Positions 1-64,000 of a DNA stretch of 64,000 nt are shown here, piece by piece; positions within the stretch are counted from its first letter, which is position 1; every line of letters begins with the position of its first letter. The notes beneath the pieces are model-generated. The model did not search any database and was not told the origin of the DNA. It saw only the letters and a list, made by a program, of their open reading frames with translations. The position numbers and the translations under genes were made by a program. This stretch comes from Herbiconiux oxytropis. GTDB lineage: Bacteria > Actinomycetota > Actinomycetes > Actinomycetales > Microbacteriaceae. Location: the NCBI RefSeq assembly GCF_024979315.1, contig NZ_JANLCK010000004.1, positions 124,001 through 188,000 of the forward strand. Direction: 5' to 3'.

Positions 1-31
1 ATCAAACGGGCGGGAATAGCAAACCGTCGCA

Positions 32-68
32 TGAGTAATGAATACTCACGCCGCCTGCAACTTGCGGC
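32..68. other. two small inverted repeats upstream of sepH
   Basis: TGAGTA at 32-37 pairs with TACTCA at 43-48 around a 5-nt spacer, and GCCGC at 50-54 pairs with GCGGC at 64-68. They could be the terminator of a gene lying before the window or an operator for sepH. No T-tract follows, so the role is unclear. Confidence 0.3.
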
Positions 69-146
69 ACGCCCGGAACATTCCCCGACGGCGCCCCCTC
101 CTCGTGGCATCCTGACAGCGAACGCGACCCTTGGAGGCCTTTCACC

Positions 147-1343
147 ATGCAGGATTTGACGGTTGTCGGAGTCGAGAACGGGGCACTGATCGTCTCGAGC
201 GACGGCGGTGAGCGCTATCGCATCGTCATCGACGAGCTGCTCCAGTCGCGGCTGCGACAGGGCATCGCCTCGGCGGAGGGCGGCAAGAAGGTCTCCCCGC
301 GCGAGATCCAGACCCATGTGCGGGCCGGACTCTCGGCCTTCGAGGTCGCCGAGCTCACGGGCGCGTCGGTCGAGTACATCGAGCGATTCGAGGGCCCCGT
401 GCTCGCCGAGCGCCAGTTCATGGTGGATTCCGCTCTGCGCGTACCCGTGCAGCCGACCTCCCCCGCCGACCCCCTCGGCGAGGAACCGCTGTCGACCTTC
501 GGTGACGCGCTCGAGGAACGGCTCGAGGGGCTCACCGCCCAGGACGTCCGCTGGGCGAGCTGGAAGGACGAGACCGGCTGGATCGTCAAGCTCACCTTCA
601 CCTCGCGCGAGATCGAGCACGACGCCCGCTGGCAGTTCGATCCCAAGCGCCACGTGCTCACCCCCCTCAACAACGAAGCCACCACCCTCTCCCGGCACGG
701 TGAGCTGGCCGAGGGCCTCATCCCGCGCCTGCGGGCGGTGTCGTCCACCGTCGACGCCGCCGACCCGGCCGACGCGCGCTTCGACAGCGGGGCGTTCTCG
801 CCGCTCGAGCACCCGGCCGCGCAGGCGATCTCCCCGGCCTCCCCGGCCTCCCCGGCCGAGGCTGCCACAGCGGCTCAGCCTGCGGCCGAGCAGCCGCCCG
901 TGCGATCGGATGCCGCTGGGGCAGGTCGCAAGGAGCAGGGCCGACCGTACGACGGCTTCGCGATCAAGCGCACGCCCGACACGGGCGAGACGGCCGACCA
1001 CAATCAGACCGCCGATCTCCTGGAGGCGCTCCGCCGCCGCCGGGGCGAGCGTGAGTCCGCCGCGTTCGAGCCCGAGGCGCCCGAGATCGCCCAGGCCCGC
1101 GACGACGACGAGCGGCAGTCAGAAGCCGGTGTGCACCCCGCGTTCGGTGGCCCGAGGGCCGTCGCCGACGTCCCGGACACGCCGTTGGAAGGGCTCGAGG
1201 CCGAACTCGGTTTCTCTTCGTCGTCCGAGCCCGAGGCGCGCCAGCCCTCCCCCAAGCAGGGTTCGGCGAGGCGCCAACGTGCCTCCATGCCCAGCTGGGA
1301 CGAGATCGTCTTCGGAGCGCGCAGCGAGGACGACCCGGCCTAG
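147..1343 (+). CDS. sepH: SepH, septation protein (DUF3071)
   Basis: SepH is an actinobacterial cell-division protein that binds FtsZ and promotes Z-ring assembly in the cytoplasm. The N-terminal about 170 residues form the conserved DUF3071 domain, starting MQDLTVVGVENG and containing a helix-turn-helix-like stretch at about residues 50-75 (PREIQTHVRAGL...VAELTGAS). The rest is a long Ala/Pro/Glu-rich disordered linker, as is usual in the family, ending in a short conserved tail (about 380-398: SWDEIVFGAR). Length 398 aa is normal. The ATG is preceded by TTGGAGG. The identification rests on recognising the N-terminal domain and the tail. Confidence 0.9.
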   Translation: MQDLTVVGVENGALIVSSDGGERYRIVIDELLQSRLRQGIASAEGGKKVSPREIQTHVRAGLSAFEVAELTGASVEYIERFEGPVLAERQFMVDSALRVPVQPTSPADPLGEEPLSTFGDALEERLEGLTAQDVRWASWKDETGWIVKLTFTSREIEHDARWQFDPKRHVLTPLNNEATTLSRHGELAEGLIPRLRAVSSTVDAADPADARFDSGAFSPLEHPAAQAISPASPASPAEAATAAQPAAEQPPVRSDAAGAGRKEQGRPYDGFAIKRTPDTGETADHNQTADLLEALRRRRGERESAAFEPEAPEIAQARDDDERQSEAGVHPAFGGPRAVADVPDTPLEGLEAELGFSSSSEPEARQPSPKQGSARRQRASMPSWDEIVFGARSEDDPA

Positions 1344-1377
1344 GCAGGACACCTAGCCCGAGCGCGGCTCGACCGGG

Positions 1378-2523
1378 TCAGAGCGCGAAGGCACCGGCCC
1401 GCAGGAGCGGCACGAGCGTCTCCTCCGAGGTCAGCGAACCGTGCTGGCCCACCATGGAACGGCCCGTGACATCGCCGTCGCGGCCGTCGTAGTAGGCCAC
1501 GAGTTTGCGGGCGGCCACCAGAACGTCGCCGATCCGGGGCAGCACCGCGTCGTCGACCTCGCCGAACCAGCCCGCCTGGATCGCCTCCTCACGGGTCGCG
1601 ATCCAGGCTCGGGAGTCTTCGCGGCGGTGCCAGGCGTCGGCGAGCCGCGTGCGCGCATCCGGAGCCGACCCCTGCTCGAGGTAGAGCTGCACGCAGCGCG
1701 GGTCGCCGCCCACGTGGCGAACGCCCTGCACGAGTTCGGGCACGTCGCCGAAGATCACGTGGCTCGAGGCGGGCACATCGACTATGCCGTGGTCGGCGGT
1801 GAGCAGCAGGCCCTCGCGCCGGCCAAGGCGTGCCGAGAAGCGGGCGTACTCCGCGTCAAGCGCCTCGAGGGTGGCCAGCCACCGGTCGGACTCCCAGCCC
1901 CGCGCGTGCGCGATCTGGTCGAGCTCGGGAACGTAGAGGTAGACGAGGCGTCGCCCGCCCTGGTCGAAGAGGGCACGTGCGGCGTCGAAGCGCTCGGCGA
2001 TGGATCCGGCCGCCACGTAGTCGGCGCCGCGCAGGATGGCGTGGGTGAGACCGGAGTCGGCGTACTTCGCCGGGCCGATCGTGCTGCTCGGCACGCCTTC
2101 TGCGGCGAGCTGCTCGAAGATCGTGGGCAGCCGCTGCCAGGTGGCCGGGCGCATGACGTCGGACCAGCCGGAGAGCTGGTTGACCACGGCGTCGGCCTCC
2201 GGCACGAGCGCGGTGTAACCCACGATGCCGTGCTGCCCCGGCCGGCCGCCGGTGGTGAGCGAGCTCAGCGCGGCCGCCGTGGTGGTGGGGAAGCCGCTCG
2301 TGATGGTGGTGCGCTTGAAGAGACCGGATGCCATCGCGCGAGCATGGCCGGCCCGGGCGCGGAGGGCGGCGGAGCCCAGCCCGTCGACCAGCACCACGAC
2401 CACGCGGTCGGCCGCGGGGAGCTCCAGCACGCCGCCGCCGCCCTCCAGAGCGGCCACGCAACTCGGCAACACGTCGGCCAGAGTCGGCTCTGCTGCCTGC
2501 CGCGTCGGTAGCATGGTGGACAT
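1378..2523 (-). CDS. alkaline phosphatase superfamily phosphodiesterase / nucleotide pyrophosphatase
   Basis: A 381-aa metal-dependent phosphodiesterase of the alkaline phosphatase superfamily. The fold markers are in order: the metal-binding Asp in VVLVDGLG (about residue 40), the probable Thr nucleophile in GFPTTTAAAL, an ELDQIAHARG Asp-His pair, and the C-terminal TADHG motif. No signal peptide is evident, so it is probably cytoplasmic; the substrate is unknown. The start MSTMLPTRQ was chosen because the longer reading frame runs through the intergenic region shared with parC. A CAGACT hexamer lies 7 nt before the ATG, a near match to the leaderless promoter pattern seen elsewhere here. 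It is divergent from parC. Confidence 0.82.
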   Translation of the reverse strand: MSTMLPTRQAAEPTLADVLPSCVAALEGGGGVLELPAADRVVVVLVDGLGSAALRARAGHARAMASGLFKRTTITSGFPTTTAAALSSLTTGGRPGQHGIVGYTALVPEADAVVNQLSGWSDVMRPATWQRLPTIFEQLAAEGVPSSTIGPAKYADSGLTHAILRGADYVAAGSIAERFDAARALFDQGGRRLVYLYVPELDQIAHARGWESDRWLATLEALDAEYARFSARLGRREGLLLTADHGIVDVPASSHVIFGDVPELVQGVRHVGGDPRCVQLYLEQGSAPDARTRLADAWHRREDSRAWIATREEAIQAGWFGEVDDAVLPRIGDVLVAARKLVAYYDGRDGDVTGRSMVGQHGSLTSEETLVPLLRAGAFAL

Positions 2524-2602
2524 TCGGCCAAGTCTGGCACACGACCCCCCGACCCCACCCGCCCTTGACGCGGTGTGCGGACGGCCTGCGAGAAAAACAG
2601 GA

Positions 2603-5080
2603 ATGACGAGAGCAACGGACGATCCCACCGGAACGAGCGACGAGAAGATCCTCAACGTCGACGTCTCGACGGAGATGCAGGACTCGTTCCTCGAGTACGC
2701 CTACTCGGTCATCTACTCCCGGGCACTGCCGGATGCGCGCGACGGCCTGAAGCCCGTGCAGCGCCGCATCCTCTACATGATGAGCGAGATGGGCCTCCGC
2801 CCCGAGAAGGGCCACGTCAAGAGCGCCCGCGTGGTGGGCGAGGTGATGGGCAAGCTGCACCCGCACGGTGACACGGCCATCTACGACGCCCTCGTGCGGC
2901 TCGCGCAGTCCTGGACCATGCGCATCCCGCTCATCGACGGCCACGGGAACTTCGGCTCCCCCGACGACGGCCCGGCAGCCGCGCGCTACACCGAGGCCCG
3001 CCTCGACGCCGTCGCGCTGCTCATGGTCGACCAGCTCGACGAGGACGTCGTCGACTTCGTCCCGAACTACGACAACCAGCTCACCCAGCCCGACGTGCTG
3101 CCCGCAGCCATCCCGAACCTGCTCGTCAACGGGGCGAGCGGCATCGCCGTGGGCATGGCCACCAACATGGCTCCGCACAATCTGATCGAGGTCGTCGCGG
3201 GCGCGCGGTACCTGATCGAGCATCCGAACGCCACGCTCGACGACCTGATGGCCTTCATCCCGGGCCCCGACCTGCCGGGCGGCGGCACGATCGTGGGGCT
3301 CGCCGGCATCCGCGACGCCTACGAGACCGGCCGCGGCGCCTTCAAGACGCGCGCGAAGGTCTCGATCGAGACCCTGGGGCCCCGCAAGACGGGCCTCGTC
3401 GTGACCGAGCTCCCCTACCTCGTGGGCCCGGAGAAGGTGATCGCCAAGATCAAGGACGGCGTGACCGCCAAGAAGATCCAGGGCATCAGCGACGTCACCG
3501 ACCTCACCGACCGCATGAACGGTCTGCGCCTCGTGATCGGCATCAAGACCGGGTTCGACCCCGAGGCCGTGCTCGAGCAGCTCTACAAGCTCACGCCGCT
3601 CGAAGACGGCTTCAGCATCAACAACGTCGCGCTCGTCGACGGCGGCCCGCACACGCTCGGACTCCGCGACCTGCTGATCGTCTACGTGAACCACCGCATC
3701 GAGGTCGTCACGCGGCGCACGGCCTATCGCCTGGCGCGTCGACGCGAGCGACTGCACCTCGTCGAGGGGCTCCTCATCGCCATCCTCGACATCGACGAGG
3801 TCATCCAGGTCATCCGCGCCAGCGACGACACCGACCAGGCCCGCACGCGGCTCATCGACGTGTTCGAGCTCAGCGTGCTGCAGGCCGACTACATCCTCGA
3901 ACTCCGCCTTCGCCGGCTCACGAAGTTCTCACGCATCGAGCTCGAGGCCGAGCGTGACAAGCTCCGCGAGGAGATCGCCCAGCTCGAGGCCCTCCTCGGC
4001 GATCCCGCCCTCATCCGCAAGGCCGTCTCGGACGAGCTCGACGAGGTCGCCGAGAAGCACGGCACGCCCCGCCGCACGCTGCTCACCGAGGCGCGCCCGT
4101 CGCTCGCCGGGGCCTCGAAGCGCGCCCAGCCGGTGCTCGAGGTGGCGGATGCCCCGTGCACCGTCTACCTCAGCACCACCGGCCGGGTGGTGCGCGTCGA
4201 TCGCGAGGAGACCGAGGAGCTCCGCGCCGACGGCCTCACCGCGCCCGTCGTGGCGAGCCGCCGCAGCAAGCACGACGCGATCCGCAGTGAGGTCGTGACC
4301 ACACGGCGCTCCGAGATCGGCGCCGTCACCGACACCGGGCGACTCATCCGCATGCCGGTCCTCGACCTGCCCGCCGTGCCCGCCAACTCGGTGCAGCTCG
4401 GTGCCGGCGTCAAGGCGGGCGACTACCTCTCGCTCGACGCCAAGCGGGAGAAGGTCGTCGGACTCGTCTCCCTCGACTCCACCGTGCCGATCGCCCTCGG
4501 CACCGCCCAGGGAATCGTGAAGCGCATCGCCCCCGGCGCCTACCCCGCGCGCCCCGACTTCGAGGTGATCGCTCTGAAGACCGGCGACGCCGTCGTGGGG
4601 GTGGCTCAGCACTCGGAGGAGGACGAGCTCGTCTTCATCACCTCGGATGCGCAGCTGCTGCGCTTCTTCCAGGCCAGCGTGCGGCCGCAGGGTGTGGCCG
4701 CAGGCGGCATGGCCGGCATCAACCTCGGCGCCGGCGCCTCGGTGATCTGGTTCGGCTCGGTGCCCGACACGGGCGACGCCGTGGTCGTGACCATCGCCGC
4801 GAGCACGTCGACCCTCGCAGGAGCGGATGTCGGCACCGGCAAGGTCTCCGAGTTCACCGAGTTCCCGCCCAAGGGCCGGGCGACCGGCGGCGTGCGCGCC
4901 CACCGCTTCCTGAAGGGCGAGGACACCTTGACGGTCGCGTGGGCCGGTCCCGCGCCCGCACTCGCCGTCGGACACGACGGCGCCGCCCGGACCCTTCCCG
5001 AATCGGGAGCCCGGCGCGATGCGTCCGGGGTGGGTCTGAGCGGCGTCGTGGGTTCGGTGGGAGCGGCCCGGCGCAGCTAG
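2603..5080 (+). CDS. parC: DNA topoisomerase IV subunit A
   Basis: 825-aa type IIA topoisomerase A subunit that breaks and rejoins DNA together with ParE. The breakage-reunion domain holds the active-site Tyr at about residue 129 (AARYTEARL). The quinolone-determining region reads HGDTAIYD (about 88-95), with Thr where E. coli GyrA has Ser83. The C-terminal half carries the beta-pinwheel repeats. Assigned ParC rather than GyrA because it sits with parE near sigA and not beside gyrB. The ATG at 2603 begins MTRATDDPTG just before the conserved start of the domain; a longer frame upstream runs antisense through the phosphodiesterase gene. Confidence 0.93.
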   Translation: MTRATDDPTGTSDEKILNVDVSTEMQDSFLEYAYSVIYSRALPDARDGLKPVQRRILYMMSEMGLRPEKGHVKSARVVGEVMGKLHPHGDTAIYDALVRLAQSWTMRIPLIDGHGNFGSPDDGPAAARYTEARLDAVALLMVDQLDEDVVDFVPNYDNQLTQPDVLPAAIPNLLVNGASGIAVGMATNMAPHNLIEVVAGARYLIEHPNATLDDLMAFIPGPDLPGGGTIVGLAGIRDAYETGRGAFKTRAKVSIETLGPRKTGLVVTELPYLVGPEKVIAKIKDGVTAKKIQGISDVTDLTDRMNGLRLVIGIKTGFDPEAVLEQLYKLTPLEDGFSINNVALVDGGPHTLGLRDLLIVYVNHRIEVVTRRTAYRLARRRERLHLVEGLLIAILDIDEVIQVIRASDDTDQARTRLIDVFELSVLQADYILELRLRRLTKFSRIELEAERDKLREEIAQLEALLGDPALIRKAVSDELDEVAEKHGTPRRTLLTEARPSLAGASKRAQPVLEVADAPCTVYLSTTGRVVRVDREETEELRADGLTAPVVASRRSKHDAIRSEVVTTRRSEIGAVTDTGRLIRMPVLDLPAVPANSVQLGAGVKAGDYLSLDAKREKVVGLVSLDSTVPIALGTAQGIVKRIAPGAYPARPDFEVIALKTGDAVVGVAQHSEEDELVFITSDAQLLRFFQASVRPQGVAAGGMAGINLGAGASVIWFGSVPDTGDAVVVTIAASTSTLAGADVGTGKVSEFTEFPPKGRATGGVRAHRFLKGEDTLTVAWAGPAPALAVGHDGAARTLPESGARRDASGVGLSGVVGSVGAARRS

Positions 5081-5086
5081 AGCGAC

Positions 5087-5317
5087 CTACTTGTCGTTGA
5101 GCTTGGCCGACTCGTCGTGCCAGCCCGTGGCGATCTGGGAGAGCTTCTCCTGGTACTTGCGGCCGTGGTGGGCGCAGAACAGCAGTTCTGCTCCGGACGG
5201 CATGTCGACACGCACGTAGGCCTGCGCACCGCAGCTGTCGCAGCGGTCGGCTGCGGAGAGCTGGTAGGCGTTCTCGAGGTCGGAAACGGCGTTGGTCTCT
5301 GCGGCGACTGACTGCAT
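5087..5317 (-). CDS. small DUF7455-type zinc-finger-like protein
   Basis: A 76-aa protein on the strand opposite its parC and parE neighbours. It has a CDSCG (Cys-x-x-Cys) at about residues 26-29 and a CAHH at about 48-51, suggesting a single zinc-binding site, with a charged C-terminal helix. Small proteins of this kind are recurrent in Microbacteriaceae and other actinobacteria (DUF7455); their function is unknown. The ATG is preceded by AGAGGAG, and that Shine-Dalgarno lies in a 10-bp inverted repeat (see next entry). Confidence 0.85.
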   Translation of the reverse strand: MQSVAAETNAVSDLENAYQLSAADRCDSCGAQAYVRVDMPSGAELLFCAHHGRKYQEKLSQIATGWHDESAKLNDK

Positions 5318-5392
5318 GGTCTGCTCCTCTGGCGACTCGGGCGTTCACTGGCTTGGTAGTGCAATCAAAGCACTCTTCTCCGGGAGCAGACC
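5318..5392 (-). promoter_or_regulatory. inverted repeat that could sequester the DUF7455 ribosome binding site
   Basis: GGTCTGCTCC at 5318-5327 and GGAGCAGACC at 5383-5392 are perfectly complementary. In a reverse-strand transcript, the arm next to the start codon contains the GGAG of the ribosome binding site. A smaller hairpin (AGTGC/GCACT, 5359-5375) lies in the loop. If the leader is transcribed this far, the structure could repress translation. No clear promoter was recognised upstream. Confidence 0.4.
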
Positions 5393-5532
5393 GCCAAACG
5401 GGTGTGTTTCGCTCTGCGCGTAGTGAGAACGTGCCCGAGGGTGTGGCGCACGGGGCGGGCGGCCCGGACCGGTTAGCCTTGTGGACTGGGACGCGGAATC
5501 CGCTCCCCTGCACGACCTTCTAAGGAGAACCG

Positions 5533-7620
5533 GTGGCCTCACCGTCCGACTACTCTGCCCGGCACCTCTCGGTGCTCGAAGGCCTCGAGGCCGTGCGCAA
5601 GCGGCCCGGCATGTACATCGGCTCCACCGACTCCCGAGGTCTCATGCACTGCCTCTGGGAGATCATCGACAACGCAGTCGACGAGGCCCTCGGCGGCCAC
5701 GGCACCGAGATCGACATCGTGCTGCACGCCGACGGCAGCGTGACCGTGCGCGACACGGCCCGGGGCATCCCGGTCGACATCGAGCCGAAGACGGGGCTCT
5801 CGGGCGTCGAGGTCGTCTTCACCAAGCTGCACGCCGGTGGCAAGTTCGGCTCTGGCTCCTACGCGGCGTCCGGCGGGCTGCACGGTGTGGGCGCCTCCGT
5901 GGTGAACGCCCTCTCGGAGCGACTCGACGTGGAGGTCGACCGCGGCGGCAAGACCTGGGCGATGTCATTCCACCGGGGTGAGCCCGGGGTGTTCGACGAC
6001 AAGGGCGGCGAGCCGAGCCCGGATGCGCCGTTCACACCGTTCGAGAAGCGCAGCGAGCTCCGCGTGGTGGGCAAGACCGCCCGCAACGTCACCGGCACCC
6101 GGGTGCGCTACTGGGCCGACCGCCAGATCTTCACGAAGGGCGCGGAGTTCCAGACCGACGACCTCACGGTGCGCGCGCGCCAGACCGCGTTCCTGGTGCC
6201 CGGCCTCAAGATCGCCATCGACGACGAGCGCGGCGAGGAGCCCCGCTCGGAGTCGTTCCGGTTCGAGGGCGGCATCTCGGAGTTCGTCGACCACCTCGCG
6301 GCCGACGCGCCCGTGACCGACATCTGGCGCATCGAGGGCACGGGCGAGTTCAAGGAGACCGTCCCGGTGCTCTCCGACTCCGGCGCGATGATCCCCACCG
6401 AACTCATCCGCGAGTGCGCCGTCGACATCGCGCTGCGCTGGGGCATCGGCTACGACACCTCGTTCAAGAGCTTCGTGAACATCATCTCGACCCCGAAGGG
6501 CGGCACGCACCAGGCCGGCTTCGAGACCGGTCTGCTGAAGTTCCTGCGTCAGACCGTCGAGGCGAACGCCCGTCGGCTCAAGGTGGGCAACGACAAGCTG
6601 GAGAAGGACGACGTGCTCGCCGGTCTCACCGCGGTGCTCACCGTGCGCATTCCGGAGCCGCAGTTCGAGGGTCAGACCAAAGAGATCCTCGGCACCCCCG
6701 CGGTGCGGAACATCGTCTCCCAGGTCGTGACCAAGGGACTCAAGGAGCGCTTCGCCTCCCCCAAGCGCGACGACAAGACGCAGTCGGCGCTCGTGCTCGA
6801 CAAGGTCGTGGCCGAGATGAAGTCGCGTATCTCCGCGCGGGCGCACAAGGAGACGCAGAGGCGCAAGAACGCGCTCGAGTCGTCGTCGCTGCCCGCGAAG
6901 CTCGTCGACTGCCGTTCCTCCGACGTGGTCAACAGCGAGCTCTTCATCGTGGAGGGCGACTCCGCGCTCGGCACCGCCAAGCTCGCTCGCAACAGCGAGT
7001 TCCAGGCGCTGCTGCCCATCCGCGGCAAGATCCTCAACGTGCAGAAGGCCTCGGTGGCCGACATGCTCTCGAACACCGAGTGCGCCTCGATCATCCAGGT
7101 GATCGGTGCCGGCTCCGGCCGCTCGTTCGATCTCTCGGCGGCGCGCTACGGCAAGATCATCCTCATGAGCGACGCGGATGTCGACGGTGCGCACATCCGC
7201 ACCCTCTTGCTCACCCTGTTCTTCCGCTACATGCGGCCGCTGATCGAGGACGGCCGGGTCTACGCCGCCGTCCCGCCGCTGCACCGGGTGGTGGCGATCA
7301 ACCCCGGCTCGAAGCCCAACGAGACCATCTACACCTACTCGGAGGCGGAGCTCGCCGCCGTGCTCGGTGCTCTCAAGAAATCGAACCGCCGCTACCAGGA
7401 CCCGATCCAGCGCTACAAGGGGCTCGGTGAGATGGACGCCGACCAGCTGGCCTCCACCACGATGGACAAGCGCCAGCGCACCCTCCGCCGCGTGAACGTC
7501 TCGGACGCCGCGGCCGCCGAGCGCATGTTCGAACTCCTCATGGGCGACGAGGTGGCCCCGCGCAAGGAGTTCATCATCGCCGGCTCGGGCGACCTGAGCC
7601 GCGAGAGAATAGATGTGTAG
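5533..7620 (+). CDS. parE: DNA topoisomerase IV subunit B
   Basis: 695-aa ATPase subunit of topoisomerase IV. The GHKL ATP-binding site shows WEIIDNAVDEA (catalytic Glu about 43, Asn 47). The TOPRIM metal-binding site shows VEGDSALG (about 474-480) and MSDADVDGAHI (about 546-555). The C-terminal motif RYKGLGEMDADQL is present. It starts with GTG preceded by AAGGAGAA at good spacing. It pairs with ParC, whose gene ends 450 bp upstream; the reverse-strand DUF7455 gene lies between, so the two subunits are not in a simple operon. Confidence 0.95.
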   Translation: MASPSDYSARHLSVLEGLEAVRKRPGMYIGSTDSRGLMHCLWEIIDNAVDEALGGHGTEIDIVLHADGSVTVRDTARGIPVDIEPKTGLSGVEVVFTKLHAGGKFGSGSYAASGGLHGVGASVVNALSERLDVEVDRGGKTWAMSFHRGEPGVFDDKGGEPSPDAPFTPFEKRSELRVVGKTARNVTGTRVRYWADRQIFTKGAEFQTDDLTVRARQTAFLVPGLKIAIDDERGEEPRSESFRFEGGISEFVDHLAADAPVTDIWRIEGTGEFKETVPVLSDSGAMIPTELIRECAVDIALRWGIGYDTSFKSFVNIISTPKGGTHQAGFETGLLKFLRQTVEANARRLKVGNDKLEKDDVLAGLTAVLTVRIPEPQFEGQTKEILGTPAVRNIVSQVVTKGLKERFASPKRDDKTQSALVLDKVVAEMKSRISARAHKETQRRKNALESSSLPAKLVDCRSSDVVNSELFIVEGDSALGTAKLARNSEFQALLPIRGKILNVQKASVADMLSNTECASIIQVIGAGSGRSFDLSAARYGKIILMSDADVDGAHIRTLLLTLFFRYMRPLIEDGRVYAAVPPLHRVVAINPGSKPNETIYTYSEAELAAVLGALKKSNRRYQDPIQRYKGLGEMDADQLASTTMDKRQRTLRRVNVSDAAAAERMFELLMGDEVAPRKEFIIAGSGDLSRERIDV

Positions 7621-7645
7621 GCGCGCCGCAGCCTCTGCGGCGCGC
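7621..7645. terminator. bidirectional terminator between parE and gatD
   Basis: A perfect 11-bp hairpin (GCGCGCCGCAG and CTGCGGCGCGC, 3-nt loop) starts on the base after the parE stop codon and ends on the first base of the gatD stop codon. It can serve both convergent transcripts. No long T-tract is present on either side. Confidence 0.8.
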
Positions 7646-8385
7646 TATTCAGACAGCGGCGCCGCCGCGATCGTGCCGCGCGCTTCACGTGCTCTGTCGT
7701 CGATCTCCCGGAGGCGCTCCGGGGCCGGGTCCGTGTAGCTGAGGCCTCGGCGGGTGCGGGCCGTGTCGAGGAGGGAGTCGGCCAGGCCCGGGTTGTTGGC
7801 GAGGATGGGGCCGTGCATGTGGGTGCCGAGGAGGTTGTCCTCCCAGAAGCCCTCCTCGAAGGGGGTCTCGGTGTTGCCGCGGCCGTAGACCACTCGGCCG
7901 AGCGTGCCGTGCGGGCCGACGTCGACGAACGATCCGCGGTTCTCGAAGCCCACGACGGTGCCGAGCCGGGGCGATTCCACCACGAAGTCGCCCACCACAC
8001 GCGTGCCGCCGTGCCGGGTGGCCACCGGGAAGACACCGGCGCCCTCGAGCACGTCGCCGCCCTCGAGCGCGATGGTCTGGCCGAGCAGCTGGAACCCGGC
8101 GCCGATGGCGAGGAAGGGCCGACCATCCGCCGCGAGCTCACGGAGCTCTGCGGCCACGTCGAGCACGAGCGGATGCGCGAGCAGCTGGGCCGAGGTGGGG
8201 CCACTGCCGATGAAGACGAGGTCGGCCTCGCCGAAGCCGGCGGAAGCGCCGCCATCGTGCCGCGTGATCTCGACGGGCAGACCGCGCCACTCGGAGCGCA
8301 GCCGCAGGATGTCGACGTTCCCGCTTTCACCGTTCAGGCCGAGAAGACGCGGGAACAGGTGCAGGATCTTCAGCGAAGCGCTCAT
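7645..8385 (-). CDS. gatD: GatD-like glutamine amidotransferase lacking the catalytic cysteine
   Basis: 246 aa, class I glutamine amidotransferase fold, partner of MurT. In staphylococci and streptococci, MurT-GatD amidates the alpha-carboxyl of D-Glu in lipid II, with GatD releasing ammonia from glutamine through Cys94 and His189. Here the motif reads LAIGAGFQLLG (residues 92-101): the residue four before Gln, normally Cys, is Gly95, and the whole protein contains no cysteine. The His in LLGTHMHGP (about 189) is kept. It can therefore hardly act as a glutaminase. Its ATG overlaps the murT stop by 4 nt (ATGA), so the two are translationally coupled. Confidence 0.85.
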   Translation of the reverse strand: MSASLKILHLFPRLLGLNGESGNVDILRLRSEWRGLPVEITRHDGGASAGFGEADLVFIGSGPTSAQLLAHPLVLDVAAELRELAADGRPFLAIGAGFQLLGQTIALEGGDVLEGAGVFPVATRHGGTRVVGDFVVESPRLGTVVGFENRGSFVDVGPHGTLGRVVYGRGNTETPFEEGFWEDNLLGTHMHGPILANNPGLADSLLDTARTRRGLSYTDPAPERLREIDDRAREARGTIAAAPLSE

Positions 8386-9728
8386 GCCGCTCCCCCGCCC
8401 TCGAGCTCCTTGAAACCCAGGATCTTGCGGATCAGCATCATCTGCTCGTAGTTCAGGATCATCACCTTGTGTCCGGTGGCGGGCTTCGGCCGGGCGAGGA
8501 ACGCCTTCAGCGCGCGGCGCACGTCGAGGTCGACCTCGCCGACCGGGATGCCGAGGTAGCCGAAGCGCACGGCGAACTGCCACGCCTTCGATCCGGTGAT
8601 TCCGTCGACGTGGTCGAGCGCCGAGAAGTCGATGTCGTAGATCCACGACGGATCGGGCGTGCCCTCGTCGACGGCGAGGAAGACCTGCTCGGGCGCGCCC
8701 TCGAGCGAGTCGAGGTTGAGCTGCAGGCTCGCCGGGTTCTTCATCATGATGATCTCGATCTGCTCACCGGCGACCTCGAGCATCTCGCCCCGGCCGTAGA
8801 CGGTCTCGAGGGTGTCGAGGGCGCGGGTCACGAGCTCGGGCCGGAACCGTTCGCCGAGCACGCTGCGCGCGGTCGCGGCCGCACCGGCGGCATCGAGCGC
8901 GTAGTGCATGCCGCGGGCCGGCAGACGGACCTCGATCTCGGTTCGAGAGGGCGCATCTCCTGCGGCGTCGCTGTCGCCGGTCTCGCCGTCCGCGGTCCAC
9001 GGGTCGATCGCGAGGGTGGCTCGGGCGCCGTCGAGCGCCACGACCTCGACGGCCGCAGCCCGGGAGCCCGGAACGGCCGATCCCTCGTCGAAGCGATCGG
9101 CCGAGGCCACACCGTGGCTCGCGTCGTCGACGAGACTCGGCACTCCGCCGAAGAAGCTGACCCGCCGACCGGAGCGGCCGGGGATCCGCGCATCCATGTC
9201 GACGAGGAAGTTGTCCTCGCGGTTGAGGATGAGTCCGTCGGTCGAGGCGGTTGCGACCCGTCCGAGCATCGTCGCCACGCGATCCGGTTCGTGGTACCGA
9301 TTGAGCTGATCGATCTGGATGTTCAGCAGCAGCACCGTGCGCGGCTTCAGCAGTTCGGCGAGCCGCGTGCCGTAGCCTTCGTCGATCTCGAGGATCGCGA
9401 TGTCCTTGTTCAGCCGCCCGCCCGCCGAGACCTCCGAGAGCAGAGCCGAGGCGATCCCCTGCGGGAGGTTGCCCCCGGAGGGGTTCGTGAAGACGCTCAA
9501 CCCGTGCGCCCGGATGATGGCCGCGAGCATGTTGGTGGTGGTCGACTTGCCATTGGAGCCGGAGACGGCCACGACGCCGTGCGGGATGCGCGCGATCGTG
9601 CGCTCGAGGAAGCCAGGATCGATGCGGAGCGCGATGTTGCCGGGGATGGCCGAGCCGCCGCCGCGAAGGCGCGCGGCGACCCTGACGGCCCGCCCCACGA
9701 GGACGGCTGCCGTGGTGCGGAGTGCCAT
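8382..9728 (-). CDS. murT: MurT-like Mur ligase family protein (no zinc-ribbon cysteines)
   Basis: 448-aa Mur ligase-type ATP-dependent amide ligase with C-terminal DUF1727. The P-loop SGSNGKSTTT (about 55-64) and the catalytic region WIYDIDFSAL (about 355) are present. Characterised MurT proteins carry a four-cysteine zinc ribbon inserted in the middle domain; this protein has no cysteine at all. The corresponding stretch (about 180-260) is Asp/Ala-rich and looks unrelated. The ATG lies 4 nt behind the sigA stop, so the likely operon is sigA-murT-gatD. Confidence 0.86.
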   Translation of the reverse strand: MALRTTAAVLVGRAVRVAARLRGGGSAIPGNIALRIDPGFLERTIARIPHGVVAVSGSNGKSTTTNMLAAIIRAHGLSVFTNPSGGNLPQGIASALLSEVSAGGRLNKDIAILEIDEGYGTRLAELLKPRTVLLLNIQIDQLNRYHEPDRVATMLGRVATASTDGLILNREDNFLVDMDARIPGRSGRRVSFFGGVPSLVDDASHGVASADRFDEGSAVPGSRAAAVEVVALDGARATLAIDPWTADGETGDSDAAGDAPSRTEIEVRLPARGMHYALDAAGAAATARSVLGERFRPELVTRALDTLETVYGRGEMLEVAGEQIEIIMMKNPASLQLNLDSLEGAPEQVFLAVDEGTPDPSWIYDIDFSALDHVDGITGSKAWQFAVRFGYLGIPVGEVDLDVRRALKAFLARPKPATGHKVMILNYEQMMLIRKILGFKELEGGGAA

Positions 9729-9732
9729 CGGC

Positions 9733-11043
<1,311 letters not shown>

Positions 11044-11117
11044 TAGTTCACCTTTCATGCCACGCGACCGGTGCTGGGATGAGATTCCCCGGCGTGAACG
11101 CCGGCCGCATGAAGATG

Positions 11118-11146
11118 TTTTTGGACAGTACTAAGACCCATGTCAA
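11118..11146 (-). promoter_or_regulatory. possible sigA promoter
   Basis: On the reverse strand a perfect TTGACA lies at 11141-11146 about 100 nt before the sigA start, in an unusually AT-rich 200-bp gap. The hexamer 17 nt downstream is weak (CAAAAA), so the -10 element is uncertain and other start points in the gap are possible. Confidence 0.3.
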
Positions 11147-11243
11147 GTGCCGGATCGCTGCAGCCTCGACTACGACTGCATCCGTACACAGGAACGGGTC
11201 TTCATTATCAATTATTGCACGGAAAGAACAGCCCTCTCGCCGT

Positions 11244-12557
11244 TCACGCCCCCCGGCGCCTCCACGCTCGATACAGTGCAACCCAGATGGGGCCCACGGA
11301 TATTCCCTCGTCCTCCTCGAGCTTGCGGCGTGTCCGCCGCCTGGCCGAGAGCAGCATCACCACGCCGAACCCGACCACCGCGTACTGCACCGCGAAGGCG
11401 AGGCGGAAGGCGTCGAGGTCGTAGAGCTCGTCGCTCCAGCCTGCTGAGAGCTGGGCGTCGAGGATGACGCCGATCAGGAACATCGTCACGAAGCTCGCCA
11501 GGAACCCGCCGACGTTGACGATGCCGTTGGCCGAACCGAGCGAGCGGATCGGGTTGAAGGAGCGCGCGAAGTCGAAGCCGATGAGCGATCCCGGCCCGCC
11601 CGCACCCATCGTGACCACGAGCACGACGATGAGCCAGGTGGGGGGCACCCCCGGCCAGAGCAGCACGGCGCCCCAGACCAGCCCGAGCAGCGCCGTCACC
11701 CCGAGCACGAGGTTGGAGCGACGGAGCGGGAAGCGCGCGGTGAGGATGCCGAGGATGGGGCCCGCGATGAGCCCGGTCACCACGATGGTGACGAGCAGGA
11801 TCGACGCGGTGGTCTCGGGGATGCCGAGGGCCGAGACCATGAACGGGAATCCCCAGAACAGAGCGAAGACCGTGCCGGAGGACTGCGTGACGTAGTGCGA
11901 CCAGAAGCCGAGCTGCGTGCCGGGCCGGCGGATCGTCTGGCGGAGTCCATGGAGAGCGTCCTTGATCGACGCAGCGCGCGTCTCGGCCGCTTCCGCCGGT
12001 CGATCGGCGAGAAAGGCGATGGTGAGCACGAAGCCCACGAACGAGACCGACGCCGCAGCCGTGAACGCCGTCGTCCAGCCCTGCTCGTGCAGCAGCCAGG
12101 CGAAGGGCACGGCCGAGAGGATCTGCCCGATGGCGCCGACGTTGCCCGTCCACTGCGACAGCAGGGGCACGGTGCGGCCGTTGAACCACGAGTTGATGAG
12201 CCGGATGAGGGAGATGAAGATGGCGGCGTCACCGGCGCCCACGAGCATCCGGCCGGCGATCGCGAGCTCGATGGCGGGGGCGAACGCCACGACGAGCTGG
12301 CCCGCGACCATCACGCCGGAGCCCGCGCAGATAAGCAGCTTCGGGCCGACACGGTCGATCAGGAGCCCGATCGGGATCTGCAGGCCCGCGTAGACGGCCA
12401 GCTGGAGCACGGCCAGTGCCGAGAGCAGCGCCGCCGTGGTGTCGAAACGCTCGGCGGCCGAGACCCCCGCGACGCCCAGCGACGAGCGCTGCAGGACGCC
12501 GGCCATGTAGGCGAAGACGCCCACGGCGAAGACCAGCCAGGCGCGTCTCGAATTCAT
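11244..12557 (-). CDS. MFS transporter
   Basis: 437-aa major facilitator superfamily permease with about 12 predicted membrane helices. The first helix (about 8-28) is AWLVFAVGVFAYMAGVL. The conserved loop 2-3 region reads LLIDRVGPKLLI. The substrate cannot be told; the sequence resembles the nitrate/hexose-phosphate-like branch of MFS only in general. The ATG follows a TAGACT hexamer by 7 nt (12565-12570), suggesting a leaderless transcript. It lies 37 bp behind the PAC2 gene on the same strand. Confidence 0.85.
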   Translation of the reverse strand: MNSRRAWLVFAVGVFAYMAGVLQRSSLGVAGVSAAERFDTTAALLSALAVLQLAVYAGLQIPIGLLIDRVGPKLLICAGSGVMVAGQLVVAFAPAIELAIAGRMLVGAGDAAIFISLIRLINSWFNGRTVPLLSQWTGNVGAIGQILSAVPFAWLLHEQGWTTAFTAAASVSFVGFVLTIAFLADRPAEAAETRAASIKDALHGLRQTIRRPGTQLGFWSHYVTQSSGTVFALFWGFPFMVSALGIPETTASILLVTIVVTGLIAGPILGILTARFPLRRSNLVLGVTALLGLVWGAVLLWPGVPPTWLIVVLVVTMGAGGPGSLIGFDFARSFNPIRSLGSANGIVNVGGFLASFVTMFLIGVILDAQLSAGWSDELYDLDAFRLAFAVQYAVVGFGVVMLLSARRRTRRKLEEDEGISVGPIWVALYRAWRRRGA

Positions 12558-12593
12558 CGCTCGGAGTCTACGCCCGCGGCCCCTTGCGGCGAC

Positions 12594-13526
12594 CTACCCC
12601 GCGGTGCCGGGCGGGAGGTCGTCGCCCGAGCGGTTGCCGGCGAGGAATCGCTGCAGTTCGTCGGCGATCTCATCGGCCGAGGGCAGTTCGCCGTCGACGT
12701 CGGTGAGCGGCGAGCGGATGCTCGTGCCCTCCATGTAGGTGTCGTGGCGCTCTTCGAGGGTGGTGACCAGGCGGGCGAGCTCGGCGTTCGAGTCGACCTG
12801 CTCGTCGATCTTCGAGGCGAACAACCGGCCCTCCTCGCGGAGCTGATCGGTGGGGAAGATCAGCCCGGTGGCCGCGCTGATGGACTCGATGGCCACGAGG
12901 GCGGTGGCCGGGTACTCGGTGTCGGCGAGGTAGTGCGGCACGAGGAGCACGAAGCCCGCGATGGGGTGACCGAGCTCCTGCAGCCGGTACTCGACGAGGT
13001 GCAGCGCGTTGGCCGGTGCCTGGGTGCTCGGCCGCCAGACCGAGAGGGCGTCGATGAGCTCGATCCGGTTGCCGCTCACGGTGACGTTGATGGGCCTCGT
13101 GTGCGGCACCGGCATGGGGATGGCGTGCACCCACGTGGTCGTCTTCACCTTGAACGTCTGCACGAGCTCGATCATGGCGGCCGCGAAGCGCTCCCACTGG
13201 AAGTCGGGCTCGAACCCGTTGAGGAAGAGGAAGCGGTGGCCGAGCTCGTCGCTCATCAGGTAGAGCCTGAGGGTCTGCGGCTGGTAGTCGCTCAGGTGGT
13301 CGTGGTCGAACGTGATGATCGGGCGCCTGGCGCGGTAGTCGAGCAGCACGTCGGCGTCGAACTCCGCGATCACCCGGTTGTCGAGCGTGTCGAGGAGATA
13401 GTCGCCGAACTGCGAGACCGCTGCGCCGGCATCCGTGAACCCGGTGAGGCCGGCCACCAGGTCGAGTCCCTCGGGAACGAGGCCGCTCTCGGCGACGATG
13501 TCGTACAGCCCACTGGGTCGATCCAT
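12594..13526 (-). CDS. PAC2 family protein (proteasome assembly chaperone-like)
   Basis: 310-aa PAC2-family protein, related to archaeal and eukaryotic proteasome assembly chaperones and widespread in actinobacteria, where its role is not established. The family core is visible in VAGLTGFTDAGAAVSQ (about 24-39), FDADVLLDYRARRP (about 57) and THRPINVTV-like TRPINVTVSG (about 142). It is soluble, with no signal peptide. It is divergent from pepA; a TAGAGT hexamer lies exactly 6 nt before the ATG. Confidence 0.85.
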   Translation of the reverse strand: MDRPSGLYDIVAESGLVPEGLDLVAGLTGFTDAGAAVSQFGDYLLDTLDNRVIAEFDADVLLDYRARRPIITFDHDHLSDYQPQTLRLYLMSDELGHRFLFLNGFEPDFQWERFAAAMIELVQTFKVKTTTWVHAIPMPVPHTRPINVTVSGNRIELIDALSVWRPSTQAPANALHLVEYRLQELGHPIAGFVLLVPHYLADTEYPATALVAIESISAATGLIFPTDQLREEGRLFASKIDEQVDSNAELARLVTTLEERHDTYMEGTSIRSPLTDVDGELPSADEIADELQRFLAGNRSGDDLPPGTAG

Positions 13527-13532
13527 GCTCCA

Positions 13533-13538
13533 ACTCTA
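13533..13538 (-). promoter_or_regulatory. -10 element of the PAC2 gene, leaderless pattern
   Basis: TAGAGT on the reverse strand is followed by 6 nt and then the ATG at 13526, the geometry of a leaderless transcript. Confidence 0.5.
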
Positions 13539-13599
13539 AACCGGGCTGTCGGAGCGACCTTCCGATGGCGGCATGCCGAGAGCGAACAGGGAGCGGGAA

Positions 13600-13605
13600 T
13601 ACGAT
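13600..13605 (+). promoter_or_regulatory. -10 element of pepA, leaderless pattern
   Basis: TACGAT is followed by 6 nt and then the ATG at 13612. No convincing ribosome binding site precedes the gene. Confidence 0.5.
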
Positions 13606-13611
13606 GGCGGG

Positions 13612-15177
13612 ATGACTTCGGCCACGCTCTCGATCCGCTCCTCCGACCAGACCACGACCGACGGCGAGGTGCTCGTGCTCGCGGCGCATGCGCCGACCGA
13701 GGGCTCGGGGCTCGTGGTGCTCGGAGCCGCCGACGCGGTGGTGTCGGCCGTCGCCGCCTCCCTCGAGGCCATCGGCTTCGGGGGCAAGAAGGACGAGTTC
13801 GTGCGACTGCCTGCTCCGGCGGGGCTGACGGCGGCGAGCATCGCCGTGGTGGGTCTCGGCACCGCCTCGCCCGACGTCGACGCCCTCCGTTACGCCGCAG
13901 GAGTCGCGGGCCGTCGCACCACAGCCAAGGACGCCGTGGTGATCTCGTTCGGCCTGGAGTCGTCCGAGCAGCTCGTGGCGGTCGCCGAGGGCGCCGGCCT
14001 CGGCTCCTACGACTTCACCGACTACCGGGGCATCGGTGCCGAACCTGCCGACGGTTCGCCCGCCGAGGCGGCCGAGCCCGTGGGAGAGGAGGCGGGGTCT
14101 GCGACCTCGTCTCCGCGCGCCCGTTCCATCTCGATCGTGTCGGCCCTCGACAGCCAGGCCGCGGCCGCGGCGCTCGAGCGGGCGCTCGCCTCCGTCGACG
14201 CGGTCGCCCTCGTGCGCGACCTCGTGAACATCCCGGCGCTCGACCTCTACCCCTCGGTCTACGCCGACCGCGTGCAGGAGCTCGCGGCTGGCCTCCCGCT
14301 CGACGTGACGGTGTGGAACGAGCAGGAGCTCGTGGCCGAGGGCTTCGGCGGCATCGCCGGGGTCGGCCAGGGCTCCACCCGGCCGCCTCGGCTCGTCAAG
14401 GTGGCCTACTCCCCCGCCGGCGCCGCCAAGCACCTCGCGTTCGTGGGCAAGGGCATCACCTTCGACACCGGCGGGCTCTCGCTCAAGCCGCCGGTGTCGA
14501 TGATCGGCATGAAGTACGACATGGCCGGATCCGCCACCGTGCTCGCCGCCGTGCTGGCCGCCGCCCGGCTCGAGCTGCCCGTGCGCATCACGGCCTGGCT
14601 GTGCCTCGCCGAGAACATGCCCTCGGGAACCGCCATCCGCCCCGGCGACGTGCTCACGATCAAGGGCGGCCGCACCGTCGAGGTGCTCAACACGGATGCC
14701 GAGGGCCGGCTCGTGCTCGCCGACGGCCTCGTCGCCGCGAGTGCCGAGCAGCCCGACGCCATCGTCGACGTGGCAACCCTGACCGGGGCGGCGGTCGTGG
14801 CACTCGGCAACCGCTATGTCGCGGCCATGGGCGATGAGGCCCTCGTCGCCGATGTGCTGGGCGCGGCGAAGAAGGCCGGCGAATCGATCTGGCCGATGCC
14901 GCTGCCTGCCGAGCTCCGGCCGCTGCTCGCCTCGGACATCGCCGACATCGCGAACGTGAAGCCCGGCAACACGGCGGCGGGGATGCTCGTCGCAGGCGTC
15001 TTCCTGCAGGAGTTCGTGGGGAAGCGGGAAGACGGCAAGACGATCCCGTGGGCTCACCTCGACATCGCGGGCCCCGCCCAGAACAAGGACGGCGGCTACG
15101 GCTACACCGTGAAGGGACCGACCGGAGTGACCGTGCGAACCCTCCTCGGGCTTGCCGAGTCCTTCTCCCGTGGGTAG
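13612..15177 (+). CDS. pepA: leucyl aminopeptidase (M17)
   Basis: 521-aa cytosolic metallo-aminopeptidase of family M17, releasing N-terminal residues from peptides. The catalytic domain carries the metal ligands and the active-site Lys in GKGITFDTGGLSLK (about 279-292), an Asp in MKYDMAGSA (about 302), and the family signature NTDAEGRLVLAD (about 360-371). Length is typical. The start MTSATLS was preferred over a frame beginning 13 codons earlier because the TACGAT hexamer 6 nt upstream fits leaderless transcription. It is divergent from the PAC2 gene, with an 85-bp intergenic region. Confidence 0.93.
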   Translation: MTSATLSIRSSDQTTTDGEVLVLAAHAPTEGSGLVVLGAADAVVSAVAASLEAIGFGGKKDEFVRLPAPAGLTAASIAVVGLGTASPDVDALRYAAGVAGRRTTAKDAVVISFGLESSEQLVAVAEGAGLGSYDFTDYRGIGAEPADGSPAEAAEPVGEEAGSATSSPRARSISIVSALDSQAAAAALERALASVDAVALVRDLVNIPALDLYPSVYADRVQELAAGLPLDVTVWNEQELVAEGFGGIAGVGQGSTRPPRLVKVAYSPAGAAKHLAFVGKGITFDTGGLSLKPPVSMIGMKYDMAGSATVLAAVLAAARLELPVRITAWLCLAENMPSGTAIRPGDVLTIKGGRTVEVLNTDAEGRLVLADGLVAASAEQPDAIVDVATLTGAAVVALGNRYVAAMGDEALVADVLGAAKKAGESIWPMPLPAELRPLLASDIADIANVKPGNTAAGMLVAGVFLQEFVGKREDGKTIPWAHLDIAGPAQNKDGGYGYTVKGPTGVTVRTLLGLAESFSRG

Positions 15178-15268
15178 TAAGCTCGCAGGGGCGAAAAGAT
15201 ATCGCTCCATTTCCGGTGCACGTCGCACTGACGCTGCACGGATCCTGACGCACGAGGGAGTTGCATAG

Positions 15269-16642
15269 GTGTCGGACCAGAACTTTGACCTTGTTGTTCT
15301 CGGCGGTGGCAGCGGCGGCTACGCGGCCGCACTGCGCGCAAGCCAGCTGGGCTTCTCGGTGGCGATGATCGAGAAGGACAAGGTAGGCGGCACGTGCCTC
15401 CACCGTGGCTGCATCCCGACCAAGGCGCTGCTGCACTCGGCCGAGGTGGCCGACGTCTCGCGCGAATCCGCCAAGTACGGCGTGAACACGACCTTCGAGG
15501 GCATCGACATCGCCGCCGTCACCGCCTACCGCGAGGGCATCGTCGCCTCGAAGTTCAAGGGCCTCGAGGGTCTCGTGAAGGCGCGCAAGATCACCACCAT
15601 CGCGGGCGAGGGGCGTCTCACCTCCCCCACGACCGTGCAGGTCGGCGGCGACACCATCACGGGCAAGAAGATCGTGCTGGCCACGGGCTCCTACTCGCGC
15701 ACGCTCCCGGGCCTCGAGATCGGCGGCCGGGTCATCACCTCCGAGCACGCCCTCGCGCTCGATTTCATCCCCAAGAAGGTCGTCATCCTCGGCGGCGGCG
15801 TCATCGGCGTCGAGTTCGCGAGCGTGTGGAAGTCGTTCGGCGTCGACGTCACGATCATCGAGGCGCTCCCCCACCTCGTCCCCAACGAGGACGAGGCCAT
15901 CTCGAAGCAGTTCGAGCGCGCGTTCCGCAAGCGCGGCATCGCCTTCAACCTCGGCACCCGTTTCTCGGGCGTCACGCAGGACGACAACGGCGTGGTGGTC
16001 TCCCTCGAAGACGGCAAGACCTTCGACGGCGATCTGCTGCTCGTGGCCGTCGGACGCGGTCCGGCGACCCAGGGTCTCGGCTTCGAGGAGGCCGGTGTCA
16101 CGGTCGACCGCGGCTTCGTGATCACGAACGACCGCCTCGAGACGAGCGTTCCCGGCGTCTACGCCGTGGGCGACATCGTGCCCGGCCTGCAGCTGGCCCA
16201 CCGCGGCTTCCAGCAGGGCATCTTCGTGGCCGAGGAGATCGCGGGGCTCAACCCGCAGGTGGTCGAGGATGTCAACATCCCCAAGGTCACCTACTCCGAC
16301 CCCGAGGTCGCCTCCGTGGGCCTCACCGAGGCGAAGGCTGCCGAGAAGTACGGCGCCGACAAGATCACGGCCTACGACTACAGCCTCGCGGGCAACGGCA
16401 AGAGCCACATCATCGGCACGACCGGATCGGTGAAGGTCGTGCGCGTCAACGACGGCCCCGTCATCGGCATCCACATGATCGGCGCCCGCGTGGGTGAGCT
16501 GATCGGCGAGGGCCAGCTGATCGTGAACTGGGAGGCCTACCCCGAGGACGTGGCCTCGCTCGTGCACGCCCACCCCACGCAGAACGAAGCACTCGGCGAA
16601 GCGCACCTGGCCCTGGCCGGGAAGCCGCTGCACGCCATCTGA
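15269..16642 (+). CDS. lpdA: dihydrolipoyl dehydrogenase (E3)
   Basis: 457-aa FAD- and NAD-dependent E3 subunit, which reoxidises the dihydrolipoyl group of 2-oxo acid dehydrogenase complexes. The FAD-binding GGGSGGYAAA lies at about 12-21 and the redox-active disulfide is GGTCLHRGCIP (Cys43, Cys48). The NAD-binding glycine motif ILGGGVIGVEFAS is at about 172-185, and the C-terminal active-site His-Glu pair is in HAHPTQNEALGEA (about 436-448). GTG start with GAGGGAG upstream. The E2 gene follows on the same strand, separated by a strong hairpin. Confidence 0.95.
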   Translation: MSDQNFDLVVLGGGSGGYAAALRASQLGFSVAMIEKDKVGGTCLHRGCIPTKALLHSAEVADVSRESAKYGVNTTFEGIDIAAVTAYREGIVASKFKGLEGLVKARKITTIAGEGRLTSPTTVQVGGDTITGKKIVLATGSYSRTLPGLEIGGRVITSEHALALDFIPKKVVILGGGVIGVEFASVWKSFGVDVTIIEALPHLVPNEDEAISKQFERAFRKRGIAFNLGTRFSGVTQDDNGVVVSLEDGKTFDGDLLLVAVGRGPATQGLGFEEAGVTVDRGFVITNDRLETSVPGVYAVGDIVPGLQLAHRGFQQGIFVAEEIAGLNPQVVEDVNIPKVTYSDPEVASVGLTEAKAAEKYGADKITAYDYSLAGNGKSHIIGTTGSVKVVRVNDGPVIGIHMIGARVGELIGEGQLIVNWEAYPEDVASLVHAHPTQNEALGEAHLALAGKPLHAI

Positions 16643-16652
16643 TCGGAACCCT

Positions 16653-16687
16653 CCGCGCGGCGGCTCACACGATGAGGCGCCGCGCGG
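16653..16687 (+). terminator. terminator after lpdA
   Basis: CCGCGCGGCG (16653-16662) pairs perfectly with CGCCGCGCGG (16678-16687). After a single G-G mismatch, the stem continues with CTCA/TGAG around a 5-nt loop. It lies 10 bp behind the lpdA stop, so the E2 gene probably has its own promoter; a TAGGCT hexamer is present at 16714-16719. Confidence 0.75.
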
Positions 16688-16753
16688 CCCGAGCAGCACA
16701 AGGTCCGGCCCACTAGGCTTGAAAACGAACGGTTCCAAAAGGAGACAAAGGTC

Positions 16754-18280
16754 ATGAGCGAATCCGTCAACCTTCCCGCACTCGGAGAGAGTGTCACTGA
16801 AGGAACGGTCACCCGATGGCTCAAGAACGTCGGCGATCGTGTCGAGGTTGACGAGCCCCTTCTCGAGGTGTCGACCGACAAGGTCGACACCGAGATCCCC
16901 TCGCCGGTGGCGGGTGTGATCGAGGAGATCCTCGTGCAGGAGGACGAGACGGTCGAGGTCGGGACCGCGCTGGTCACGATCGGCGACGGATCGGGCGGCG
17001 GTTCCGCCGCTCCCGAGGCTCCCGCCGAGGAGGCTCCTGCTGCCGAGGCCGAGGCTCCTGCGGCCGAGGCGCCTGCCGAGACCGCTCCCGCTGCTCCGTC
17101 CGAGGAGGCCCCGGAAGAGGTCGTGACCTCGTCGGTCGACGCTCCGGCACCCGCCGAGGAGACCCCGGCCGAGGCTCCCGAGCCCGTTCAGGAGGCTCCG
17201 GCACCTGCCGCCCCTGCTCCCGCGGCCGCACCGGCTGCTGCTCCCGCTCCCGCTCCTGCCCCCGCTCCGGCCCCGGCTGCTGCTCCGGCCCCCGCTGCTG
17301 CTCCGGCTCCTGCCGCTGCTCCTGCTCCGGCCGCCGCGGCGCCCTCGGCTCCCGCAGCCGGTGGCTCGAACGCCGGCTACGTCACCCCGCTCGTGCGAAA
17401 GCTCGCCCACGACAAGGGAATCGACCTCTCGACCGTCACGGGCTCGGGCGTCGGAGGCCGCATCCGCAAGGAGGACGTGCTCGCCGCCGTCGAGAAGGCG
17501 GCAGCACCTGCGGCCTCGCCCACTTCTGCCGCTCCCGCCAAGCGTGCTCCCCTCGAGGTCTCGGAGCTCCGCGGCACCACGCAGCCGATGTCGCGGCTCC
17601 GCAAGGTCGTGGCCGAGCGCGCCGTGGCCTCGATGCAGGCGTCGGCCCAGCTGACCACGGTGGTGAAGGTCGACGTCACGAAGGTCGCCGCCTTCCGCAC
17701 CGCGGTCAAGGACCGCTTCCTCGAGAAGACCGGCACCAAGCTCTCCTTCCTGCCGTTCTTCGCGCTGGCCGCGACCGAGGCGCTGAAGGCCTACCCGGTC
17801 ATCAACGCCACCGTCGACGGCGAGTCGATCGTCTACCCCGACCACGAGGGCATCAGCATCGCGGTCGACACCGAGCGCGGTCTCCTCACCCCCGTGGTGA
17901 AGAACGCCGGCGACCTCGACATCGCGGGCTTCGCCGCCCAGATCGCCGACCTCGCCGCCCGCACCCGTGACAACAAGCTGAAGCCCGACGAGCTCTCCGG
18001 CGGCACCTTCACGCTCACCAACACGGGTTCGCGCGGTGCGCTGTTCGACACCCCGCTGGTGTTCCTGCCGCAGGTGGCCATCCTCGGCACCGGCATCGTC
18101 ACGAAGGAGCCCACGGTCGTGACCGTCGACGGCGCCGACGCGATCGCGGTGCGCTCGATCGTGTACCTCGCGCTGAGCTACGACCACCGCATCGTCGACG
18201 GAGCGGACGCCGCGCGCTTCCTCACCGCCGTGAAGAACCGCCTCGAGGACGGCGACTTCGAGGGCGACCTGGGCATCTAG
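16754..18280 (+). CDS. sucB: 2-oxo acid dehydrogenase E2 (dihydrolipoyl acyltransferase)
   Basis: 508-aa E2 component. One lipoyl domain (1-80) has its lipoylated Lys43 in STDKVDTE. Next comes a long Ala/Pro-rich linker (about 85-200), then the peripheral subunit-binding domain (about 206-242, [15 protein letters not shown]). The catalytic acyltransferase domain follows, with [15 protein letters not shown] (active-site His about 477). Actinobacterial proteins of this type (often annotated SucB or DlaT) can serve both pyruvate and 2-oxoglutarate dehydrogenase. With lpdA next door and the homodimeric E1 AceE at 43.6 kb, it most likely belongs to those complexes. The symbol sucB is the usual one, but the substrate is not proven by sequence. 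Confidence 0.9.
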
Positions 18281-18294
18281 CCCTCGCCGCCGTC

Positions 18295-19863
18295 TCACGG
18301 GCCCACCGGCCCGTACGATCGCAGTCTCCAGCCGGCCCCGCCCCTCACCACGAGGAGCGGGGCCGCTGCCGTTCCCGCCCCGTCGACCGGCGCGCCCTCC
18401 TCCCCGGTCACCTCGACGAGCGCGAAGTCACCCACGCGCTGCACCAGGCGGAGGATCTCGGCCCCGGGTTCGACCGGCAGCTTCCTCCGTTCGCCCGAAT
18501 CCGGCTGCATCTCCTCCAGGTCGGCCGTCAGCGCCGGCGACCCCCATTGATCCACCCCGTCGAGGCACGCGGCGTCCCCTGCCGCGAAGCACTCAGCCCG
18601 CGCCCGCAGCAGCGCCGCTGTCGCCGCCACCGGATCATCGCCGCTCACCGCCGAATCCGCCCCCGAGGTCGGCGCCGCATCCTCCACCGGCCCGTCAGCA
18701 GCCCGCTCGCGATCGACGGCCCCGTCGGCCCCACCGTCCCCTCCAGCGCCGCCGTCACCCTCAGCCCCACCGTCCCCTCCAGCTCCACCGTCACCCACGG
18801 CCCCATCGTCACCCTCGGCCCCACCGTCGCCCTCAGCACCCCCCTGTGCCACCGCACCGCTCTCCACCGCGCCGCCTCCGCCATTCCCACCCTCAGCGCT
18901 CTCACCCCCGGGCAGCAGCACCACGACCGCCGTGACCACCACAACCACCAGCACGGCAGCGAGCCCGGCCTTCGCCAGCACGCGTCGCGGCAGCCGCCGA
19001 GCCCAGCCGCCTGGCGCGGCGCGCACGGCACGCAGGAGTTCACCCACTGCTGCCAGCGCAGGATCGACGGTCTCGGCGATCCGCGGCGCGTCACCGGCAC
19101 CCACCGGTGCGCGGGCGCGCTCATCCGGCCACGCCCACTCCGCCTCGAGCTCGGGTGCGAGCTCGGCGTCGGCGGGCGGCGCGTCGGCGGGTGCGACGCT
19201 CGCGACGGCGACGGCGGTCGCGCCTTCCTCGACGACGGGCCGATCCCGATCCCGATCCGGACTTCGATCCCGACCCCGCGCTCGCGCGAGCCGCGAGACC
19301 CACGCGACGTCGCGGCCCACGGCGTCGTCGAACCCCGGCGCCCCGTGCGCGACGGCGCGACCGAACCCCACGAGAGTGACCGCTGCGTCGGCTCCGACGA
19401 GCACCGATCCGGGATCGAGACCACCGTGCGCCCAGCCGGCCTCGTGCAGCTGCCGCACCGCGGCACCGATCATCCGCACCACGGAGTCGTCGCGGTCGCC
19501 GGATGCCCGCAGCACCTCACGCAGCGGCCGGCCCCCGCACCGCATGAGCACGAGAGCGGGTCGCCCCTCCTCGTCGCCCACCACCTCGAGCAGCCGCGGC
19601 ATCGCCGCGATCGGCCGCGCCGAGAGCACGTCGAGCTCGGCGAGGTGGCTCGCGGTCGCGAAGCGGGCGTGCCGCACCGACGTGCCCGGCCCGCCCAACC
19701 GCACCTTCACCACGACGGAGCGGGCCTCGGACGATCCCGGCTGCTCCGCGCCGGCCACGGCGGCGAACACGTTCGCGCGCTCCCCCACAGAGAGCACCTC
19801 CGTGAGGGTGTACCCACCCACCACGGGCACCCGGGACTCCGAAGTCGTGTCAGCACGTCGCAT
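18295..19863 (-). CDS. membrane-anchored serine/threonine pseudokinase-like protein
   Basis: 522-aa protein with a protein-kinase-like N-terminal domain, one membrane helix and an extracytoplasmic tail. VVVKV (about 50-54) carries the kinase beta-3 lysine. The catalytic loop, normally HRD, reads HGGLDPGSV (146-154), and the DFG position reads VGFG (165-168), so both the catalytic base and the Mg-binding Asp are missing. The helix (about 297-320) is Val-rich. It is followed by a Gly/Asp/Ala-rich 6-residue tandem repeat and a globular C-terminal domain of about 110 residues. Probably a sensory or scaffold pseudokinase; partner and signal unknown. The start MRRADTTSES was chosen because homology to kinases begins shortly after it. 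Confidence 0.75.
   Translation of the reverse strand: MRRADTTSESRVPVVGGYTLTEVLSVGERANVFAAVAGAEQPGSSEARSVVVKVRLGGPGTSVRHARFATASHLAELDVLSARPIAAMPRLLEVVGDEEGRPALVLMRCGGRPLREVLRASGDRDDSVVRMIGAAVRQLHEAGWAHGGLDPGSVLVGADAAVTLVGFGRAVAHGAPGFDDAVGRDVAWVSRLARARGRDRSPDRDRDRPVVEEGATAVAVASVAPADAPPADAELAPELEAEWAWPDERARAPVGAGDAPRIAETVDPALAAVGELLRAVRAAPGGWARRLPRRVLAKAGLAAVLVVVVVTAVVVLLPGGESAEGGNGGGGAVESGAVAQGGAEGDGGAEGDDGAVGDGGAGGDGGAEGDGGAGGDGGADGAVDRERAADGPVEDAAPTSGADSAVSGDDPVAATAALLRARAECFAAGDAACLDGVDQWGSPALTADLEEMQPDSGERRKLPVEPGAEILRLVQRVGDFALVEVTGEEGAPVDGAGTAAAPLLVVRGGAGWRLRSYGPVGP
18720..18846 (-). repeat. 18-bp tandem repeat encoding Gly-Asp-rich hexapeptides
   Basis: About seven imperfect copies of an 18-bp unit encode GGAEGD, GGAGGD or close variants in the extracytoplasmic linker of the pseudokinase. 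The in-frame period means copy-number change would alter linker length without a frameshift. Confidence 0.75.
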
Positions 19864-20002
19864 CCGCCCAGGGTGCCCCGAAATGCGCAGCAGAGGGTCG
19901 CCCAACGCGTTCCGGTGGACGGCCCCACGCGCCGCCGCCGCTGTGCAGGAGCAGACGCACGCCCGCCGCGAACAGGTGGCGCGGGCGGAGGGGCCGACGA
20001 AG

Positions 20003-20008
20003 TATCCT
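20003..20008 (+). promoter_or_regulatory. possible -10 element of the DUF4191 gene
   Basis: TATCCT lies 7 nt before the ATG. However, GGAGG also lies in that gap, so leadered translation from another start point is equally possible. Confidence 0.35.
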
Positions 20009-20015
20009 TGGAGGC

Positions 20016-20729
20016 ATGGCACGCAAGACCGACTCCGCACCGAAGAAGCCCAAAGAACCGGGTCGCATCAAGCAGATGTGGCAGGTCTTCAAGATGACCC
20101 GCCGCTACGACTCCAACGCGGTCTGGATCATGGCGCTCGGTTTCGCGCTCCCGGTGCTCGCCGGCGTGGCCCTCGCGCTCATCCTCTCGCGCGACAACGT
20201 CTTCGGGCTCGTGATGTGGATCCTCGCGGGCGTGCTCGCGGGGCTGCTCGCCGCTCTCATCATCCTCGGCCGCCGTGCGGAGCGCGCCGCCTACAAGCAG
20301 ATCGAGGGCCAGCCCGGTGCCGTCGGCGCCGTGCTGCGCAGCTCGCTGAAGCGCAGCTGGACAGGCAGCGAGATGCCGATCGCCGTGAACGGCAAGTCGC
20401 AGGATGCGGTCTACCGGGCCGTCGGCCGCGGCGGAGTCGTCCTGATCGGGGAGGGCCCCCGCACGCGCACCACCAAGATGCTCGAGGAGGAGCGTCGGAA
20501 GGTTCTCCGCATCCTCCCCAACGTGCCCGTGACCTTCCTCACCGTGGGCCCGGATCCCGACGCCGTGCCGCTTCACCGCGTGGCCGCGAAGATGGCCCGC
20601 CTGAAGCCCGCTCTCACCAAGCCCGAGGTTCTCGCGGTGTCCAACCGCCTCACCTCGCTCTCGTCGTCCCCCCTGCCCATCCCCAAGGGCATCGACCCGA
20701 TGCGGATGCGCCCCCAGCGCGGTCGCTGA
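20016..20729 (+). CDS. DUF4191 membrane protein
   Basis: 237-aa actinobacterial DUF4191 protein. A basic N-terminus is followed by two membrane helices (about 40-62 and 68-86: WIMALGFALPVLAGVALAL and LVMWILAGVLAGLLAALII) and a cytoplasmic domain of about 150 residues. The function is unknown; the family lies near lipoate and glutamine synthetase genes in many actinobacteria, as here. It has a TTGGAGG ribosome binding site. The RDD gene follows 7 bp later. Confidence 0.88.
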   Translation: MARKTDSAPKKPKEPGRIKQMWQVFKMTRRYDSNAVWIMALGFALPVLAGVALALILSRDNVFGLVMWILAGVLAGLLAALIILGRRAERAAYKQIEGQPGAVGAVLRSSLKRSWTGSEMPIAVNGKSQDAVYRAVGRGGVVLIGEGPRTRTTKMLEEERRKVLRILPNVPVTFLTVGPDPDAVPLHRVAAKMARLKPALTKPEVLAVSNRLTSLSSSPLPIPKGIDPMRMRPQRGR

Positions 20730-20736
20730 GACCCGG

Positions 20737-21147
20737 GTGACCACCACCTCCGGCGGAGCCGCCCCGAGCGACTGGCCGGGCGAGCGCCTGGGCTTCAACC
20801 GCGAGGGGCGCGGCTCCGTGGCGCGCCCGGGCCGCCGCATCCTTGCTCTGCTGATCGATTTCGCCTTCTGCTACGTCATCTACGTCGCCTTCTTCTTCGA
20901 GAACCCGTGGGCGTCGAGTGTGATCTTCCTGATCGAGCAGGTCGTGCTCATGGCCACGCTCGGCGGCGGTCTCGGTCACCTGCTGCTCGGGATGCGTGTG
21001 GTGCGGCTGAACGGGGCGTACGCCGGCTGGTGGCGCCCGATCGTGCGCACCGTCCTCCTCGTGCTCGTCGTCCCCGCCGTGATCTGGGATTCGGATCAGC
21101 GAGGCCTGCACGACGTGTTCTCCGGCACCGTCCTGGTGAAGCGCTAG
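20737..21147 (+). CDS. RDD family membrane protein
   Basis: 136-aa RDD family protein. The RDD-type signature is PGRRILALLIDFAFCYVIY (about 30-48), with membrane helices at about 35-55, 63-85 and 106-122. The C-terminal motif DQRGLHDVFSGTVLV is highly typical. The function is unknown, possibly transport. GTG start, 7 bp behind the DUF4191 stop, so probably one operon of membrane proteins before glnA. Confidence 0.85.
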   Translation: MTTTSGGAAPSDWPGERLGFNREGRGSVARPGRRILALLIDFAFCYVIYVAFFFENPWASSVIFLIEQVVLMATLGGGLGHLLLGMRVVRLNGAYAGWWRPIVRTVLLVLVVPAVIWDSDQRGLHDVFSGTVLVKR

Positions 21148-21149
21148 TC

Positions 21150-21187
21150 GTAACATCCCGGAAACAAGGGTGACACCGACGGGTAAC
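21150..21187 (+). promoter_or_regulatory. GlnR-type binding site upstream of glnA
   Basis: Four pentamers are spaced by exactly 6 nt: GTAAC (21150), GAAAC (21161), GACAC (21172) and GTAAC (21183). The published actinomycete GlnR consensus alternates GTnAC and GAAAC with 6-nt spacing. The first two boxes match, and the third and fourth each differ at one position. The site starts 2 bp after the RDD stop codon and lies about 75 bp before glnA. Confidence 0.65.
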
Positions 21188-21262
21188 GGCTTACCGCTAG
21201 CCTTACCTGTGGCTACATCTTTGTAGTTTTTTCCTGTTCCAAGCCATTTGGAGATCTCTCAC

Positions 21263-22687
21263 ATGTTCAGTGATTCTTCCGAGGTGCTCAAGTTCATCAA
21301 GGACACCGACGTCAAGTTCCTTGATATCCGCTTCACCGACCTTCCCGGTGTGCAGCAGCACTTCAACATTCCCGCCTCCACCGTCGACGAGGAGTTCTTC
21401 GCCGTCGGTCAGCTCTTCGATGGCTCGTCGATCCGCGGCTTCGCGTCGATCCACGAGTCGGACATGCAGCTCATCCCCGATGTCTCCACGGCTTACGTCG
21501 ACCCCTTCCGGGCCGAGCGCACCCTCATCCTGGTCTTCGACATCTACAACCCCCGGAACGGTGAGATCTACAGCCGCGACCCGCGTCAGGTCGCCAAGAA
21601 GGCCGAGAAATACCTGGCATCGACCGGCATCGCCGACACGGCGTTCTTCGCTCCCGAGGCCGAGTTCTACATCTTCGACGACGTGCGCTACGAGGTGAAG
21701 CAGAACTCGAGCTTCTACTCCGTGGACTCCGACGAGGCCGCCTGGAACACCGGACGCGTGGAGGAGGGCGGAAACCTCGCCAACAAGACCCCCTACAAGG
21801 GCGGCTACTTCCCCGTCTCCCCCGTCGACCAGCACGCCGACCTCCGCGACGACATCTCGCTGAAGCTCATCGACGCCGGTCTCATCCTCGAGCGCGCCCA
21901 CCACGAGGTCGGCACCGCCGGCCAGGGCGAGATCAACTACCGCTTCGACACCATGGTGCACGCGGCCGACGACATCCTGAAGTTCAAGTACATCGTGAAG
22001 AACACGGCGAACCTGTGGGGCAAGACCGCCACGTTCATGCCGAAGCCGCTCTTCGGCGACAACGGCTCGGGCATGCACACCCACCAGTCGCTCTGGAACG
22101 ACGGCACGCCGCTGTTCTACGACGAGGCCGGCTACGGCGGACTCAGCGACCTCGCCCGCTGGTACATCGGTGGCCTGCTCAAGCACGCTCCCGCGGTGCT
22201 CGCCTTCACGAACCCGACGGTGAACTCCTACCACCGCCTCGTGCCCGGCTTCGAGGCCCCCGTGAACCTGGTCTACTCGGCCGGAAACCGGTCGGCGTCG
22301 ATCCGCATCCCGATCACGGGCACCAACCCCAAGGCCAAGCGCATCGAGTTCCGCGCGCCTGACGCCTCGGGCAACCCGTACCTCGCGTTCGCCGCGCAGC
22401 TGATGGCGGGCCTGGACGGCATCCAGAACCGCATCGAGCCGCACGAGCCCGTCGACAAGGACCTGTACGAGCTTCCCCCCGAGGAGGCCAAGAACATCCC
22501 GCAGGTCCCCGCATCGCTCGATGCCGCCCTCGACGCTCTCGAGGCCGACCACGAGTTCCTCACCAAGGGCAACGTCTTCACTCCCGACCTGATCGAGACC
22601 TGGATCTCGTACAAGCGCGAGAACGAGATCAAGCCCATCGCCCAGCGCCCGCACCCGTTCGAGTTCGAGCTCTACTACGGCGTCTGA
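21263..22687 (+). CDS. glnA: glutamine synthetase type I, adenylylation-regulated
   Basis: 474-aa GSI-beta glutamine synthetase, forming glutamine from glutamate, ammonia and ATP as a dodecamer. The N-terminal beta-grasp motif is [11 protein letters not shown]. The catalytic signatures include [12 protein letters not shown] and [17 protein letters not shown], and the adenylylation-site Tyr402 is in [10 protein letters not shown]. The GlnE adenylyltransferase is encoded at 26472-29465. The start MFSDSSEV has GGAG at 8 nt; a TTG five codons upstream is less likely. It is probably controlled by nitrogen through the GlnR-like site. Confidence 0.96.
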
Positions 22688-22702
22688 TCCGCTGATCATG
22701 TC

Positions 22703-22736
22703 GAAGGCCGCATTCTCCTTGGAGGGTGCGGCCTTC
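22703..22736 (+). terminator. glnA terminator
   Basis: GAAGGCCGCA (22703-22712) pairs perfectly with TGCGGCCTTC (22727-22736), with a further CTCC/GGAG helix inside the loop. It lies 15 bp after the glnA stop and is followed by TTCGTGT. Confidence 0.85.
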
Positions 22737-22759
22737 TTCGTGTACACATGGCGTGAGAG

Positions 22760-23728
22760 ATGAACACGCCGCTGAAGCACCACAACGTCTTCCAGACCCC
22801 GGATCTCGCCGAGGCCAGGAACGAGGTCGCGCGCGTCTTCTGCGACCACAGGCTCACCATGACCGACCCGCGCGGCCGCCTCGACACCGTGCTGAACGGC
22901 GCCCTCGTCGGCGAGGTGGGGCTGAACTACCTCCGCTACGGCGACGAGGTGCGCATCTCGCCCGGTCGCCTCGACGACTTCTACCTCGTGCAGATCCCGC
23001 TCGCGGGCCGCGCGGCCGTGAAGGTGGGCGACCACACGGTGATGTCGGATCGCCGCCGCGCCTCGCTCATCTCGCCCACCGAAGCGGTCGACATGCTGTG
23101 GTCCGACGGTTGCGAGCAGCTCATCGTCTACCTCGACCGGCACGCGGTCGAGCGGATGGCGGGAGCGGGTGATGAACCCGGCCCGGTCGTCTTCGCCCCC
23201 GGCGTCGACCTCGACGCGCCGGCGGTGCGCAGCTGGCTGCGGATCGTGCACCTCATGCGCGACGAGATCGAGGCCGGCGACACCGTGCTCACCTCGCCGC
23301 TCGCGCACGCCCACTTCGAGCACCTCCTGATCGGCGGGCTGCTCGCGGCGCAGCCCAACAGCGCACTCGTGGAGGAGCGCTCCCCCTCCTGGCGACCGGG
23401 CGCACCCAGCCGGGCCGTGCGCCGCGCCACGGAGCTCATCGAGGCCGAGCCCGAACGCGCCTGGCGGGTGGCCGAGCTGGCCTCCGCCTCCGGCACCACC
23501 GTGCGTCAGCTGCAGGAGTCGTTCCAGCGCGAACGCGGAGCGAGCCCCATGGAACTGCTCCGCCGCACCCGGCTCGAGCGCGCACGCGCCGAACTGCTCG
23601 AGGCGGATGCCACGCGCAGCACGGTCTCCGAAATCGCCACGAAGTGGGGCTTCTTCCACCTCGGCCGGTTCTCGGTGCAGTACCGCGAGACGTTCCAGGA
23701 GTCCCCCTCGCAGACCCTCGCCCGCTGA
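22760..23728 (+). CDS. AraC family transcriptional regulator
   Basis: 322-aa regulator. The N-terminal half (about 1-200) is a cupin-like ligand-binding domain of the AraC_binding_2 type. The C-terminal about 100 residues are the double helix-turn-helix domain, with the first helix-turn-helix at WRVAELASASGTTVRQLQESF and the second ending GFFHLGRFSVQYRETFQESPSQTL. It lies directly upstream of, and collinear with, the SDR and two-component monooxygenase genes, so it is their probable activator. The same order of regulator type and enzymes occurs in indole-degradation loci (iif/ind type). Confidence 0.88.
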   Translation: MNTPLKHHNVFQTPDLAEARNEVARVFCDHRLTMTDPRGRLDTVLNGALVGEVGLNYLRYGDEVRISPGRLDDFYLVQIPLAGRAAVKVGDHTVMSDRRRASLISPTEAVDMLWSDGCEQLIVYLDRHAVERMAGAGDEPGPVVFAPGVDLDAPAVRSWLRIVHLMRDEIEAGDTVLTSPLAHAHFEHLLIGGLLAAQPNSALVEERSPSWRPGAPSRAVRRATELIEAEPERAWRVAELASASGTTVRQLQESFQRERGASPMELLRRTRLERARAELLEADATRSTVSEIATKWGFFHLGRFSVQYRETFQESPSQTLAR

Positions 23729-23763
23729 CTCCCGGCGTCCGTGACGAAGCGTTAATCGCAATC

Positions 23764-23790
23764 CGGATAGCCGGCGCTCCGTTCGGATAG
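23764..23790 (+). promoter_or_regulatory. direct repeat, candidate AraC-regulator binding site
   Basis: CGGATAG occurs at 23764-23770 and again at 23784-23790, 20 bp apart (two helical turns), in the gap before the SDR gene. AraC-family activators typically bind two direct half-sites at about this distance. Confidence 0.5.
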
Positions 23791-23861
23791 TCACCGCCCG
23801 CCTTCTTGACGACCATGGGTCCACCGCGCATCCCGCGGCCCCGTCGTCGAGAGGACCAGCA

Positions 23862-24638
23862 GTGTTCGAAGGCAAGACCGTCATCGTCACAGGCGCCGCC
23901 ACCATCATCGGAGCGGCGGTCGTGGCCGAGTTCGCCGAGGCCGGTGCGCACGTCGTGGCCGCCGACATCGACCGGGAGGGTGGCGAGGCCGTGGCGGCCG
24001 CCCATCCGCGCACCCGGTTCGTCGAGACCGACATCCGCGACGACGCGCAGCTCGAAGCCCTCGTGACCGAGGCCCTCACGGCCACCGGTTCACTCGACAC
24101 CGTGGTCAACCTCGCCTGCAGCTACGGCGACGACGGCGCCGAGAGCGACCGGGCCACCTGGCTCGACACCCTGAACGTGAACGTGGCCAGCGCGGCGATC
24201 CTCGGCGGCATCGCCCGCCCGCACCTGGCCGCCTCCCGCGGCAGCATCGTGAACTTCGGCAGCATCTCGTCGAAGGTCGCGCAGACCGGTCGCTGGCTCT
24301 ACCCCGTGAGCAAGGCCGCCGTCGTGCAGCTCACCCGCTCGATGGCGATGGACTACGCGCCCGACGGCATCCGGGTCAACAGCGTCTCGCCCGGCTGGAC
24401 CTGGTCGGCCGTGATGGACCGGCTCTCGGGCGGCGACCGGGTGAAGACGGATGCCGTGGCCGCCGACTTCCACCTGCTGCGCCGCGTCGGCGACCCCGAG
24501 GAGGTGGCGGCTGTCGTGGCTTTCCTGGCCTCGGCGAAGGCCGGCTTCGTCACGGGGGCCGACTGGGCCGTCGACGGAGGCTACTCCGCCATGGGGCCCG
24601 AGCAGTCGGTGCCCGCCATCCCCCGACTCGCCACCTAG
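23862..24638 (+). CDS. SDR family oxidoreductase of the monooxygenase cluster
   Basis: 258-aa short-chain dehydrogenase/reductase. The cofactor motif is TGAATIIGAA (10-19), slightly off the usual TGxxxGxG. The catalytic residues are Ser in NFGSISS (about 134-136) and Y147xxxK151 in YPVSK. Usual NNAG is replaced by NLACS. It starts at GTG 23862 after GAGAGGA. Located between the AraC gene and the monooxygenase; in iif-type indole operons an SDR oxidises the dihydrodiol-like product of the oxygenase. That role here is inference from gene order. Confidence 0.85.
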   Translation: MFEGKTVIVTGAATIIGAAVVAEFAEAGAHVVAADIDREGGEAVAAAHPRTRFVETDIRDDAQLEALVTEALTATGSLDTVVNLACSYGDDGAESDRATWLDTLNVNVASAAILGGIARPHLAASRGSIVNFGSISSKVAQTGRWLYPVSKAAVVQLTRSMAMDYAPDGIRVNSVSPGWTWSAVMDRLSGGDRVKTDAVAADFHLLRRVGDPEEVAAVVAFLASAKAGFVTGADWAVDGGYSAMGPEQSVPAIPRLAT

Positions 24639-24687
24639 GCGAGCCGGCCCCGCAACTCCCCTTCCACTCGCACACGAAAGGCACTCC

Positions 24688-25947
24688 ATGAGCACGAAGA
24701 CCTTCACCATCGTCGGAGCCGGTCAGGCCGGCCTCCAGCTCGGCATCGCCCTGCTCGGAGACGGCCACGCCGTCTCCATCGTCTCCAACCGCACCCCCGT
24801 CGAGATCGCCGAGGGCAAGGTCACGTCGAGCCAGTGCATGTTCGACACCGCCCAGTCGTACGAGCGCGAGCTGGGGCTGAACTTCTGGGACGAGATCACG
24901 CCTCCGGTCGAAGGCATCGCGTTCACCGTTCCCCACCCGGCCGGCGACGGCACCAAGGCCCTCGACTGGGCAGGTCGCCTCGACGCCGTCGCCCGCTCGG
25001 TCGATCAGCGGGTGAAGATGCCGCGCTGGATCGACGAGTTCATCGCCCGCGGCGGCGAGTTCGTGATCGGAGACGCCGGTGTCGACGACCTCGAGCGCTA
25101 CGCAGCGTCGAGCGACCTCGTGCTCGTGGCCGCGGGCAAGGGCGAGATCGCTCGCCTGTTCGAGCGCGACGCCGAGAAGTCGCCTTACGACGCACCGCAG
25201 CGCGCCCTCGCCCTCACCTACGTCAACGGGCTCACTCCGAGGGCCGAGCACTCCGCGGTGGCCTTCAACCTCATCCCCGGCGTCGGCGAGTACTTCGTCT
25301 TCCCCGCCCTCACCACCACGGGGCCCTGCGAGATCATGGTGTTCGAAGCCGTGCCAGGAGGCCCGATGGACCTCTGGAAGCCCGGCATGACCCCCGAGGA
25401 GCACCTCGCCACCTCGCTGCACGTGCTCGAGACGTTCGTGCCGTGGGAGGCCGAGCGCGCGCGCGATGTGACCCTGACCGACGACAACGGAGTGCTCGCC
25501 GGCCGATTCCCGCCCACGGTGCGGAGGCCCATCGCGACGCTGCCGAGCGGAGCCACCGTGCTGGGCCTCGCCGACGTCGTGGTGCTGAACGACCCCATCA
25601 CCGGTCAGGGTTCGAACAACGCCAGCAAGTGCGCCGAGAGCTATCTCACGAGCATCCGCGAGGAGGCCGCCGCCGGTGGAGCGTTCGACGACGCGTTCAA
25701 GCAGGGCGCGTTCGACCGGTACTGGGAGAACGCTCAGCACGTCACGCGCTGGACGAACGCACTGCTGGCTCCGCCGCCCCCGTTCGTGCTCGAGGTGCTC
25801 GGAGCCGCCGGGCAGTTCCCGGAGATCGCGCACCGCTTCGCGAACGGATTCGACGACCCGCGCGACTACGGAACCTGGTTCCTCGACCCCGAGGGTTCGG
25901 CCACGTACGTGCGCGAGGTCGCCGAGCGGGCAGGGGTGGGCGCGTGA
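24688..25947 (+). CDS. styA: styrene/indole monooxygenase, flavoprotein subunit (StyA-like)
   Basis: 419-aa single-component FAD-dependent oxygenase subunit of the styrene/indole monooxygenase family, which needs reduced FAD from a separate reductase. The N-terminal dinucleotide fold is VGAGQAGLQLGIALL (9-23), followed by SNRTPVEIAEGKVTSSQCMFD, typical of StyA and IndA proteins. The C-terminal half carries the conserved NDPITGQGSNNASK. Length matches StyA (about 415). It ends in a GTGA overlap with the reductase. The substrate could be indole, styrene or a similar aryl alkene; sequence alone does not decide. Start ATG 24688 with GAAAGG upstream. Confidence 0.9.
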   Translation: MSTKTFTIVGAGQAGLQLGIALLGDGHAVSIVSNRTPVEIAEGKVTSSQCMFDTAQSYERELGLNFWDEITPPVEGIAFTVPHPAGDGTKALDWAGRLDAVARSVDQRVKMPRWIDEFIARGGEFVIGDAGVDDLERYAASSDLVLVAAGKGEIARLFERDAEKSPYDAPQRALALTYVNGLTPRAEHSAVAFNLIPGVGEYFVFPALTTTGPCEIMVFEAVPGGPMDLWKPGMTPEEHLATSLHVLETFVPWEAERARDVTLTDDNGVLAGRFPPTVRRPIATLPSGATVLGLADVVVLNDPITGQGSNNASKCAESYLTSIREEAAAGGAFDDAFKQGAFDRYWENAQHVTRWTNALLAPPPPFVLEVLGAAGQFPEIAHRFANGFDDPRDYGTWFLDPEGSATYVREVAERAGVGA

Positions 25948-26468
25948 GCCCCGCAGAGGGCGGCATCGACGTCGAGGCCTTCAAGCGCGGCATGCAGACC
26001 CTCGCCGGCCACGTGACGGTCCTGACCGCGCGGGATGCCGACGGCAGCCCGGTCGGCATCACCGCGACGGCGGTGTGCAGCCTCACCGCCGAACCGCCGT
26101 CGCTCTTGGCGAGCATCAACCGCTCGACCTGGCTCGGCACGGTGCTCGACCGCTCCGGATCGTTCGGGGTCAACATCCTCTCGCACAAGCAGGTGCGGGT
26201 GGCCGAGGTGTTCGCGGGCATGGATCCGCACCTCACGGGATCGCGCAAGTTCGAGGCCGGCAGCTGGACCGACGGGGTCAACGGGAGCCCGTTGCTCGAC
26301 GAGGCCCTCGCGGCCTTCGACTGCACCCTCGACCAGCTCGTGGAGCGCTCCACCCACCTCGTGGCCTTCGGGCTGATCTCCGAGAGCCGGGTCTCCGAGG
26401 GCCCGGCCGATCCGCTGATCTACCACCGGAGGCTCTTCGGCACGATGGCGACGGCTGCGGCGGGATAG
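25944..26468 (+). CDS. styB: flavin reductase subunit of the monooxygenase (StyB-like)
   Basis: 174-aa NAD(P)H:flavin oxidoreductase of the HpaC/StyB family, supplying reduced FAD to the oxygenase. Family features are HVTVLTA, GITATAVCSLTAEPPSLLASINRST-type core (about 35-60) and FGVNIL (about 75). Its GTG start overlaps the oxygenase stop as GTGA, implying coupled translation and equal supply. The stop is 3 bp from the convergent glnE stop. In styrene degraders the reductase is sometimes fused (StyA2B); here it is a separate protein. Confidence 0.88.
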   Translation: MSPAEGGIDVEAFKRGMQTLAGHVTVLTARDADGSPVGITATAVCSLTAEPPSLLASINRSTWLGTVLDRSGSFGVNILSHKQVRVAEVFAGMDPHLTGSRKFEAGSWTDGVNGSPLLDEALAAFDCTLDQLVERSTHLVAFGLISESRVSEGPADPLIYHRRLFGTMATAAAG

Positions 26469-26471
26469 TTC

Positions 26472-29465
26472 CTATTGTCCGTAGAACAGGCGCTCGAAGA
26501 CCGCTCGTGAGCGTCGGGTGACACCCAGGTAGTCGTCCTCGAGGCGGGAGGCGGAGCCCGGCGGGTACTCCAGCAGGCGCGCCACCCCCTCGAGTTGGCG
26601 ACGGTCGGTCGGGAGCACGTCCGAGGTCTTGTTGGTCCAGAGCGTCATGGCCGAGCGCGCACGAGAGGCGAACAGCCAGGCCTGTTCGAGCTTGCGGGCG
26701 TCGTCGTGGCCGATGAGCCCGCCCGTGTGCTCGGCGGCGAGGGCCTCGAGGGTCGAGGTGGTGCGGATGGCGGGCTGCGCGGCGGCGTGCTGCAGCTGCA
26801 GCAGCTGCACGAGCCACTCGACGTCGCTGAGCGAACCGCGGCCGAGCTTGAGGTGGCGGGCCGGATCGGCACCCTGCGGAAGCCGTTCCTTCTCCACGCG
26901 GGCCTTGATCCGCTTGACCTCGCGCACCTCGGTCTCCGAGATGGAGGCCGGGTAGCGCACGGTGTCGGCGAGGGCGTGGAAGTCGTCGATCAGGGCCTGA
27001 TCGCCCGCGACCCCGTTCGCCCGCAGCAGGGCCTGCGCCTCCCAGGTGAGCGACCAGCGCGCGTAGTAGCTCGCGTAGGAGTCGAGCGAACGCACCGACG
27101 GGCCGTTCTTTCCCTCGGGCCGCAGGTCGATGTCGAGGTCGAGCGGCAGTCGGTGGTCCTCGGTGAGGCGCTTGAGCTCGTTCACGATGAACTGGGCCAC
27201 CGATTGCGCCGTCTGGGCGTCGACCCGCACGGCGCGGTAGACGTAGAGCACGTCGGCGTCGCTCCCGAAGCCGAGCTCCCCGCCGCCGTACCGGCCCATG
27301 CCGATGATCGCGAACTCGATGCCGTCTCCCGACGCGGGCGCCGCCCACTGCCGGATGCTCGCGAGCGTGCCGCGGAGGTGGGAGGTCGTCACGTCGGTGA
27401 GTCCCGTGCCGAGCTCCTCGACCGTGCAGAGGCCGAGGATGGACGAGATCGCGAGCCGCAGCACTTCGCGGCGCCGCACGGTGCGGAGGGCCTGCGCCGC
27501 GGCATCCGGTGTGTCGTGCCGCGCCACGATGGCTCGGGTCTCCTCCTCGAGCAGCGCCCGGGAGCGCGGGCGCAGCTCCTCGTCGTTCTCGAGCCAGGCG
27601 GCCGCCTCCGGGATGCGCTCGAGCAGCTCCCCCACGAAGCGCGAGCCCGAGAGAACCTGCGTGAGCCGCGCCGCGGCACCGGATGAGTCGCGCAGCATGC
27701 GGAGGTACCAGTACGTCTCGCCGAGGGTGTCGGAGAGCCTGCGGAAGGCGAGCAGCCCGTAATCGGGGTCGGCGCCGTTCGCGAACCACTGCAGCATGAC
27801 CGGCAGCAGCGTGCGCTGGATCGACGCGCGCCGGGAGACGCCCGAGGTCATCGCCGCGATGTGACCGAGCGCACCGGAGGGGTTCGTGAAGCCGATCGCC
27901 GCGAGCCGGGCCTCGGCCTGGGCGCTCGAGAGGGCCAGCTCGTCGGGCGAGAGCGCTGCGACGGCGGCGAGCAGCGGGCGGTAGAACAGCCGCTCGTGCA
28001 GGGTGCGCACCCGCACCTTGATCGCGTCCCAGCGCGTGATGAGCTCGCTCGCGCTGGCGGCGAGGCCGCTGCCTCTGGCGAGCACGCGCTGCTCGGTCTC
28101 CTCGCGGGGCATGAGGTGGGTGCGGCTGAGCTGACGCAGCTGCAGTCGGTGCTCGAGCAGGCGCAGGATGCGGTAGTCCTGGCCGAACTCGACCGACTCG
28201 ACGCGCCCGATGTAGCCGGCGTCGGCGAGGGCCTCGAGGGCCTCGAGCGTGCCGCGCTGGCGCACGCTCTCGTCGCCCTGGCCGTGCACGAGCTGCAGCA
28301 GCTGCACGGTGAACTCGATGTCGCGGAGTCCGCCGGGACCGAGCTTCAGCTGGTACTCGACGTCGGCCGACTTGATGTGCTCGGTCACGCGCTCGCGCAT
28401 GCGCTGCACCGACTCCACGAAGTTCTCCCGGGAGGCGCTCGACCACACCTGGGGGGCCACGATGCGGGTGTACTCCTCGCCGAGCGCGAGGTCGCCGGCG
28501 AGCGGGCGGGCCTTCAGCAGCGCCTGGAACTCCCAGTTCTTGGCCCAGCGGTCGTAGTAGGCGGCGTGCGACTCGAGCGAGCGCACGAGAGCGCCGGCCT
28601 TGCCCTCGGGCCGGAGGTTCGGGTCGACCTCCCAGAGGCCGGGCTCGATGCCCGCCTCGCCGATCCCGCGCATCGTGACCATCGCGAGCCGGGTGGCGAT
28701 CTCGATCGCCGTGCTGGAGGGCACGATCCCGGAGTCGTCCGGCTCGCCCACGAAGATCACGTCGACGTCGCTCACGTAGTTGAGCTCGCCCGCACCGGCC
28801 TTGCCCATGCCGATGATGGCGAGCCTCGTGGCCCGCACCTGCTCCTCGGGGAACTGCCAGAGCCCGTTGCCCTTCGTGACCAGCTGGCGGCGCGCCACGG
28901 CGAGAGCGCCCTCGAGGGCGCCCGCGGCGAGGTCGGCGAGGGCTCGGGCCACGAGGCCGAGGCCGGCCACGGGGTTCGGCTGCTCGAGGTCGAACGCGGT
29001 CACCTGGGCGAGCAGCACCCGGTAGCGGATGCGCAGGGCGATCCACGCGTCCTCCCCTACGAGCGTGGACAACCCGTCGACCGCACCGACCGACTCGAGG
29101 AGCGACGCCTTCGCGGACTGCGCATCCGGAAGCGTCAGGGTCGGCTCCGCGAGAGCCGTGAGCTCGAGCGGGTGCCGGAGGAAGAAGTCGGCGAGCCCCG
29201 AGGAGGCGCCGAACACGCGGATCACCCGATCACGGAGCACCGCATCGGCGAGCGTCGCCCGCGCCACCTCCGGAGCGCGCTGCTCGATCCGGATGATGCT
29301 CGCGAGGGCCAGATCCGGATCGGCCGCGCGCGAGAACGCCGGCAGCAGGTCGTCGAGCCCCAGCTGTATCCGCTCGGCGAGAGCGCGCAGCTGCTCACCG
29401 GACCCGCCCAGATCGGCGAAGCCGGCCCGGGCGAGATCGGTGAGCGTGGTGGTGGAGCGGGGCAT
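26472..29465 (-). CDS. glnE: glutamine synthetase adenylyltransferase/deadenylylase
   Basis: 997-aa bifunctional enzyme that adds and removes AMP on the GlnA tyrosine according to nitrogen status. Both nucleotidyltransferase domains are intact: GMGKAGAGELNYVSDVDV (about 218-235, deadenylylation) and GMGRYGGGELGFGSDADV (about 721-738, adenylylation). Length is as expected. It lies 16 bp behind glnA2, so glnA2-glnE form an operon, and it converges with the monooxygenase cluster. Confidence 0.95.
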   Translation of the reverse strand: MPRSTTTLTDLARAGFADLGGSGEQLRALAERIQLGLDDLLPAFSRAADPDLALASIIRIEQRAPEVARATLADAVLRDRVIRVFGASSGLADFFLRHPLELTALAEPTLTLPDAQSAKASLLESVGAVDGLSTLVGEDAWIALRIRYRVLLAQVTAFDLEQPNPVAGLGLVARALADLAAGALEGALAVARRQLVTKGNGLWQFPEEQVRATRLAIIGMGKAGAGELNYVSDVDVIFVGEPDDSGIVPSSTAIEIATRLAMVTMRGIGEAGIEPGLWEVDPNLRPEGKAGALVRSLESHAAYYDRWAKNWEFQALLKARPLAGDLALGEEYTRIVAPQVWSSASRENFVESVQRMRERVTEHIKSADVEYQLKLGPGGLRDIEFTVQLLQLVHGQGDESVRQRGTLEALEALADAGYIGRVESVEFGQDYRILRLLEHRLQLRQLSRTHLMPREETEQRVLARGSGLAASASELITRWDAIKVRVRTLHERLFYRPLLAAVAALSPDELALSSAQAEARLAAIGFTNPSGALGHIAAMTSGVSRRASIQRTLLPVMLQWFANGADPDYGLLAFRRLSDTLGETYWYLRMLRDSSGAAARLTQVLSGSRFVGELLERIPEAAAWLENDEELRPRSRALLEEETRAIVARHDTPDAAAQALRTVRRREVLRLAISSILGLCTVEELGTGLTDVTTSHLRGTLASIRQWAAPASGDGIEFAIIGMGRYGGGELGFGSDADVLYVYRAVRVDAQTAQSVAQFIVNELKRLTEDHRLPLDLDIDLRPEGKNGPSVRSLDSYASYYARWSLTWEAQALLRANGVAGDQALIDDFHALADTVRYPASISETEVREVKRIKARVEKERLPQGADPARHLKLGRGSLSDVEWLVQLLQLQHAAAQPAIRTTSTLEALAAEHTGGLIGHDDARKLEQAWLFASRARSAMTLWTNKTSDVLPTDRRQLEGVARLLEYPPGSASRLEDDYLGVTRRSRAVFERLFYGQ

Positions 29466-29481
29466 CGGAGCGGTCAGCGGC

Positions 29482-30819
29482 TCAGAGGATCTCCAGGTTG
29501 GACTCGAGCTCGTAGGGTGTGACCTGCGCGCGGTAGGCCTTCCACTCCTGCCGCTTGTTCAGCAGCACGTAGTTGAAGACCTGCTCGCCGAGCGTCTCGG
29601 CGACCAGCTCGGAGTCCTCCATGAGGCCGATCGCCCGGTCGAGCGAAGCCGGCAGCGCGTTGTAGCCGAGGGCCTTGCGCTCGGAGTCCGTGAGGCTCCA
29701 CACGTTGTCCTCCGCCTCGGGCGGCAGCTCGTAGTCCTCCTCGATGCCCTTGAGACCCGCCGCGAGCAGCAGGGAGTAGGAGAGGTAGGGGTTGGCGGCG
29801 GAGTCGATCGCGCGGTACTCGATGCGCGAGGACTGGCCCTTGTTGGGCTTGTAGAGCGGAACGCGCACGAGGGCGGAGCGGTTGTTGTGGCCCCAGCAGA
29901 CGAAGCTCGGAGCCTCGTCGCCGCCCCAGAGCCGCTTGTAGGAGTTCACGAACTGGTTGGTGACCGCCGTGATCTCGGGGGCGTGCTTGAGCAGCCCCGC
30001 GATGAAGTTGCGGCCGATCTTCGACAGCTGGTACTCGGCACCGGCCTCGTAGAAGGCGTTCGCGTCGCCCTCGAAGAGCGAGAGGTGCGTGTGCATGCCC
30101 GAACCGGGGTGGCCCGAGAGCGGCTTCGGCATGAACGTGGCGTAGACACCCTGCTCGATCGCGACCTCCTTGATGACCGTTCGGAAGGTCATGATGTTGT
30201 CGGCCGTCGTCAGCGCGTCGGCGTAGCGCAGGTCGATCTCGTTCTGGCCGGGGCCCGCCTCGTGGTGGCTGAACTCCACCGAGATCCCCAGGTCTTCGAG
30301 CATGCGCACCGAGCGGCGTCGGAAGTCGTGCGCCGTGCCGCCGGGCACGTTGTCGAAGTAACCGGCCGAGTCGACGGGCTCGGGGCCGCCCGGGCCGTAC
30401 TGCGACGACTTGAGCAGGTAGAACTCGATCTCAGGATGCGTGTAGAACGTGAAGCCGCGATCGGCCGCCTTCGCGAGGGTGCGCTTCAGCACGTTGCGGG
30501 GGTCGGCCACGGCGGGCTGGCCGTCCGGCGTCGTGATGTCGCAGAACATCCGCGCGGTGGGGTCGATCTCGCCCCGCCAGGGCAGGATCTGGAAGGTCGT
30601 CGGGTCTGGATGCGCGAGCACGTCGGCCTCGAAGGATCGAGTCAGACCCTCGATCGCGGAGCCGTCGAAGCCGAGACCCTCGGCGAACGCGCCCTCCACC
30701 TCGGCGGGCGCGATGGCGACGGATTTCAGGGTGCCCACGACGTCTGTGAACCACAGTCGCACGAACTTGATGCCTCGCTCTTCGATCGTGCGAAGAACGA
30801 AGTCCCTTTGCTTATCCAT
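29482..30819 (-). CDS. glnA2: glutamine synthetase type I, GlnA2
   Basis: 445-aa second GSI-type glutamine synthetase, of the GlnA2 form known from mycobacteria. It begins MDKQRDFVLRTIEERGI, very like the mycobacterial start, so this ATG is preferred over a GTG nine codons earlier. Catalytic motifs are NEIDLRYADAL, HPGSGMHTHLSLF and NRSALVRVP. The region of the adenylylation loop (EDNVWSLTDSER) lacks the Tyr found in GlnA, so it should not be a GlnE target although it shares an operon with glnE. No GlnR-like box was seen upstream. Confidence 0.94.
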   Translation of the reverse strand: MDKQRDFVLRTIEERGIKFVRLWFTDVVGTLKSVAIAPAEVEGAFAEGLGFDGSAIEGLTRSFEADVLAHPDPTTFQILPWRGEIDPTARMFCDITTPDGQPAVADPRNVLKRTLAKAADRGFTFYTHPEIEFYLLKSSQYGPGGPEPVDSAGYFDNVPGGTAHDFRRRSVRMLEDLGISVEFSHHEAGPGQNEIDLRYADALTTADNIMTFRTVIKEVAIEQGVYATFMPKPLSGHPGSGMHTHLSLFEGDANAFYEAGAEYQLSKIGRNFIAGLLKHAPEITAVTNQFVNSYKRLWGGDEAPSFVCWGHNNRSALVRVPLYKPNKGQSSRIEYRAIDSAANPYLSYSLLLAAGLKGIEEDYELPPEAEDNVWSLTDSERKALGYNALPASLDRAIGLMEDSELVAETLGEQVFNYVLLNKRQEWKAYRAQVTPYELESNLEIL

Positions 30820-30923
30820 CGGCGCAACAAACCCTCTCTCCGGCACTGGTTCATGCCGCTATCAGGCTAGTGGCTCCGCCGGGACTTCGCTGAGCGTCGG
30901 CGGGAAACCGACCCGCCTGTCGG

Positions 30924-32897
30924 CTAACTCGGGAGGACGACGATCCAGACGAACCAGATGATCATCGCGAGCCACACCAGGGTGGCCAGGGCGGCCAGGG
31001 CCGCGGCGGCACGGCTGCCGAGGCGCCACACGGGGATGAGCCCGAAGAACCCCACACCGAGCAGAATGCCGAGCCACGGGGTGACGGGCGGCACGCCCAG
31101 CAGGGCGAGGCCGGGCTGGCCGCTCAGAGCCGACGTGACCGTGATCCACACCGCGGCGAGGAAGGCCACTCCGGTGACCGGCGCGATGCCGCTCGCGATG
31201 AGCATGCCGATCGGCTCCCGGCGGAGGCCCTGCACCAGGAGGGCGATCAACCAGCCCACGAGCCAGAGGCCCGAGAGGGCGGCGAAGATGAGCGGCACCG
31301 TCAGCTCGAAGGCGTTGCGATCCTCCATCGCGCGCACCACGGAGTCGAAGCGGGAGGTCGGGTGCACCTCGTCGGCGGCGATCACCGCCGTGGCGTCGAC
31401 GGAGGTCGTGCAGGTCGTCTCCACGGGCGTGCCGGGTGCCGCCAGCCAGGTCGCGAGCTGGTCCAGGGCGCACTCGTCGGCCGTGGCACCTGCCCGGCCG
31501 CCGGACTGGACGGTCACGACCTGGTTGTTCGGAAAGGAGGCGAGACCGGACTGCGCGGCGCCGACCGAGATGAGCGGATCGGTGTCGCTCGCGAAGATGA
31601 GGGTGGGTTGTCCCACCGCTCCCGTCACCCTGTCCTCGGGTGCGGTGGCCGGGAGCCCGAGCGCGGCGCACACCTCGTCGGTCGCCGTGAAGTACGTCAG
31701 CACCGGCAGCGGCGTGGGCTCGGCGCCCTCGACTCCCTCCTCGGCCGGCAGCACCGGGTCGGCCGACCAGTACGGCTGCTCGTCGCGGCACGACTCGATC
31801 CAGTACTGCCCCAGGTCGGTCTCGCCGAGCTGCTGCAGCACGCGCGCCACGAACGGGTTGATCGCATCCCGCTCGCCGTCGGCGAGGCGCGCGAGGAGCT
31901 CCGGCACCGCCGCGGCCGTTCCGGGGTCGTAGAGGGCCTGCTGCACGAGGGTCACGACATCCGACCCCGTGAGCGAGTAGTAGCGCTGCTTGCCCGAGTA
32001 GGGATTCGTCATCAGGCCGCCGACAGGGTCATCGCTGAAGAGCCCGGCGGCCTCGGTCAGGTCGGCGTTCAGGTCGGGGTACTCGCCACCGGAGCGCTCG
32101 GAGAGCTTCGTCAACGAGTCCGAGAGGGCCAGGTACGCGTCGCCCTTGAGGTCGCGGTCGAGGGGGCTGAAGCCGTCGAGCACCACGGCATCCACGCCTG
32201 CGGCGTCGCGGGCGGCCACGAGCTGCATGACCTTCGTCGACCAGCCGTCGCCGTACAGGGTCCAGACCGGGTAGCCGAGTGCCAGCCGCAGGTCGATCAC
32301 GTCGTTCGCGTGGGCGATCCTGTAGTAGGAGTTGACGGTGCCGGTCTCGCTGAAAGCGGTGACGCAGTCCTTCATGGCGGCGATCACCTCGGTCATCTCC
32401 TCGGACGGCGTGTCGTCGGTGGTGAAGGTGTTCACGTACGCGGCCGATGCGGCCGGGCACTCCAGCGGATCGCTCGAGTCGAGCCCGCCGCGCTGAGCGA
32501 GCACGACGATGTCGCGGGTCGAGCCGATCCGCTCGTCTGCCGCCAGGGCCTCGGCCACGGCGGTACCCGTCTGTCCGGGGCCGGAGGGCATGGTGACCAC
32601 CGGCGTGCCGGTCGCGGTTCCGGACGACGCCGGGAAGACCGTGTACGGCAGGTCGATGGTGCGCGAGGCCGGATCGGACCGGTTCTCGAGCACGGTGAGC
32701 ACGCCGCAGACGGCGGTGGAGGGGAGTTCGGCGGCACAGTCCTGTTCGGCGACCGTGGCCGCCTCGGCTGCACTCGCCGGCAGCAGCACGGTGCTCCCGG
32801 CCAGCACCAGGGCGCCCACGGTGGCGCCCAGCACGAACTGCGCAATAGATCGACGGCCCACGTCTTCCTCTCGGCCCGGGGTCTGGAATTCACGCAT
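30924..32897 (-). CDS. secreted/membrane alpha/beta-hydrolase-like protein without a catalytic triad
   Basis: 657 aa. A signal peptide or anchor lies at about 15-47 (FVLGATVGALVLAG...ASAAEA). The middle is a TAP-like alpha/beta-hydrolase domain, and about 540-655 holds four or five membrane helices. The nucleophile elbow, GxSxG in active relatives, reads GDGWS (216-220), so the serine position is Gly218. The acid Asp in FASDTDPL remains, while the His region reads SGGRAGATADE without His. It is therefore likely non-hydrolytic. The start is uncertain: ATG 32897 has no good ribosome binding site, while GTG 32861 with AGAGGAAG would give a more typical signal peptide. Confidence 0.75.
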   Translation of the reverse strand: MREFQTPGREEDVGRRSIAQFVLGATVGALVLAGSTVLLPASAAEAATVAEQDCAAELPSTAVCGVLTVLENRSDPASRTIDLPYTVFPASSGTATGTPVVTMPSGPGQTGTAVAEALAADERIGSTRDIVVLAQRGGLDSSDPLECPAASAAYVNTFTTDDTPSEEMTEVIAAMKDCVTAFSETGTVNSYYRIAHANDVIDLRLALGYPVWTLYGDGWSTKVMQLVAARDAAGVDAVVLDGFSPLDRDLKGDAYLALSDSLTKLSERSGGEYPDLNADLTEAAGLFSDDPVGGLMTNPYSGKQRYYSLTGSDVVTLVQQALYDPGTAAAVPELLARLADGERDAINPFVARVLQQLGETDLGQYWIESCRDEQPYWSADPVLPAEEGVEGAEPTPLPVLTYFTATDEVCAALGLPATAPEDRVTGAVGQPTLIFASDTDPLISVGAAQSGLASFPNNQVVTVQSGGRAGATADECALDQLATWLAAPGTPVETTCTTSVDATAVIAADEVHPTSRFDSVVRAMEDRNAFELTVPLIFAALSGLWLVGWLIALLVQGLRREPIGMLIASGIAPVTGVAFLAAVWITVTSALSGQPGLALLGVPPVTPWLGILLGVGFFGLIPVWRLGSRAAAALAALATLVWLAMIIWFVWIVVLPS

Positions 32898-32948
32898 TCG
32901 GGTTACGCGCCCCCAACCTAACGCATCACCCGCCCCCGGCCGCGGAAC

Positions 32949-32954
32949 TAGACT
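32949..32954 (+). promoter_or_regulatory. -10 element of panB, leaderless pattern
   Basis: TAGACT is followed by 6 nt and then the panB ATG at 32961. No ribosome binding site is present. Confidence 0.55.
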
Positions 32955-32960
32955 GTCGAC

Positions 32961-33794
32961 ATGCCTGAGCTGACGTCGTCGTCCGAGAAACCCGTCGCGA
33001 AGCGAGTCAGGACCCGTCACTTCCAGACCGCGAAGGATGCGGGCATCCTCATCACGGGCCTCACCAGCTACGACATGCTCTCGGCGCAGATCTTCGACGA
33101 GGCCGGGATCGACTTCCTGCTCGTGGGCGACTCGGCGGGCAACAACGTGCTGGGCTACGACACCACCGTCCCCGTGACCGTCGACGAGCTGATCCCGCTC
33201 GCCCGTGGTGTCGCGGGTGCCGTGAAGCGCGCCTTCGTGGTGGCCGACATGCCGTTCGGCTCCTACGAGAACAGCGCAGAGGAGGCCCTGCACACGGCCG
33301 TGCGCTTCATGAAGGAGTCCCGCGCCCATGCCGTCAAGCTCGAAGGCGGCGTGCGCAGCGCCGACAAGATCCGTCGGATCGTCGATGCCGGCATCCCGGT
33401 CATGGCCCACATCGGCTTCACCCCGCAGAGCGAGCACGGTCTCGGCGGGCACATCATCCAGGGGCGCGGTGAGGGGGAGGCGGCTCTCATCGCCGACGCG
33501 CTGGCCGTCGAGGAGGCCGGTGCCTTCGCCGTCGTGCTCGAGATGGTCCCCGCCGAGGCGGCCGGGCGCGTCACCGAGGCGCTGCGCATCCCCACCATCG
33601 GAGTCGGCGCAGGCCCGCACGTCGACGGACAGTTGCTCGTCTGGACCGACTTCGCCGGCTTCTCCACCGGGCGCATCCCCAAGTTCGTCAAGCAGTACGC
33701 CGATCTCAGGGGCGTGCTGACGGATGCGGTGACCCGCTTCCGCGACGACGTCGCCGAGCGCAGCTACCCCGGCCCCGAGCACAGCTACGACTGA
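32961..33794 (+). CDS. panB: 3-methyl-2-oxobutanoate hydroxymethyltransferase
   Basis: 277-aa ketopantoate hydroxymethyltransferase, the first step of pantothenate and CoA synthesis, using methylene-tetrahydrofolate. The family motifs are LTSYDMLSAQIFDEAGID, LLVGDSAGNNVLGYDTT (metal-binding Asp) and MAHIGFTPQS. It shows the usual TIM-barrel order and length. It is transcribed alone from a leaderless-type promoter; the downstream small SPOR-like gene starts 40 bp later. Confidence 0.95.
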   Translation: MPELTSSSEKPVAKRVRTRHFQTAKDAGILITGLTSYDMLSAQIFDEAGIDFLLVGDSAGNNVLGYDTTVPVTVDELIPLARGVAGAVKRAFVVADMPFGSYENSAEEALHTAVRFMKESRAHAVKLEGGVRSADKIRRIVDAGIPVMAHIGFTPQSEHGLGGHIIQGRGEGEAALIADALAVEEAGAFAVVLEMVPAEAAGRVTEALRIPTIGVGAGPHVDGQLLVWTDFAGFSTGRIPKFVKQYADLRGVLTDAVTRFRDDVAERSYPGPEHSYD

Positions 33795-33836
33795 CCGACC
33801 TGCACGACCCACCACCCCACCATCCACGGAGGAATG

Positions 33837-34028
33837 ATGAGCGACGACCCGTCGACCCAGTACTGGTACAACATGAAGACCGGAGAGGTCGAGAAGGGCT
33901 ACCAATCCTCCGTCGTCGATCGCGTCGGTCCGTTCAGCACCCACGAGGAGGCGGAGCACGCCCTCGAGAAGCTGCGCGCGAACAGTGCGAAGTGGGCCGA
34001 GGACGACGCGGCAGACGACCGCCGATGA
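33837..34028 (+). CDS. small SPOR-domain-like protein
   Basis: 63-aa acidic protein. QYWYNMKTGEVEKG followed by GPFSTHEEAEHALEKL has the pattern of a short SPOR-like fold found in many actinobacterial genomes before polyphosphate glucokinase. Function unknown. There are two adjacent ATG codons (33834 and 33837) behind GGAGGA; the second has the better spacing. Its stop overlaps the ppgK start as ATGA, so it is coupled to that gene. Confidence 0.75.
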   Translation: MSDDPSTQYWYNMKTGEVEKGYQSSVVDRVGPFSTHEEAEHALEKLRANSAKWAEDDAADDRR

Positions 34029-34816
34029 CCGCGAACACGCCGGACACGGTCGCGGTCGGGATCGACATCGGCGGAACCGGGATCAAGGGCGCCATCGTCG
34101 ACGTGACGACCGGTGAGCTGCTCACCGACCGCAAGAAGCTCCCGACGCCCGAGGGCGGCGAGCCCGACGCGATCGCGAAGACGGTCCTCGATCTCGTCGA
34201 CTCGCTCGGCGAGATCCCCGCCTCGGCGTCCGTCGGCGTGTGCTTCCCCGCCGTCGTGCGGAGCGGCGTGACGATGTCGGCGGCCAACGTGTCGAAGAAG
34301 TGGATCGGCTTCGAGGCCGAGAAGCTCTTCGAGAAGACGCTCGGGCGCGACATCACCTTCGTGAACGACGCGGATGCGGCGGGCTTCGGTGAGGTGCGCT
34401 ACGGCGCCGCCAAGGGACGCGGCGGGCTCGTGATCGTGACGACGCTCGGCACCGGCATCGGCACCGCCCTCATCTACGACGGCGTGCTCATCCCGAACGC
34501 CGAGCTCGGCCACCTCGAGATCGAGGGTGTGGACTACGAGACGAAGGCCGCCTACTCGGCCAAGGAGCGCGAGGACCTCAGCTGGAAGAAGTGGACCGCG
34601 CGGCTCCAGAAGTACTACTCCACCGTGGAGAAGCTCCTCTCGCCCGACCTCTTCATCGTCGGCGGTGGCGTCTCGAAGCACTACGACGAGTTCCTGCCGC
34701 AGCTCGACCTGCAGACCGAGATCGTGCCCGCGACACTCCGCAACAACGCGGGCATCCTGGGGTCGGCCTGCCTGTCGACGATCCGGGCGACCGTGCTGAA
34801 GGACATCCTGCAATAG
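34025..34816 (+). CDS. ppgK: polyphosphate glucokinase
   Basis: 263-aa ROK-family kinase that phosphorylates glucose with polyphosphate (and usually ATP). The phosphate motif is GIDIGGTGIKGAIVD (12-26). The family stretches TLGTGIGTALI and NAELGHLEIEG are present, and the C-terminal FIVGGGVSKHYDEFLP is typical of PPGK. The start follows an ATGA overlap with the small SPOR-like gene. The RNase P RNA gene begins 7 bp after its stop. Confidence 0.93.
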   Translation: MTANTPDTVAVGIDIGGTGIKGAIVDVTTGELLTDRKKLPTPEGGEPDAIAKTVLDLVDSLGEIPASASVGVCFPAVVRSGVTMSAANVSKKWIGFEAEKLFEKTLGRDITFVNDADAAGFGEVRYGAAKGRGGLVIVTTLGTGIGTALIYDGVLIPNAELGHLEIEGVDYETKAAYSAKEREDLSWKKWTARLQKYYSTVEKLLSPDLFIVGGGVSKHYDEFLPQLDLQTEIVPATLRNNAGILGSACLSTIRATVLKDILQ

Positions 34817-34823
34817 ACTCGGT

Positions 34824-35201
34824 GAGGTGAATGGGCCGGCAGACGGTCGCGTCGTCGTGCTCAGGCACGATGCCGAGGAACGTCCGGGCTCCACAGAGCA
34901 GGGCGGTGGGTAACACCCACCCGGGGCAACCCGCGAGACAGTGCCACAGAGAACAGACCGCCACGGGCTCCGGCCCGCGGTAAGGGTGAAACGGTGGTGT
35001 AAGAGACCACCAGAGGCCGCGGTGACGCGGTCGGCTCGGTAAACCTCGCCCGGAGCAAGGTCAACAGGATGTGCCAACGCTGCTCGCTCAGCATCCGGGT
35101 AGACCGCTCGAGGGCTGCGGTGACGCAGCTCCTAGATAGATGGCCGTCACGGGGCTTCGCGCCTCGGACAGAACCCGGCGTACCGCCGGCCCATTCACCT
35201 C
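34824..35201 (+). ncRNA. rnpB: RNase P RNA, bacterial type A
   Basis: The 5' GAGGTGAATGGGCCGG pairs perfectly with the 3' CCGGCCCATTCACCTC (helix P1). The core signatures are present in order: GAGGAACGTCCGGGCTCC, ACAGAGCAGGG, GGTAAGGGTGAAACGGTG, and the 3' GACAGAACCC. It processes the 5' ends of tRNAs. The exact ends are set from P1 and may differ by a few bases; the pairing can extend by 2 bp on each side. Confidence 0.95.
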
Positions 35202-35208
35202 ACAGCGG

Positions 35209-35223
35209 CGGCCTCAGAGGCCG
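35209..35223. terminator. short hairpin after rnpB
   Basis: CGGCCTC and GAGGCCG are perfectly complementary around one central base, just behind the rnpB 3' end and overlapping the stop codon of the reverse-strand gene that ends at 35214. It may terminate both convergent transcripts, though it lacks a T-tract. Confidence 0.45.
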
Positions 35224-35948
35224 GACTCCTCCGTGCGCACGAGGATGCAGTTGCTCTCGGGGTCGAACACGACCTCGTCGCCGGGCGCCGAGCGGATGGC
35301 GGCGAGATCCGACTCGGTGAGAGCCATGTTGCTGCCGAGGGAGACCCCGCGGGTCAGCAGGGCCGCCCCCACGCCGTAGCGGTCGCGCTGGCGCTCGTAG
35401 AGGGCGAGCAGATCGCTCTGGATGCCGCCGGCCACCGCCGAGCGCTCCGAGACGGCCGCGGTGAGCTGGTTGGCCAGTCGCTCCTTCTGCTCGTCGCGGG
35501 CCGCCGCGAGCAGACGCTCCTCGGTGGCGATGTCGTCGCGCCTGGCCACGATCGCCGCGAGCCGCTCCTCGATCTCCTCCATGCGCTCCATCACCGCGAG
35601 CTCGATGTCCTCGAGGTTCGAGCGCCGCACCTTGAGCGAGGCGATCTCGTGCTCGAGGCCCTGGATGTCCTTCGACGAACTCGACACCTGGAGGCGCTCC
35701 TCATCGCGCTTCGCACGCGCCGCGACCGTCTCGATGTCGCCCTCGACGCGCGCGATCTCGGCCTTCGCATCCTCGAGCTCTCCGTTGACGCCCGCCCACT
35801 CCTTGCGGGCCGCCGCGGAGTCGCGCTGGAGCTCCGCCAGCCGCGCCTCCTGCGGCAGGGATCGCAGCGCGTGCTGGAGCTGCGCGACGCGGTTGTCGGC
35901 GGCCTGGAGGTCGAGCAGCTTGCGCTGCTCGGAAGCGGGAGCCTTCAT
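35214..35948 (-). CDS. coiled-coil zinc-ribbon-family protein with degenerate ribbon
   Basis: 244 aa. A long coiled coil (about 5-185, charged heptads such as ELEDAKAEIARVEGDIETV) is followed by a C-terminal region of the C4-type zinc-ribbon family (CT398/CdsZ-like). In typical members this region has two Cys-x-x-Cys pairs. Here the first position reads GVSLGSNMAL and the second reads DPESNCILV, leaving one Cys only, so zinc binding should be lost. It is likely in an operon with the Nif3-like gene 61 bp upstream, the common arrangement for this family. Confidence 0.82.
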   Translation of the reverse strand: MKAPASEQRKLLDLQAADNRVAQLQHALRSLPQEARLAELQRDSAAARKEWAGVNGELEDAKAEIARVEGDIETVAARAKRDEERLQVSSSSKDIQGLEHEIASLKVRRSNLEDIELAVMERMEEIEERLAAIVARRDDIATEERLLAAARDEQKERLANQLTAAVSERSAVAGGIQSDLLALYERQRDRYGVGAALLTRGVSLGSNMALTESDLAAIRSAPGDEVVFDPESNCILVRTEESGL

Positions 35949-36009
35949 CGGGGGTCCTTCGTGTGGGGAGGGGTGGAGAGCTGGGCTGAGGGGGGCTGGG
36001 CTCTGGCGG

Positions 36010-36825
36010 TCACTGCGTGACCACGAAATCCCAGGGGTCGGTGCGGAGGTCGCTGACGGTGAACTCGACGCCCGGCAGCGCTTCGGCGAGAGCAAGGGCC
36101 GCGCCGTCGAGCCACAGCCACTCGCTCGCCCAGTGCGAGACGTCGATGAGGGCGGGGCCGCCTGCGTGCAGGCTCTGCTCGCGCGACTCGGAGGCGGGGT
36201 GGTGGCGGAGGTCGGAGGTGATGTAGAGGTCGGCCGCGCGCACCGCCGGGTGCTCGAGCAGCGAGTCGCCGGCACCGCCGCAGAGGGCGATCGTGGAGAC
36301 CGGCTGGTCGTACTCTCCCGACACCCGCACGCCGCCCGCGGTGGCGGGCAGGATCTCGCCGAGGGCGAGGGCCACCCTGCCGAGCGTGCTGGGGGCGGGC
36401 AGCCGGCCGACCCGGCCGAGTCCCGTCCCGGGGCGGGCGCCGGGCTCGAGGGGGGTCTGCTCCAACAGTCCGAGGCGGTTCGCGAGGGCCGAGGAGGTGC
36501 CGTCGTCGACGATGTCGGCGTTGGTGTGCGCGGCGATGAGGCCGCAACGGGCCCGGATGAGCTTCGCGAGCAAGGAGCCCTTGAACCCGGACTCGGCGAT
36601 GGTGGTGACGCCCCGGAGCAGCAGCGGGTGGTGCACGAGCAGCGCGTCGCAGCCCTCGTCGACGGCCTGGTCGACCGTGGCGGCCACGGCATCGACCGCC
36701 AGCAGCACGCGCCGCACGGTGTCGTCGCCCGCGCCGGTGACGGGGCCGGGCGCATCCCACGACTCGGCGAACTCGGTCGGCCAGAGACGCTCGACGGCGG
36801 CGTGGAGATCGGAGAGCGTGGTCAC
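36010..36825 (-). CDS. Nif3-like dinuclear metal center protein
   Basis: 271-aa Nif3 family protein (GTP cyclohydrolase 1 type 2 / NIF3). The metal-site motifs are ALLVHHPLLLRG (about 62-73), AAHTNADIVDDG (about 97-108) and the C-terminal region ALIDVSHWASE (about 220). The fold is common and the function poorly defined. The GTG start lies 6 nt behind TAGTCT, the leaderless pattern. The zinc-ribbon-like gene follows on the same strand. Confidence 0.9.
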   Translation of the reverse strand: MTTLSDLHAAVERLWPTEFAESWDAPGPVTGAGDDTVRRVLLAVDAVAATVDQAVDEGCDALLVHHPLLLRGVTTIAESGFKGSLLAKLIRARCGLIAAHTNADIVDDGTSSALANRLGLLEQTPLEPGARPGTGLGRVGRLPAPSTLGRVALALGEILPATAGGVRVSGEYDQPVSTIALCGGAGDSLLEHPAVRAADLYITSDLRHHPASESREQSLHAGGPALIDVSHWASEWLWLDGAALALAEALPGVEFTVSDLRTDPWDFVVTQ

Positions 36826-36831
36826 CCGACC

Positions 36832-36837
36832 AGACTA
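36832..36837 (-). promoter_or_regulatory. -10 element of the Nif3-like gene inside the upstream stop codon
   Basis: TAGTCT on the reverse strand is followed by 6 nt and the GTG at 36825. Its first three bases are the TAG stop of the upstream SDR gene. Confidence 0.5.
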
Positions 36838-37689
36838 GTCGGCGGGGAGGCCGACCACCTCGGCCGCGCGGTCCCAGAGGGCACGCTGCAACGTGGCATC
36901 CGTCGCCTGTTTCGCCGTGCGGCCGTGCGGCTTCAGCCGGTCGAAGTAGGCGCCGGAGTCGGTCGGCACGGGCGACGCCTCGGCCAGCGCGATGAGAGGC
37001 GTCGCCCCCACCTCGGCGGTGATCCCCCAGCGGCTCCCGGTGAGGGCGTTGCCGAGCTTGATGAGCGGTGAGGTGGCGCCGAAACCGGTGTTCACGGCAC
37101 CCGGATGCACGGAGAAGGCCTCGATGCCGGCCGGCGCGCCGCGGCGGGCGAGCTCCTTCGTGAAGAGGATGGCGGCGAGCTTGGCAGTGCCGTACGCGCG
37201 CCAGCCGCCTCGCCAGGGATGGTGCGCGTAGTCGAGGTCGTCGATATCGATGCGGCCCCAGCGGTTGGCGACGCTCGCCGTGGTGACCACCCGCCCGCGA
37301 CCCGGTTCCCCGGTGGCCGCCGCGCGCTCGAGCTCCGGCAAGAGGAGGCGGGTCAGCAGGTAGTGCGAGTAGAGGTTCGTCTGGATCGTGGCGTCGTGGC
37401 CATCGACCGTGAGGGTGCGCTCCGAGATGAGGCCGCCGGCGTTGTTGAGGAGCACGTCGATGCTGTCGGTGCGCTCCTGGAGCGCCGCGGCGAGCCCGCG
37501 CACCTCGGCGAACGAGGCGAAGTCGGCCACGAGCGCTTCGGCGCCGAGCTCGTCGGCAACGCTGCGCGTGCGTTCGGGGTTCCGGCCGACCACGATGACG
37601 CGCTCCCCCGCTTCGGCGAAGTGACGGGCGGTCACGGTGCCGATGCCCGAGCTGGCTCCGGTGATGACGATCGTGCGCTGCTGACTCAT
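36835..37689 (-). CDS. SDR family oxidoreductase
   Basis: 284-aa short-chain dehydrogenase of the retinol-dehydrogenase-like type. The cofactor motif is TGASSGIG (10-17), with NNAGG at 82-86 and the catalytic Y166GTAK170. Substrate unknown. The start MSQQRTIVI was chosen because it directly precedes the Rossmann fold and lies 7 nt behind a TAGGCT hexamer (37697-37702); GGGAGG in the gap could also act as a ribosome binding site. Confidence 0.9.
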   Translation of the reverse strand: MSQQRTIVITGASSGIGTVTARHFAEAGERVIVVGRNPERTRSVADELGAEALVADFASFAEVRGLAAALQERTDSIDVLLNNAGGLISERTLTVDGHDATIQTNLYSHYLLTRLLLPELERAAATGEPGRGRVVTTASVANRWGRIDIDDLDYAHHPWRGGWRAYGTAKLAAILFTKELARRGAPAGIEAFSVHPGAVNTGFGATSPLIKLGNALTGSRWGITAEVGATPLIALAEASPVPTDSGAYFDRLKPHGRTAKQATDATLQRALWDRAAEVVGLPAD

Positions 37690-37818
37690 CCTCCCGAGCC
37701 TAGGCCGCATCAGGGCATCCGGGGCGTGGCCCTCCCGGGACGAGGCGGACCGGCCTACAGTGAAGAGCGCAAGGCCGCACCGCCGACGGCACGGCCGCCC
37801 CGACGGAAGGACCGCCCC

Positions 37819-38109
37819 ATGGCACTCGAACTCGACGAGACCACCCTCGATCACCGCGACAACGTCTACACCCTCACCGGTGGCGCGCCCTCGTGGGCGA
37901 TCACCCGCGACGGCGTCACCCTGGGCCACCTGGTCATCAAGTCGCCCGCCGGTGAGGAGGGCGAGCCCGTCTACGAGATCCGCACCGTAGAGGGCACGCC
38001 GGGCAACCTCTTCGGCACCGACTGGGAGCAGATCGTGAAGGCGCACCTCAACGACGCCGATCCCGCCATCGCCGCCCCCTACTCCGGCGAGTCCGGCGCC
38101 TCCCAGTAA
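37819..38109 (+). CDS. conserved small hypothetical protein
   Basis: 96-aa acidic protein I do not recognise. It is soluble with no signal or membrane segment and no cysteine. The sequence alternates short beta-like stretches (NVYTLTGG, SWAITRDGVTLGHLVIKS, PVYEIRTVEG), suggesting a small beta-rich domain. CGGAAGG lies 8 nt before the ATG. It stands alone between divergent (SDR) and convergent (secA2) neighbours. Codon use is like its neighbours, supporting it as a real gene. Confidence 0.7.
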   Translation: MALELDETTLDHRDNVYTLTGGAPSWAITRDGVTLGHLVIKSPAGEEGEPVYEIRTVEGTPGNLFGTDWEQIVKAHLNDADPAIAAPYSGESGASQ

Positions 38110-38138
38110 CCCACCTCACACAGCAGTCCGGCCCGGGT

Positions 38139-40460
38139 TCAGTGCAGGAAGCGCCGGAGGGACGTGGTGGCGCGGTTCCACAGCCGATTCTCCGGTGAGC
38201 CGAACGGATCCTCCGACACCATGTAGGTCCAGGTGGAGCCGGGGCGGAGGAACCGCAGCACCGCACCGTCGATGTCGTGCGCGGCCACCGCCTTGGCGAG
38301 GGTCGAGCCGATCCCGGATGCCACGGCTGGCAGGAAGGCCGCGAACTCCTGCTGTGCGATCTTCACGAATTCGTCGTGCGGGCTGTCTCGCCCCAGGGAG
38401 CGCAGATGGATGCCCTCCCGGGCCTCCGCGAGGAGCGCCGCGTGCCGGCACCACGACTCGTCGAGGTGGAACAGGGCCACCCGGCTGGCGAAGGCGTCGG
38501 CCGCCGACTCGCCGAACTCCCGCTCCAGCGTCTCGAGGTCGGCTGCAGATGCAGCGGTGAGCAGGATGCCGGCATCAGGTGCACGAAGGCCCTGTTCGAG
38601 CACCTCGGTGCGCAGGCGCAACACCGCCGCGCGCTGCCGTGCCGGCGTCTCGGCGAAGCGGAGGGTGGCGGCGCGCTGCTGCTCGCGCGAGACCTCGCTC
38701 ATCCGCTGGGCGTGGCCGAGGATGCCGGCGGCCCGGTCGAGGCCACCGGACCGGACGGCGGCGGAGTGCTCGTCGGACACGAGCTCGAGGTTCGTCTGCA
38801 CCACCGCGTCGTCGAGGCTCGCGAAGAAGCTCGTCGAACCGGGATCGCCCTGCCGGCCGGCGCGCCCGCGGAGCTGGTCGTCGAGCCGGCCGTTGTCGTA
38901 GCGCTCGGCGCCGATCACGCAGAGGCCGCCGAGCGCTGTGACCCGGTCGCGGTCGCCCTCATCGGCACCCCCGAGCCGGATGTCGGTGCCACGGCCGGCC
39001 ATCTGGGTCGAGATCGTGACCCGGCCGAACTCACCCGCCCGCGCGATGATCGCTGCTTCCTCCGCGTCGTTCCTGGCATTGAGCACGGCCGTGGCCACGC
39101 CGGCACGCCCGAGGTCGTCGGCGAGCTGTTCCGACGCCGCGACACTGGCCGTGCCGACGAGCACAGGGCGGCCCGTCGCATGTTCCGAGCTGATGTGCTC
39201 GAGCAGGGCCGCGTGCTTCTCGTCGCGGGTGCGGAAGAGGCGATCGGGGTGGTCGATGCGGCGCGAGGGCAGTCGGGAGCCGATCTCGCCGGTCGTGAAC
39301 CCGTAGCCCTCCGCCAGGAGCGGCGCCACGGCCAGTGCCGTGCCGCTCATGCCGCACACCGTGCGGTGGGATGTGATGAGCGCACTCACGGTGATCGAGT
39401 CCAGGACCTCGCTCACGGCGCTCGGCCGAAGGCCCTCCTTCACCTCGATGGCCTCGTGCAGCCCGTCCGGCCAGCGCTGCGCGACCGCCACCCGGCCCCG
39501 TGCAGCGCTGATCAGCTCGAGTCGACCCTCGCGCACCAGGTAGTCCACATCCCGCTGCACGAGCGCCCGGGCGTGCAGCGCGATGTTCACGGCGGTCAGG
39601 TGGTCGTGCGCGGCCGAGTCGAAGAGATTCGCCACGCCGAGTCGGCGTTCCACCTCGGTCGTGCCCGCCTCCGTGAGCGAGACGTTGAGACGATCGGTGT
39701 CGACCTCGAAGTGCTCGTGCTCCTCGAGCTCCGCCACCGCGGCCGCGATGCGCGGCGAGTCGATGCGGTGCTCGCCCTCGGCGGTGGCCGCGGCCAGCAC
39801 GAGCGGGGTGCTCGCTTCGTCGATGAGAACCGCGTCGACCTCGTCGACGATCGCCACATCCGGCCGCACGAGCGGCCCCTCCGCGCGCTCGACGCGGAAC
39901 CGGTCTCGGAGCGTGTCGAAACCGAGCTCCGCGGCCGACACGTACACCACGTCGGCCGCATAGGCGAGACGCCGCGACTCCTGCTCCTGGTCGGCCGAGA
40001 CCCACCCGACCGTCGCGCCGAAGGCTCCGAAGAGCGGGCCCATCCACTCGGCGTCCCGACGCGCGAGGTAGTCGTTCACCGAGATCACGTGCACCCGTCG
40101 GCCCTGCAGCACGAAGCCGACGGCTGCGATCGCGCCGGCAAGCGTCTTCCCTTCTCCCGTGGCCAGCTGCACCCCGTGGCCGCCGAGCAGGGCGAGGGCC
40201 GCGATCAGCTGCGTGGAGAACGGTCGCTGTCCGAGAGTGCGCGCACTCGACTGACCGGCCACGCGGCAGAAGAGCCTCAGCTCGTCGTCGCTCCAGCGCC
40301 GCCCGCCCGCCTCCCGCAACGCGGCGACCACGGCCGCGTCGGATGATTCATCAGCGGGCGGCGTCGACGCGACGAGTCGCTCGAAACGATGGAAGCTGGC
40401 GACCCCGCCGATCCCGAGAAAGGCCCGGAGGCGGGTGAGCGAGGGCCCCGAGATGAGCAT
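38139..40460 (-). CDS. secA2: accessory Sec translocase ATPase SecA2
   Basis: 773-aa SecA-family ATPase, shorter than housekeeping SecA (about 850-950). The Walker A motif is ATGEGKT (100-106), the DEAD-like box is DEVD (206-209), and the second RecA domain has QMAGRGTDIRLGG and GRAGRQGD. It lacks the C-terminal SecB/zinc-binding tail, as SecA2 proteins do. No secY2 or accessory Sec glycosylation genes are near, so it is a solo SecA2 that would work with the general SecYEG. Its cargo is unknown. The tRNA-Val gene lies 31 bp upstream. Confidence 0.88.
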   Translation of the reverse strand: MLISGPSLTRLRAFLGIGGVASFHRFERLVASTPPADESSDAAVVAALREAGGRRWSDDELRLFCRVAGQSSARTLGQRPFSTQLIAALALLGGHGVQLATGEGKTLAGAIAAVGFVLQGRRVHVISVNDYLARRDAEWMGPLFGAFGATVGWVSADQEQESRRLAYAADVVYVSAAELGFDTLRDRFRVERAEGPLVRPDVAIVDEVDAVLIDEASTPLVLAAATAEGEHRIDSPRIAAAVAELEEHEHFEVDTDRLNVSLTEAGTTEVERRLGVANLFDSAAHDHLTAVNIALHARALVQRDVDYLVREGRLELISAARGRVAVAQRWPDGLHEAIEVKEGLRPSAVSEVLDSITVSALITSHRTVCGMSGTALAVAPLLAEGYGFTTGEIGSRLPSRRIDHPDRLFRTRDEKHAALLEHISSEHATGRPVLVGTASVAASEQLADDLGRAGVATAVLNARNDAEEAAIIARAGEFGRVTISTQMAGRGTDIRLGGADEGDRDRVTALGGLCVIGAERYDNGRLDDQLRGRAGRQGDPGSTSFFASLDDAVVQTNLELVSDEHSAAVRSGGLDRAAGILGHAQRMSEVSREQQRAATLRFAETPARQRAAVLRLRTEVLEQGLRAPDAGILLTAASAADLETLEREFGESAADAFASRVALFHLDESWCRHAALLAEAREGIHLRSLGRDSPHDEFVKIAQQEFAAFLPAVASGIGSTLAKAVAAHDIDGAVLRFLRPGSTWTYMVSEDPFGSPENRLWNRATTSLRRFLH

Positions 40461-40491
40461 GGGTCATCTTACAACGCGACGCGCCGAGGAG

Positions 40492-40564
40492 TGGGCCCTA
40501 CCGGGATCGAACCGATGACATCCACGGTGTAAACGTGGCGCTCTACCAGCTGAGCTAAAGGCCC
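40492..40564 (-). tRNA. tRNA-Val (anticodon TAC)
   Basis: The reverse strand folds as a full cloverleaf. The acceptor is GGGCCTT with AGGGCCC (one G-U pair), the anticodon arm is CCACG-TTTACAC-CGTGG with anticodon TAC, and the T arm is ATCGG-TTCGATC-CCGGT. CCA is not encoded. Confidence 0.95.
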
Positions 40565-40598
40565 CCTCGCGCCGAGGCGCCCCAAAAGCATACAGGCC

Positions 40599-40604
40599 TA
40601 GACT
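40599..40604 (+). promoter_or_regulatory. -10 element of the gene at 40611, leaderless pattern
   Basis: TAGACT is followed by 6 nt and the GTG start at 40611. The hexamer and spacing are identical to those of panB. Confidence 0.55.
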
Positions 40605-40610
40605 GCGGAT

Positions 40611-41315
40611 GTGCCTCAGCAGCCCTCCGCCTCCATCCTCGCGGAGCGCGCCCAGGCCGAGCACCGGTGGCCCGCGGCGATCGGGGTCATCGCCATCCTC
40701 GTGAGCTACGCCGTGCTGCCCGACCATCTGTTCGGCGTCATCCGGTACGCGGTGGTCGCCGTGTGCGTGGCGCTGCTGGTGGCCGTGATCGTGATCAATC
40801 CGCACCGGATGGTGAAGCAGACCGCCTGGTCGCGGCGTCTCGGGCTCGTGCTGGTGCTGGTGATCGGCGCCACGAACCAGCTGCTGCTGGTGCTCCTGAT
40901 CTCCCTGCTCGTGCAGAACTCCCAGGACGGCCCGACGCTGCTCCTCGCGGCTCTGCAGATCTGGGTGACCAACGTGATCGGCTTCGCGCTGCTCTACTGG
41001 GAGTTCGATCGCGGCGGCCCGGTCGTGCGCACGCAGCGCTCGCGCGGGCACCTGCCTCCCGCCGACTTCCGGTTCCCCCAGGACGAGGATCACGACGCCT
41101 CCCCCGAAGTCGCCGCCCACTCGTCGAAGTCGAGCAATTGGCTGCCCGGCTTCGTCGACTACTTCTACTTCTCGCTCTCGAACTCGATGGCATTCAGCCC
41201 CACCGACACGATGCCGCTCACGCACCGCGCCAAGCTGTTGATGGGCCTCGAGGCCTTCGCGGGGTTCGTGCTGCTCGCCCTCGTGATCGCGCGCGGCGTC
41301 AGCCTGCTCGGCTGA
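40611..41315 (+). CDS. DUF1345-like multipass membrane protein
   Basis: 234 aa with about five or six membrane helices: about 20-37, 42-62, 75-100, 108-125 and a last one at about 205-230 (LLMGLEAFAGFVLLALVIA). The motif YFSLSNSMAFSPTDTMPL (about 184-201) is typical of DUF1345-type proteins and of ion-channel pore-like segments. Function unknown. GTG start at leaderless spacing. Its stop lies 6 bp before the first of four palindromic sites flanking the satD unit. Confidence 0.75.
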   Translation: MPQQPSASILAERAQAEHRWPAAIGVIAILVSYAVLPDHLFGVIRYAVVAVCVALLVAVIVINPHRMVKQTAWSRRLGLVLVLVIGATNQLLLVLLISLLVQNSQDGPTLLLAALQIWVTNVIGFALLYWEFDRGGPVVRTQRSRGHLPPADFRFPQDEDHDASPEVAAHSSKSSNWLPGFVDYFYFSLSNSMAFSPTDTMPLTHRAKLLMGLEAFAGFVLLALVIARGVSLLG

Positions 41316-41321
41316 TCCCAG

Positions 41322-41371
41322 ATATAAGCTCCCACCTTATATACGCCCTATTATTAGCCCTGAGCTGATAT
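41322..41371. promoter_or_regulatory. downstream pair of sat operators
   Basis: Two 21-bp palindromes with 8-bp arms and a 5-nt spacer: ATATAAGC-N5-CCTTATAT (41322-41342) and TTATTAGC-N5-GCTGATAT (41351-41371). Their centres are 29 bp apart. The second overlaps the last codons and stop of the membrane protein gene. They match the pair in front of satD. Confidence 0.65.
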
Positions 41372-42223
41372 CCAGAGGGCTCCCGCGGCCAGGATCGCGA
41401 GCGACCAGCTCACGAGACTGCCCACGAGGAAGTACTCGGCCTTCGATCCGCCCGGTCCGTCCTGCGAGATCTCGGGAAACCGCACGATGCCCTTGGCGGC
41501 GAGGATGCCCGCCACGATCGGCAGCGCCCCGGCGAGGGTGAGACCGACGATGAGCAGCCGCTCCAGCGGCCCGATGATGCGCCCGCCCCGCAGATCCTCC
41601 ACCACGACGGGGGCCGCCTCGCTCTCGGGAGCGGCCCTCCGCGACCACCAGCGCGCCGCTTCCCGCCGGGCAGGGGCGGCAGACTCCGGAGCGCGCGCCT
41701 CCGCGACCGCTCGGCCGAGTCGAGCCTCCTCCATGGCCGGCCGGAGCGCCGAGCGGACCACGATGTTCGCGCTCTCGACCAGGAACAGCGCCGCGCCGAT
41801 CCCGAGCACCACCGTCGTCGGCGGCAACGCGGCCACGGCTCCCGCCGGTGAGCCTGCGAGAGCGTCGGCGAGGAAGCCCGACAGCCCCGACGGCACGGGA
41901 TCCACGAAGGCGGTGGCGACGAGCGCCACGACGACGACCACCGCGGGGAGTGCCCGGGCCCGCGACACGCGGGACGACCGCGACCGGCGACCGTTCTCGA
42001 CCGACGGCTCGGTCCGGGTGCTGAGAAGCCAGCCCACGCCGAGCAGCAGCGGCACGGCGAGCCACCACGGAGGCACTCCGAGTCCGGTGGCGGCGAGCAC
42101 GAGCGCCGCGGCCCAGACGAGCCCGATCGCCAACACCGTGACGGGCATCGGTGTCTGCCGGAGCCCTGCCCGGATGATGTCGGCCGAGCCGATGACGACC
42201 AGGATGAGCGCACCGACGATCAT
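41354..42223 (-). CDS. multipass membrane protein of the satD unit (DUF3307-like tail)
   Basis: 289 aa with about seven membrane helices (about 1-20, 25-46, 50-66, 90-110, 135-160, 222-245, 262-285) and a cytoplasmic Arg/Glu-rich loop at about 165-215. The end, IVRFPEI followed by AEYFLVGSLVSW, is typical of the membrane proteins paired with SatD in many bacteria (DUF3307-like). Function unknown. Its ATG overlaps the satD stop (ATGA), so the two are co-translated. Confidence 0.8.
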   Translation of the reverse strand: MIVGALILVVIGSADIIRAGLRQTPMPVTVLAIGLVWAAALVLAATGLGVPPWWLAVPLLLGVGWLLSTRTEPSVENGRRSRSSRVSRARALPAVVVVVALVATAFVDPVPSGLSGFLADALAGSPAGAVAALPPTTVVLGIGAALFLVESANIVVRSALRPAMEEARLGRAVAEARAPESAAPARREAARWWSRRAAPESEAAPVVVEDLRGGRIIGPLERLLIVGLTLAGALPIVAGILAAKGIVRFPEISQDGPGGSKAEYFLVGSLVSWSLAILAAGALWISAQG

Positions 42224-42858
42224 GACAGCTCCTTCAGCTGCGCCACCGCGGCCAGCAGGTTCATGCCTCCAGAGCGACGGAGGGCCTGGGACACGGCGCC
42301 CTGCGAGATCCCCTCGATCTCGGCGAGCTCGCTCTGCACCCGTCCGCTCATGGTGCCGAAGGTGAGGCGGCGGGCCCGCTCGCTCATGGCGCCGACGACG
42401 TGGTCTCGAGCGAGGAGGTACGCGTTCACGGTGGCCTCCAGCGCCTCGTCACCCGGCCCGGCGCGGAACCAGCCCCGCAGGCTCGGTGTGCGCGAATCCT
42501 CCCGGTCGTGGGCCTCGTCGATGGCCTCCCGCGCGCGCCACCAGCCCGAGCCGTCCTGGATCGGGCCCGACGCTCCCGCGCCCACCTCATTGACCTCGCC
42601 GAGGCCCAGTCCGAACCGGCAGTCGACTCCCTCCGGGAGGGCGAGCCGGGCCGCGAGCGTCGCCTCGAGGGCGATCCCGACCGACGGGTACACCGCCTGG
42701 AACTCGTCACCCACCGTGGCGCGGATCGGCGATCCGACCGCGATGAGCTCGTCGACCTCGGCGAAGGCGCCCTGGATTCCCGCTTGGACCACCGGACGGT
42801 CGACCATCGTGCGGGATCCGACGATGTCGACGATCACGGCCACGCTCTGACCACTCAT
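42220..42858 (-). CDS. satD: SatD family protein
   Basis: 212-aa SatD family protein; the family is named after a streptococcal secretion and acid tolerance gene and has no established biochemical role. The N-terminal domain contains VIVDIVGSR (8-16) and TVGDEFQAVYP (48-58), then ALEATLAARL and RFGLGLGEV. This order resembles class III nucleotide cyclase or GGDEF-type folds. The C-terminal about 50 residues (SELAEIEGISQGAVSQALRR) form a helix-turn-helix. TAGGCT lies 7 nt before the ATG. One operator covers that hexamer and a second covers the -35 region, so autoregulation is likely. Confidence 0.85.
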   Translation of the reverse strand: MSGQSVAVIVDIVGSRTMVDRPVVQAGIQGAFAEVDELIAVGSPIRATVGDEFQAVYPSVGIALEATLAARLALPEGVDCRFGLGLGEVNEVGAGASGPIQDGSGWWRAREAIDEAHDREDSRTPSLRGWFRAGPGDEALEATVNAYLLARDHVVGAMSERARRLTFGTMSGRVQSELAEIEGISQGAVSQALRRSGGMNLLAAVAQLKELS

Positions 42859-42860
42859 GA

Positions 42861-42909
42861 ATATTAGCCTAGCGCTAATAATCGATGAATATAAGCTGTG
42901 GGCTGATAT
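42861..42909 (-). promoter_or_regulatory. satD promoter with a pair of palindromic operators
   Basis: ATATTAGC-N5-GCTAATAA (42861-42881) overlaps the apparent -10 TAGGCT (reverse strand, 42866-42871), and ATATAAGC-N5-GCTGATAT (42889-42909) covers the -35 position. Centres are 28 bp apart. The sequence is strikingly AT-rich against its surroundings. Confidence 0.7.
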
Positions 42910-42912
42910 CGA

Positions 42913-43386
42913 TCAGACGCGCGCGGGGCTGAGGTCCTCGACAGCGGCGCGGTACGCCTCGATCGAGCGGGCCTCACCCGGTGCAGTAATGAAGCTGGCC
43001 CGGATGATCCGGTTCGTGTCGATCAGGAAGGTCGCCCGGTTGGCGAAGCCCTTCTCGTCCAGGAACACCCCGTAGTCCTTCGCCACATCGCCGTGCGGCC
43101 AGAAGTCGGCGACGAGCGTGAAGTCGTACCCCTCCTTCTCGGCCCAGGCGCGGAGCGTGGCCTTCGAGTCGACCGAGATGCCGATGAGCTCGACGTTCGC
43201 ATTCTTGAACATCGAGAGGTTCTCCTCGAGGGCGCAGAGCTCGCTCGTGCAGACGCCCGAGAAGGCGAGGGGGAAGAACACGAGCGCCACGGGCTTCTTG
43301 CCCTGGAACTGACTCAGGCGAATCCGCTCGCCGTACTGATTGGGGAGATCGAAATCGGGAGCGAGAGTGTCGTTCTCCAAAGCCAT
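42913..43386 (-). CDS. peroxiredoxin (AhpE-like)
   Basis: 157-aa thioredoxin-fold peroxiredoxin. The peroxidatic cysteine is Cys46 in FSGVCTSEL, with a second cysteine at 51. The stretch FFPLAFSGVC is typical of the AhpE group of actinobacteria. It reduces peroxides in the cytoplasm; the reductant is unknown. GGAAAGGAAG precedes the ATG. It is divergent from aceE. Its stop lies 3 bp beyond the upstream satD operator, so satD is the next gene on the strand. Confidence 0.92.
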   Translation of the reverse strand: MALENDTLAPDFDLPNQYGERIRLSQFQGKKPVALVFFPLAFSGVCTSELCALEENLSMFKNANVELIGISVDSKATLRAWAEKEGYDFTLVADFWPHGDVAKDYGVFLDEKGFANRATFLIDTNRIIRASFITAPGEARSIEAYRAAVEDLSPARV

Positions 43387-43593
43387 GAGGCTTCCTTTCC
43401 ACTGCCGGTCGTCGTTCCGGCAAACGCGTCCTCGATACTAGACCCGGCGCGCCGATACACCAAGCAGTCCCGGATCGGCACCGGGCATCGGCGCCGGAAT
43501 AAGTCACTAGGCTGTTCTGTGGCGTTCGGCTCCACTATCCCGGAGCAGGCGCCCGCCACGTAACGATCTGTACACAACAGAAAGAGGTCGCCG

Positions 43594-46320
43594 GTGACTG
43601 TCAACGACCAGGACCCATACTCGGCCGGACATTCCGATTCGGATCCCGACGAGACCGCCGAGTGGAACGAGTCCCTCGACGCCCTCGTCGAAGCACGTGG
43701 CCACGGCCGCGCGCGGGACATCATGCTCAGCCTGCTGAAGCGGTCCAAGGAGCTGCACCTCAACGTTCCGATGGTGCCGACGACCGACTACATCAACACC
43801 ATCGCTCCGGAGAACGAGCCGGAGTTCCCGGGCGACGAGTCGCTCGAGCGCAAGTACCGCGCGTGGATCCGCTGGAACGCGGCCATGACCGTGCATCGGG
43901 CGCAGCGGCCCGGCATCGCGGTCGGCGGCCACATCTCGACCTACGCGTCGAGCGCGGCGCTCTACGAGGTGGGCTTCAACCACTTCTTCCGCGGCCAGGA
44001 CCACCCGGGCGGTGGCGACCAGATCTTCATCCAGGGCCACGCCTCCCCCGGCACCTACGCCCGCGCCTTCCTCGAGGGCCGCCTCGACACGCACCAGCTC
44101 GACGGCTTCCGCCAGGAGAAGTCGCACGCCGGCGGGGGCCTCAGCTCCTACCCGCACCCGCGCCTCATGCCGCACTTCTGGCAGTTCCCGACGGTGTCGA
44201 TGGGCCTCGGCCCGATCAACGCGATCTACCAGGCGCAGCTGGGCAAGTACATCACCAACCGCGGCATCAAGGATGCGTCGGACCAGCAGGTCTGGGCCTT
44301 CCTCGGCGACGGCGAGATGGACGAGGTGGAGAGCCGCGGACAGCTCCAGGTGGCGGCCAACGACGGCCTCGACAACCTCAACTTCGTGATCAACTGCAAC
44401 CTGCAGCGTCTCGACGGCCCGGTGCGCGGCAACGGCAAGATCGTGCAGGAGCTCGAGAGCTTCTTCCGCGGCGCCGGCTGGAACGTCATCAAGGTGGTCT
44501 GGGGGCGTGAGTGGGACGACCTGCTGGGCCGCGACACCGAGGGCGCCCTGCTGAACCTCATGAACACGGTTCCGGACGGCGACTTCCAGACCTACAAGGC
44601 CGAGTCCGGCGCCTACGTGCGCGAGAACTTCTTCGGTCGCGACCCGCGCGCGCTCGAGCTCGTCAAGGACTACACCGACGACCAGATCTGGAACCTCAAG
44701 CGAGGTGGCCACGACTACCGCAAGGTCTACGCCGCGTTCAAGGCCGCGAGCGAGCACAAAGGCCAGCCCACCGTCATCCTGGCGCACACGATCAAGGGCT
44801 ATGGCCTCGGCCCGGCCTTCGAGGGCCGCAACGCCACGCACCAGATGAAGAAGATGACGCTCGACAACCTCAAGACGTTCCGCGACCAGATGCACATCCC
44901 GGTCACGGATGCGCAGCTCGAGGAGAACCCCTACCTCCCGCCCTACTACCACCCGGGCGAGAACGACGAGGCGATCCAGTACATGCACGAGCGCCGTCGC
45001 GCGCTCGGCGGCTACCTGCCCGAGCGCCGCACGAAGCACACGGCCTTCACGATGCCGGACGACTCGAGCTACCAGACCCTGAAGAAGGGTTCCGGCACGC
45101 AGGAGATCGCCACCACGATGGCCTTCGTGCGCCTGCTGAAGGACCTCACTCGGGCGAAGGACTTCGGCAACCGCGTCGTGCCGATCATCCCGGACGAGGC
45201 GCGCACCTTCGGCATGGACGCCTTCTTCCCGTCGAACAAGATCTACAACCCCAAGGGCCAGACCTACACCTCGGTCGACCGCGAGCTGCTGCTGGCCTAC
45301 AAGGAGAGCCCCCAGGGCCAGATCATCCACGTGGGCATCAACGAGGCGGGCGCCCTCGCGGCGTTCACCGCGGTGGGCACGAGCTACTCCACCCAGGGCG
45401 AGCCGCTCATCCCGATCTACGTGTTCTACTCGATGTTCGGCTTCCAGCGCACGGGCGACGCCCTGTGGGCGGCAGGCGACCAGATGGCGCGCGGCTTCGT
45501 GATCGGCGCCACCGCCGGCCGCACCACCCTCACGGGTGAGGGCCTGCAGCACGCCGACGGCCACTCGCTGCTGCTCGCGGCCACGAACCCCGCGGTCGTG
45601 ACGTACGACCCGGCCTACGGCTACGAGCTCAACCACATCGTGCGGGCCGGTCTCGAGCGGATGTACGGGGGCGAGCACGAGGATCCGAACGTCATGTACT
45701 ACCTGACGGTCTACAACGAGCCGCACGTGCAGCCGGCCGAGCCCGACGGCCTCGACGTCGAGGGACTGCTCCGCGGCATCTACAAGCTCAAGTCGGGAGG
45801 CGACAACGGGCCCAAGGCTCAGATCCTCTCCTCCGGTGTGGCCGTGCCGTGGGCCCTCGAGGCCCAGAAGCTGCTCGCCGACGACTGGGGCGTGTCGGCC
45901 GATGTCTGGTCGGTCACGTCGTGGACCGAGCTCCGCCGTGAGGGCCTCAAGGCGGAGGAGCACAACTTCCTCCACCCGAACGACGAGAAGCGCGTGCCCT
46001 ACCTCACCACGAAGCTCCAGGATGCCGGTGGCCCGTTCGTGGCGGTCACCGATTACATGCACGCGGTGTCGGACCAGATCCGCCAGTTCGTGCCGGGAGA
46101 CTACGCCACGCTCGGTGCCGACGACTTCGGCTTCTCGGACACGCGTCCGGCTGCGCGACGCTACTTCAAGATCGACGGCCCCTCCGTGGTGGTGCGTGTT
46201 CTCGAGCAGCTCGCCGAACGCGGCGAGGTCGACCGGAACGCGCCGTCCTGGGCCATCGAGAAGTACCGTCTCTACGACGTGACAGCCGGCACCTCCGGCT
46301 CGGCGGGCGGCGAGAGCTGA
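43594..46320 (+). CDS. aceE: pyruvate dehydrogenase E1, homodimeric
   Basis: 908-aa homodimeric thiamine-diphosphate-dependent E1 that decarboxylates pyruvate and acetylates the E2 lipoyl group. The ThDP motif starts [14 protein letters not shown] (about 242-255) and ends [17 protein letters not shown] (about 262-278). The C-terminal transketolase-type domain is complete, with [20 protein letters not shown] start behind AAAGAGG. Its E2 and E3 partners are encoded at 16754 and 15269. It is followed 44 bp later by the fatty acid synthesis regulator, linking acetyl-CoA supply to lipid synthesis. Confidence 0.96.
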
Positions 46321-46364
46321 TCCGCCACCGATGAGCACACGATCGATCGCGGTCGGGAGCGCCG

Positions 46365-47597
46365 ATGGCTAAGACCAAGGCACAGACCCTGGCCTGGCTC
46401 CGCACCATCTCGGGCGAGCTCTCGACCGCGACGATCAAGAAGCTCGACGCCACGCTGCCCTGGTACGGCGACATGCCGCCCGGGCGGCGCTCGGCGGTGG
46501 GGCTCGTGGCCCAGGCGGGCATCAAGTCGTTCATCCAGTGGTACGACGACCCCACCACCACCACGTGGATCGCGGCCGACGTGTTCGGCTCCGCTCCCCG
46601 GGAGCTCCTGCGCTCGGTGAGCCTGCAGCAGACACTGCAGCTCATCCGGGTGGTCGTGGAGGTCGTGGAGGAGCGCGTGGCGGGTTCCGACCCGTCGCTC
46701 CGCGAGGCGATGCTGCTCTACTCGCGCGAGATCGCCTTCGCGGCGGCCGACGTCTACGCGAGGGCCGCCGAGGCCCGCGGGCTCTGGGACGCACGGCTCG
46801 AGGCGCTCGTGGTCGACTCCATCCTCTCCGGGGAGTACGACGACGAGCTGCCGAGCCGGATCGCCGCACTCGGCTGGCACGGCCACGGTGAGGTGAGCGT
46901 GCTCGTGGGCACGACCCCGCGCCAGCTCGACGTCGACCAACTGCGTCGCACGGCTCGTCACCTCAGCGCCGACCTCCTGATCGGCGTGCAGGGCGGGCGG
47001 CTCGTGCTCGTGATCGGTCGCGCGTACCCGGCCGACGGCGCCGCGCTCGACGGGGGCGGGCCCGAGGACGACGAACTTCCCGGCAACGCTGCGGGCCCCG
47101 ACGAGGTGCTCTCGTTCCTCGACATCGCCACCCAGCTCGAGCCCGGCTTCGGTCCGGGTTACCTCGTGCTCGGCCACGAGGTGCCGAGCCTCGTCGACGC
47201 CTCGAGGAGCGCCAAGGCGGCCCTCGCCGGCTTCGCGGTGGCGAAGGCCTGGCGGAACGCGCCCCGGCCCATGCTCGCCGACGATCTGCTGCCCGAACGA
47301 GCCCTCGCAGGCGATCCGCTCGCGCGCTCCACCCTCGTCAACCGCGTCTATCGCCCGCTGCAGGACCAGTCGCCCGAGCTCATGACGACGCTCTGGTGCT
47401 ACCTCGACAACGGCCGCTCGCTCGAGGCCACCGCACGCGAGCTCTTCGTGCACCCGAACACCGTGCGCTACCGCCTGAAGCGCGTCACCCAGGTGATCGG
47501 CTGGGATGCCACGGGCGCTCGCGAGGCGCTCATCCTGCAGTCGGCGCTCATCCTGGGCTCGATGAACGACCACGACTCCCCCACGCCGCGTCGGTGA
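46365..47597 (+). CDS. fasR: FasR-type PucR family regulator of fatty acid synthesis
   Basis: 410-aa PucR-family regulator. The middle is a GGDEF-like CdaR domain, and the C-terminal helix-turn-helix is ARELFVHPNTVRYRLKRVTQVIG (about 355-378). In Streptomyces and mycobacteria, FasR sits directly before fabD and activates the fabD-fabH-acpP-fabF operon; the same position here supports the name. GCGCCG precedes the ATG without a strong ribosome binding site. Confidence 0.9.
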   Translation: MAKTKAQTLAWLRTISGELSTATIKKLDATLPWYGDMPPGRRSAVGLVAQAGIKSFIQWYDDPTTTTWIAADVFGSAPRELLRSVSLQQTLQLIRVVVEVVEERVAGSDPSLREAMLLYSREIAFAAADVYARAAEARGLWDARLEALVVDSILSGEYDDELPSRIAALGWHGHGEVSVLVGTTPRQLDVDQLRRTARHLSADLLIGVQGGRLVLVIGRAYPADGAALDGGGPEDDELPGNAAGPDEVLSFLDIATQLEPGFGPGYLVLGHEVPSLVDASRSAKAALAGFAVAKAWRNAPRPMLADDLLPERALAGDPLARSTLVNRVYRPLQDQSPELMTTLWCYLDNGRSLEATARELFVHPNTVRYRLKRVTQVIGWDATGAREALILQSALILGSMNDHDSPTPRR

Positions 47598-47690
47598 CGC
47601 CCCGCGTGTATGCCTTTCCGACAATGTCTTTCGTGATCTGCTGTATGCGATCGACACAAGCAATCACCGAACCTTTGGGAGACTGAACTG

Positions 47691-48626
47691 ATGATCGTCG
47701 TCGTATGCCCGGGCCAGGGCTCGCAGACCCCCGGCTTTCTGGAGCCCTGGATCGCTGAGCCGTCATTCCGCGACACCCTCGAGGAACTGGGCGACGCCGC
47801 CCGGGTCGACCTCGTGCAGCACGGCACCGTGAGCGACGCCGACACGATCCGCGACACCGCAGTGGCCCAGCCGCTCATCGTGGCTGCCGGCATCCTGACC
47901 CTCGACGCCCTGTTCGACGGTCTCTCCAACACCGCCGGCCGGCGCGAGCGCGTGGGGGGCATCGCCGGTCACTCGGTGGGCGAGATCACCGCCGCCGCCG
48001 GCGCCGGCATCCTCACCAAGGGCGACGCCATGCGCATCGTCGGTGAGCGTGGCCGAGCGATGGCCGATGCGGCAGCCGTGACCTCCACCGGGATGAGCGC
48101 GGTCGTGGGCGGCGACCAGGCCGAGCTGCTCGCCCTCTTCGAGGAGGTCGGCGTCCTTCCCGCCAACTACAACGGCGGCGGACAGATCGTGGTGGCCGGC
48201 GCCCCCGACGCCCTCGCGCGTCTCGCAGAGAGCGTTCCGCGCGGCGTGCGCGTCGTGCCGCTGCAGGTGGCGGGCGCCTTCCACACCCACTTCATGGCCC
48301 CCGCCGTCGACCGCCTCGCGGCCGTCGCCGCCTCGGTGCACCCGTCCGATCCGACACTGCCGATCTGGACCAACAACGACGGATCGCGCGTCGACTCGGG
48401 CGCCCGCTTCGTCGAGCTCCTCGTGGGCCAGGTCTCCTCCCCCGTGCGCTGGGACCTCGACATGGAGGCCTTCGCCGCCGCCGGGGTCACCGGCCTCATC
48501 GAGGTCGCCCCCGCCGGCGCCCTCACCGGTCTTGCCAAGCGCGGCCTCAAGGGCGTGCCCGCCGTCGCCGTCAAGACCCCCGACGACCTCGCGGCCGCCT
48601 TCGACCTCCTCGACCAGGCCGCCTGA
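47691..48626 (+). CDS. fabD: malonyl-CoA:ACP transacylase
   Basis: 311-aa FabD, loading malonyl groups onto acyl carrier protein. It begins IVVVCPGQGSQTPGF. The nucleophile elbow is GHSVGE (Ser95), and the catalytic His lies in GAFHTHFMAPAV (about 200). Start ATG with TGGGAGA upstream. First gene of the fatty acid operon fabD-fabH-acpP-fabF; the 93-bp gap behind fasR is the likely site of FasR control. Confidence 0.95.
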   Translation: MIVVVCPGQGSQTPGFLEPWIAEPSFRDTLEELGDAARVDLVQHGTVSDADTIRDTAVAQPLIVAAGILTLDALFDGLSNTAGRRERVGGIAGHSVGEITAAAGAGILTKGDAMRIVGERGRAMADAAAVTSTGMSAVVGGDQAELLALFEEVGVLPANYNGGGQIVVAGAPDALARLAESVPRGVRVVPLQVAGAFHTHFMAPAVDRLAAVAASVHPSDPTLPIWTNNDGSRVDSGARFVELLVGQVSSPVRWDLDMEAFAAAGVTGLIEVAPAGALTGLAKRGLKGVPAVAVKTPDDLAAAFDLLDQAA

Positions 48627-48673
48627 GCGACCGCCATCTCACCCGACACACGGAAGGCCTCGCGGTAACCCCC

Positions 48674-49678
48674 ATGACGCAGCCCACCCTCAAGCAGAGC
48701 TCCGGCCCCCAGTTCACCCGCATCCACGCCATCGGCGCCGCCCGCGGCGACCTCTCGGTCGTCAACGACGACCTCGTCGGCCCGATCGACTCCTCCGACG
48801 AGTGGATCCGCCAGCGCACCGGCATCGCCGAGCGCAAACGCGCCTCACACGACGTCTTCGCCGTCGACCTCGCCGAGGCCGCCGCGAAGGAGGCCATCGA
48901 GGGCGCCGGCATCCTGCCCTCCCAGATCGGCGCCATCCTCGTCTCCACCATCAGCAACCCCGTCATCACGCCCTCGCTCGCCACGCACGTGGCCGAGCGG
49001 ATCGGCGCGCCGCTCGCGGCGGCGTACGACATCAGTGCGGCCTGCGCCGGCTACGCCTACGGCATCGGCCAGGCCGACTCGCTCATCCGGGCCGGCCTCG
49101 CCGAATACGTGCTCGTGATCGGCGCCGAGAAGCTCTCCGAGTACGTCGACCCGGCCGACCGGTCGATCTCGTTCCTCTTGGGAGACGGCGCGGGCGCCGC
49201 GGTCGTGGGCCCGAGCGAGAGCGTGGGCATCGGGCCCACCATTTGGGGCTCGGATGCGACCAAGCGCGACGAGATCTTCATGACCGGCACGAGCATCGGC
49301 TTCCGCGACCAGGAGAACGAGTGGCCGACCCTCCGACAGAACGGCCAGGCCGTGTTCCGCTGGGCTGTGTGGGAGATGGTCAAGGTCGCCAAGGAGGCCC
49401 TCGAGGCCGCCGGCGTGACCGTGGACGACCTCGCCGCCTTCATCCCGCACCAGGCCAACATGCGCATCATCGACGAGTTCGCCAAGCAGCTGAAGCTTCC
49501 GGAGACCGTCGCCATCGGCCGCGACATCGAGACCACCGGCAACACCTCCGCCGCGTCGATCCCGCTCGCCACGCACAAGCTGCTCGCCGAGAACCCCTCG
49601 CTGTCCGGAGGGCTGGCGCTGCAGATCGGCTTCGGCGCCGGTCTCGTGTTCGGCGCGCAGGTCGTCGTCCTGCCCTGA
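48674..49678 (+). CDS. fabH: beta-ketoacyl-ACP synthase III
   Basis: 334-aa FabH, starting fatty acid chains by condensing acyl-CoA with malonyl-ACP. Catalytic residues are Cys124 (ISAACAGY), His in PHQANMRII (about 258) and Asn in TGNTSAASIP (about 288). Branched starter units are common in Microbacteriaceae, but sequence does not fix starter preference. It lies 47 bp behind fabD. Confidence 0.95.
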   Translation: MTQPTLKQSSGPQFTRIHAIGAARGDLSVVNDDLVGPIDSSDEWIRQRTGIAERKRASHDVFAVDLAEAAAKEAIEGAGILPSQIGAILVSTISNPVITPSLATHVAERIGAPLAAAYDISAACAGYAYGIGQADSLIRAGLAEYVLVIGAEKLSEYVDPADRSISFLLGDGAGAAVVGPSESVGIGPTIWGSDATKRDEIFMTGTSIGFRDQENEWPTLRQNGQAVFRWAVWEMVKVAKEALEAAGVTVDDLAAFIPHQANMRIIDEFAKQLKLPETVAIGRDIETTGNTSAASIPLATHKLLAENPSLSGGLALQIGFGAGLVFGAQVVVLP

Positions 49679-49731
49679 ATCCACTGACTACACTGAATCT
49701 CGGTCAAACCCACACCTCAAGGAGAAGAACA

Positions 49732-49980
49732 ATGGCACTGTCCAACGAAGAAGTACTGGCCGGGCTGGCCGAGCTCATCAACGACGAGACCGGCATCGCG
49801 ACCGACACTGTCGAGCTGGACAAGTCCTTCACCGACGACCTCGACATCGACTCCATCTCGATGATGACCATCGTCGTGAACGCCGAGGAGAAGTTCGACG
49901 TGAAGATCCCCGACGAAGAGGTCAAGAACCTCAAGACGGTCGGCGACGCCGTCACCTTCATCGTCGCCGCCCAGGGCTGA
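49732..49980 (+). CDS. acpP: acyl carrier protein
   Basis: 82-aa acidic carrier of growing acyl chains. The phosphopantetheine attachment is Ser41 in DIDSISMM, where most ACPs have DSL, and the usual four-helix pattern is visible. AAGGAG precedes the ATG at good spacing. It lies 53 bp behind fabH; a strong hairpin follows before fabF. Confidence 0.95.
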   Translation: MALSNEEVLAGLAELINDETGIATDTVELDKSFTDDLDIDSISMMTIVVNAEEKFDVKIPDEEVKNLKTVGDAVTFIVAAQG

Positions 49981-49999
49981 CACCGCCCCACCTGCGCCT

Positions 50000-50040
50000 G
50001 GCCGGCAGGATCACGTTCTTCAGATCCGATCCTGCCGGCC
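50000..50040 (+). terminator. hairpin between acpP and fabF
   Basis: GGCCGGCAGGAT (50000-50011) pairs perfectly with ATCCTGCCGGCC (50029-50040). With no T-tract it may be a partial terminator or an mRNA-stabilising end that gives more acpP than fabF message. Confidence 0.7.
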
Positions 50041-50105
50041 TCCCGCGCCCTGCAGCACCCGCCGTTCCCGGCACCCTGGACTGACCACCCACAGAAAGTT
50101 TCACC

Positions 50106-51344
50106 ATGAGCACGAAGAAGATCGTCGTCACCGGCATCGGCACGACCTCCCCCCTCGGCGGCACCGCCCCCGAGAGCTGGAAGAACCTGCTCGCAGGCGA
50201 ATCAGGCGCCAGCACGCTCACCCAGGACTGGGTCGCGGAGCGCGAGCTGCCGGTCACCTTCGCCGCTCAGGCCCGTGTGCCCGCCTCGGAGTCGCTCGAG
50301 CGCATCGAGACCAAGCGCCTCGACCCCGGGAGCCAGTTCGCGCTCATCGCCGCCCGTGAGGCGTGGGAGGACGCCGGAGCCCCCGAGGTCGTCCCCGAGC
50401 GCTTCGGCGTCGACTGGGCCACCGGCATCGGCGGGGTGTGGACCCTGCTCGACGCCTGGGACACCCTGCGCGAGAAGGGCCCCCGCCGGGTGCTGCCCAT
50501 GACCGTGCCCATGCTCATGCCCAACGGCCCCGCTGCCGCCATCGAGATGTCTCTCGGCGCCCGGGCCGGTGCCCGCACCGTGGTCTCGGCCTGCGCCTCG
50601 AGCACCGAGTCGATCGTGAACGCCTGGGAGCACCTGCAGGCCGGCTACGCCGACATCATCGTCGCGGGAGGCTCCGAGGCCGCCATCCACCCGCTGCCGA
50701 TCGCCGCCTTCGCCTCCATGCAGGCCCTCTCCAAGCGAAACGACGACCCGGCCACGGCATCCCGCCCCTACGACCTCACCCGCGACGGCTTCGTGCTCGG
50801 CGAGGGTGCGGCCGCCCTCGTGCTCGAGACCGAGGAGCACGCCCTCGCTCGCGGCGCCACGATCTACGCCGAGCTGCTCGGTGGCGCCGTCACGAGCGAC
50901 GCGTACCACATCACGGCTCCCGACCCCGAGGGCTCGGCAGCGGCCCGTGCGATGCTCGCCGCCGTCGCGACCGCCGGCTACTCGCTCGAAGATGTGGCGC
51001 ACATCAACGCCCACGCCACCTCGACGCCCGTGGGTGACATCGCCGAGTACAAGGCCCTCCTGCAGGTCTTCGGCGACCGCCTGCACGAGATCCCGGTCTC
51101 CGCCACGAAGGCCTCCACGGGCCACCTCCTGGGTGGCGCCGGCGCCATCGAGGCCATCTTCACGGTGCTCGCCCTGCACGAGCGCACCGCTCCCCCCACC
51201 ATCAACCTCTCGGAGCAGGACCCGGAGATCCCCCTCGACGTCGTCCGCGAGCCGCGGCAGCTCCCCGAGGGTGAACTCGTGGCGATCTCGAACTCGTTCG
51301 GCTTCGGTGGGCACAACGCGGTAGTGGCATTCAAAACGGCTTAG
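50106..51344 (+). CDS. fabF: beta-ketoacyl-ACP synthase II
   Basis: 412-aa elongation condensing enzyme. The catalytic triad is Cys163 (SACASSTES), His in NAHATSTPVGD (about 302) and His in KASTGHLLGGAG (about 339). The final GFGGHNAVV motif is present. It completes the fabD-fabH-acpP-fabF operon and is followed by a large palindromic element and the convergent DUF3145 gene. Confidence 0.95.
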   Translation: MSTKKIVVTGIGTTSPLGGTAPESWKNLLAGESGASTLTQDWVAERELPVTFAAQARVPASESLERIETKRLDPGSQFALIAAREAWEDAGAPEVVPERFGVDWATGIGGVWTLLDAWDTLREKGPRRVLPMTVPMLMPNGPAAAIEMSLGARAGARTVVSACASSTESIVNAWEHLQAGYADIIVAGGSEAAIHPLPIAAFASMQALSKRNDDPATASRPYDLTRDGFVLGEGAAALVLETEEHALARGATIYAELLGGAVTSDAYHITAPDPEGSAAARAMLAAVATAGYSLEDVAHINAHATSTPVGDIAEYKALLQVFGDRLHEIPVSATKASTGHLLGGAGAIEAIFTVLALHERTAPPTINLSEQDPEIPLDVVREPRQLPEGELVAISNSFGFGGHNAVVAFKTA

Positions 51345-51389
51345 GGATCGATCCCCTGCTTGTTCGGGGGTGACATGAGCTGTGCTGGT

Positions 51390-51701
51390 GCTGCGCCGCC
51401 GCTTCTGCGGCGCAGGCGACATGCGATGCCGCCGTCGAGTGACGTCGCTGCGCGGCGCCCCTCGGCGACGGTATCGCTCTGGGTCAACGAGTAGGGCCCG
51501 CCACCTGGTCACCTCGTGAGAACGACACGGAGACGCGACGGGCCCTACTCGCCACCTGATGAGTCCCTCGGAACGAGACTGAAACGCGACGGGCCGTACT
51601 CGACGACCCAGAGCGATACCGGTGCCGGAGGACGCGGCGCAGCCACGTTCTCCGACACCGGCATCGCATGTCGCCCGCGCCGCAGGAGCGGCGGCGCGGC
51701 T
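51390..51701. repeat. 312-bp imperfect palindrome with internal 51-bp tandem repeats
   Basis: This fills most of the 355-bp gap behind fabF. The outer arms (51390-51441 and 51650-51701) are close inverted copies containing GGCGACATGCGATGCC. Further in, GGTATCGCTCTGGGTC (51470-51485) is perfectly repeated inverted at 51605-51620. CGAGTAGGGCCCG at 51488-51500 recurs inverted at 51539-51551 and 51590-51602 (last copy one mismatch). The core is two direct 51-bp repeats, 51501-51551 and 51552-51602. The symmetry centre is about 51545. No gene is credible inside it. Confidence 0.8.
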
Positions 51702-52203
51702 AACCAACCCGGTGGAGGTACACCACCGGGCTCATGTCGCTGGCGTAGCGGAAGGGCTCGAGCTCGTCGTCCCAGGCCTGGCCGAGGGCGAGGCGGAGTT
51801 CGCGGTGGAGTTCGAGGGCGTTGGTGCCGGCGAGTTCCATGGCGTTGCGGATGCGGTCCTCGGGGATGACGGTGTTGCCCGAGGAGTCGACCTGGGCGTA
51901 GTGGATGCCGAGGTCGGGCGTGTGCATCCAGCGCCCGCCGTCGTGACCCTCGCTCGGGTCCTCCGTGACCTCGTAGCGGAGGTGCTCCCAGCCGCGCAGG
52001 GCCGAGGCGATGGCGGCGCCGGTTCCGGGCGCGCCCTCCCAGAAGAAGTCGGCGCGCTGCGAACCGCGCAGCACGGGCTGCTCGATCCAGTCGAAGTTCA
52101 CTGCACGACCGATGGCGCGACCTGCGGCCCACTCGACGTGGGGGCAGAGCGCGCGAGGAGCGGAGTGGACGTAGACCACTCCGCGTGCAACGGTTGCCGC
52201 CAT
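51700..52203 (-). CDS. DUF3145 family protein
   Basis: 167-aa DUF3145 protein, a conserved actinobacterial family of unknown function typically encoded next to fabF, as here. Recognisable stretches are GVVYVHSAPRALCPHVEWA (7-25), the acidic VTEDPSEG, and LGIHYAQVDSSGNTVIPED. It is soluble. The ATG at 52203 has GGAG 7 nt upstream; two in-frame ATGs just before it are less well placed. Its stop codon touches the end of the palindromic element. Confidence 0.9.
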   Translation of the reverse strand: MAATVARGVVYVHSAPRALCPHVEWAAGRAIGRAVNFDWIEQPVLRGSQRADFFWEGAPGTGAAIASALRGWEHLRYEVTEDPSEGHDGGRWMHTPDLGIHYAQVDSSGNTVIPEDRIRNAMELAGTNALELHRELRLALGQAWDDELEPFRYASDMSPVVYLHRVG

Positions 52204-52343
52204 TTTCATCTCCATTCGTGAGGTACGTCTTCCCCAACGACCTGTGAACGGGATGGAACGGGCTGTGCAGTTGTGCTCACATCTTGCCAGAGCGGATCCG
52301 CGAATCACAACCGTGTCATCCCGCCGCGCCGGAACTCTCAGAC

Positions 52344-52362
52344 ATATACTCAGTGAATATTT
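52344..52362 (+). promoter_or_regulatory. candidate PadR operator and promoter
   Basis: ATATACTCA and TGAATATTT form an imperfect palindrome (7 of 9 positions) around one central G. It contains a TATACT -10-like hexamer (52345-52350) just upstream of the PadR gene, which suits autorepression. Confidence 0.45.
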
Positions 52363-52380
52363 CGAGGAGAGGCGGTGCGG

Positions 52381-52944
52381 ATGTCGGTGCGCTCAGGGAT
52401 CCTCGCCGTGCTCGGCGAGTCGGAGCTCTACGGACTCCAGCTGCACACCGAGCTCGAGGCACGCACCGGTCGCGTCGGCAGCATCAACGTGGGCCAGATC
52501 TACTCGACCCTCGAGCGCCTCGGCACCGCGGGCCTCGTGACGATCACGGGCAGCACCGACGACGGACTCCCCCTCTACGGGCTCACCGCCGAGGGCCGTC
52601 GAGCAGCGGATGCCTGGCTCGACGACCCGACCCTCGGCGGGGTCTCGGCGTGGGGCGACATGGTGTTCAAGGTGCTGCTGGCGTCGAGCCTCCGCGGTGC
52701 CGACGCCCGCCCCCTGCTGCAGGGCTACCGGGCCGCCTGGCGTGCTCTGCCTGCGCCCGGCGACACCGGCGCCCTCGGGGAGGCCACGGGACTCGCCCGA
52801 CAGCACCTGGCCGAGGCGGCGCTGTCGTGGCTCGACGACCTCGAGCGGATGCCCGACGGGCTCGCCGGGTTGCGGCGGCCGCTACGGAACGAGCGCCCCC
52901 GCCGGGGTCGGCGACCGTCGGCGCCGGAGCAACGAGACCGGTAG
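52381..52944 (+). CDS. PadR family transcriptional regulator
   Basis: 187-aa PadR regulator. The winged helix at about 1-80 has LAVLGESELYGLQLHTEL and GQIYSTLERLGTAGLV, and a helical C-terminal dimerisation domain follows. The Arg-rich tail (about 168-187) is encoded in DNA shared with the end of the convergent transglutaminase gene. GAGGAGAGG lies 8 nt before the ATG at 52381; a GTG at 52375 is too close. The target is unknown apart from its own promoter. Confidence 0.88.
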   Translation: MSVRSGILAVLGESELYGLQLHTELEARTGRVGSINVGQIYSTLERLGTAGLVTITGSTDDGLPLYGLTAEGRRAADAWLDDPTLGGVSAWGDMVFKVLLASSLRGADARPLLQGYRAAWRALPAPGDTGALGEATGLARQHLAEAALSWLDDLERMPDGLAGLRRPLRNERPRRGRRPSAPEQRDR

Positions 52945-55203
52945 CAGCCGTGCGATCGTGCGATCGCGCGCGGTGGCCTCGGCCTCGAGGGCTCCGATCA
53001 CCGTTCGGAGATCGTCGGCGAGTCCGGAACGGGTCGCGTCGTCGGCCGATCCTGGCCGGGCGTACTGCTCCCACTCCACGCCGCGCCAGAGACGCGCGAG
53101 CGGCTCTTCCGGCACGAGGTGGTCGCCGGCGAGCCTGGTCGCGAGGTCGTCCAGGGTGTCCCCCGCCGAGCGCTGCACCCGCAGGTCGTCCAGGGTGTCC
53201 TCCAGCTCGATCCACGCGAGGGTCGCGGGCAGTCCGGTCGAGGCCAGCTCGCGCACCCTGCGGGCGCGTCGTGCCCGGCGCAGCAGCAGAGGCGCCAGCA
53301 CGATCAGAGCGATGCCGCCGAGCACGGCGAGGAAGGTGCCCCAGCCGCGCACCTGGGCGAGCACCGCCTGCTCCGCCGTGGCGGTCGCCGGGGCGTCCTG
53401 CTCGGTGTCGGGGCGTTCGGCCGGGTCGGTGGTCTCGGTCTCCGGGGCCTCGGCCGCGGCGCCCGGGTTGCCGGCGTCGGACTGCGCGTAGTCGGGCAGG
53501 CTGTAGTCGGGAGGTGTGAAGTCGAGTCCGGGCGTGGGCTCGAACGGCAGCCAGCCCACCCCCTCGAAGTAGAGCTCCGGCCAGGAGTGCAGCTGGTCGG
53601 TGTAGACCTCGTAGAGCGCGCGGCCGCCCTCGGAGGTGCGATCTGCCGACTGACCGGGCGCATAGCCGATCGCGATCCGGGAGGGGATCCCGAGGGTGCG
53701 CGCCATGACCGCCATCGACGCCGCGTAGTGCACGCAGTAGCCTTCTTTCGCGGCGAGGAAGGCCGGGATCATCTGGGCATTCCCGCCCTCGTAGGCCGTG
53801 GCATCCGGGGCGGTGAGCGTGTACGAGAACGCATCGGAGCGGAAGTACTCCTGCAGCGCGACGGCCTGGTCGTAGTTGGTGGCAGCACCCGCCGTGACGG
53901 CCGCGGCGGTCTGCGCCACGATCGGGTCGAGGCCCGTGGGCACCTCGAGGAACCGGTCGAAGCCGTCCGGCACGATGCCGCCCGCGTCGGCGAGCTGCTG
54001 GGCGGTGGGCTGGATGTCGAGGCCCGTGACCTCGTAGTTGAGGCCCTGGGTGTCTCCCCGCAGCTCCGTGACGGTGAAGCTGCCGGGTGACAGCATCCAC
54101 GTGCCGATGAGCTCGTCGACCTGCTGGGTGGGATACGGCAGCGGGAGCCAGTCGCTGCGGAGGCCGGCGATCGACACGGTGGTGGCCTGCGCGGTGACCG
54201 GCACGTCCGGAGCAAGGCCCTGGGGGGTGCCGAAGGGCCCTCCCCGGTAGCGATCGGCTTGGTAGGGCCGCTCGGGCTGCCAGGTGTCGGTGGAGAAGTC
54301 GGCGAGGTTGACCATCTTGAGGTAGAGGCCGTCCTCCGCGTCGGTGGAGTAGGTGAGCGAGAGCATGGGGTCGCTCCGGCGGAGATCGCGGCCCAGCTGG
54401 ATGGTCGGGTCGACTCCGCTGGAGTAGACCGACGGGAAGCGGCTGGACGACCCGTCGTCGGCGAGCGACTCCGCGGTCAGTCCCGGAACGACGGCCGGGA
54501 GCGCGATCATGGCGGCGAGGGCGCCGGCGCCGACCGCGACGGCGAGCCCCGGGTTGCGCCCGCCGCGCCCTGGCCGAGGGGCTCGGCCGATCCGGGAACT
54601 GCACCAGATCACGAGGAGGAAGGCCGCGGCGGTCAGCACGTAGAGGAGCAGATCGGGAGTGCCTTCGGTGATCAGCGGGGTGACCGCGAGCAGGGCGAGC
54701 GGTCCCACGCCCGCCAGCACCGGCGTGCGCAGTCCGCTCGCGAGCTCGTCGGAGATGATGGCGATGAGTCCGACGGCCATGACGAGCAGCTGTGTGATCG
54801 GCCCCTCCGCGATCGCCGGCGACTCCTGCTCGGCGATGGAGAAGCGCGCATCCGCGAGGTCGGCCGCGATGTCGCGGAGCGTGTCGAAGGTCGGCACCAC
54901 GAACCACAGGGTGTCGACCGCGTACAGGAGGATGACGAGGGCTCCCCAGACGATGGCGGAGACCGCGACGACGGTGATCTCGGGCGCCCCCCTGTCTCGC
55001 AGCACGGCCGAGACGCCGAGCACTGCCACGATCATCGCCATGGCGGCGAACCACCAGGTGACGCCTTGGAGGAGCGGGGCGAGCCCGCTGAGGGCGATCC
55101 CGAGGCAGAGGGCGACGGCCAGCGTGCTCAGCCACGCACCGCGGCGCTCAGCGGCCCGCGCGCCGAAGCGCGCGGCCATGCCCGGTCGGCCTGTCGCGCT
55201 CAT
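52882..55203 (-). CDS. TgpA-like transglutaminase membrane protein
   Basis: 773 aa. The N-terminal region (about 20-230) has about six or seven membrane helices and is followed by an extracytoplasmic transglutaminase-like domain. That domain has the catalytic Cys in KEGYCVHYAASMAVMARTLGIP (about 487) and the His in LHSWPELYFEG (about 533), followed by GWLPFEPTP. One more helix (about 620-640) and a cytoplasmic DUF4129-like tail end the protein. It is the last gene of the MoxR-DUF58-transglutaminase chain. It overlaps the convergent PadR gene by 63 bp. Confidence 0.9.
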   Translation of the reverse strand: MSATGRPGMAARFGARAAERRGAWLSTLAVALCLGIALSGLAPLLQGVTWWFAAMAMIVAVLGVSAVLRDRGAPEITVVAVSAIVWGALVILLYAVDTLWFVVPTFDTLRDIAADLADARFSIAEQESPAIAEGPITQLLVMAVGLIAIISDELASGLRTPVLAGVGPLALLAVTPLITEGTPDLLLYVLTAAAFLLVIWCSSRIGRAPRPGRGGRNPGLAVAVGAGALAAMIALPAVVPGLTAESLADDGSSSRFPSVYSSGVDPTIQLGRDLRRSDPMLSLTYSTDAEDGLYLKMVNLADFSTDTWQPERPYQADRYRGGPFGTPQGLAPDVPVTAQATTVSIAGLRSDWLPLPYPTQQVDELIGTWMLSPGSFTVTELRGDTQGLNYEVTGLDIQPTAQQLADAGGIVPDGFDRFLEVPTGLDPIVAQTAAAVTAGAATNYDQAVALQEYFRSDAFSYTLTAPDATAYEGGNAQMIPAFLAAKEGYCVHYAASMAVMARTLGIPSRIAIGYAPGQSADRTSEGGRALYEVYTDQLHSWPELYFEGVGWLPFEPTPGLDFTPPDYSLPDYAQSDAGNPGAAAEAPETETTDPAERPDTEQDAPATATAEQAVLAQVRGWGTFLAVLGGIALIVLAPLLLRRARRARRVRELASTGLPATLAWIELEDTLDDLRVQRSAGDTLDDLATRLAGDHLVPEEPLARLWRGVEWEQYARPGSADDATRSGLADDLRTVIGALEAEATARDRTIARLLPVSLLRRRRSPTPAGALVP

Positions 55204-56528
55204 CCGAGCCCCCTTGCGTCGCCGAGCGCCTTCCAGAGGGCCGTGAGCCGCTCGTAGGGTCCGGCCTCGACCACGGTCCAGCCTGATCCGCGGAGTTCTG
55301 CGGCGACGGCGGGGTCGCGCTGCTCGCCCACCACGAAGGCGACGGCGTGCGACGACATGGTCGCGAGGTCACGGATGCGTGCGGCCGCTCCGGAGGCGCC
55401 GGAGACCACGGCGAACACCGGCGGCGCATCGGGTGAGGTGAGTGCGGCCTCCTCGACCGCGATCCTGAACGCGATCGGATCCTCGGCGGTGCCGGGTTCC
55501 GCCCAGGCGAGATCCTGCACCACCCGCTGCGCGCCGAAGGGCGCCGTCTGCACTTCGGCGACGTCTGAAGCACCCGTCGCCACCCCCGTGCGGGCGGCGG
55601 CTCCGATCATCCGCACGCCGAAGCCCTCGTTCATGAGGTGCAGAGCGATCGACGCGGCGGTGCTCACCGCCCACTCGAACGAGTCGTCGATGAGGGCACG
55701 GCGCGCCCGGCGCCCGGCCCCCGCGGTGACCTGCGCGGCGCCCGGCACGGCGAACGAGGCCGGATCGAGCACGATCACCGCATCCTGGTCGTTGCGCTGG
55801 TCGTCTTGTCGCACCATGAGCTCGCCGTGCTTCGCGGTAGCGGGCCAGTGCACGCGGCGCATCGAGTCGCCGGGCAGGTACTTGCGGGCGATGACGTCCT
55901 GCTCCCCCGCGCCGACGAGGCGCCGCGAGACCTGCTCGGCGCCGTCGCCGGAGGACAGCCGCAGGTCGATCCGCGCGAGCTCGTAGACCGTCGGAGTCAC
56001 GAGCACGACGTCGCTGCCGCCGAGCTCGGCCCTGCGCACGGCGCAGCCGAAGGGATCGGAGAGCGTCACCTCGAACGGGCCGATGCGGTGCGCACCGCGC
56101 ACCCGGGTGTCGAGGTCGTAGCGCAGCACGTTCAGCCCGGGCTCGTCGAGGGTGGCGGAGGCGTAGCCGGGCAGCACCGGCAGAGGGGCGGGGCGGGAGG
56201 GGCGGAGGGGCGATGCGGCGTGCTCGGTCCAGACGCCCGCCGGGGTGCGAACCCGGCCCCAGTTCTGCAGATAGAGGGCCACGGAGATCCGCTGGTCGAC
56301 CACGCCCGACTCGGGATCGAATCGGCGGCGCACGGTCACCGCGAGGCGGCGGAGCGCCACCCAGGCGAGCGAGAACACCGGGACCGCGATCAGGAAGCAG
56401 GCGAGATACGCGAGCTCCTGGCGCCGCAGCACCTGGGTGAGCACGAAGACGACCACGGCGGCGGCCACGAGACCCCAGCCCCGAGCGGTGAGGCGCGCCC
56501 AGCCCCGTCGATGCGGGCGGGCCGTCAT
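55200..56528 (-). CDS. DUF58 domain protein
   Basis: 442 aa. Two N-terminal membrane helices (about 18-35 and 40-58) are followed by a beta-sandwich region and the DUF58 (von Willebrand A-like) domain, with the signature DSMRRVHWPATAKHGELMVR (about 219-238). DUF58 proteins form cell-surface or membrane assembly units with MoxR ATPases. ATG start overlaps the moxR stop (ATGA), and its own stop overlaps the transglutaminase start the same way. Confidence 0.9.
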   Translation of the reverse strand: MTARPHRRGWARLTARGWGLVAAAVVVFVLTQVLRRQELAYLACFLIAVPVFSLAWVALRRLAVTVRRRFDPESGVVDQRISVALYLQNWGRVRTPAGVWTEHAASPLRPSRPAPLPVLPGYASATLDEPGLNVLRYDLDTRVRGAHRIGPFEVTLSDPFGCAVRRAELGGSDVVLVTPTVYELARIDLRLSSGDGAEQVSRRLVGAGEQDVIARKYLPGDSMRRVHWPATAKHGELMVRQDDQRNDQDAVIVLDPASFAVPGAAQVTAGAGRRARRALIDDSFEWAVSTAASIALHLMNEGFGVRMIGAAARTGVATGASDVAEVQTAPFGAQRVVQDLAWAEPGTAEDPIAFRIAVEEAALTSPDAPPVFAVVSGASGAAARIRDLATMSSHAVAFVVGEQRDPAVAAELRGSGWTVVEAGPYERLTALWKALGDARGLG

Positions 56529-57583
56529 GCCGAGCGGGAGCGGGTGAGCGGCACGGGCGTGGCGGCGATGATGCCCCGCAGCGCCTCGGCGATCGCCTGG
56601 GTGCCGCCGCCGCGCGCATCCCCGGCCGCGCGCCGGGTGGCGACGATCCGGTGGGCGAGCACGGGCACGACCAGCTGGTTGACGTCGTCTGGCACCACGA
56701 ACTCCCGGCCGTTCAGGGCGGCGAGCACCTTGGCGGCGCGCACGAGGTGCAGGGTTCCGCGGGGGCTCGCGCCGAGGCGGAACTCGGGGTGGGTGCGGGT
56801 GGCCTGCACGAGCGACACGACGTACGACTCCACGGCGCGGCTGACGTAGATGGCACGCGCCGTGGCGATCAGCTCGGCGAGACGGGTCTTGTCGACCACC
56901 GCGGTGAGGCGATCGAGCGGGCTCTGGGTCTCGCGGTGGTGCAGCATCGAGAGCTCCGCCGCGGCATCCGGGTAGCCCATCGAGAGCCGGGCCATGAAGC
57001 GGTCGCGCTGGGCCTCGGGGAGGGCGTAGGTGCCCTCCATCTCGATCGGGTTCTGGGTGGCCACGACGATGAAGGGCGGCTCGAGCGGATGCGTGGTGCC
57101 GTCGACCGAGACCTGGCCCTCCTCCATGCACTCCAGCAGGGCGGACTGGGTCTTCGGCGAAGCGCGGTTGATCTCGTCGGCGATCACGATGTTGGCGAAC
57201 ACGGCGCCGCGCTTGAACTCGAAGGCGTGGTCGCTCTGGTTGTAGATCGAGACACCGGTGACGTCCGAGGGCAGCAGGTCGGGCGTGAACTGGATCCGGC
57301 TCACCGTGCAGCCGACGCTCGTGGCGAGGGCCTTGGCGAGGGTGGTCTTGCCGACACCCGGCACGTCCTCCACGAGAAGATGACCTTCGGCGATGAGCAC
57401 GATCAGGGCGAGGGTGGCCGCCTCGGTCTTGCCGTCGATGACGCTCTCGAGGTTGGCCAGGATGGCCCCGGTGTGCTCACCGAACTCCTCGAGGGTCAGT
57501 GGAGCGGTGCGCCCTGGCTGGCCGGGCTGCCCGTGCTGGCCGGTGCGCTCCGGCGCGGGGGCATGGGCTTGTTCGGGGGTCAT
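56525..57583 (-). CDS. MoxR family AAA+ ATPase
   Basis: 352-aa AAA+ chaperone ATPase. Walker A is EDVPGVGKTTLAKAL (72-86), Walker B is IVIADEINRA (about 130), and sensor motifs include TQNPIEMEGTYALPEAQRDRF. It has a Gln/Pro-rich N-terminus of about 28 residues. MoxR proteins are thought to assist insertion of metals or folding of von Willebrand-type partners, here the DUF58 protein. Coupled by 4-nt overlaps to the genes on both sides. Confidence 0.93.
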   Translation of the reverse strand: MTPEQAHAPAPERTGQHGQPGQPGRTAPLTLEEFGEHTGAILANLESVIDGKTEAATLALIVLIAEGHLLVEDVPGVGKTTLAKALATSVGCTVSRIQFTPDLLPSDVTGVSIYNQSDHAFEFKRGAVFANIVIADEINRASPKTQSALLECMEEGQVSVDGTTHPLEPPFIVVATQNPIEMEGTYALPEAQRDRFMARLSMGYPDAAAELSMLHHRETQSPLDRLTAVVDKTRLAELIATARAIYVSRAVESYVVSLVQATRTHPEFRLGASPRGTLHLVRAAKVLAALNGREFVVPDDVNQLVVPVLAHRIVATRRAAGDARGGGTQAIAEALRGIIAATPVPLTRSRSA

Positions 57584-58002
57584 GGGCGGCGCTCCCAACG
57601 TGCGGCGAGGAGGAACAGGGTTCCGATGAGGGCGGCGAGGCCCACGGCGATGAGCCAGGGCGACACCTGGGTCACGATGACCAGGATCAGGTAGTCGGGT
57701 GTGATTTCGCTGGATCCGGAGCGGTCGAAGCCGAGCACGAGGCTGTTGATGCCGGCGATGCCGACTGCGAGGAGCAGCACGCTCACGATCCAGATGGTCA
57801 CGACGAACCGGTCGACGAGAGGGCGCGGGCGCCTCGCAGCCGCGGAGCCCTCGCCTGTCGGCCGCGCGGAGGGCGACACCCCGGGCTCGAGGCCGAGCCG
57901 CTGGAGTCCCCCGCCGTCGTCCGCCTCCGTGAACCCCGGCTGGAACGCCGCGTCGAAGCGCGAGTCGAAGCCCTCCTGCATCCTGCCGTCCGAGTTGCGC
58001 AC
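57580..58002 (-). CDS. small two-helix membrane protein at the head of the moxR chain
   Basis: 140 aa. A hydrophilic N-terminal half (1-62) precedes two membrane helices (about 66-90 and 105-133). I recognise no family. GTG start at 58002; its stop overlaps the moxR start (ATGA), so it belongs to the chain and may be a membrane partner of MoxR/DUF58. It is divergent from the glutaminase gene. Confidence 0.75.
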   Translation of the reverse strand: MRNSDGRMQEGFDSRFDAAFQPGFTEADDGGGLQRLGLEPGVSPSARPTGEGSAAARRPRPLVDRFVVTIWIVSVLLLAVGIAGINSLVLGFDRSGSSEITPDYLILVIVTQVSPWLIAVGLAALIGTLFLLAARWERRP

Positions 58003-58112
58003 CGTGCTCCTGCCGCATCGCGATGAGTCTTCAGCCTATTCGGAGCCCGGCCCGGCTGCGACTGCCCGGCCGCGCCGATCCGCACTCGGGGCGCCTGTGT
58101 CAGGCTGAGCGG

Positions 58113-59045
58113 ATGAGCCGATCCGCCGACCCCCGCCGCTACGACCTGCAGCAGCTCCGAGCCCGCGTGCTCTCCGAGCACGGCGGTGAGGTCGACGACA
58201 GCATCCCGCAGCTGGCAGACGCCGATCCGGGGCTCTGCGGCATCGCGATCACGCTCCCCGACGGCACCGTGCGGGCCTCCGACGAGGCGGATTCGCTCGT
58301 CAGCATCCAATCGGCGGTGAAGCCGTTCCTGTTCGCGCTCGCCCTCGAGGACACCGGAGGCGAGGCGTTCGACCTCGTCGGCATCGAGCCGACCGGCGAG
58401 GCCTTCGACGCCCTCAAGCTCGAGACCGGGACCGGCCGGCCGCCGAACCCCATGGTCAACGCCGGAGCGCTGCTGACCGCCGCGCTCGTCGACGGCGATG
58501 ACGCCGGGTCCAGGAGCCGGCGCATCCTGCACGGACTGTCGGCCTTCGCCGCGCGGCGCCTCGAGACCGACGACGACGTGGCCCGCAGCGAGCACGCGCT
58601 CGGCGACCGCAACCACGCCCTCGCGCACCTGATGCGGGCCGAGGGCACGCTCGAGGTGAGCGCCGATGACACCGTGGAGGTCTACGCCCGTGCGTGTGCC
58701 GTGCTCGTCGATGCGGTCGCGCTCTCGGTCATGGGAGCGACGCTCGCGCTCGGCGGGGTGAACCCCGTCTCGGGCGAGCGGGTGGTCTCGGCGCGGGTGG
58801 CGCGCGACGTCGTCTCGGTGATGGCCACGTGCGGCGTCTACGACGGCTCGGGCCGGTGGATGCGGGCGGTCGGCGTCCCGGCCAAGTCGAGCGTCTCCGG
58901 GGCGATCGTGCTGTCCGCTCCCGGGCGCCTGGGCGCGGCCGTCGTCAGTCCGCCGCTCGACGAGCAGGGCACGAGCGTGCGCGGCCGCGTGGCGAGCGAG
59001 CTGCTGAGCTCAGCCCTCGGGCTGCACGCCTTCGGCGCGGAGTAG
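58113..59045 (+). CDS. glsA: glutaminase
   Basis: 310-aa serine-dependent glutaminase (beta-lactamase-like fold) converting glutamine to glutamate and ammonia. The active-site SxxK is Ser67-Lys70 in SIQSAVKPF. Other family marks are NPMVNAGAL (about 125) and GVPAKSSVSG (about 262). The start MSRSADPRRY lies 6 nt behind CAGGCT, a one-base variant of the leaderless -10 pattern. Confidence 0.93.
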   Translation: MSRSADPRRYDLQQLRARVLSEHGGEVDDSIPQLADADPGLCGIAITLPDGTVRASDEADSLVSIQSAVKPFLFALALEDTGGEAFDLVGIEPTGEAFDALKLETGTGRPPNPMVNAGALLTAALVDGDDAGSRSRRILHGLSAFAARRLETDDDVARSEHALGDRNHALAHLMRAEGTLEVSADDTVEVYARACAVLVDAVALSVMGATLALGGVNPVSGERVVSARVARDVVSVMATCGVYDGSGRWMRAVGVPAKSSVSGAIVLSAPGRLGAAVVSPPLDEQGTSVRGRVASELLSSALGLHAFGAE

Positions 59046-59050
59046 CCGGG

Positions 59051-59410
59051 TCAGCCCTTCGGCACGCGGAGGATCGACTCCATCTTCTTGCCGCGCCCCA
59101 CTTCGTCGACGAGCTTGTCCATGTAGCGGATCCTCTGCATCAGCGGGTCGTCGATCTCCTCGACCCGGATGCCGCAGATGAGCCCCGTGATGAGGGTCGC
59201 GTTCGGGTTCATGGCCGGCGCGTCGGCGAAGAACGCCTCGAGCGTGACCTCGTCGTCGAGAGCCGCTTGGAGCCCCGCCTCGTCGTAGCCCGTGAGCCAC
59301 CGGATGACCTCGTCGACCTCGGCGCGGGTGCGGCCCTTGCGCTCGGCCTTCGCGACGTAGTGGGGATGGATGGCGGCGAACGGCGTTCCGAAGATGCGGT
59401 GCCCGGCCAT
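59051..59410 (-). CDS. DUF2200 family protein
   Basis: 119-aa DUF2200 protein. The conserved HRIFGTPFAAIHPHYVAKAERKGR-type start (4-27), VIRWLTGY (about 36) and the end MQRIRYMDKLVDEVGRGKKM are diagnostic. Function unknown. It converges with glsA, 5 bp between stops; the CAT-anticodon tRNA lies just upstream on the same strand. Confidence 0.92.
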   Translation of the reverse strand: MAGHRIFGTPFAAIHPHYVAKAERKGRTRAEVDEVIRWLTGYDEAGLQAALDDEVTLEAFFADAPAMNPNATLITGLICGIRVEEIDDPLMQRIRYMDKLVDEVGRGKKMESILRVPKG

Positions 59411-59436
59411 GAGCGTCCTCCCTCTGCCTCGAGTCG

Positions 59437-59510
59437 TAGGGCGGACGGGACTTGAACCCGTGACCGACGGATTATGAGTCCGCTGCTCTGACCAGCTGAG
59501 CTACCGCCCC
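59437..59510 (-). tRNA. tRNA with CAT anticodon (Ile2 or Met)
   Basis: The cloverleaf reads acceptor GGGGCGG with CCGCCCT (first pair G-U), anticodon arm GCGGA-CTCATAA-TCCGT and T arm ACGGG-TTCAAGT-CCCGT. A CAT anticodon can be elongator Met or lysidine-modified Ile2. The TTCAAGT T-loop and overall look favour Ile2, but this is not certain. CCA is not encoded. Confidence 0.85.
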
Positions 59511-59541
59511 GTGCGGGCACCGCCGGAGCCGTGCCCGAGGA

Positions 59542-60858
59542 CTACGATACCCGGTCCGGTCCGGGCTTGGACCCGGGTGCCGACGGCGGCACCACGGCCG
59601 GATCGGTGACGGGCTCACCGCGGTAGAGGTGCTCGAAGGTGGTGAGGGTGCGCTGGATGTCGTGCGCCGCGACCACCGAGAGCGAGGCGTTCTTGAAGGT
59701 GTCGAGCTCGTCCTGCGGCAGGCGGAGGATGCGCTCGAGCTTGTCGGCCAGGTCCTGGGCGTCGCCGGGGGTGAAGAGGTAGCCGTTCTCGTCGTCGTGC
59801 ACGAGGTGCGGCAGTGCCATCGCGTCGGCCGCCACCACCGGGAGGCCGCTCGCGAGCGCCTCCATGGTGGCGATCGACTGCAGCTCGGCGATCGAGGGCA
59901 TCGCGAACACGCTCGAGCGCGTGTAGGCGCGCCGGAGCTCCTCCTCGGTGACGTAGCCGGTGAAGGTCGTGCGGTCGCCGATGCCGAGCTGCACGGCCAT
60001 GGCCTGCAGGTTCTTCAGCTGGTCGCCGCCGCCCACGATCTCGAGCTTCACGTCGAGATCGGCCGGAAGCAGCTGCACGGCCTTCAGCAGCACGTCGATC
60101 TGCTTCTCGCCCGCCACGCGGCCGACGAACAGGATGCGGTTCTCGCTCCGCGGGGTGAAGTCGGGCACGTAGTTGTCGACGTTGATGCCGCACGAGATGG
60201 CGTAGACGTTGCCGATGCCGGTGGCCTTCTCGAAGAAGTCGGCGGCCCGGCGGGTGGGCGCCGAGACGGCCTCGGCGCGGATGAAGGAGCGGCGCGCGGC
60301 CGCCCACGCCAGCCCGATCGCCCAGTTCTGCAGGAACTTGGGGATGCCGGTGAAGGCCAGCATGTTCTCGGGCATCACGTGGTTGGTGCCCACGATGCGG
60401 ATGCCGCGCTTCTTGGCCTCGTCGCTCAGCCCACGGCCGATGATGATGTGCGACTGGAAGTGCACGACGTCGGGCTTCACCTCGTCGATGATGCGGGCGC
60501 TGTTCTGCTTGATCCGCCACGGCAGGGCGAAGGTGAGCCAGTCGTGCGGGTACCAGCGCCAGCTGTAGAGCCGGTGCACGGTGATCTCCTGGCCGTCGTA
60601 GACCTCGGTGTGCGCCCCGGTGGGGAGCTTCGACGAGGGAGCCACCACGTGCACCTCGTGCCCGCGGGCGGCGAGGCCGGAGGCCAGGTGCTCGGCGAAG
60701 CGGGCCGAGCCGTTCACATCGGGCGAGAAGGTGTCGCCGCCGATCAGGATCCGCAGGGGCCGATCCGTGGTGCCCGGCGTCGAGTCGGCGCCGTCCTGGG
60801 GATTCGGAACACGGGAGTCTGTCAAACCGTCGTCTTTCTGGGTGTGGATCTGGGTCAC
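59542..60858 (-). CDS. GT4 family glycosyltransferase
   Basis: 438-aa GT-B fold, retaining glycosyltransferase of family GT4. The N-terminal domain has GGDTFSPDVNGSARFAEHLA-type acceptor motifs, and the C-terminal donor domain has FVGRVAGEKQIDVLLKA (about 243) and EALASGLPVVAAD (about 330). Acceptor unknown; similar proteins mannosylate or glucosylate lipids. The start is uncertain: GTG 60858 (MTQIHTQKDD) has no strong ribosome binding site, but a TAGGGT hexamer lies about 30 nt before it. Asp/Pro-rich ends flank the folded part. Confidence 0.85.
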   Translation of the reverse strand: MTQIHTQKDDGLTDSRVPNPQDGADSTPGTTDRPLRILIGGDTFSPDVNGSARFAEHLASGLAARGHEVHVVAPSSKLPTGAHTEVYDGQEITVHRLYSWRWYPHDWLTFALPWRIKQNSARIIDEVKPDVVHFQSHIIIGRGLSDEAKKRGIRIVGTNHVMPENMLAFTGIPKFLQNWAIGLAWAAARRSFIRAEAVSAPTRRAADFFEKATGIGNVYAISCGINVDNYVPDFTPRSENRILFVGRVAGEKQIDVLLKAVQLLPADLDVKLEIVGGGDQLKNLQAMAVQLGIGDRTTFTGYVTEEELRRAYTRSSVFAMPSIAELQSIATMEALASGLPVVAADAMALPHLVHDDENGYLFTPGDAQDLADKLERILRLPQDELDTFKNASLSVVAAHDIQRTLTTFEHLYRGEPVTDPAVVPPSAPGSKPGPDRVS

Positions 60859-60892
60859 CTGGTTGATTCGGGCGTCAGGTGAAGAACTTACC

Positions 60893-61807
60893 CTAGCGCT
60901 TGGCCTGAGGGTGGTAACGGGCCAGTCCGAACACGCCGAGTGTGGCGACCGCACCGAACACGAGGAACAGGATGCCGGCCCACAGCGGCGCCTGCGACGC
61001 CTCGCCGAGCACCAGGATGCCGATGCCCACGGCGACCAGCGGATCGACGACGGTCAGACCGGCGATCACCAGATCCGGCGGCCCGGAGGAGTAGGCGTTC
61101 TGCACGAAGTAGCCGCCGAGCGCGAACGCGGCGAGCAGCCCGATGAACGCCAGCACGGTGAGCCAGTCGAACTGCCCCTGGAACAGGCGCGAGATGAGCA
61201 CCTTCGCGAGCGTCGCCACGAAGCCGTAGAGCACGCCCGCGCCGATGATGTAGGCGATCGCCTTGAACCCCTTGCCGAGCACCACGAACGCCGCCGCGAA
61301 GACGACCAGCACGATCGCCAGGATGATCAGGATCGTGATGAGGTTGCCCGCCGTCACGGGCTTGTCGACGGCGGTGAACGCGGCCACGAGCACGAACAGT
61401 CCCACGCCGCCCACGCACAGCACGATCGAGATCACCGAACTGCGGTTGAGACTGACCTTGCTGATGCGGGAGTTGAGCACGGCCGTGATCACCAGGGCGA
61501 CCGCACCGAGCGGCTGCACCACGATGATGGGCGAGAAGCCGAGGCTCGTGAGCTGGAACACCACCGCGAGCCCGAGCATGAGGGTGCCGAGCACCCACGA
61601 GGGCCGGGCGAGCAGAGCGAACATCTGGCGGGCGTTCAGGCCCTTCGGCGACTCCCCCGTTGCGGCCTCGACCTTGGCGACGCCGCGGTGCTGGAACTGG
61701 GCCCCGAGGCTCAGGAAGACGGCGCCCACGAGAGCGATCGGGATGCCGATGAACTGCTTCGGATCGAGAGCGATCGGGTCGCTCAGCACGAGCAGTTCAG
61801 GATGCAC
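60893..61807 (-). CDS. DMT/EamA-like transporter
   Basis: 304-aa membrane protein of the drug/metabolite transporter type with about nine or ten helices. The first is FIGIPIALVGAVFLSLGAQF (about 13-32); others include VLGTLMLGLAVVFQLTSLGF and LVAVGIGILVLGE near the C-terminus. The motif FSPIIVVQPLGAVALVITAVL is typical of actinobacterial DMT members. Substrate unknown. GTG start 6 nt behind TACTGT. It is divergent from def, the two starts being 42 bp apart. Confidence 0.82.
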   Translation of the reverse strand: MHPELLVLSDPIALDPKQFIGIPIALVGAVFLSLGAQFQHRGVAKVEAATGESPKGLNARQMFALLARPSWVLGTLMLGLAVVFQLTSLGFSPIIVVQPLGAVALVITAVLNSRISKVSLNRSSVISIVLCVGGVGLFVLVAAFTAVDKPVTAGNLITILIILAIVLVVFAAAFVVLGKGFKAIAYIIGAGVLYGFVATLAKVLISRLFQGQFDWLTVLAFIGLLAAFALGGYFVQNAYSSGPPDLVIAGLTVVDPLVAVGIGILVLGEASQAPLWAGILFLVFGAVATLGVFGLARYHPQAKR

Positions 61808-61813
61808 TCGACG

Positions 61814-61819
61814 ACAGTA
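61814..61819 (-). promoter_or_regulatory. -10 element of the DMT gene, leaderless pattern
   Basis: TACTGT on the reverse strand is followed by 6 nt and the GTG at 61807. Confidence 0.45.
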
Positions 61820-61837
61820 CCCTCCCGCCGTCGTGGA

Positions 61838-61843
61838 TAGGCT
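61838..61843 (+). promoter_or_regulatory. -10 element of def, leaderless pattern
   Basis: TAGGCT is followed by 6 nt and the ATG at 61850. With the DMT promoter it forms a compact divergent pair. Confidence 0.5.
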
Positions 61844-61849
61844 TAGCGA

Positions 61850-62431
61850 ATGGCCGTTCTCCCGATTCGGATCTCCGGTGAGCCGGTTCTGCACTCGCCC
61901 GCAGAGCCCGTGCGCGAGATCGACGACACGCTGCGCACCCTCGTCGCCGACATGTACGAGACCATGGACGCAGCTCCCGGGGTCGGCCTCGCCGGACCCC
62001 AGGTGGGGGTGCCGCTCCGGCTGTTCGTGTTCAGCTACGTCGAGCCGGGCGACGAGGCAGAGGCCGACGTCGTCTACCGCGGGGTCGCCATCAACCCCGA
62101 GCTCTTCATCACGCCGACCTCCACCGAGCCGGCCGATCCCGACACCGAGTCGGAGGGCTGCCTCTCGTTCCCGGGCGAGCGCTTCCCGCTCGTCCGCGGC
62201 GACGCCGCCATCCTGCGCGCGGTGGATCTCGACGGGGAGCCGTTCGAGATCGAGGCCGAGGGGTGGCTCGCCCGCATCTTCCAGCACGAGTTCGACCACC
62301 TCGAGGGCCGGCTCTACGTCGACCGCCTCGATCGGGTCTACGGCCGCGTGGTGCAGAAGATCGAGCGCAAGCGCGGGTGGGGCGTGCCGGGGAACGCCTG
62401 GCTACCGGGCGTCGACGACCTAGACGCGTAG
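61850..62431 (+). CDS. def: peptide deformylase
   Basis: 193-aa metalloenzyme removing the formyl group from new proteins. All three motifs are present: GVGLAGPQVG (44-53), EGCLSFPG (Cys104) and QHEFDHLEG (His146, Glu147, His150). It is complete and of usual length, transcribed from a leaderless-type promoter, convergent with azlD. Confidence 0.95.
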   Translation: MAVLPIRISGEPVLHSPAEPVREIDDTLRTLVADMYETMDAAPGVGLAGPQVGVPLRLFVFSYVEPGDEAEADVVYRGVAINPELFITPTSTEPADPDTESEGCLSFPGERFPLVRGDAAILRAVDLDGEPFEIEAEGWLARIFQHEFDHLEGRLYVDRLDRVYGRVVQKIERKRGWGVPGNAWLPGVDDLDA

Positions 62432-62458
62432 CGCGCTCGAGGCGGCCGGTCTCGCGCT

Positions 62459-62764
62459 TCAGGTGACGGCGCGGATGGGGGCGGCCACGGCCGCTGCCGC
62501 GATCACGACCACGACGAACGGCACCCGCAGCGCGTAGAGCACAGCGGCGACGGCCACAGCCGGCAGCCGGGCGTCGACCTGGATGCTCTGACCCGCTCCC
62601 AGGGTCTGCACGGCGATGAGGGCCGCCAGGAGGGCGGCTGTGAGCAGGTTCGCCGTGCGGGCGACCGTGGGGTGCTCGAACGCGCGCGGAGGCACCAGGT
62701 AGCCGACGGTCTTGAGCGCGAGGCACACGATCGAGGCCAGGATGACGATCTGCCAGGTGGTCAT
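62459..62764 (-). CDS. azlD: AzlD family branched-chain amino acid exporter subunit
   Basis: 101-aa AzlD (BrnE-like) protein with about three or four membrane helices, the small subunit of a branched-chain amino acid exporter. Typical marks are LKTVGYLVPPRAF (17-29) and the C-terminal VLYALRVPFVVVVIAAAAVA. ATG start overlaps the azlC stop (ATGA), as usual for this pair. Confidence 0.9.
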   Translation of the reverse strand: MTTWQIVILASIVCLALKTVGYLVPPRAFEHPTVARTANLLTAALLAALIAVQTLGAGQSIQVDARLPAVAVAAVLYALRVPFVVVVIAAAAVAAPIRAVT

Positions 62765-63459
62765 GCCGTCGTCCCCTTCCGCGCGAAGAGGTTGAAGCCG
62801 CCGATCACGATCGCCACGACCGCAGCGACGATCACCGGCAGTCCGGGCATCAGCCACGGCGTCAGGAGGGTCGCCACGACGGCCGCACCCACCGCGACGG
62901 CCTGGGTCTGCCGTTCCTTGAGGCGGGGCCACAGGAGCCCCAGGAAGGCCGCTGCGGCGGCGGCGTCGAGCCCGTAGGCGCTCACGTCGCCGAGCAGGTC
63001 GCCGATGAGCGCCCCGATCAGGGTGGTGAGGTTCCAGCCGAGGTAGATCACGATCCCGGTCACCCAGAACCCGTACCGCTGCGCCGGGAGGGAGGACTGG
63101 GCGCTCGCCACCGCAACGGACTCGTCGATCGTGAGCTGGGCCGCCGCGGCGCGCCGGAAGAAGCCCGGGCCGATGATCGGCGCCATCCGGATCGAATAGA
63201 AGACGTTGCGCGTTCCGAGGAGCGCTGCGCTCGTGACGGCCGCTCCCCCGGCTGCCAGGCCGCCGGAGGCCAGCACGCCGATGAGGGCGAACTGCGAGCC
63301 GCCCGTGAACATGACGAGGCTGAGGAAGCAGGTCTGCCAGATGTCGAGGCCTGAGACGGTGGCGAGGGCGCCGAACGAGATCCCGTAGGCGGCGGTCGCG
63401 AAACCCACCGCGAGGGCGGCTCGCAGAGCTTTCTTCTCGTCTGCACTGCGCTCGCCCAC
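62761..63459 (-). CDS. azlC: AzlC family branched-chain amino acid exporter subunit
   Basis: 232-aa AzlC (BrnF-like) membrane protein with about seven helices. Signature regions are AVGFATAAYGISFGALA (17-33), FTGGSQFALIGVLASGG (51-67) and RNVFYSIRMAP (about 83). It exports branched-chain amino acids or related compounds together with AzlD. The GTG start (MGERSADEKK) was chosen because the conserved region begins within 12 residues. Confidence 0.9.
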   Translation of the reverse strand: MGERSADEKKALRAALAVGFATAAYGISFGALATVSGLDIWQTCFLSLVMFTGGSQFALIGVLASGGLAAGGAAVTSAALLGTRNVFYSIRMAPIIGPGFFRRAAAAQLTIDESVAVASAQSSLPAQRYGFWVTGIVIYLGWNLTTLIGALIGDLLGDVSAYGLDAAAAAAFLGLLWPRLKERQTQAVAVGAAVVATLLTPWLMPGLPVIVAAVVAIVIGGFNLFARKGTTA

Positions 63460-63645
63460 CCGACGATGATGACAGACCCGCCGACCCGGACCCGACCCAG
63501 GGTGCCGCTGCGAGGCATCCGGGGGCCATGAATCGCGGATTGGCAACCCCTGAGGGCGGCCGCTCCGCGGGATTGGCCGATGGCCAGGATCTTCGCCGCG
63601 AAGGCCGACGAGCTCGTCGATCGCGGTGAGACCGTGTCGGCACAC

Positions 63646-63677
63646 GGAAAAGACCCCGCGGGTGGAGCCGCGGGGCC
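63646..63677 (-). terminator. terminator of tRNA-Asn
   Basis: CCCCGCGG (63654-63661) and CCGCGGGG (63668-63675) form a stem with a 6-nt loop. On the reverse strand it is followed by TCTTTTCC, a short T-tract, just downstream of tRNA-Asn. The 160 bp between this and azlC show nothing else I recognise. Confidence 0.8.
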
Positions 63678-63681
63678 TTCG

Positions 63682-63754
63682 CTCCCCGACTTGGACTCGA
63701 ACCAAGAACCTGCCGGTTAACAGCCGGCTGCTCTGCCAGTTGAGCTATCGAGGA
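63682..63754 (-). tRNA. tRNA-Asn (anticodon GTT)
   Basis: The cloverleaf is complete: acceptor TCCTCGA with TCGGGGA (one U-G pair), anticodon arm GCCGG-CTGTTAA-CCGGC, T arm CTTGG-TTCGAGT-CCAAG, discriminator G. CCA is not encoded. Confidence 0.96.
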
Positions 63755-63840
63755 ATGCTGCCGAAGAAGCGTCAATTACATTACCACCGTTTTCGACCAC
63801 CCTCGGACACGGCACCCGGAATCGACCGCTGAGGAGCGAC

Positions 63841-64000
63841 TCAGTACCCCGACGCCGGGTCGACCCGGCCCTGGAAATCGCCCTCCGAGAGGAAGGCGCG
63901 CACGTTGTGGCGGAGTCGCTCGGCGAGGAGCAGGGACGTCATCTCCGGCGTGTCGGCGGTGTGCGGGGTGATGATCGCGCCGGGAGCGCTCCAGAGCGGA
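63841..64000 (-). CDS. D-isomer-specific 2-hydroxyacid dehydrogenase, C-terminal part
   Basis: The last 52 codons of a gene that begins beyond the window. The fragment reads PLWSAPGAIITPHTADTPE near its start, and TPHTA carries the catalytic His of the D-2-hydroxyacid dehydrogenase family (after the Asp and Glu sites lying outside). It ends FQGRVDPASGY. NAD-dependent; the substrate cannot be judged from the fragment. Confidence 0.8.
   Translation of the reverse strand, partial: PLWSAPGAIITPHTADTPEMTSLLLAERLRHNVRAFLSEGDFQGRVDPASGY

Follow-up and report, generated by a model that had tools for sequence, protein, structure and literature searches.

We conclude that the murT- and gatD-like genes found between rpoD and parE in Herbiconiux oxytropis probably encode a MurT-GatD relative that has lost the making of ammonia and now serves as a ligase of the type B cross-bridge, with GatD as a structural partner and D-diaminobutyrate as the likely substrate in this organism. 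The evidence comes from the window (the whole stretch of 64,000 nucleotides that was analysed) and from comparisons with other genomes of the family Microbacteriaceae, of the order and of the class.

The window pair and its surroundings

The pair lies on the minus strand, where a gene for an rpoD-type sigma factor (9733..11058) is followed after a gap of 4 nt by the murT-like gene (8382-9728; 448 aa) and then, with an overlap of 4 nt, by the gatD-like gene (7645-8385; 246 aa). A gene for a parE-type topoisomerase subunit lies beyond on the opposite (plus) strand (5533..7620). The two bordering genes, named from sequence, delimit upstream (rpoD) and downstream (parE) what we call the slot. The overlap reads ATGA (8382..8385, minus strand) and combines the murT stop with the gatD start, from which we infer that the two genes are translationally coupled.

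GatD has the class I glutamine-amidotransferase fold and matched GATase_3, and MurT matched Mur_ligase_M and MurT_C, all above the Pfam cut-offs. The NCBIfam equivalog cut-offs were missed by both GatD (142 of 450 bits) and MurT (109 of 800 bits), in a scan that covered the window pair. The GatD model (pLDDT 95.1) had a TM score of 0.88 against S. aureus GatD (6h5e_A). The MurT model (pLDDT 88.9) resembled MurT and other Mur ligases, and the solved chains closest to the window protein were those of MurT, by sequence as well as by fold. A search by MurT found a single MurT_C locus in the H. oxytropis genome, and the profile of the second Cys-less MurT clade described below had one match in it, the window's own MurT.

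Both proteins are free of Cys. In an alignment with the solved GatD proteins of S. aureus, S. pneumoniae and S. pyogenes, Gly95 (codon 8101..8103, minus strand) occupies the position of the catalytic Cys. These results confirm a preliminary description of this DNA, which had reported a GatD without its catalytic Cys and a Cys-free MurT overlapping it by 4 nt; both open reading frames were found at the coordinates given above. The description had also stated that His189 was kept. The catalytic His is indeed present, but in the window protein it is His191 (of HGP; codon 7813..7815, minus strand), which aligns with S. aureus His189; that residue 189 of the window protein is also a His is a coincidence. 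MurT carries the nucleotide-binding motif (P-loop) GSNGKST (9540..9560, minus strand), and its Asp359 (codon 8652..8654, minus strand) aligns with D349 of S. aureus MurT, the third residue of the triad.

Loss of the catalytic Cys in the family

The loss of the catalytic Cys is widespread in Microbacteriaceae. We refer to the window's Cys-less MurT-GatD clade as clade I' and to a second Cys-less MurT-GatD clade as clade II'. Among 120 Microbacteriaceae genomes, 77 had a clade I' pair (GatD was read in 75; G010 and G038 were assigned from MurT only), seven a clade II' pair and two another Cys-less pair, and 16 had a CofE-like ligase without MurT. The remainder held a canonical Cys-bearing pair only (10 genomes), a Cys-bearing lineage-II pair (2) or none of these (6). 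A canonical Cys-bearing pair was present in addition in two of the 77 clade I' genomes (G054 with L013 and L063; G066 with L022 and L064), the Cys-less pair being located in the slot and the Cys-bearing pair elsewhere. In G015, which has a genome of 0.93 Mb, a divergent Cys-less pair (L081) is retained beside rpoD.

At GatD position 94, the 76 clade I' proteins had Gly (57), Ala (13), Ser (3), Asn (2) or Thr (1) and never Cys. The catalytic His was absent from 25 of these 76 and present in the other 51, and MurT Asp359 was found in 68/68 clade I' loci. In clade II', position 94 was His in 7/7 and the catalytic His was lost, and neither of the two divergent family loci had the Cys (0/2). Within the family, the Cys was kept at 12/12 canonical and 2/2 lineage-II loci. 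It was also kept at 50/50 fetched loci from the order's other families, and the 43 fetched loci from the rest of the class had Cys (40), Asp (2) or a gap (1), i.e. Cys in 40/42 readable loci. Taking the other families of the class together, Cys was thus present at 90/92 readable fetched loci, as against 0/76 in clade I', in a sample drawn from 92 non-family MurT_C genomes and from class-only genomes, partly as best matches and partly for spread. This retention may be overstated, because the outside loci were found by PF08353, which misses some Cys-less MurTs; as the sole detector it missed 5/13 family genomes with clade I' in the order sample. Two loci of family f43, both from one genus (L361, L362), have a third Cys-less GatD with Asp in place of Cys, on a long branch within lineage II.

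We also scanned named genomes with a clade I'-specific sequence pattern, which matches 54/68 clade I' loci and none of the loci of other clades at hand. At least 120 stretches were found, and of the 80 listed with names, 78 came from genera that we take to belong to Microbacteriaceae. GatD was included in 101 of the stretches (gapped at the position in two) and absent from 19. The 99 readable GatDs had Gly (84), Ala (12), Asn (1), Ser (1) or Thr (1), and none had Cys. The two non-family names (L232 and L244; 'Planococcus' and an Acidobacteria bin) showed the same rpoD-murT arrangement, and these records are probably mislabelled or misbinned.

The preliminary description had raised the question whether Cys loss tracks B-type walls. 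The loss is concentrated in a B-type family, but a rule that each B-type species has a Cys-less pair had to be rejected, as it is broken by the 10 canonical-only, 2 lineage-II and 6 empty genomes. If these 18/120 genomes are B-type, other enzymes serve there. Rhodoluna, another member of the family, has a B-type wall.

A missing Cys4 zinc ribbon in MurT had also been read as a sign of new function. The MurT Cys counts in Cys-bearing and Cys-less clades do not bear this out. Fewer than four MurT Cys were found at 12/12 canonical Cys-bearing family loci and at 38/50 loci of the order's other families, so that most Cys-bearing lineage-I relatives likewise fall short of four. All seven clade II' MurTs have four or more. 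The available text of PMC6113224 confines the Cys4 zinc ribbon to a subset of MurTs.

Two Cys-less lineages in one slot

A MurT tree was calculated by a quick method from 95 selected rows without GatD columns, with long branches for L089, L090 and L081. Clade I' was monophyletic with an SH-aLRT support of 100 and clade II' with 99, and the two lay on opposite sides of a split supported by 96. As judged from these MurT sequences, clade II' is a separate descent from clade I'. RpoD was encoded in the fetched stretch of 67/70 clade I' loci and of 6/6 clade II' loci of the first set, and the seventh clade II' locus had it too (7/7). It was absent from the fetched stretches of 11 canonical family loci, of 50 other-family loci and of L089-L091. 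The positions of the two clades in the tree and their common location beside RpoD indicate that two Cys-less MurT-GatD lineages share one slot, which for clade I' lies between rpoD and parE. Three genera (g37, g42, g48) each include one sampled genome with clade I' and another with clade II'. The canonical-only pairs (10/120 genomes) sit outside the slot. Slots without any of the ligase genes considered here were seen at L178, L182 and L188-L190.

A CofE-like ligase in genomes without MurT

The slots of genomes without MurT varied in content: a CofE-like protein (PF01996), a protein with ATP-grasp_ST and a relative of alanine racemase were combined in different ways, and EctB was encoded in two of these slots. 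The CofE-like protein is a distant PF01996 member that scored far below the NCBIfam CofE cut-off. A stand-alone CofE-like ligase occurred in 16 of 23 genomes without MurT vs 1 of 97 with MurT (120 family genomes; Fisher 1e-13), a statistic that counts related genomes as independent. The mutual exclusion of MurT and CofE repeats within five genera (g85, g79, g7, g9 and g12), which lessens this dependence but does not remove it. The 23 MurT-less genomes were defined by a score threshold; G099, G100 and G119 were assigned by elimination, and G099 was scored as MurT-less although a clade I' fragment was found at a contig end. The sole CofE-like gene among the 97 MurT genomes was 34% identical and lay beside a divergent Cys-less MurT.

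By the coordinates listed, the CofE-like gene follows rpoD immediately, or is removed from it by one gene, in at least 14/16 genomes. For 17 fresh family genomes the expectation was written down beforehand, and the CofE-like gene was present in 9/9 genomes without MurT and in 0/8 with clade I'. G049, which had also been listed as an expected carrier, lacked the gene; this was a miss, as the 120-genome sample had already shown. The order sample included six earlier-sampled family genomes without the CofE-like gene, of which five have clade I' and G049 has neither.

Neighbouring genes and a possible D-amino acid substrate

An ATP-grasp_ST protein was encoded near the CofE-like gene in 14/16 CofE genomes. 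Among the matches listed, an alanine-racemase relative lay within 6 kb of it in 9/16 genomes, and EctB (diaminobutyrate aminotransferase) was beside it in 2/16. Near MurT pairs, again among the matches listed, an alanine-racemase relative was found for 20/62 clade I' pairs (distances were available for 62 of the 77 clade I' genomes, the window excluded), 0/10 canonical-only pairs and 0/7 clade II' pairs; for the clade II' genome G111 and for the window's genome, one more match each was recorded without its position. No racemase is encoded in the window's own slot, and the H. oxytropis genome gave no EctB match at E 1e-90. Racemase proximity fits a D-amino acid substrate for genomes with clade I' or with the CofE-like gene and gives no support for one in clade II'. 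Tandem pairs of alanine-racemase genes lie away from the slot in nine genomes of the clade for which no racemase was listed in the slot (G011, G040, G026, G071, G034, G109, G004, G035 and G090), and one tandem copy may be the source of the D-diamino acid.

Proposed function of the pair

The B-type bridge uses the D-Glu carboxyl, and amidation there would block it. We propose that MurT, with ATP, activates the alpha-carboxyl of the stem-peptide D-Glu, a step modelled on the chemistry of MurT and the Mur ligases. A free amino acid, through its amine, would then attack the acyl phosphate in place of ammonia channelled from GatD, and GatD would be retained as an obligate structural partner. The nucleophile would probably be D-2,4-diaminobutyrate in Herbiconiux and possibly D-Orn, Lys or Gly in relatives. 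D-Diaminobutyrate is favoured by the wall composition of the genus, given in the available text of PMC10011130 as B2-gamma with D- and L-2,4-diaminobutyric acid. This fits poorly with Gly, which the preliminary description had put forward as the first bridge residue. Its wider suggestion, that the pair was repurposed to ligate an amino acid and that GatD acts as a partner, is the one that the locus context and the exclusion with a stand-alone ligase support best. The genus Microbacterium spans the diamino acids Lys, Orn and Dab (available part of PMC10757982).

The laboratory mutants of the S. aureus pair suggest what such a complex could do. With GatD C94G, Gln-dependent amidation was gone and NH3-dependent activity stayed, and MurT alone was inactive, according to the accessible text of PMC3266927; C94S and MurT D349N failed or were severely reduced (PMC6113224, same restriction). 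Gly95 is a natural copy of C94G, so the window complex could activate the carboxyl without ammonia of its own.

An ammonia-dependent amidase, in which MurT amidates D-Glu with free ammonia and GatD merely keeps MurT active, would be compatible with the retained catalytic residues of MurT. It would, however, place an amide on the very carboxyl needed for the bridge, and it predicts neither the exclusion with a stand-alone peptide-type ligase nor the racemase and EctB neighbours. The S. aureus C94G protein behaves in this manner at pH 8.5, but the wild-type pair used no ammonia at neutral pH, as far as the accessible text of PMC3266927 goes. We therefore regard such an amidase as unlikely.

A ligase for an amino acid or amine might instead use another acceptor, or add a later bridge residue, rather than act on the stem D-Glu. 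D-Glu as acceptor is inferred solely from homology to MurT, and a further ATP-grasp protein is encoded in CofE slots and in 4/7 clade II' slots, so that the steps may follow another order. The characterised MurT nevertheless acts on the D-Glu carboxyl, and many MurT residues are common to Cys-less and canonical pairs, though 14 well-conserved columns differ. To us this makes a different acceptor or a later residue quite improbable, and we retain the ligation of an amino acid to D-Glu as the preferred reading.

Purifying selection on GatD

A decaying amidotransferase of little function, held in place by its operon position, would account for GatD evolving faster than MurT and for the additional loss of the catalytic His in 25/76 clade I' members. 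Between the window and five relatives (L003, L004, L220, L262 and L005), dN/dS was 0.21-0.41 for GatD and 0.16-0.28 for MurT, which argues against decay. So does the presence of the pair in 77/120 genomes, several of them of 0.9-1.7 Mb, and its replacement by another ligase rather than mere loss. We give decay very little credence. Over all clade pairs, the median NG86 dN/dS of GatD was 0.74; this high value probably reflects synonymous saturation at high GC, and the all-pair values were therefore set aside beyond the near relatives. The purifying selection on GatD near the window fits a partner that is needed.

Glutaminase-coupled relatives outside the family

In 27 genomes of the order's other families, the CofE relative is part of longer open frames of 496-1016 aa. 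An Asn_synthase domain was found in 4/4 long CofE frames scanned by Pfam, together with a CofE match below cut-off in two. The class II glutaminase start MCGIAG was in the same frame in 5/8 longer stretches read; in the remaining three, L405 has MCGIAG in an upstream frame apart from the CofE frame, L401 reads MSG and L406 has no such motif. None of the 27 genomes was among the 92 MurT_C genomes (9 expected). The long asparagine-synthase and CofE-like proteins at L390-L408 (families f6, f12 and f18), from genomes without MurT_C, are candidate alternative D-Glu amidases.

Comparison of MurT-GatD with CofE thus indicates that two unrelated ligases have glutaminase-joined forms outside the family, mostly intact, and uncoupled forms inside it. 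Such a pattern would be expected if an amino acid had taken the place of ammonia as the nucleophile. The parallel is weakened by the 2/8 outside CofE fusions without a glutaminase start. With a confidence just short of even, we suggest that the rpoD-parE interval of Microbacteriaceae serves type B bridge synthesis as a cassette site, in which three ligases are interchangeable (two independently inactivated MurT-GatD lineages and the CofE-like protein) and racemase, diaminobutyrate and ATP-grasp options set the bridge chemistry. Each ligase would be related to a glutaminase-coupled form outside the slot, so that amidated walls would have given rise to B-type walls by glutaminase uncoupling.

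Comparison with known systems

B-type peptidoglycan was reportedly classified half a century ago, by Schleifer and Kandler in 1972. Among the open-access entries listed (titles and beginnings of abstracts), none named an enzyme that joins the B-type bridge to D-Glu. The window pair provides a testable candidate for this ligase, one that carries a natural version of the laboratory C94G mutant, and the CofE-like ligase provides a second candidate, mutually exclusive with the MurT-GatD pair. Genomes may perhaps allow wall type to be predicted in this family, which relies on wall type for its taxonomy.

The closest characterised system is the MurT-GatD lipid II isoglutaminyl synthase of S. aureus, S. 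pneumoniae, S. pyogenes and mycobacteria, which has in common with the window pair the adjacent genes, the Mur ligase middle domain, MurT_C, the GatD fold and the equivalent of Asp349. The window pair differs from it by the missing nucleophile Cys and zinc ribbon, by a shorter loop before Asp359, by its location in the rpoD-parE slot and by its occurrence in a family with B-type walls. The canonical MurT-GatD pairs of Actinomycetales (L062-L072 and most of L093-L131) belong to the same half of the MurT tree as the window pair and likewise have fewer than four MurT Cys; unlike it, they have the catalytic Cys and His in all cases seen and are not beside rpoD or parE. The alternative ligase of the slot is a remote member of the CofE family (F420-0:gamma-glutamyl ligase, PF01996); it stands alone there, and no kinship to MurT was seen. 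MurC to MurF and the archaeal pseudomurein ligases are not known to work with a GatD partner. They have the fold of the window MurT, with which we propose that they also share acyl-phosphate chemistry and an amino acid as nucleophile.
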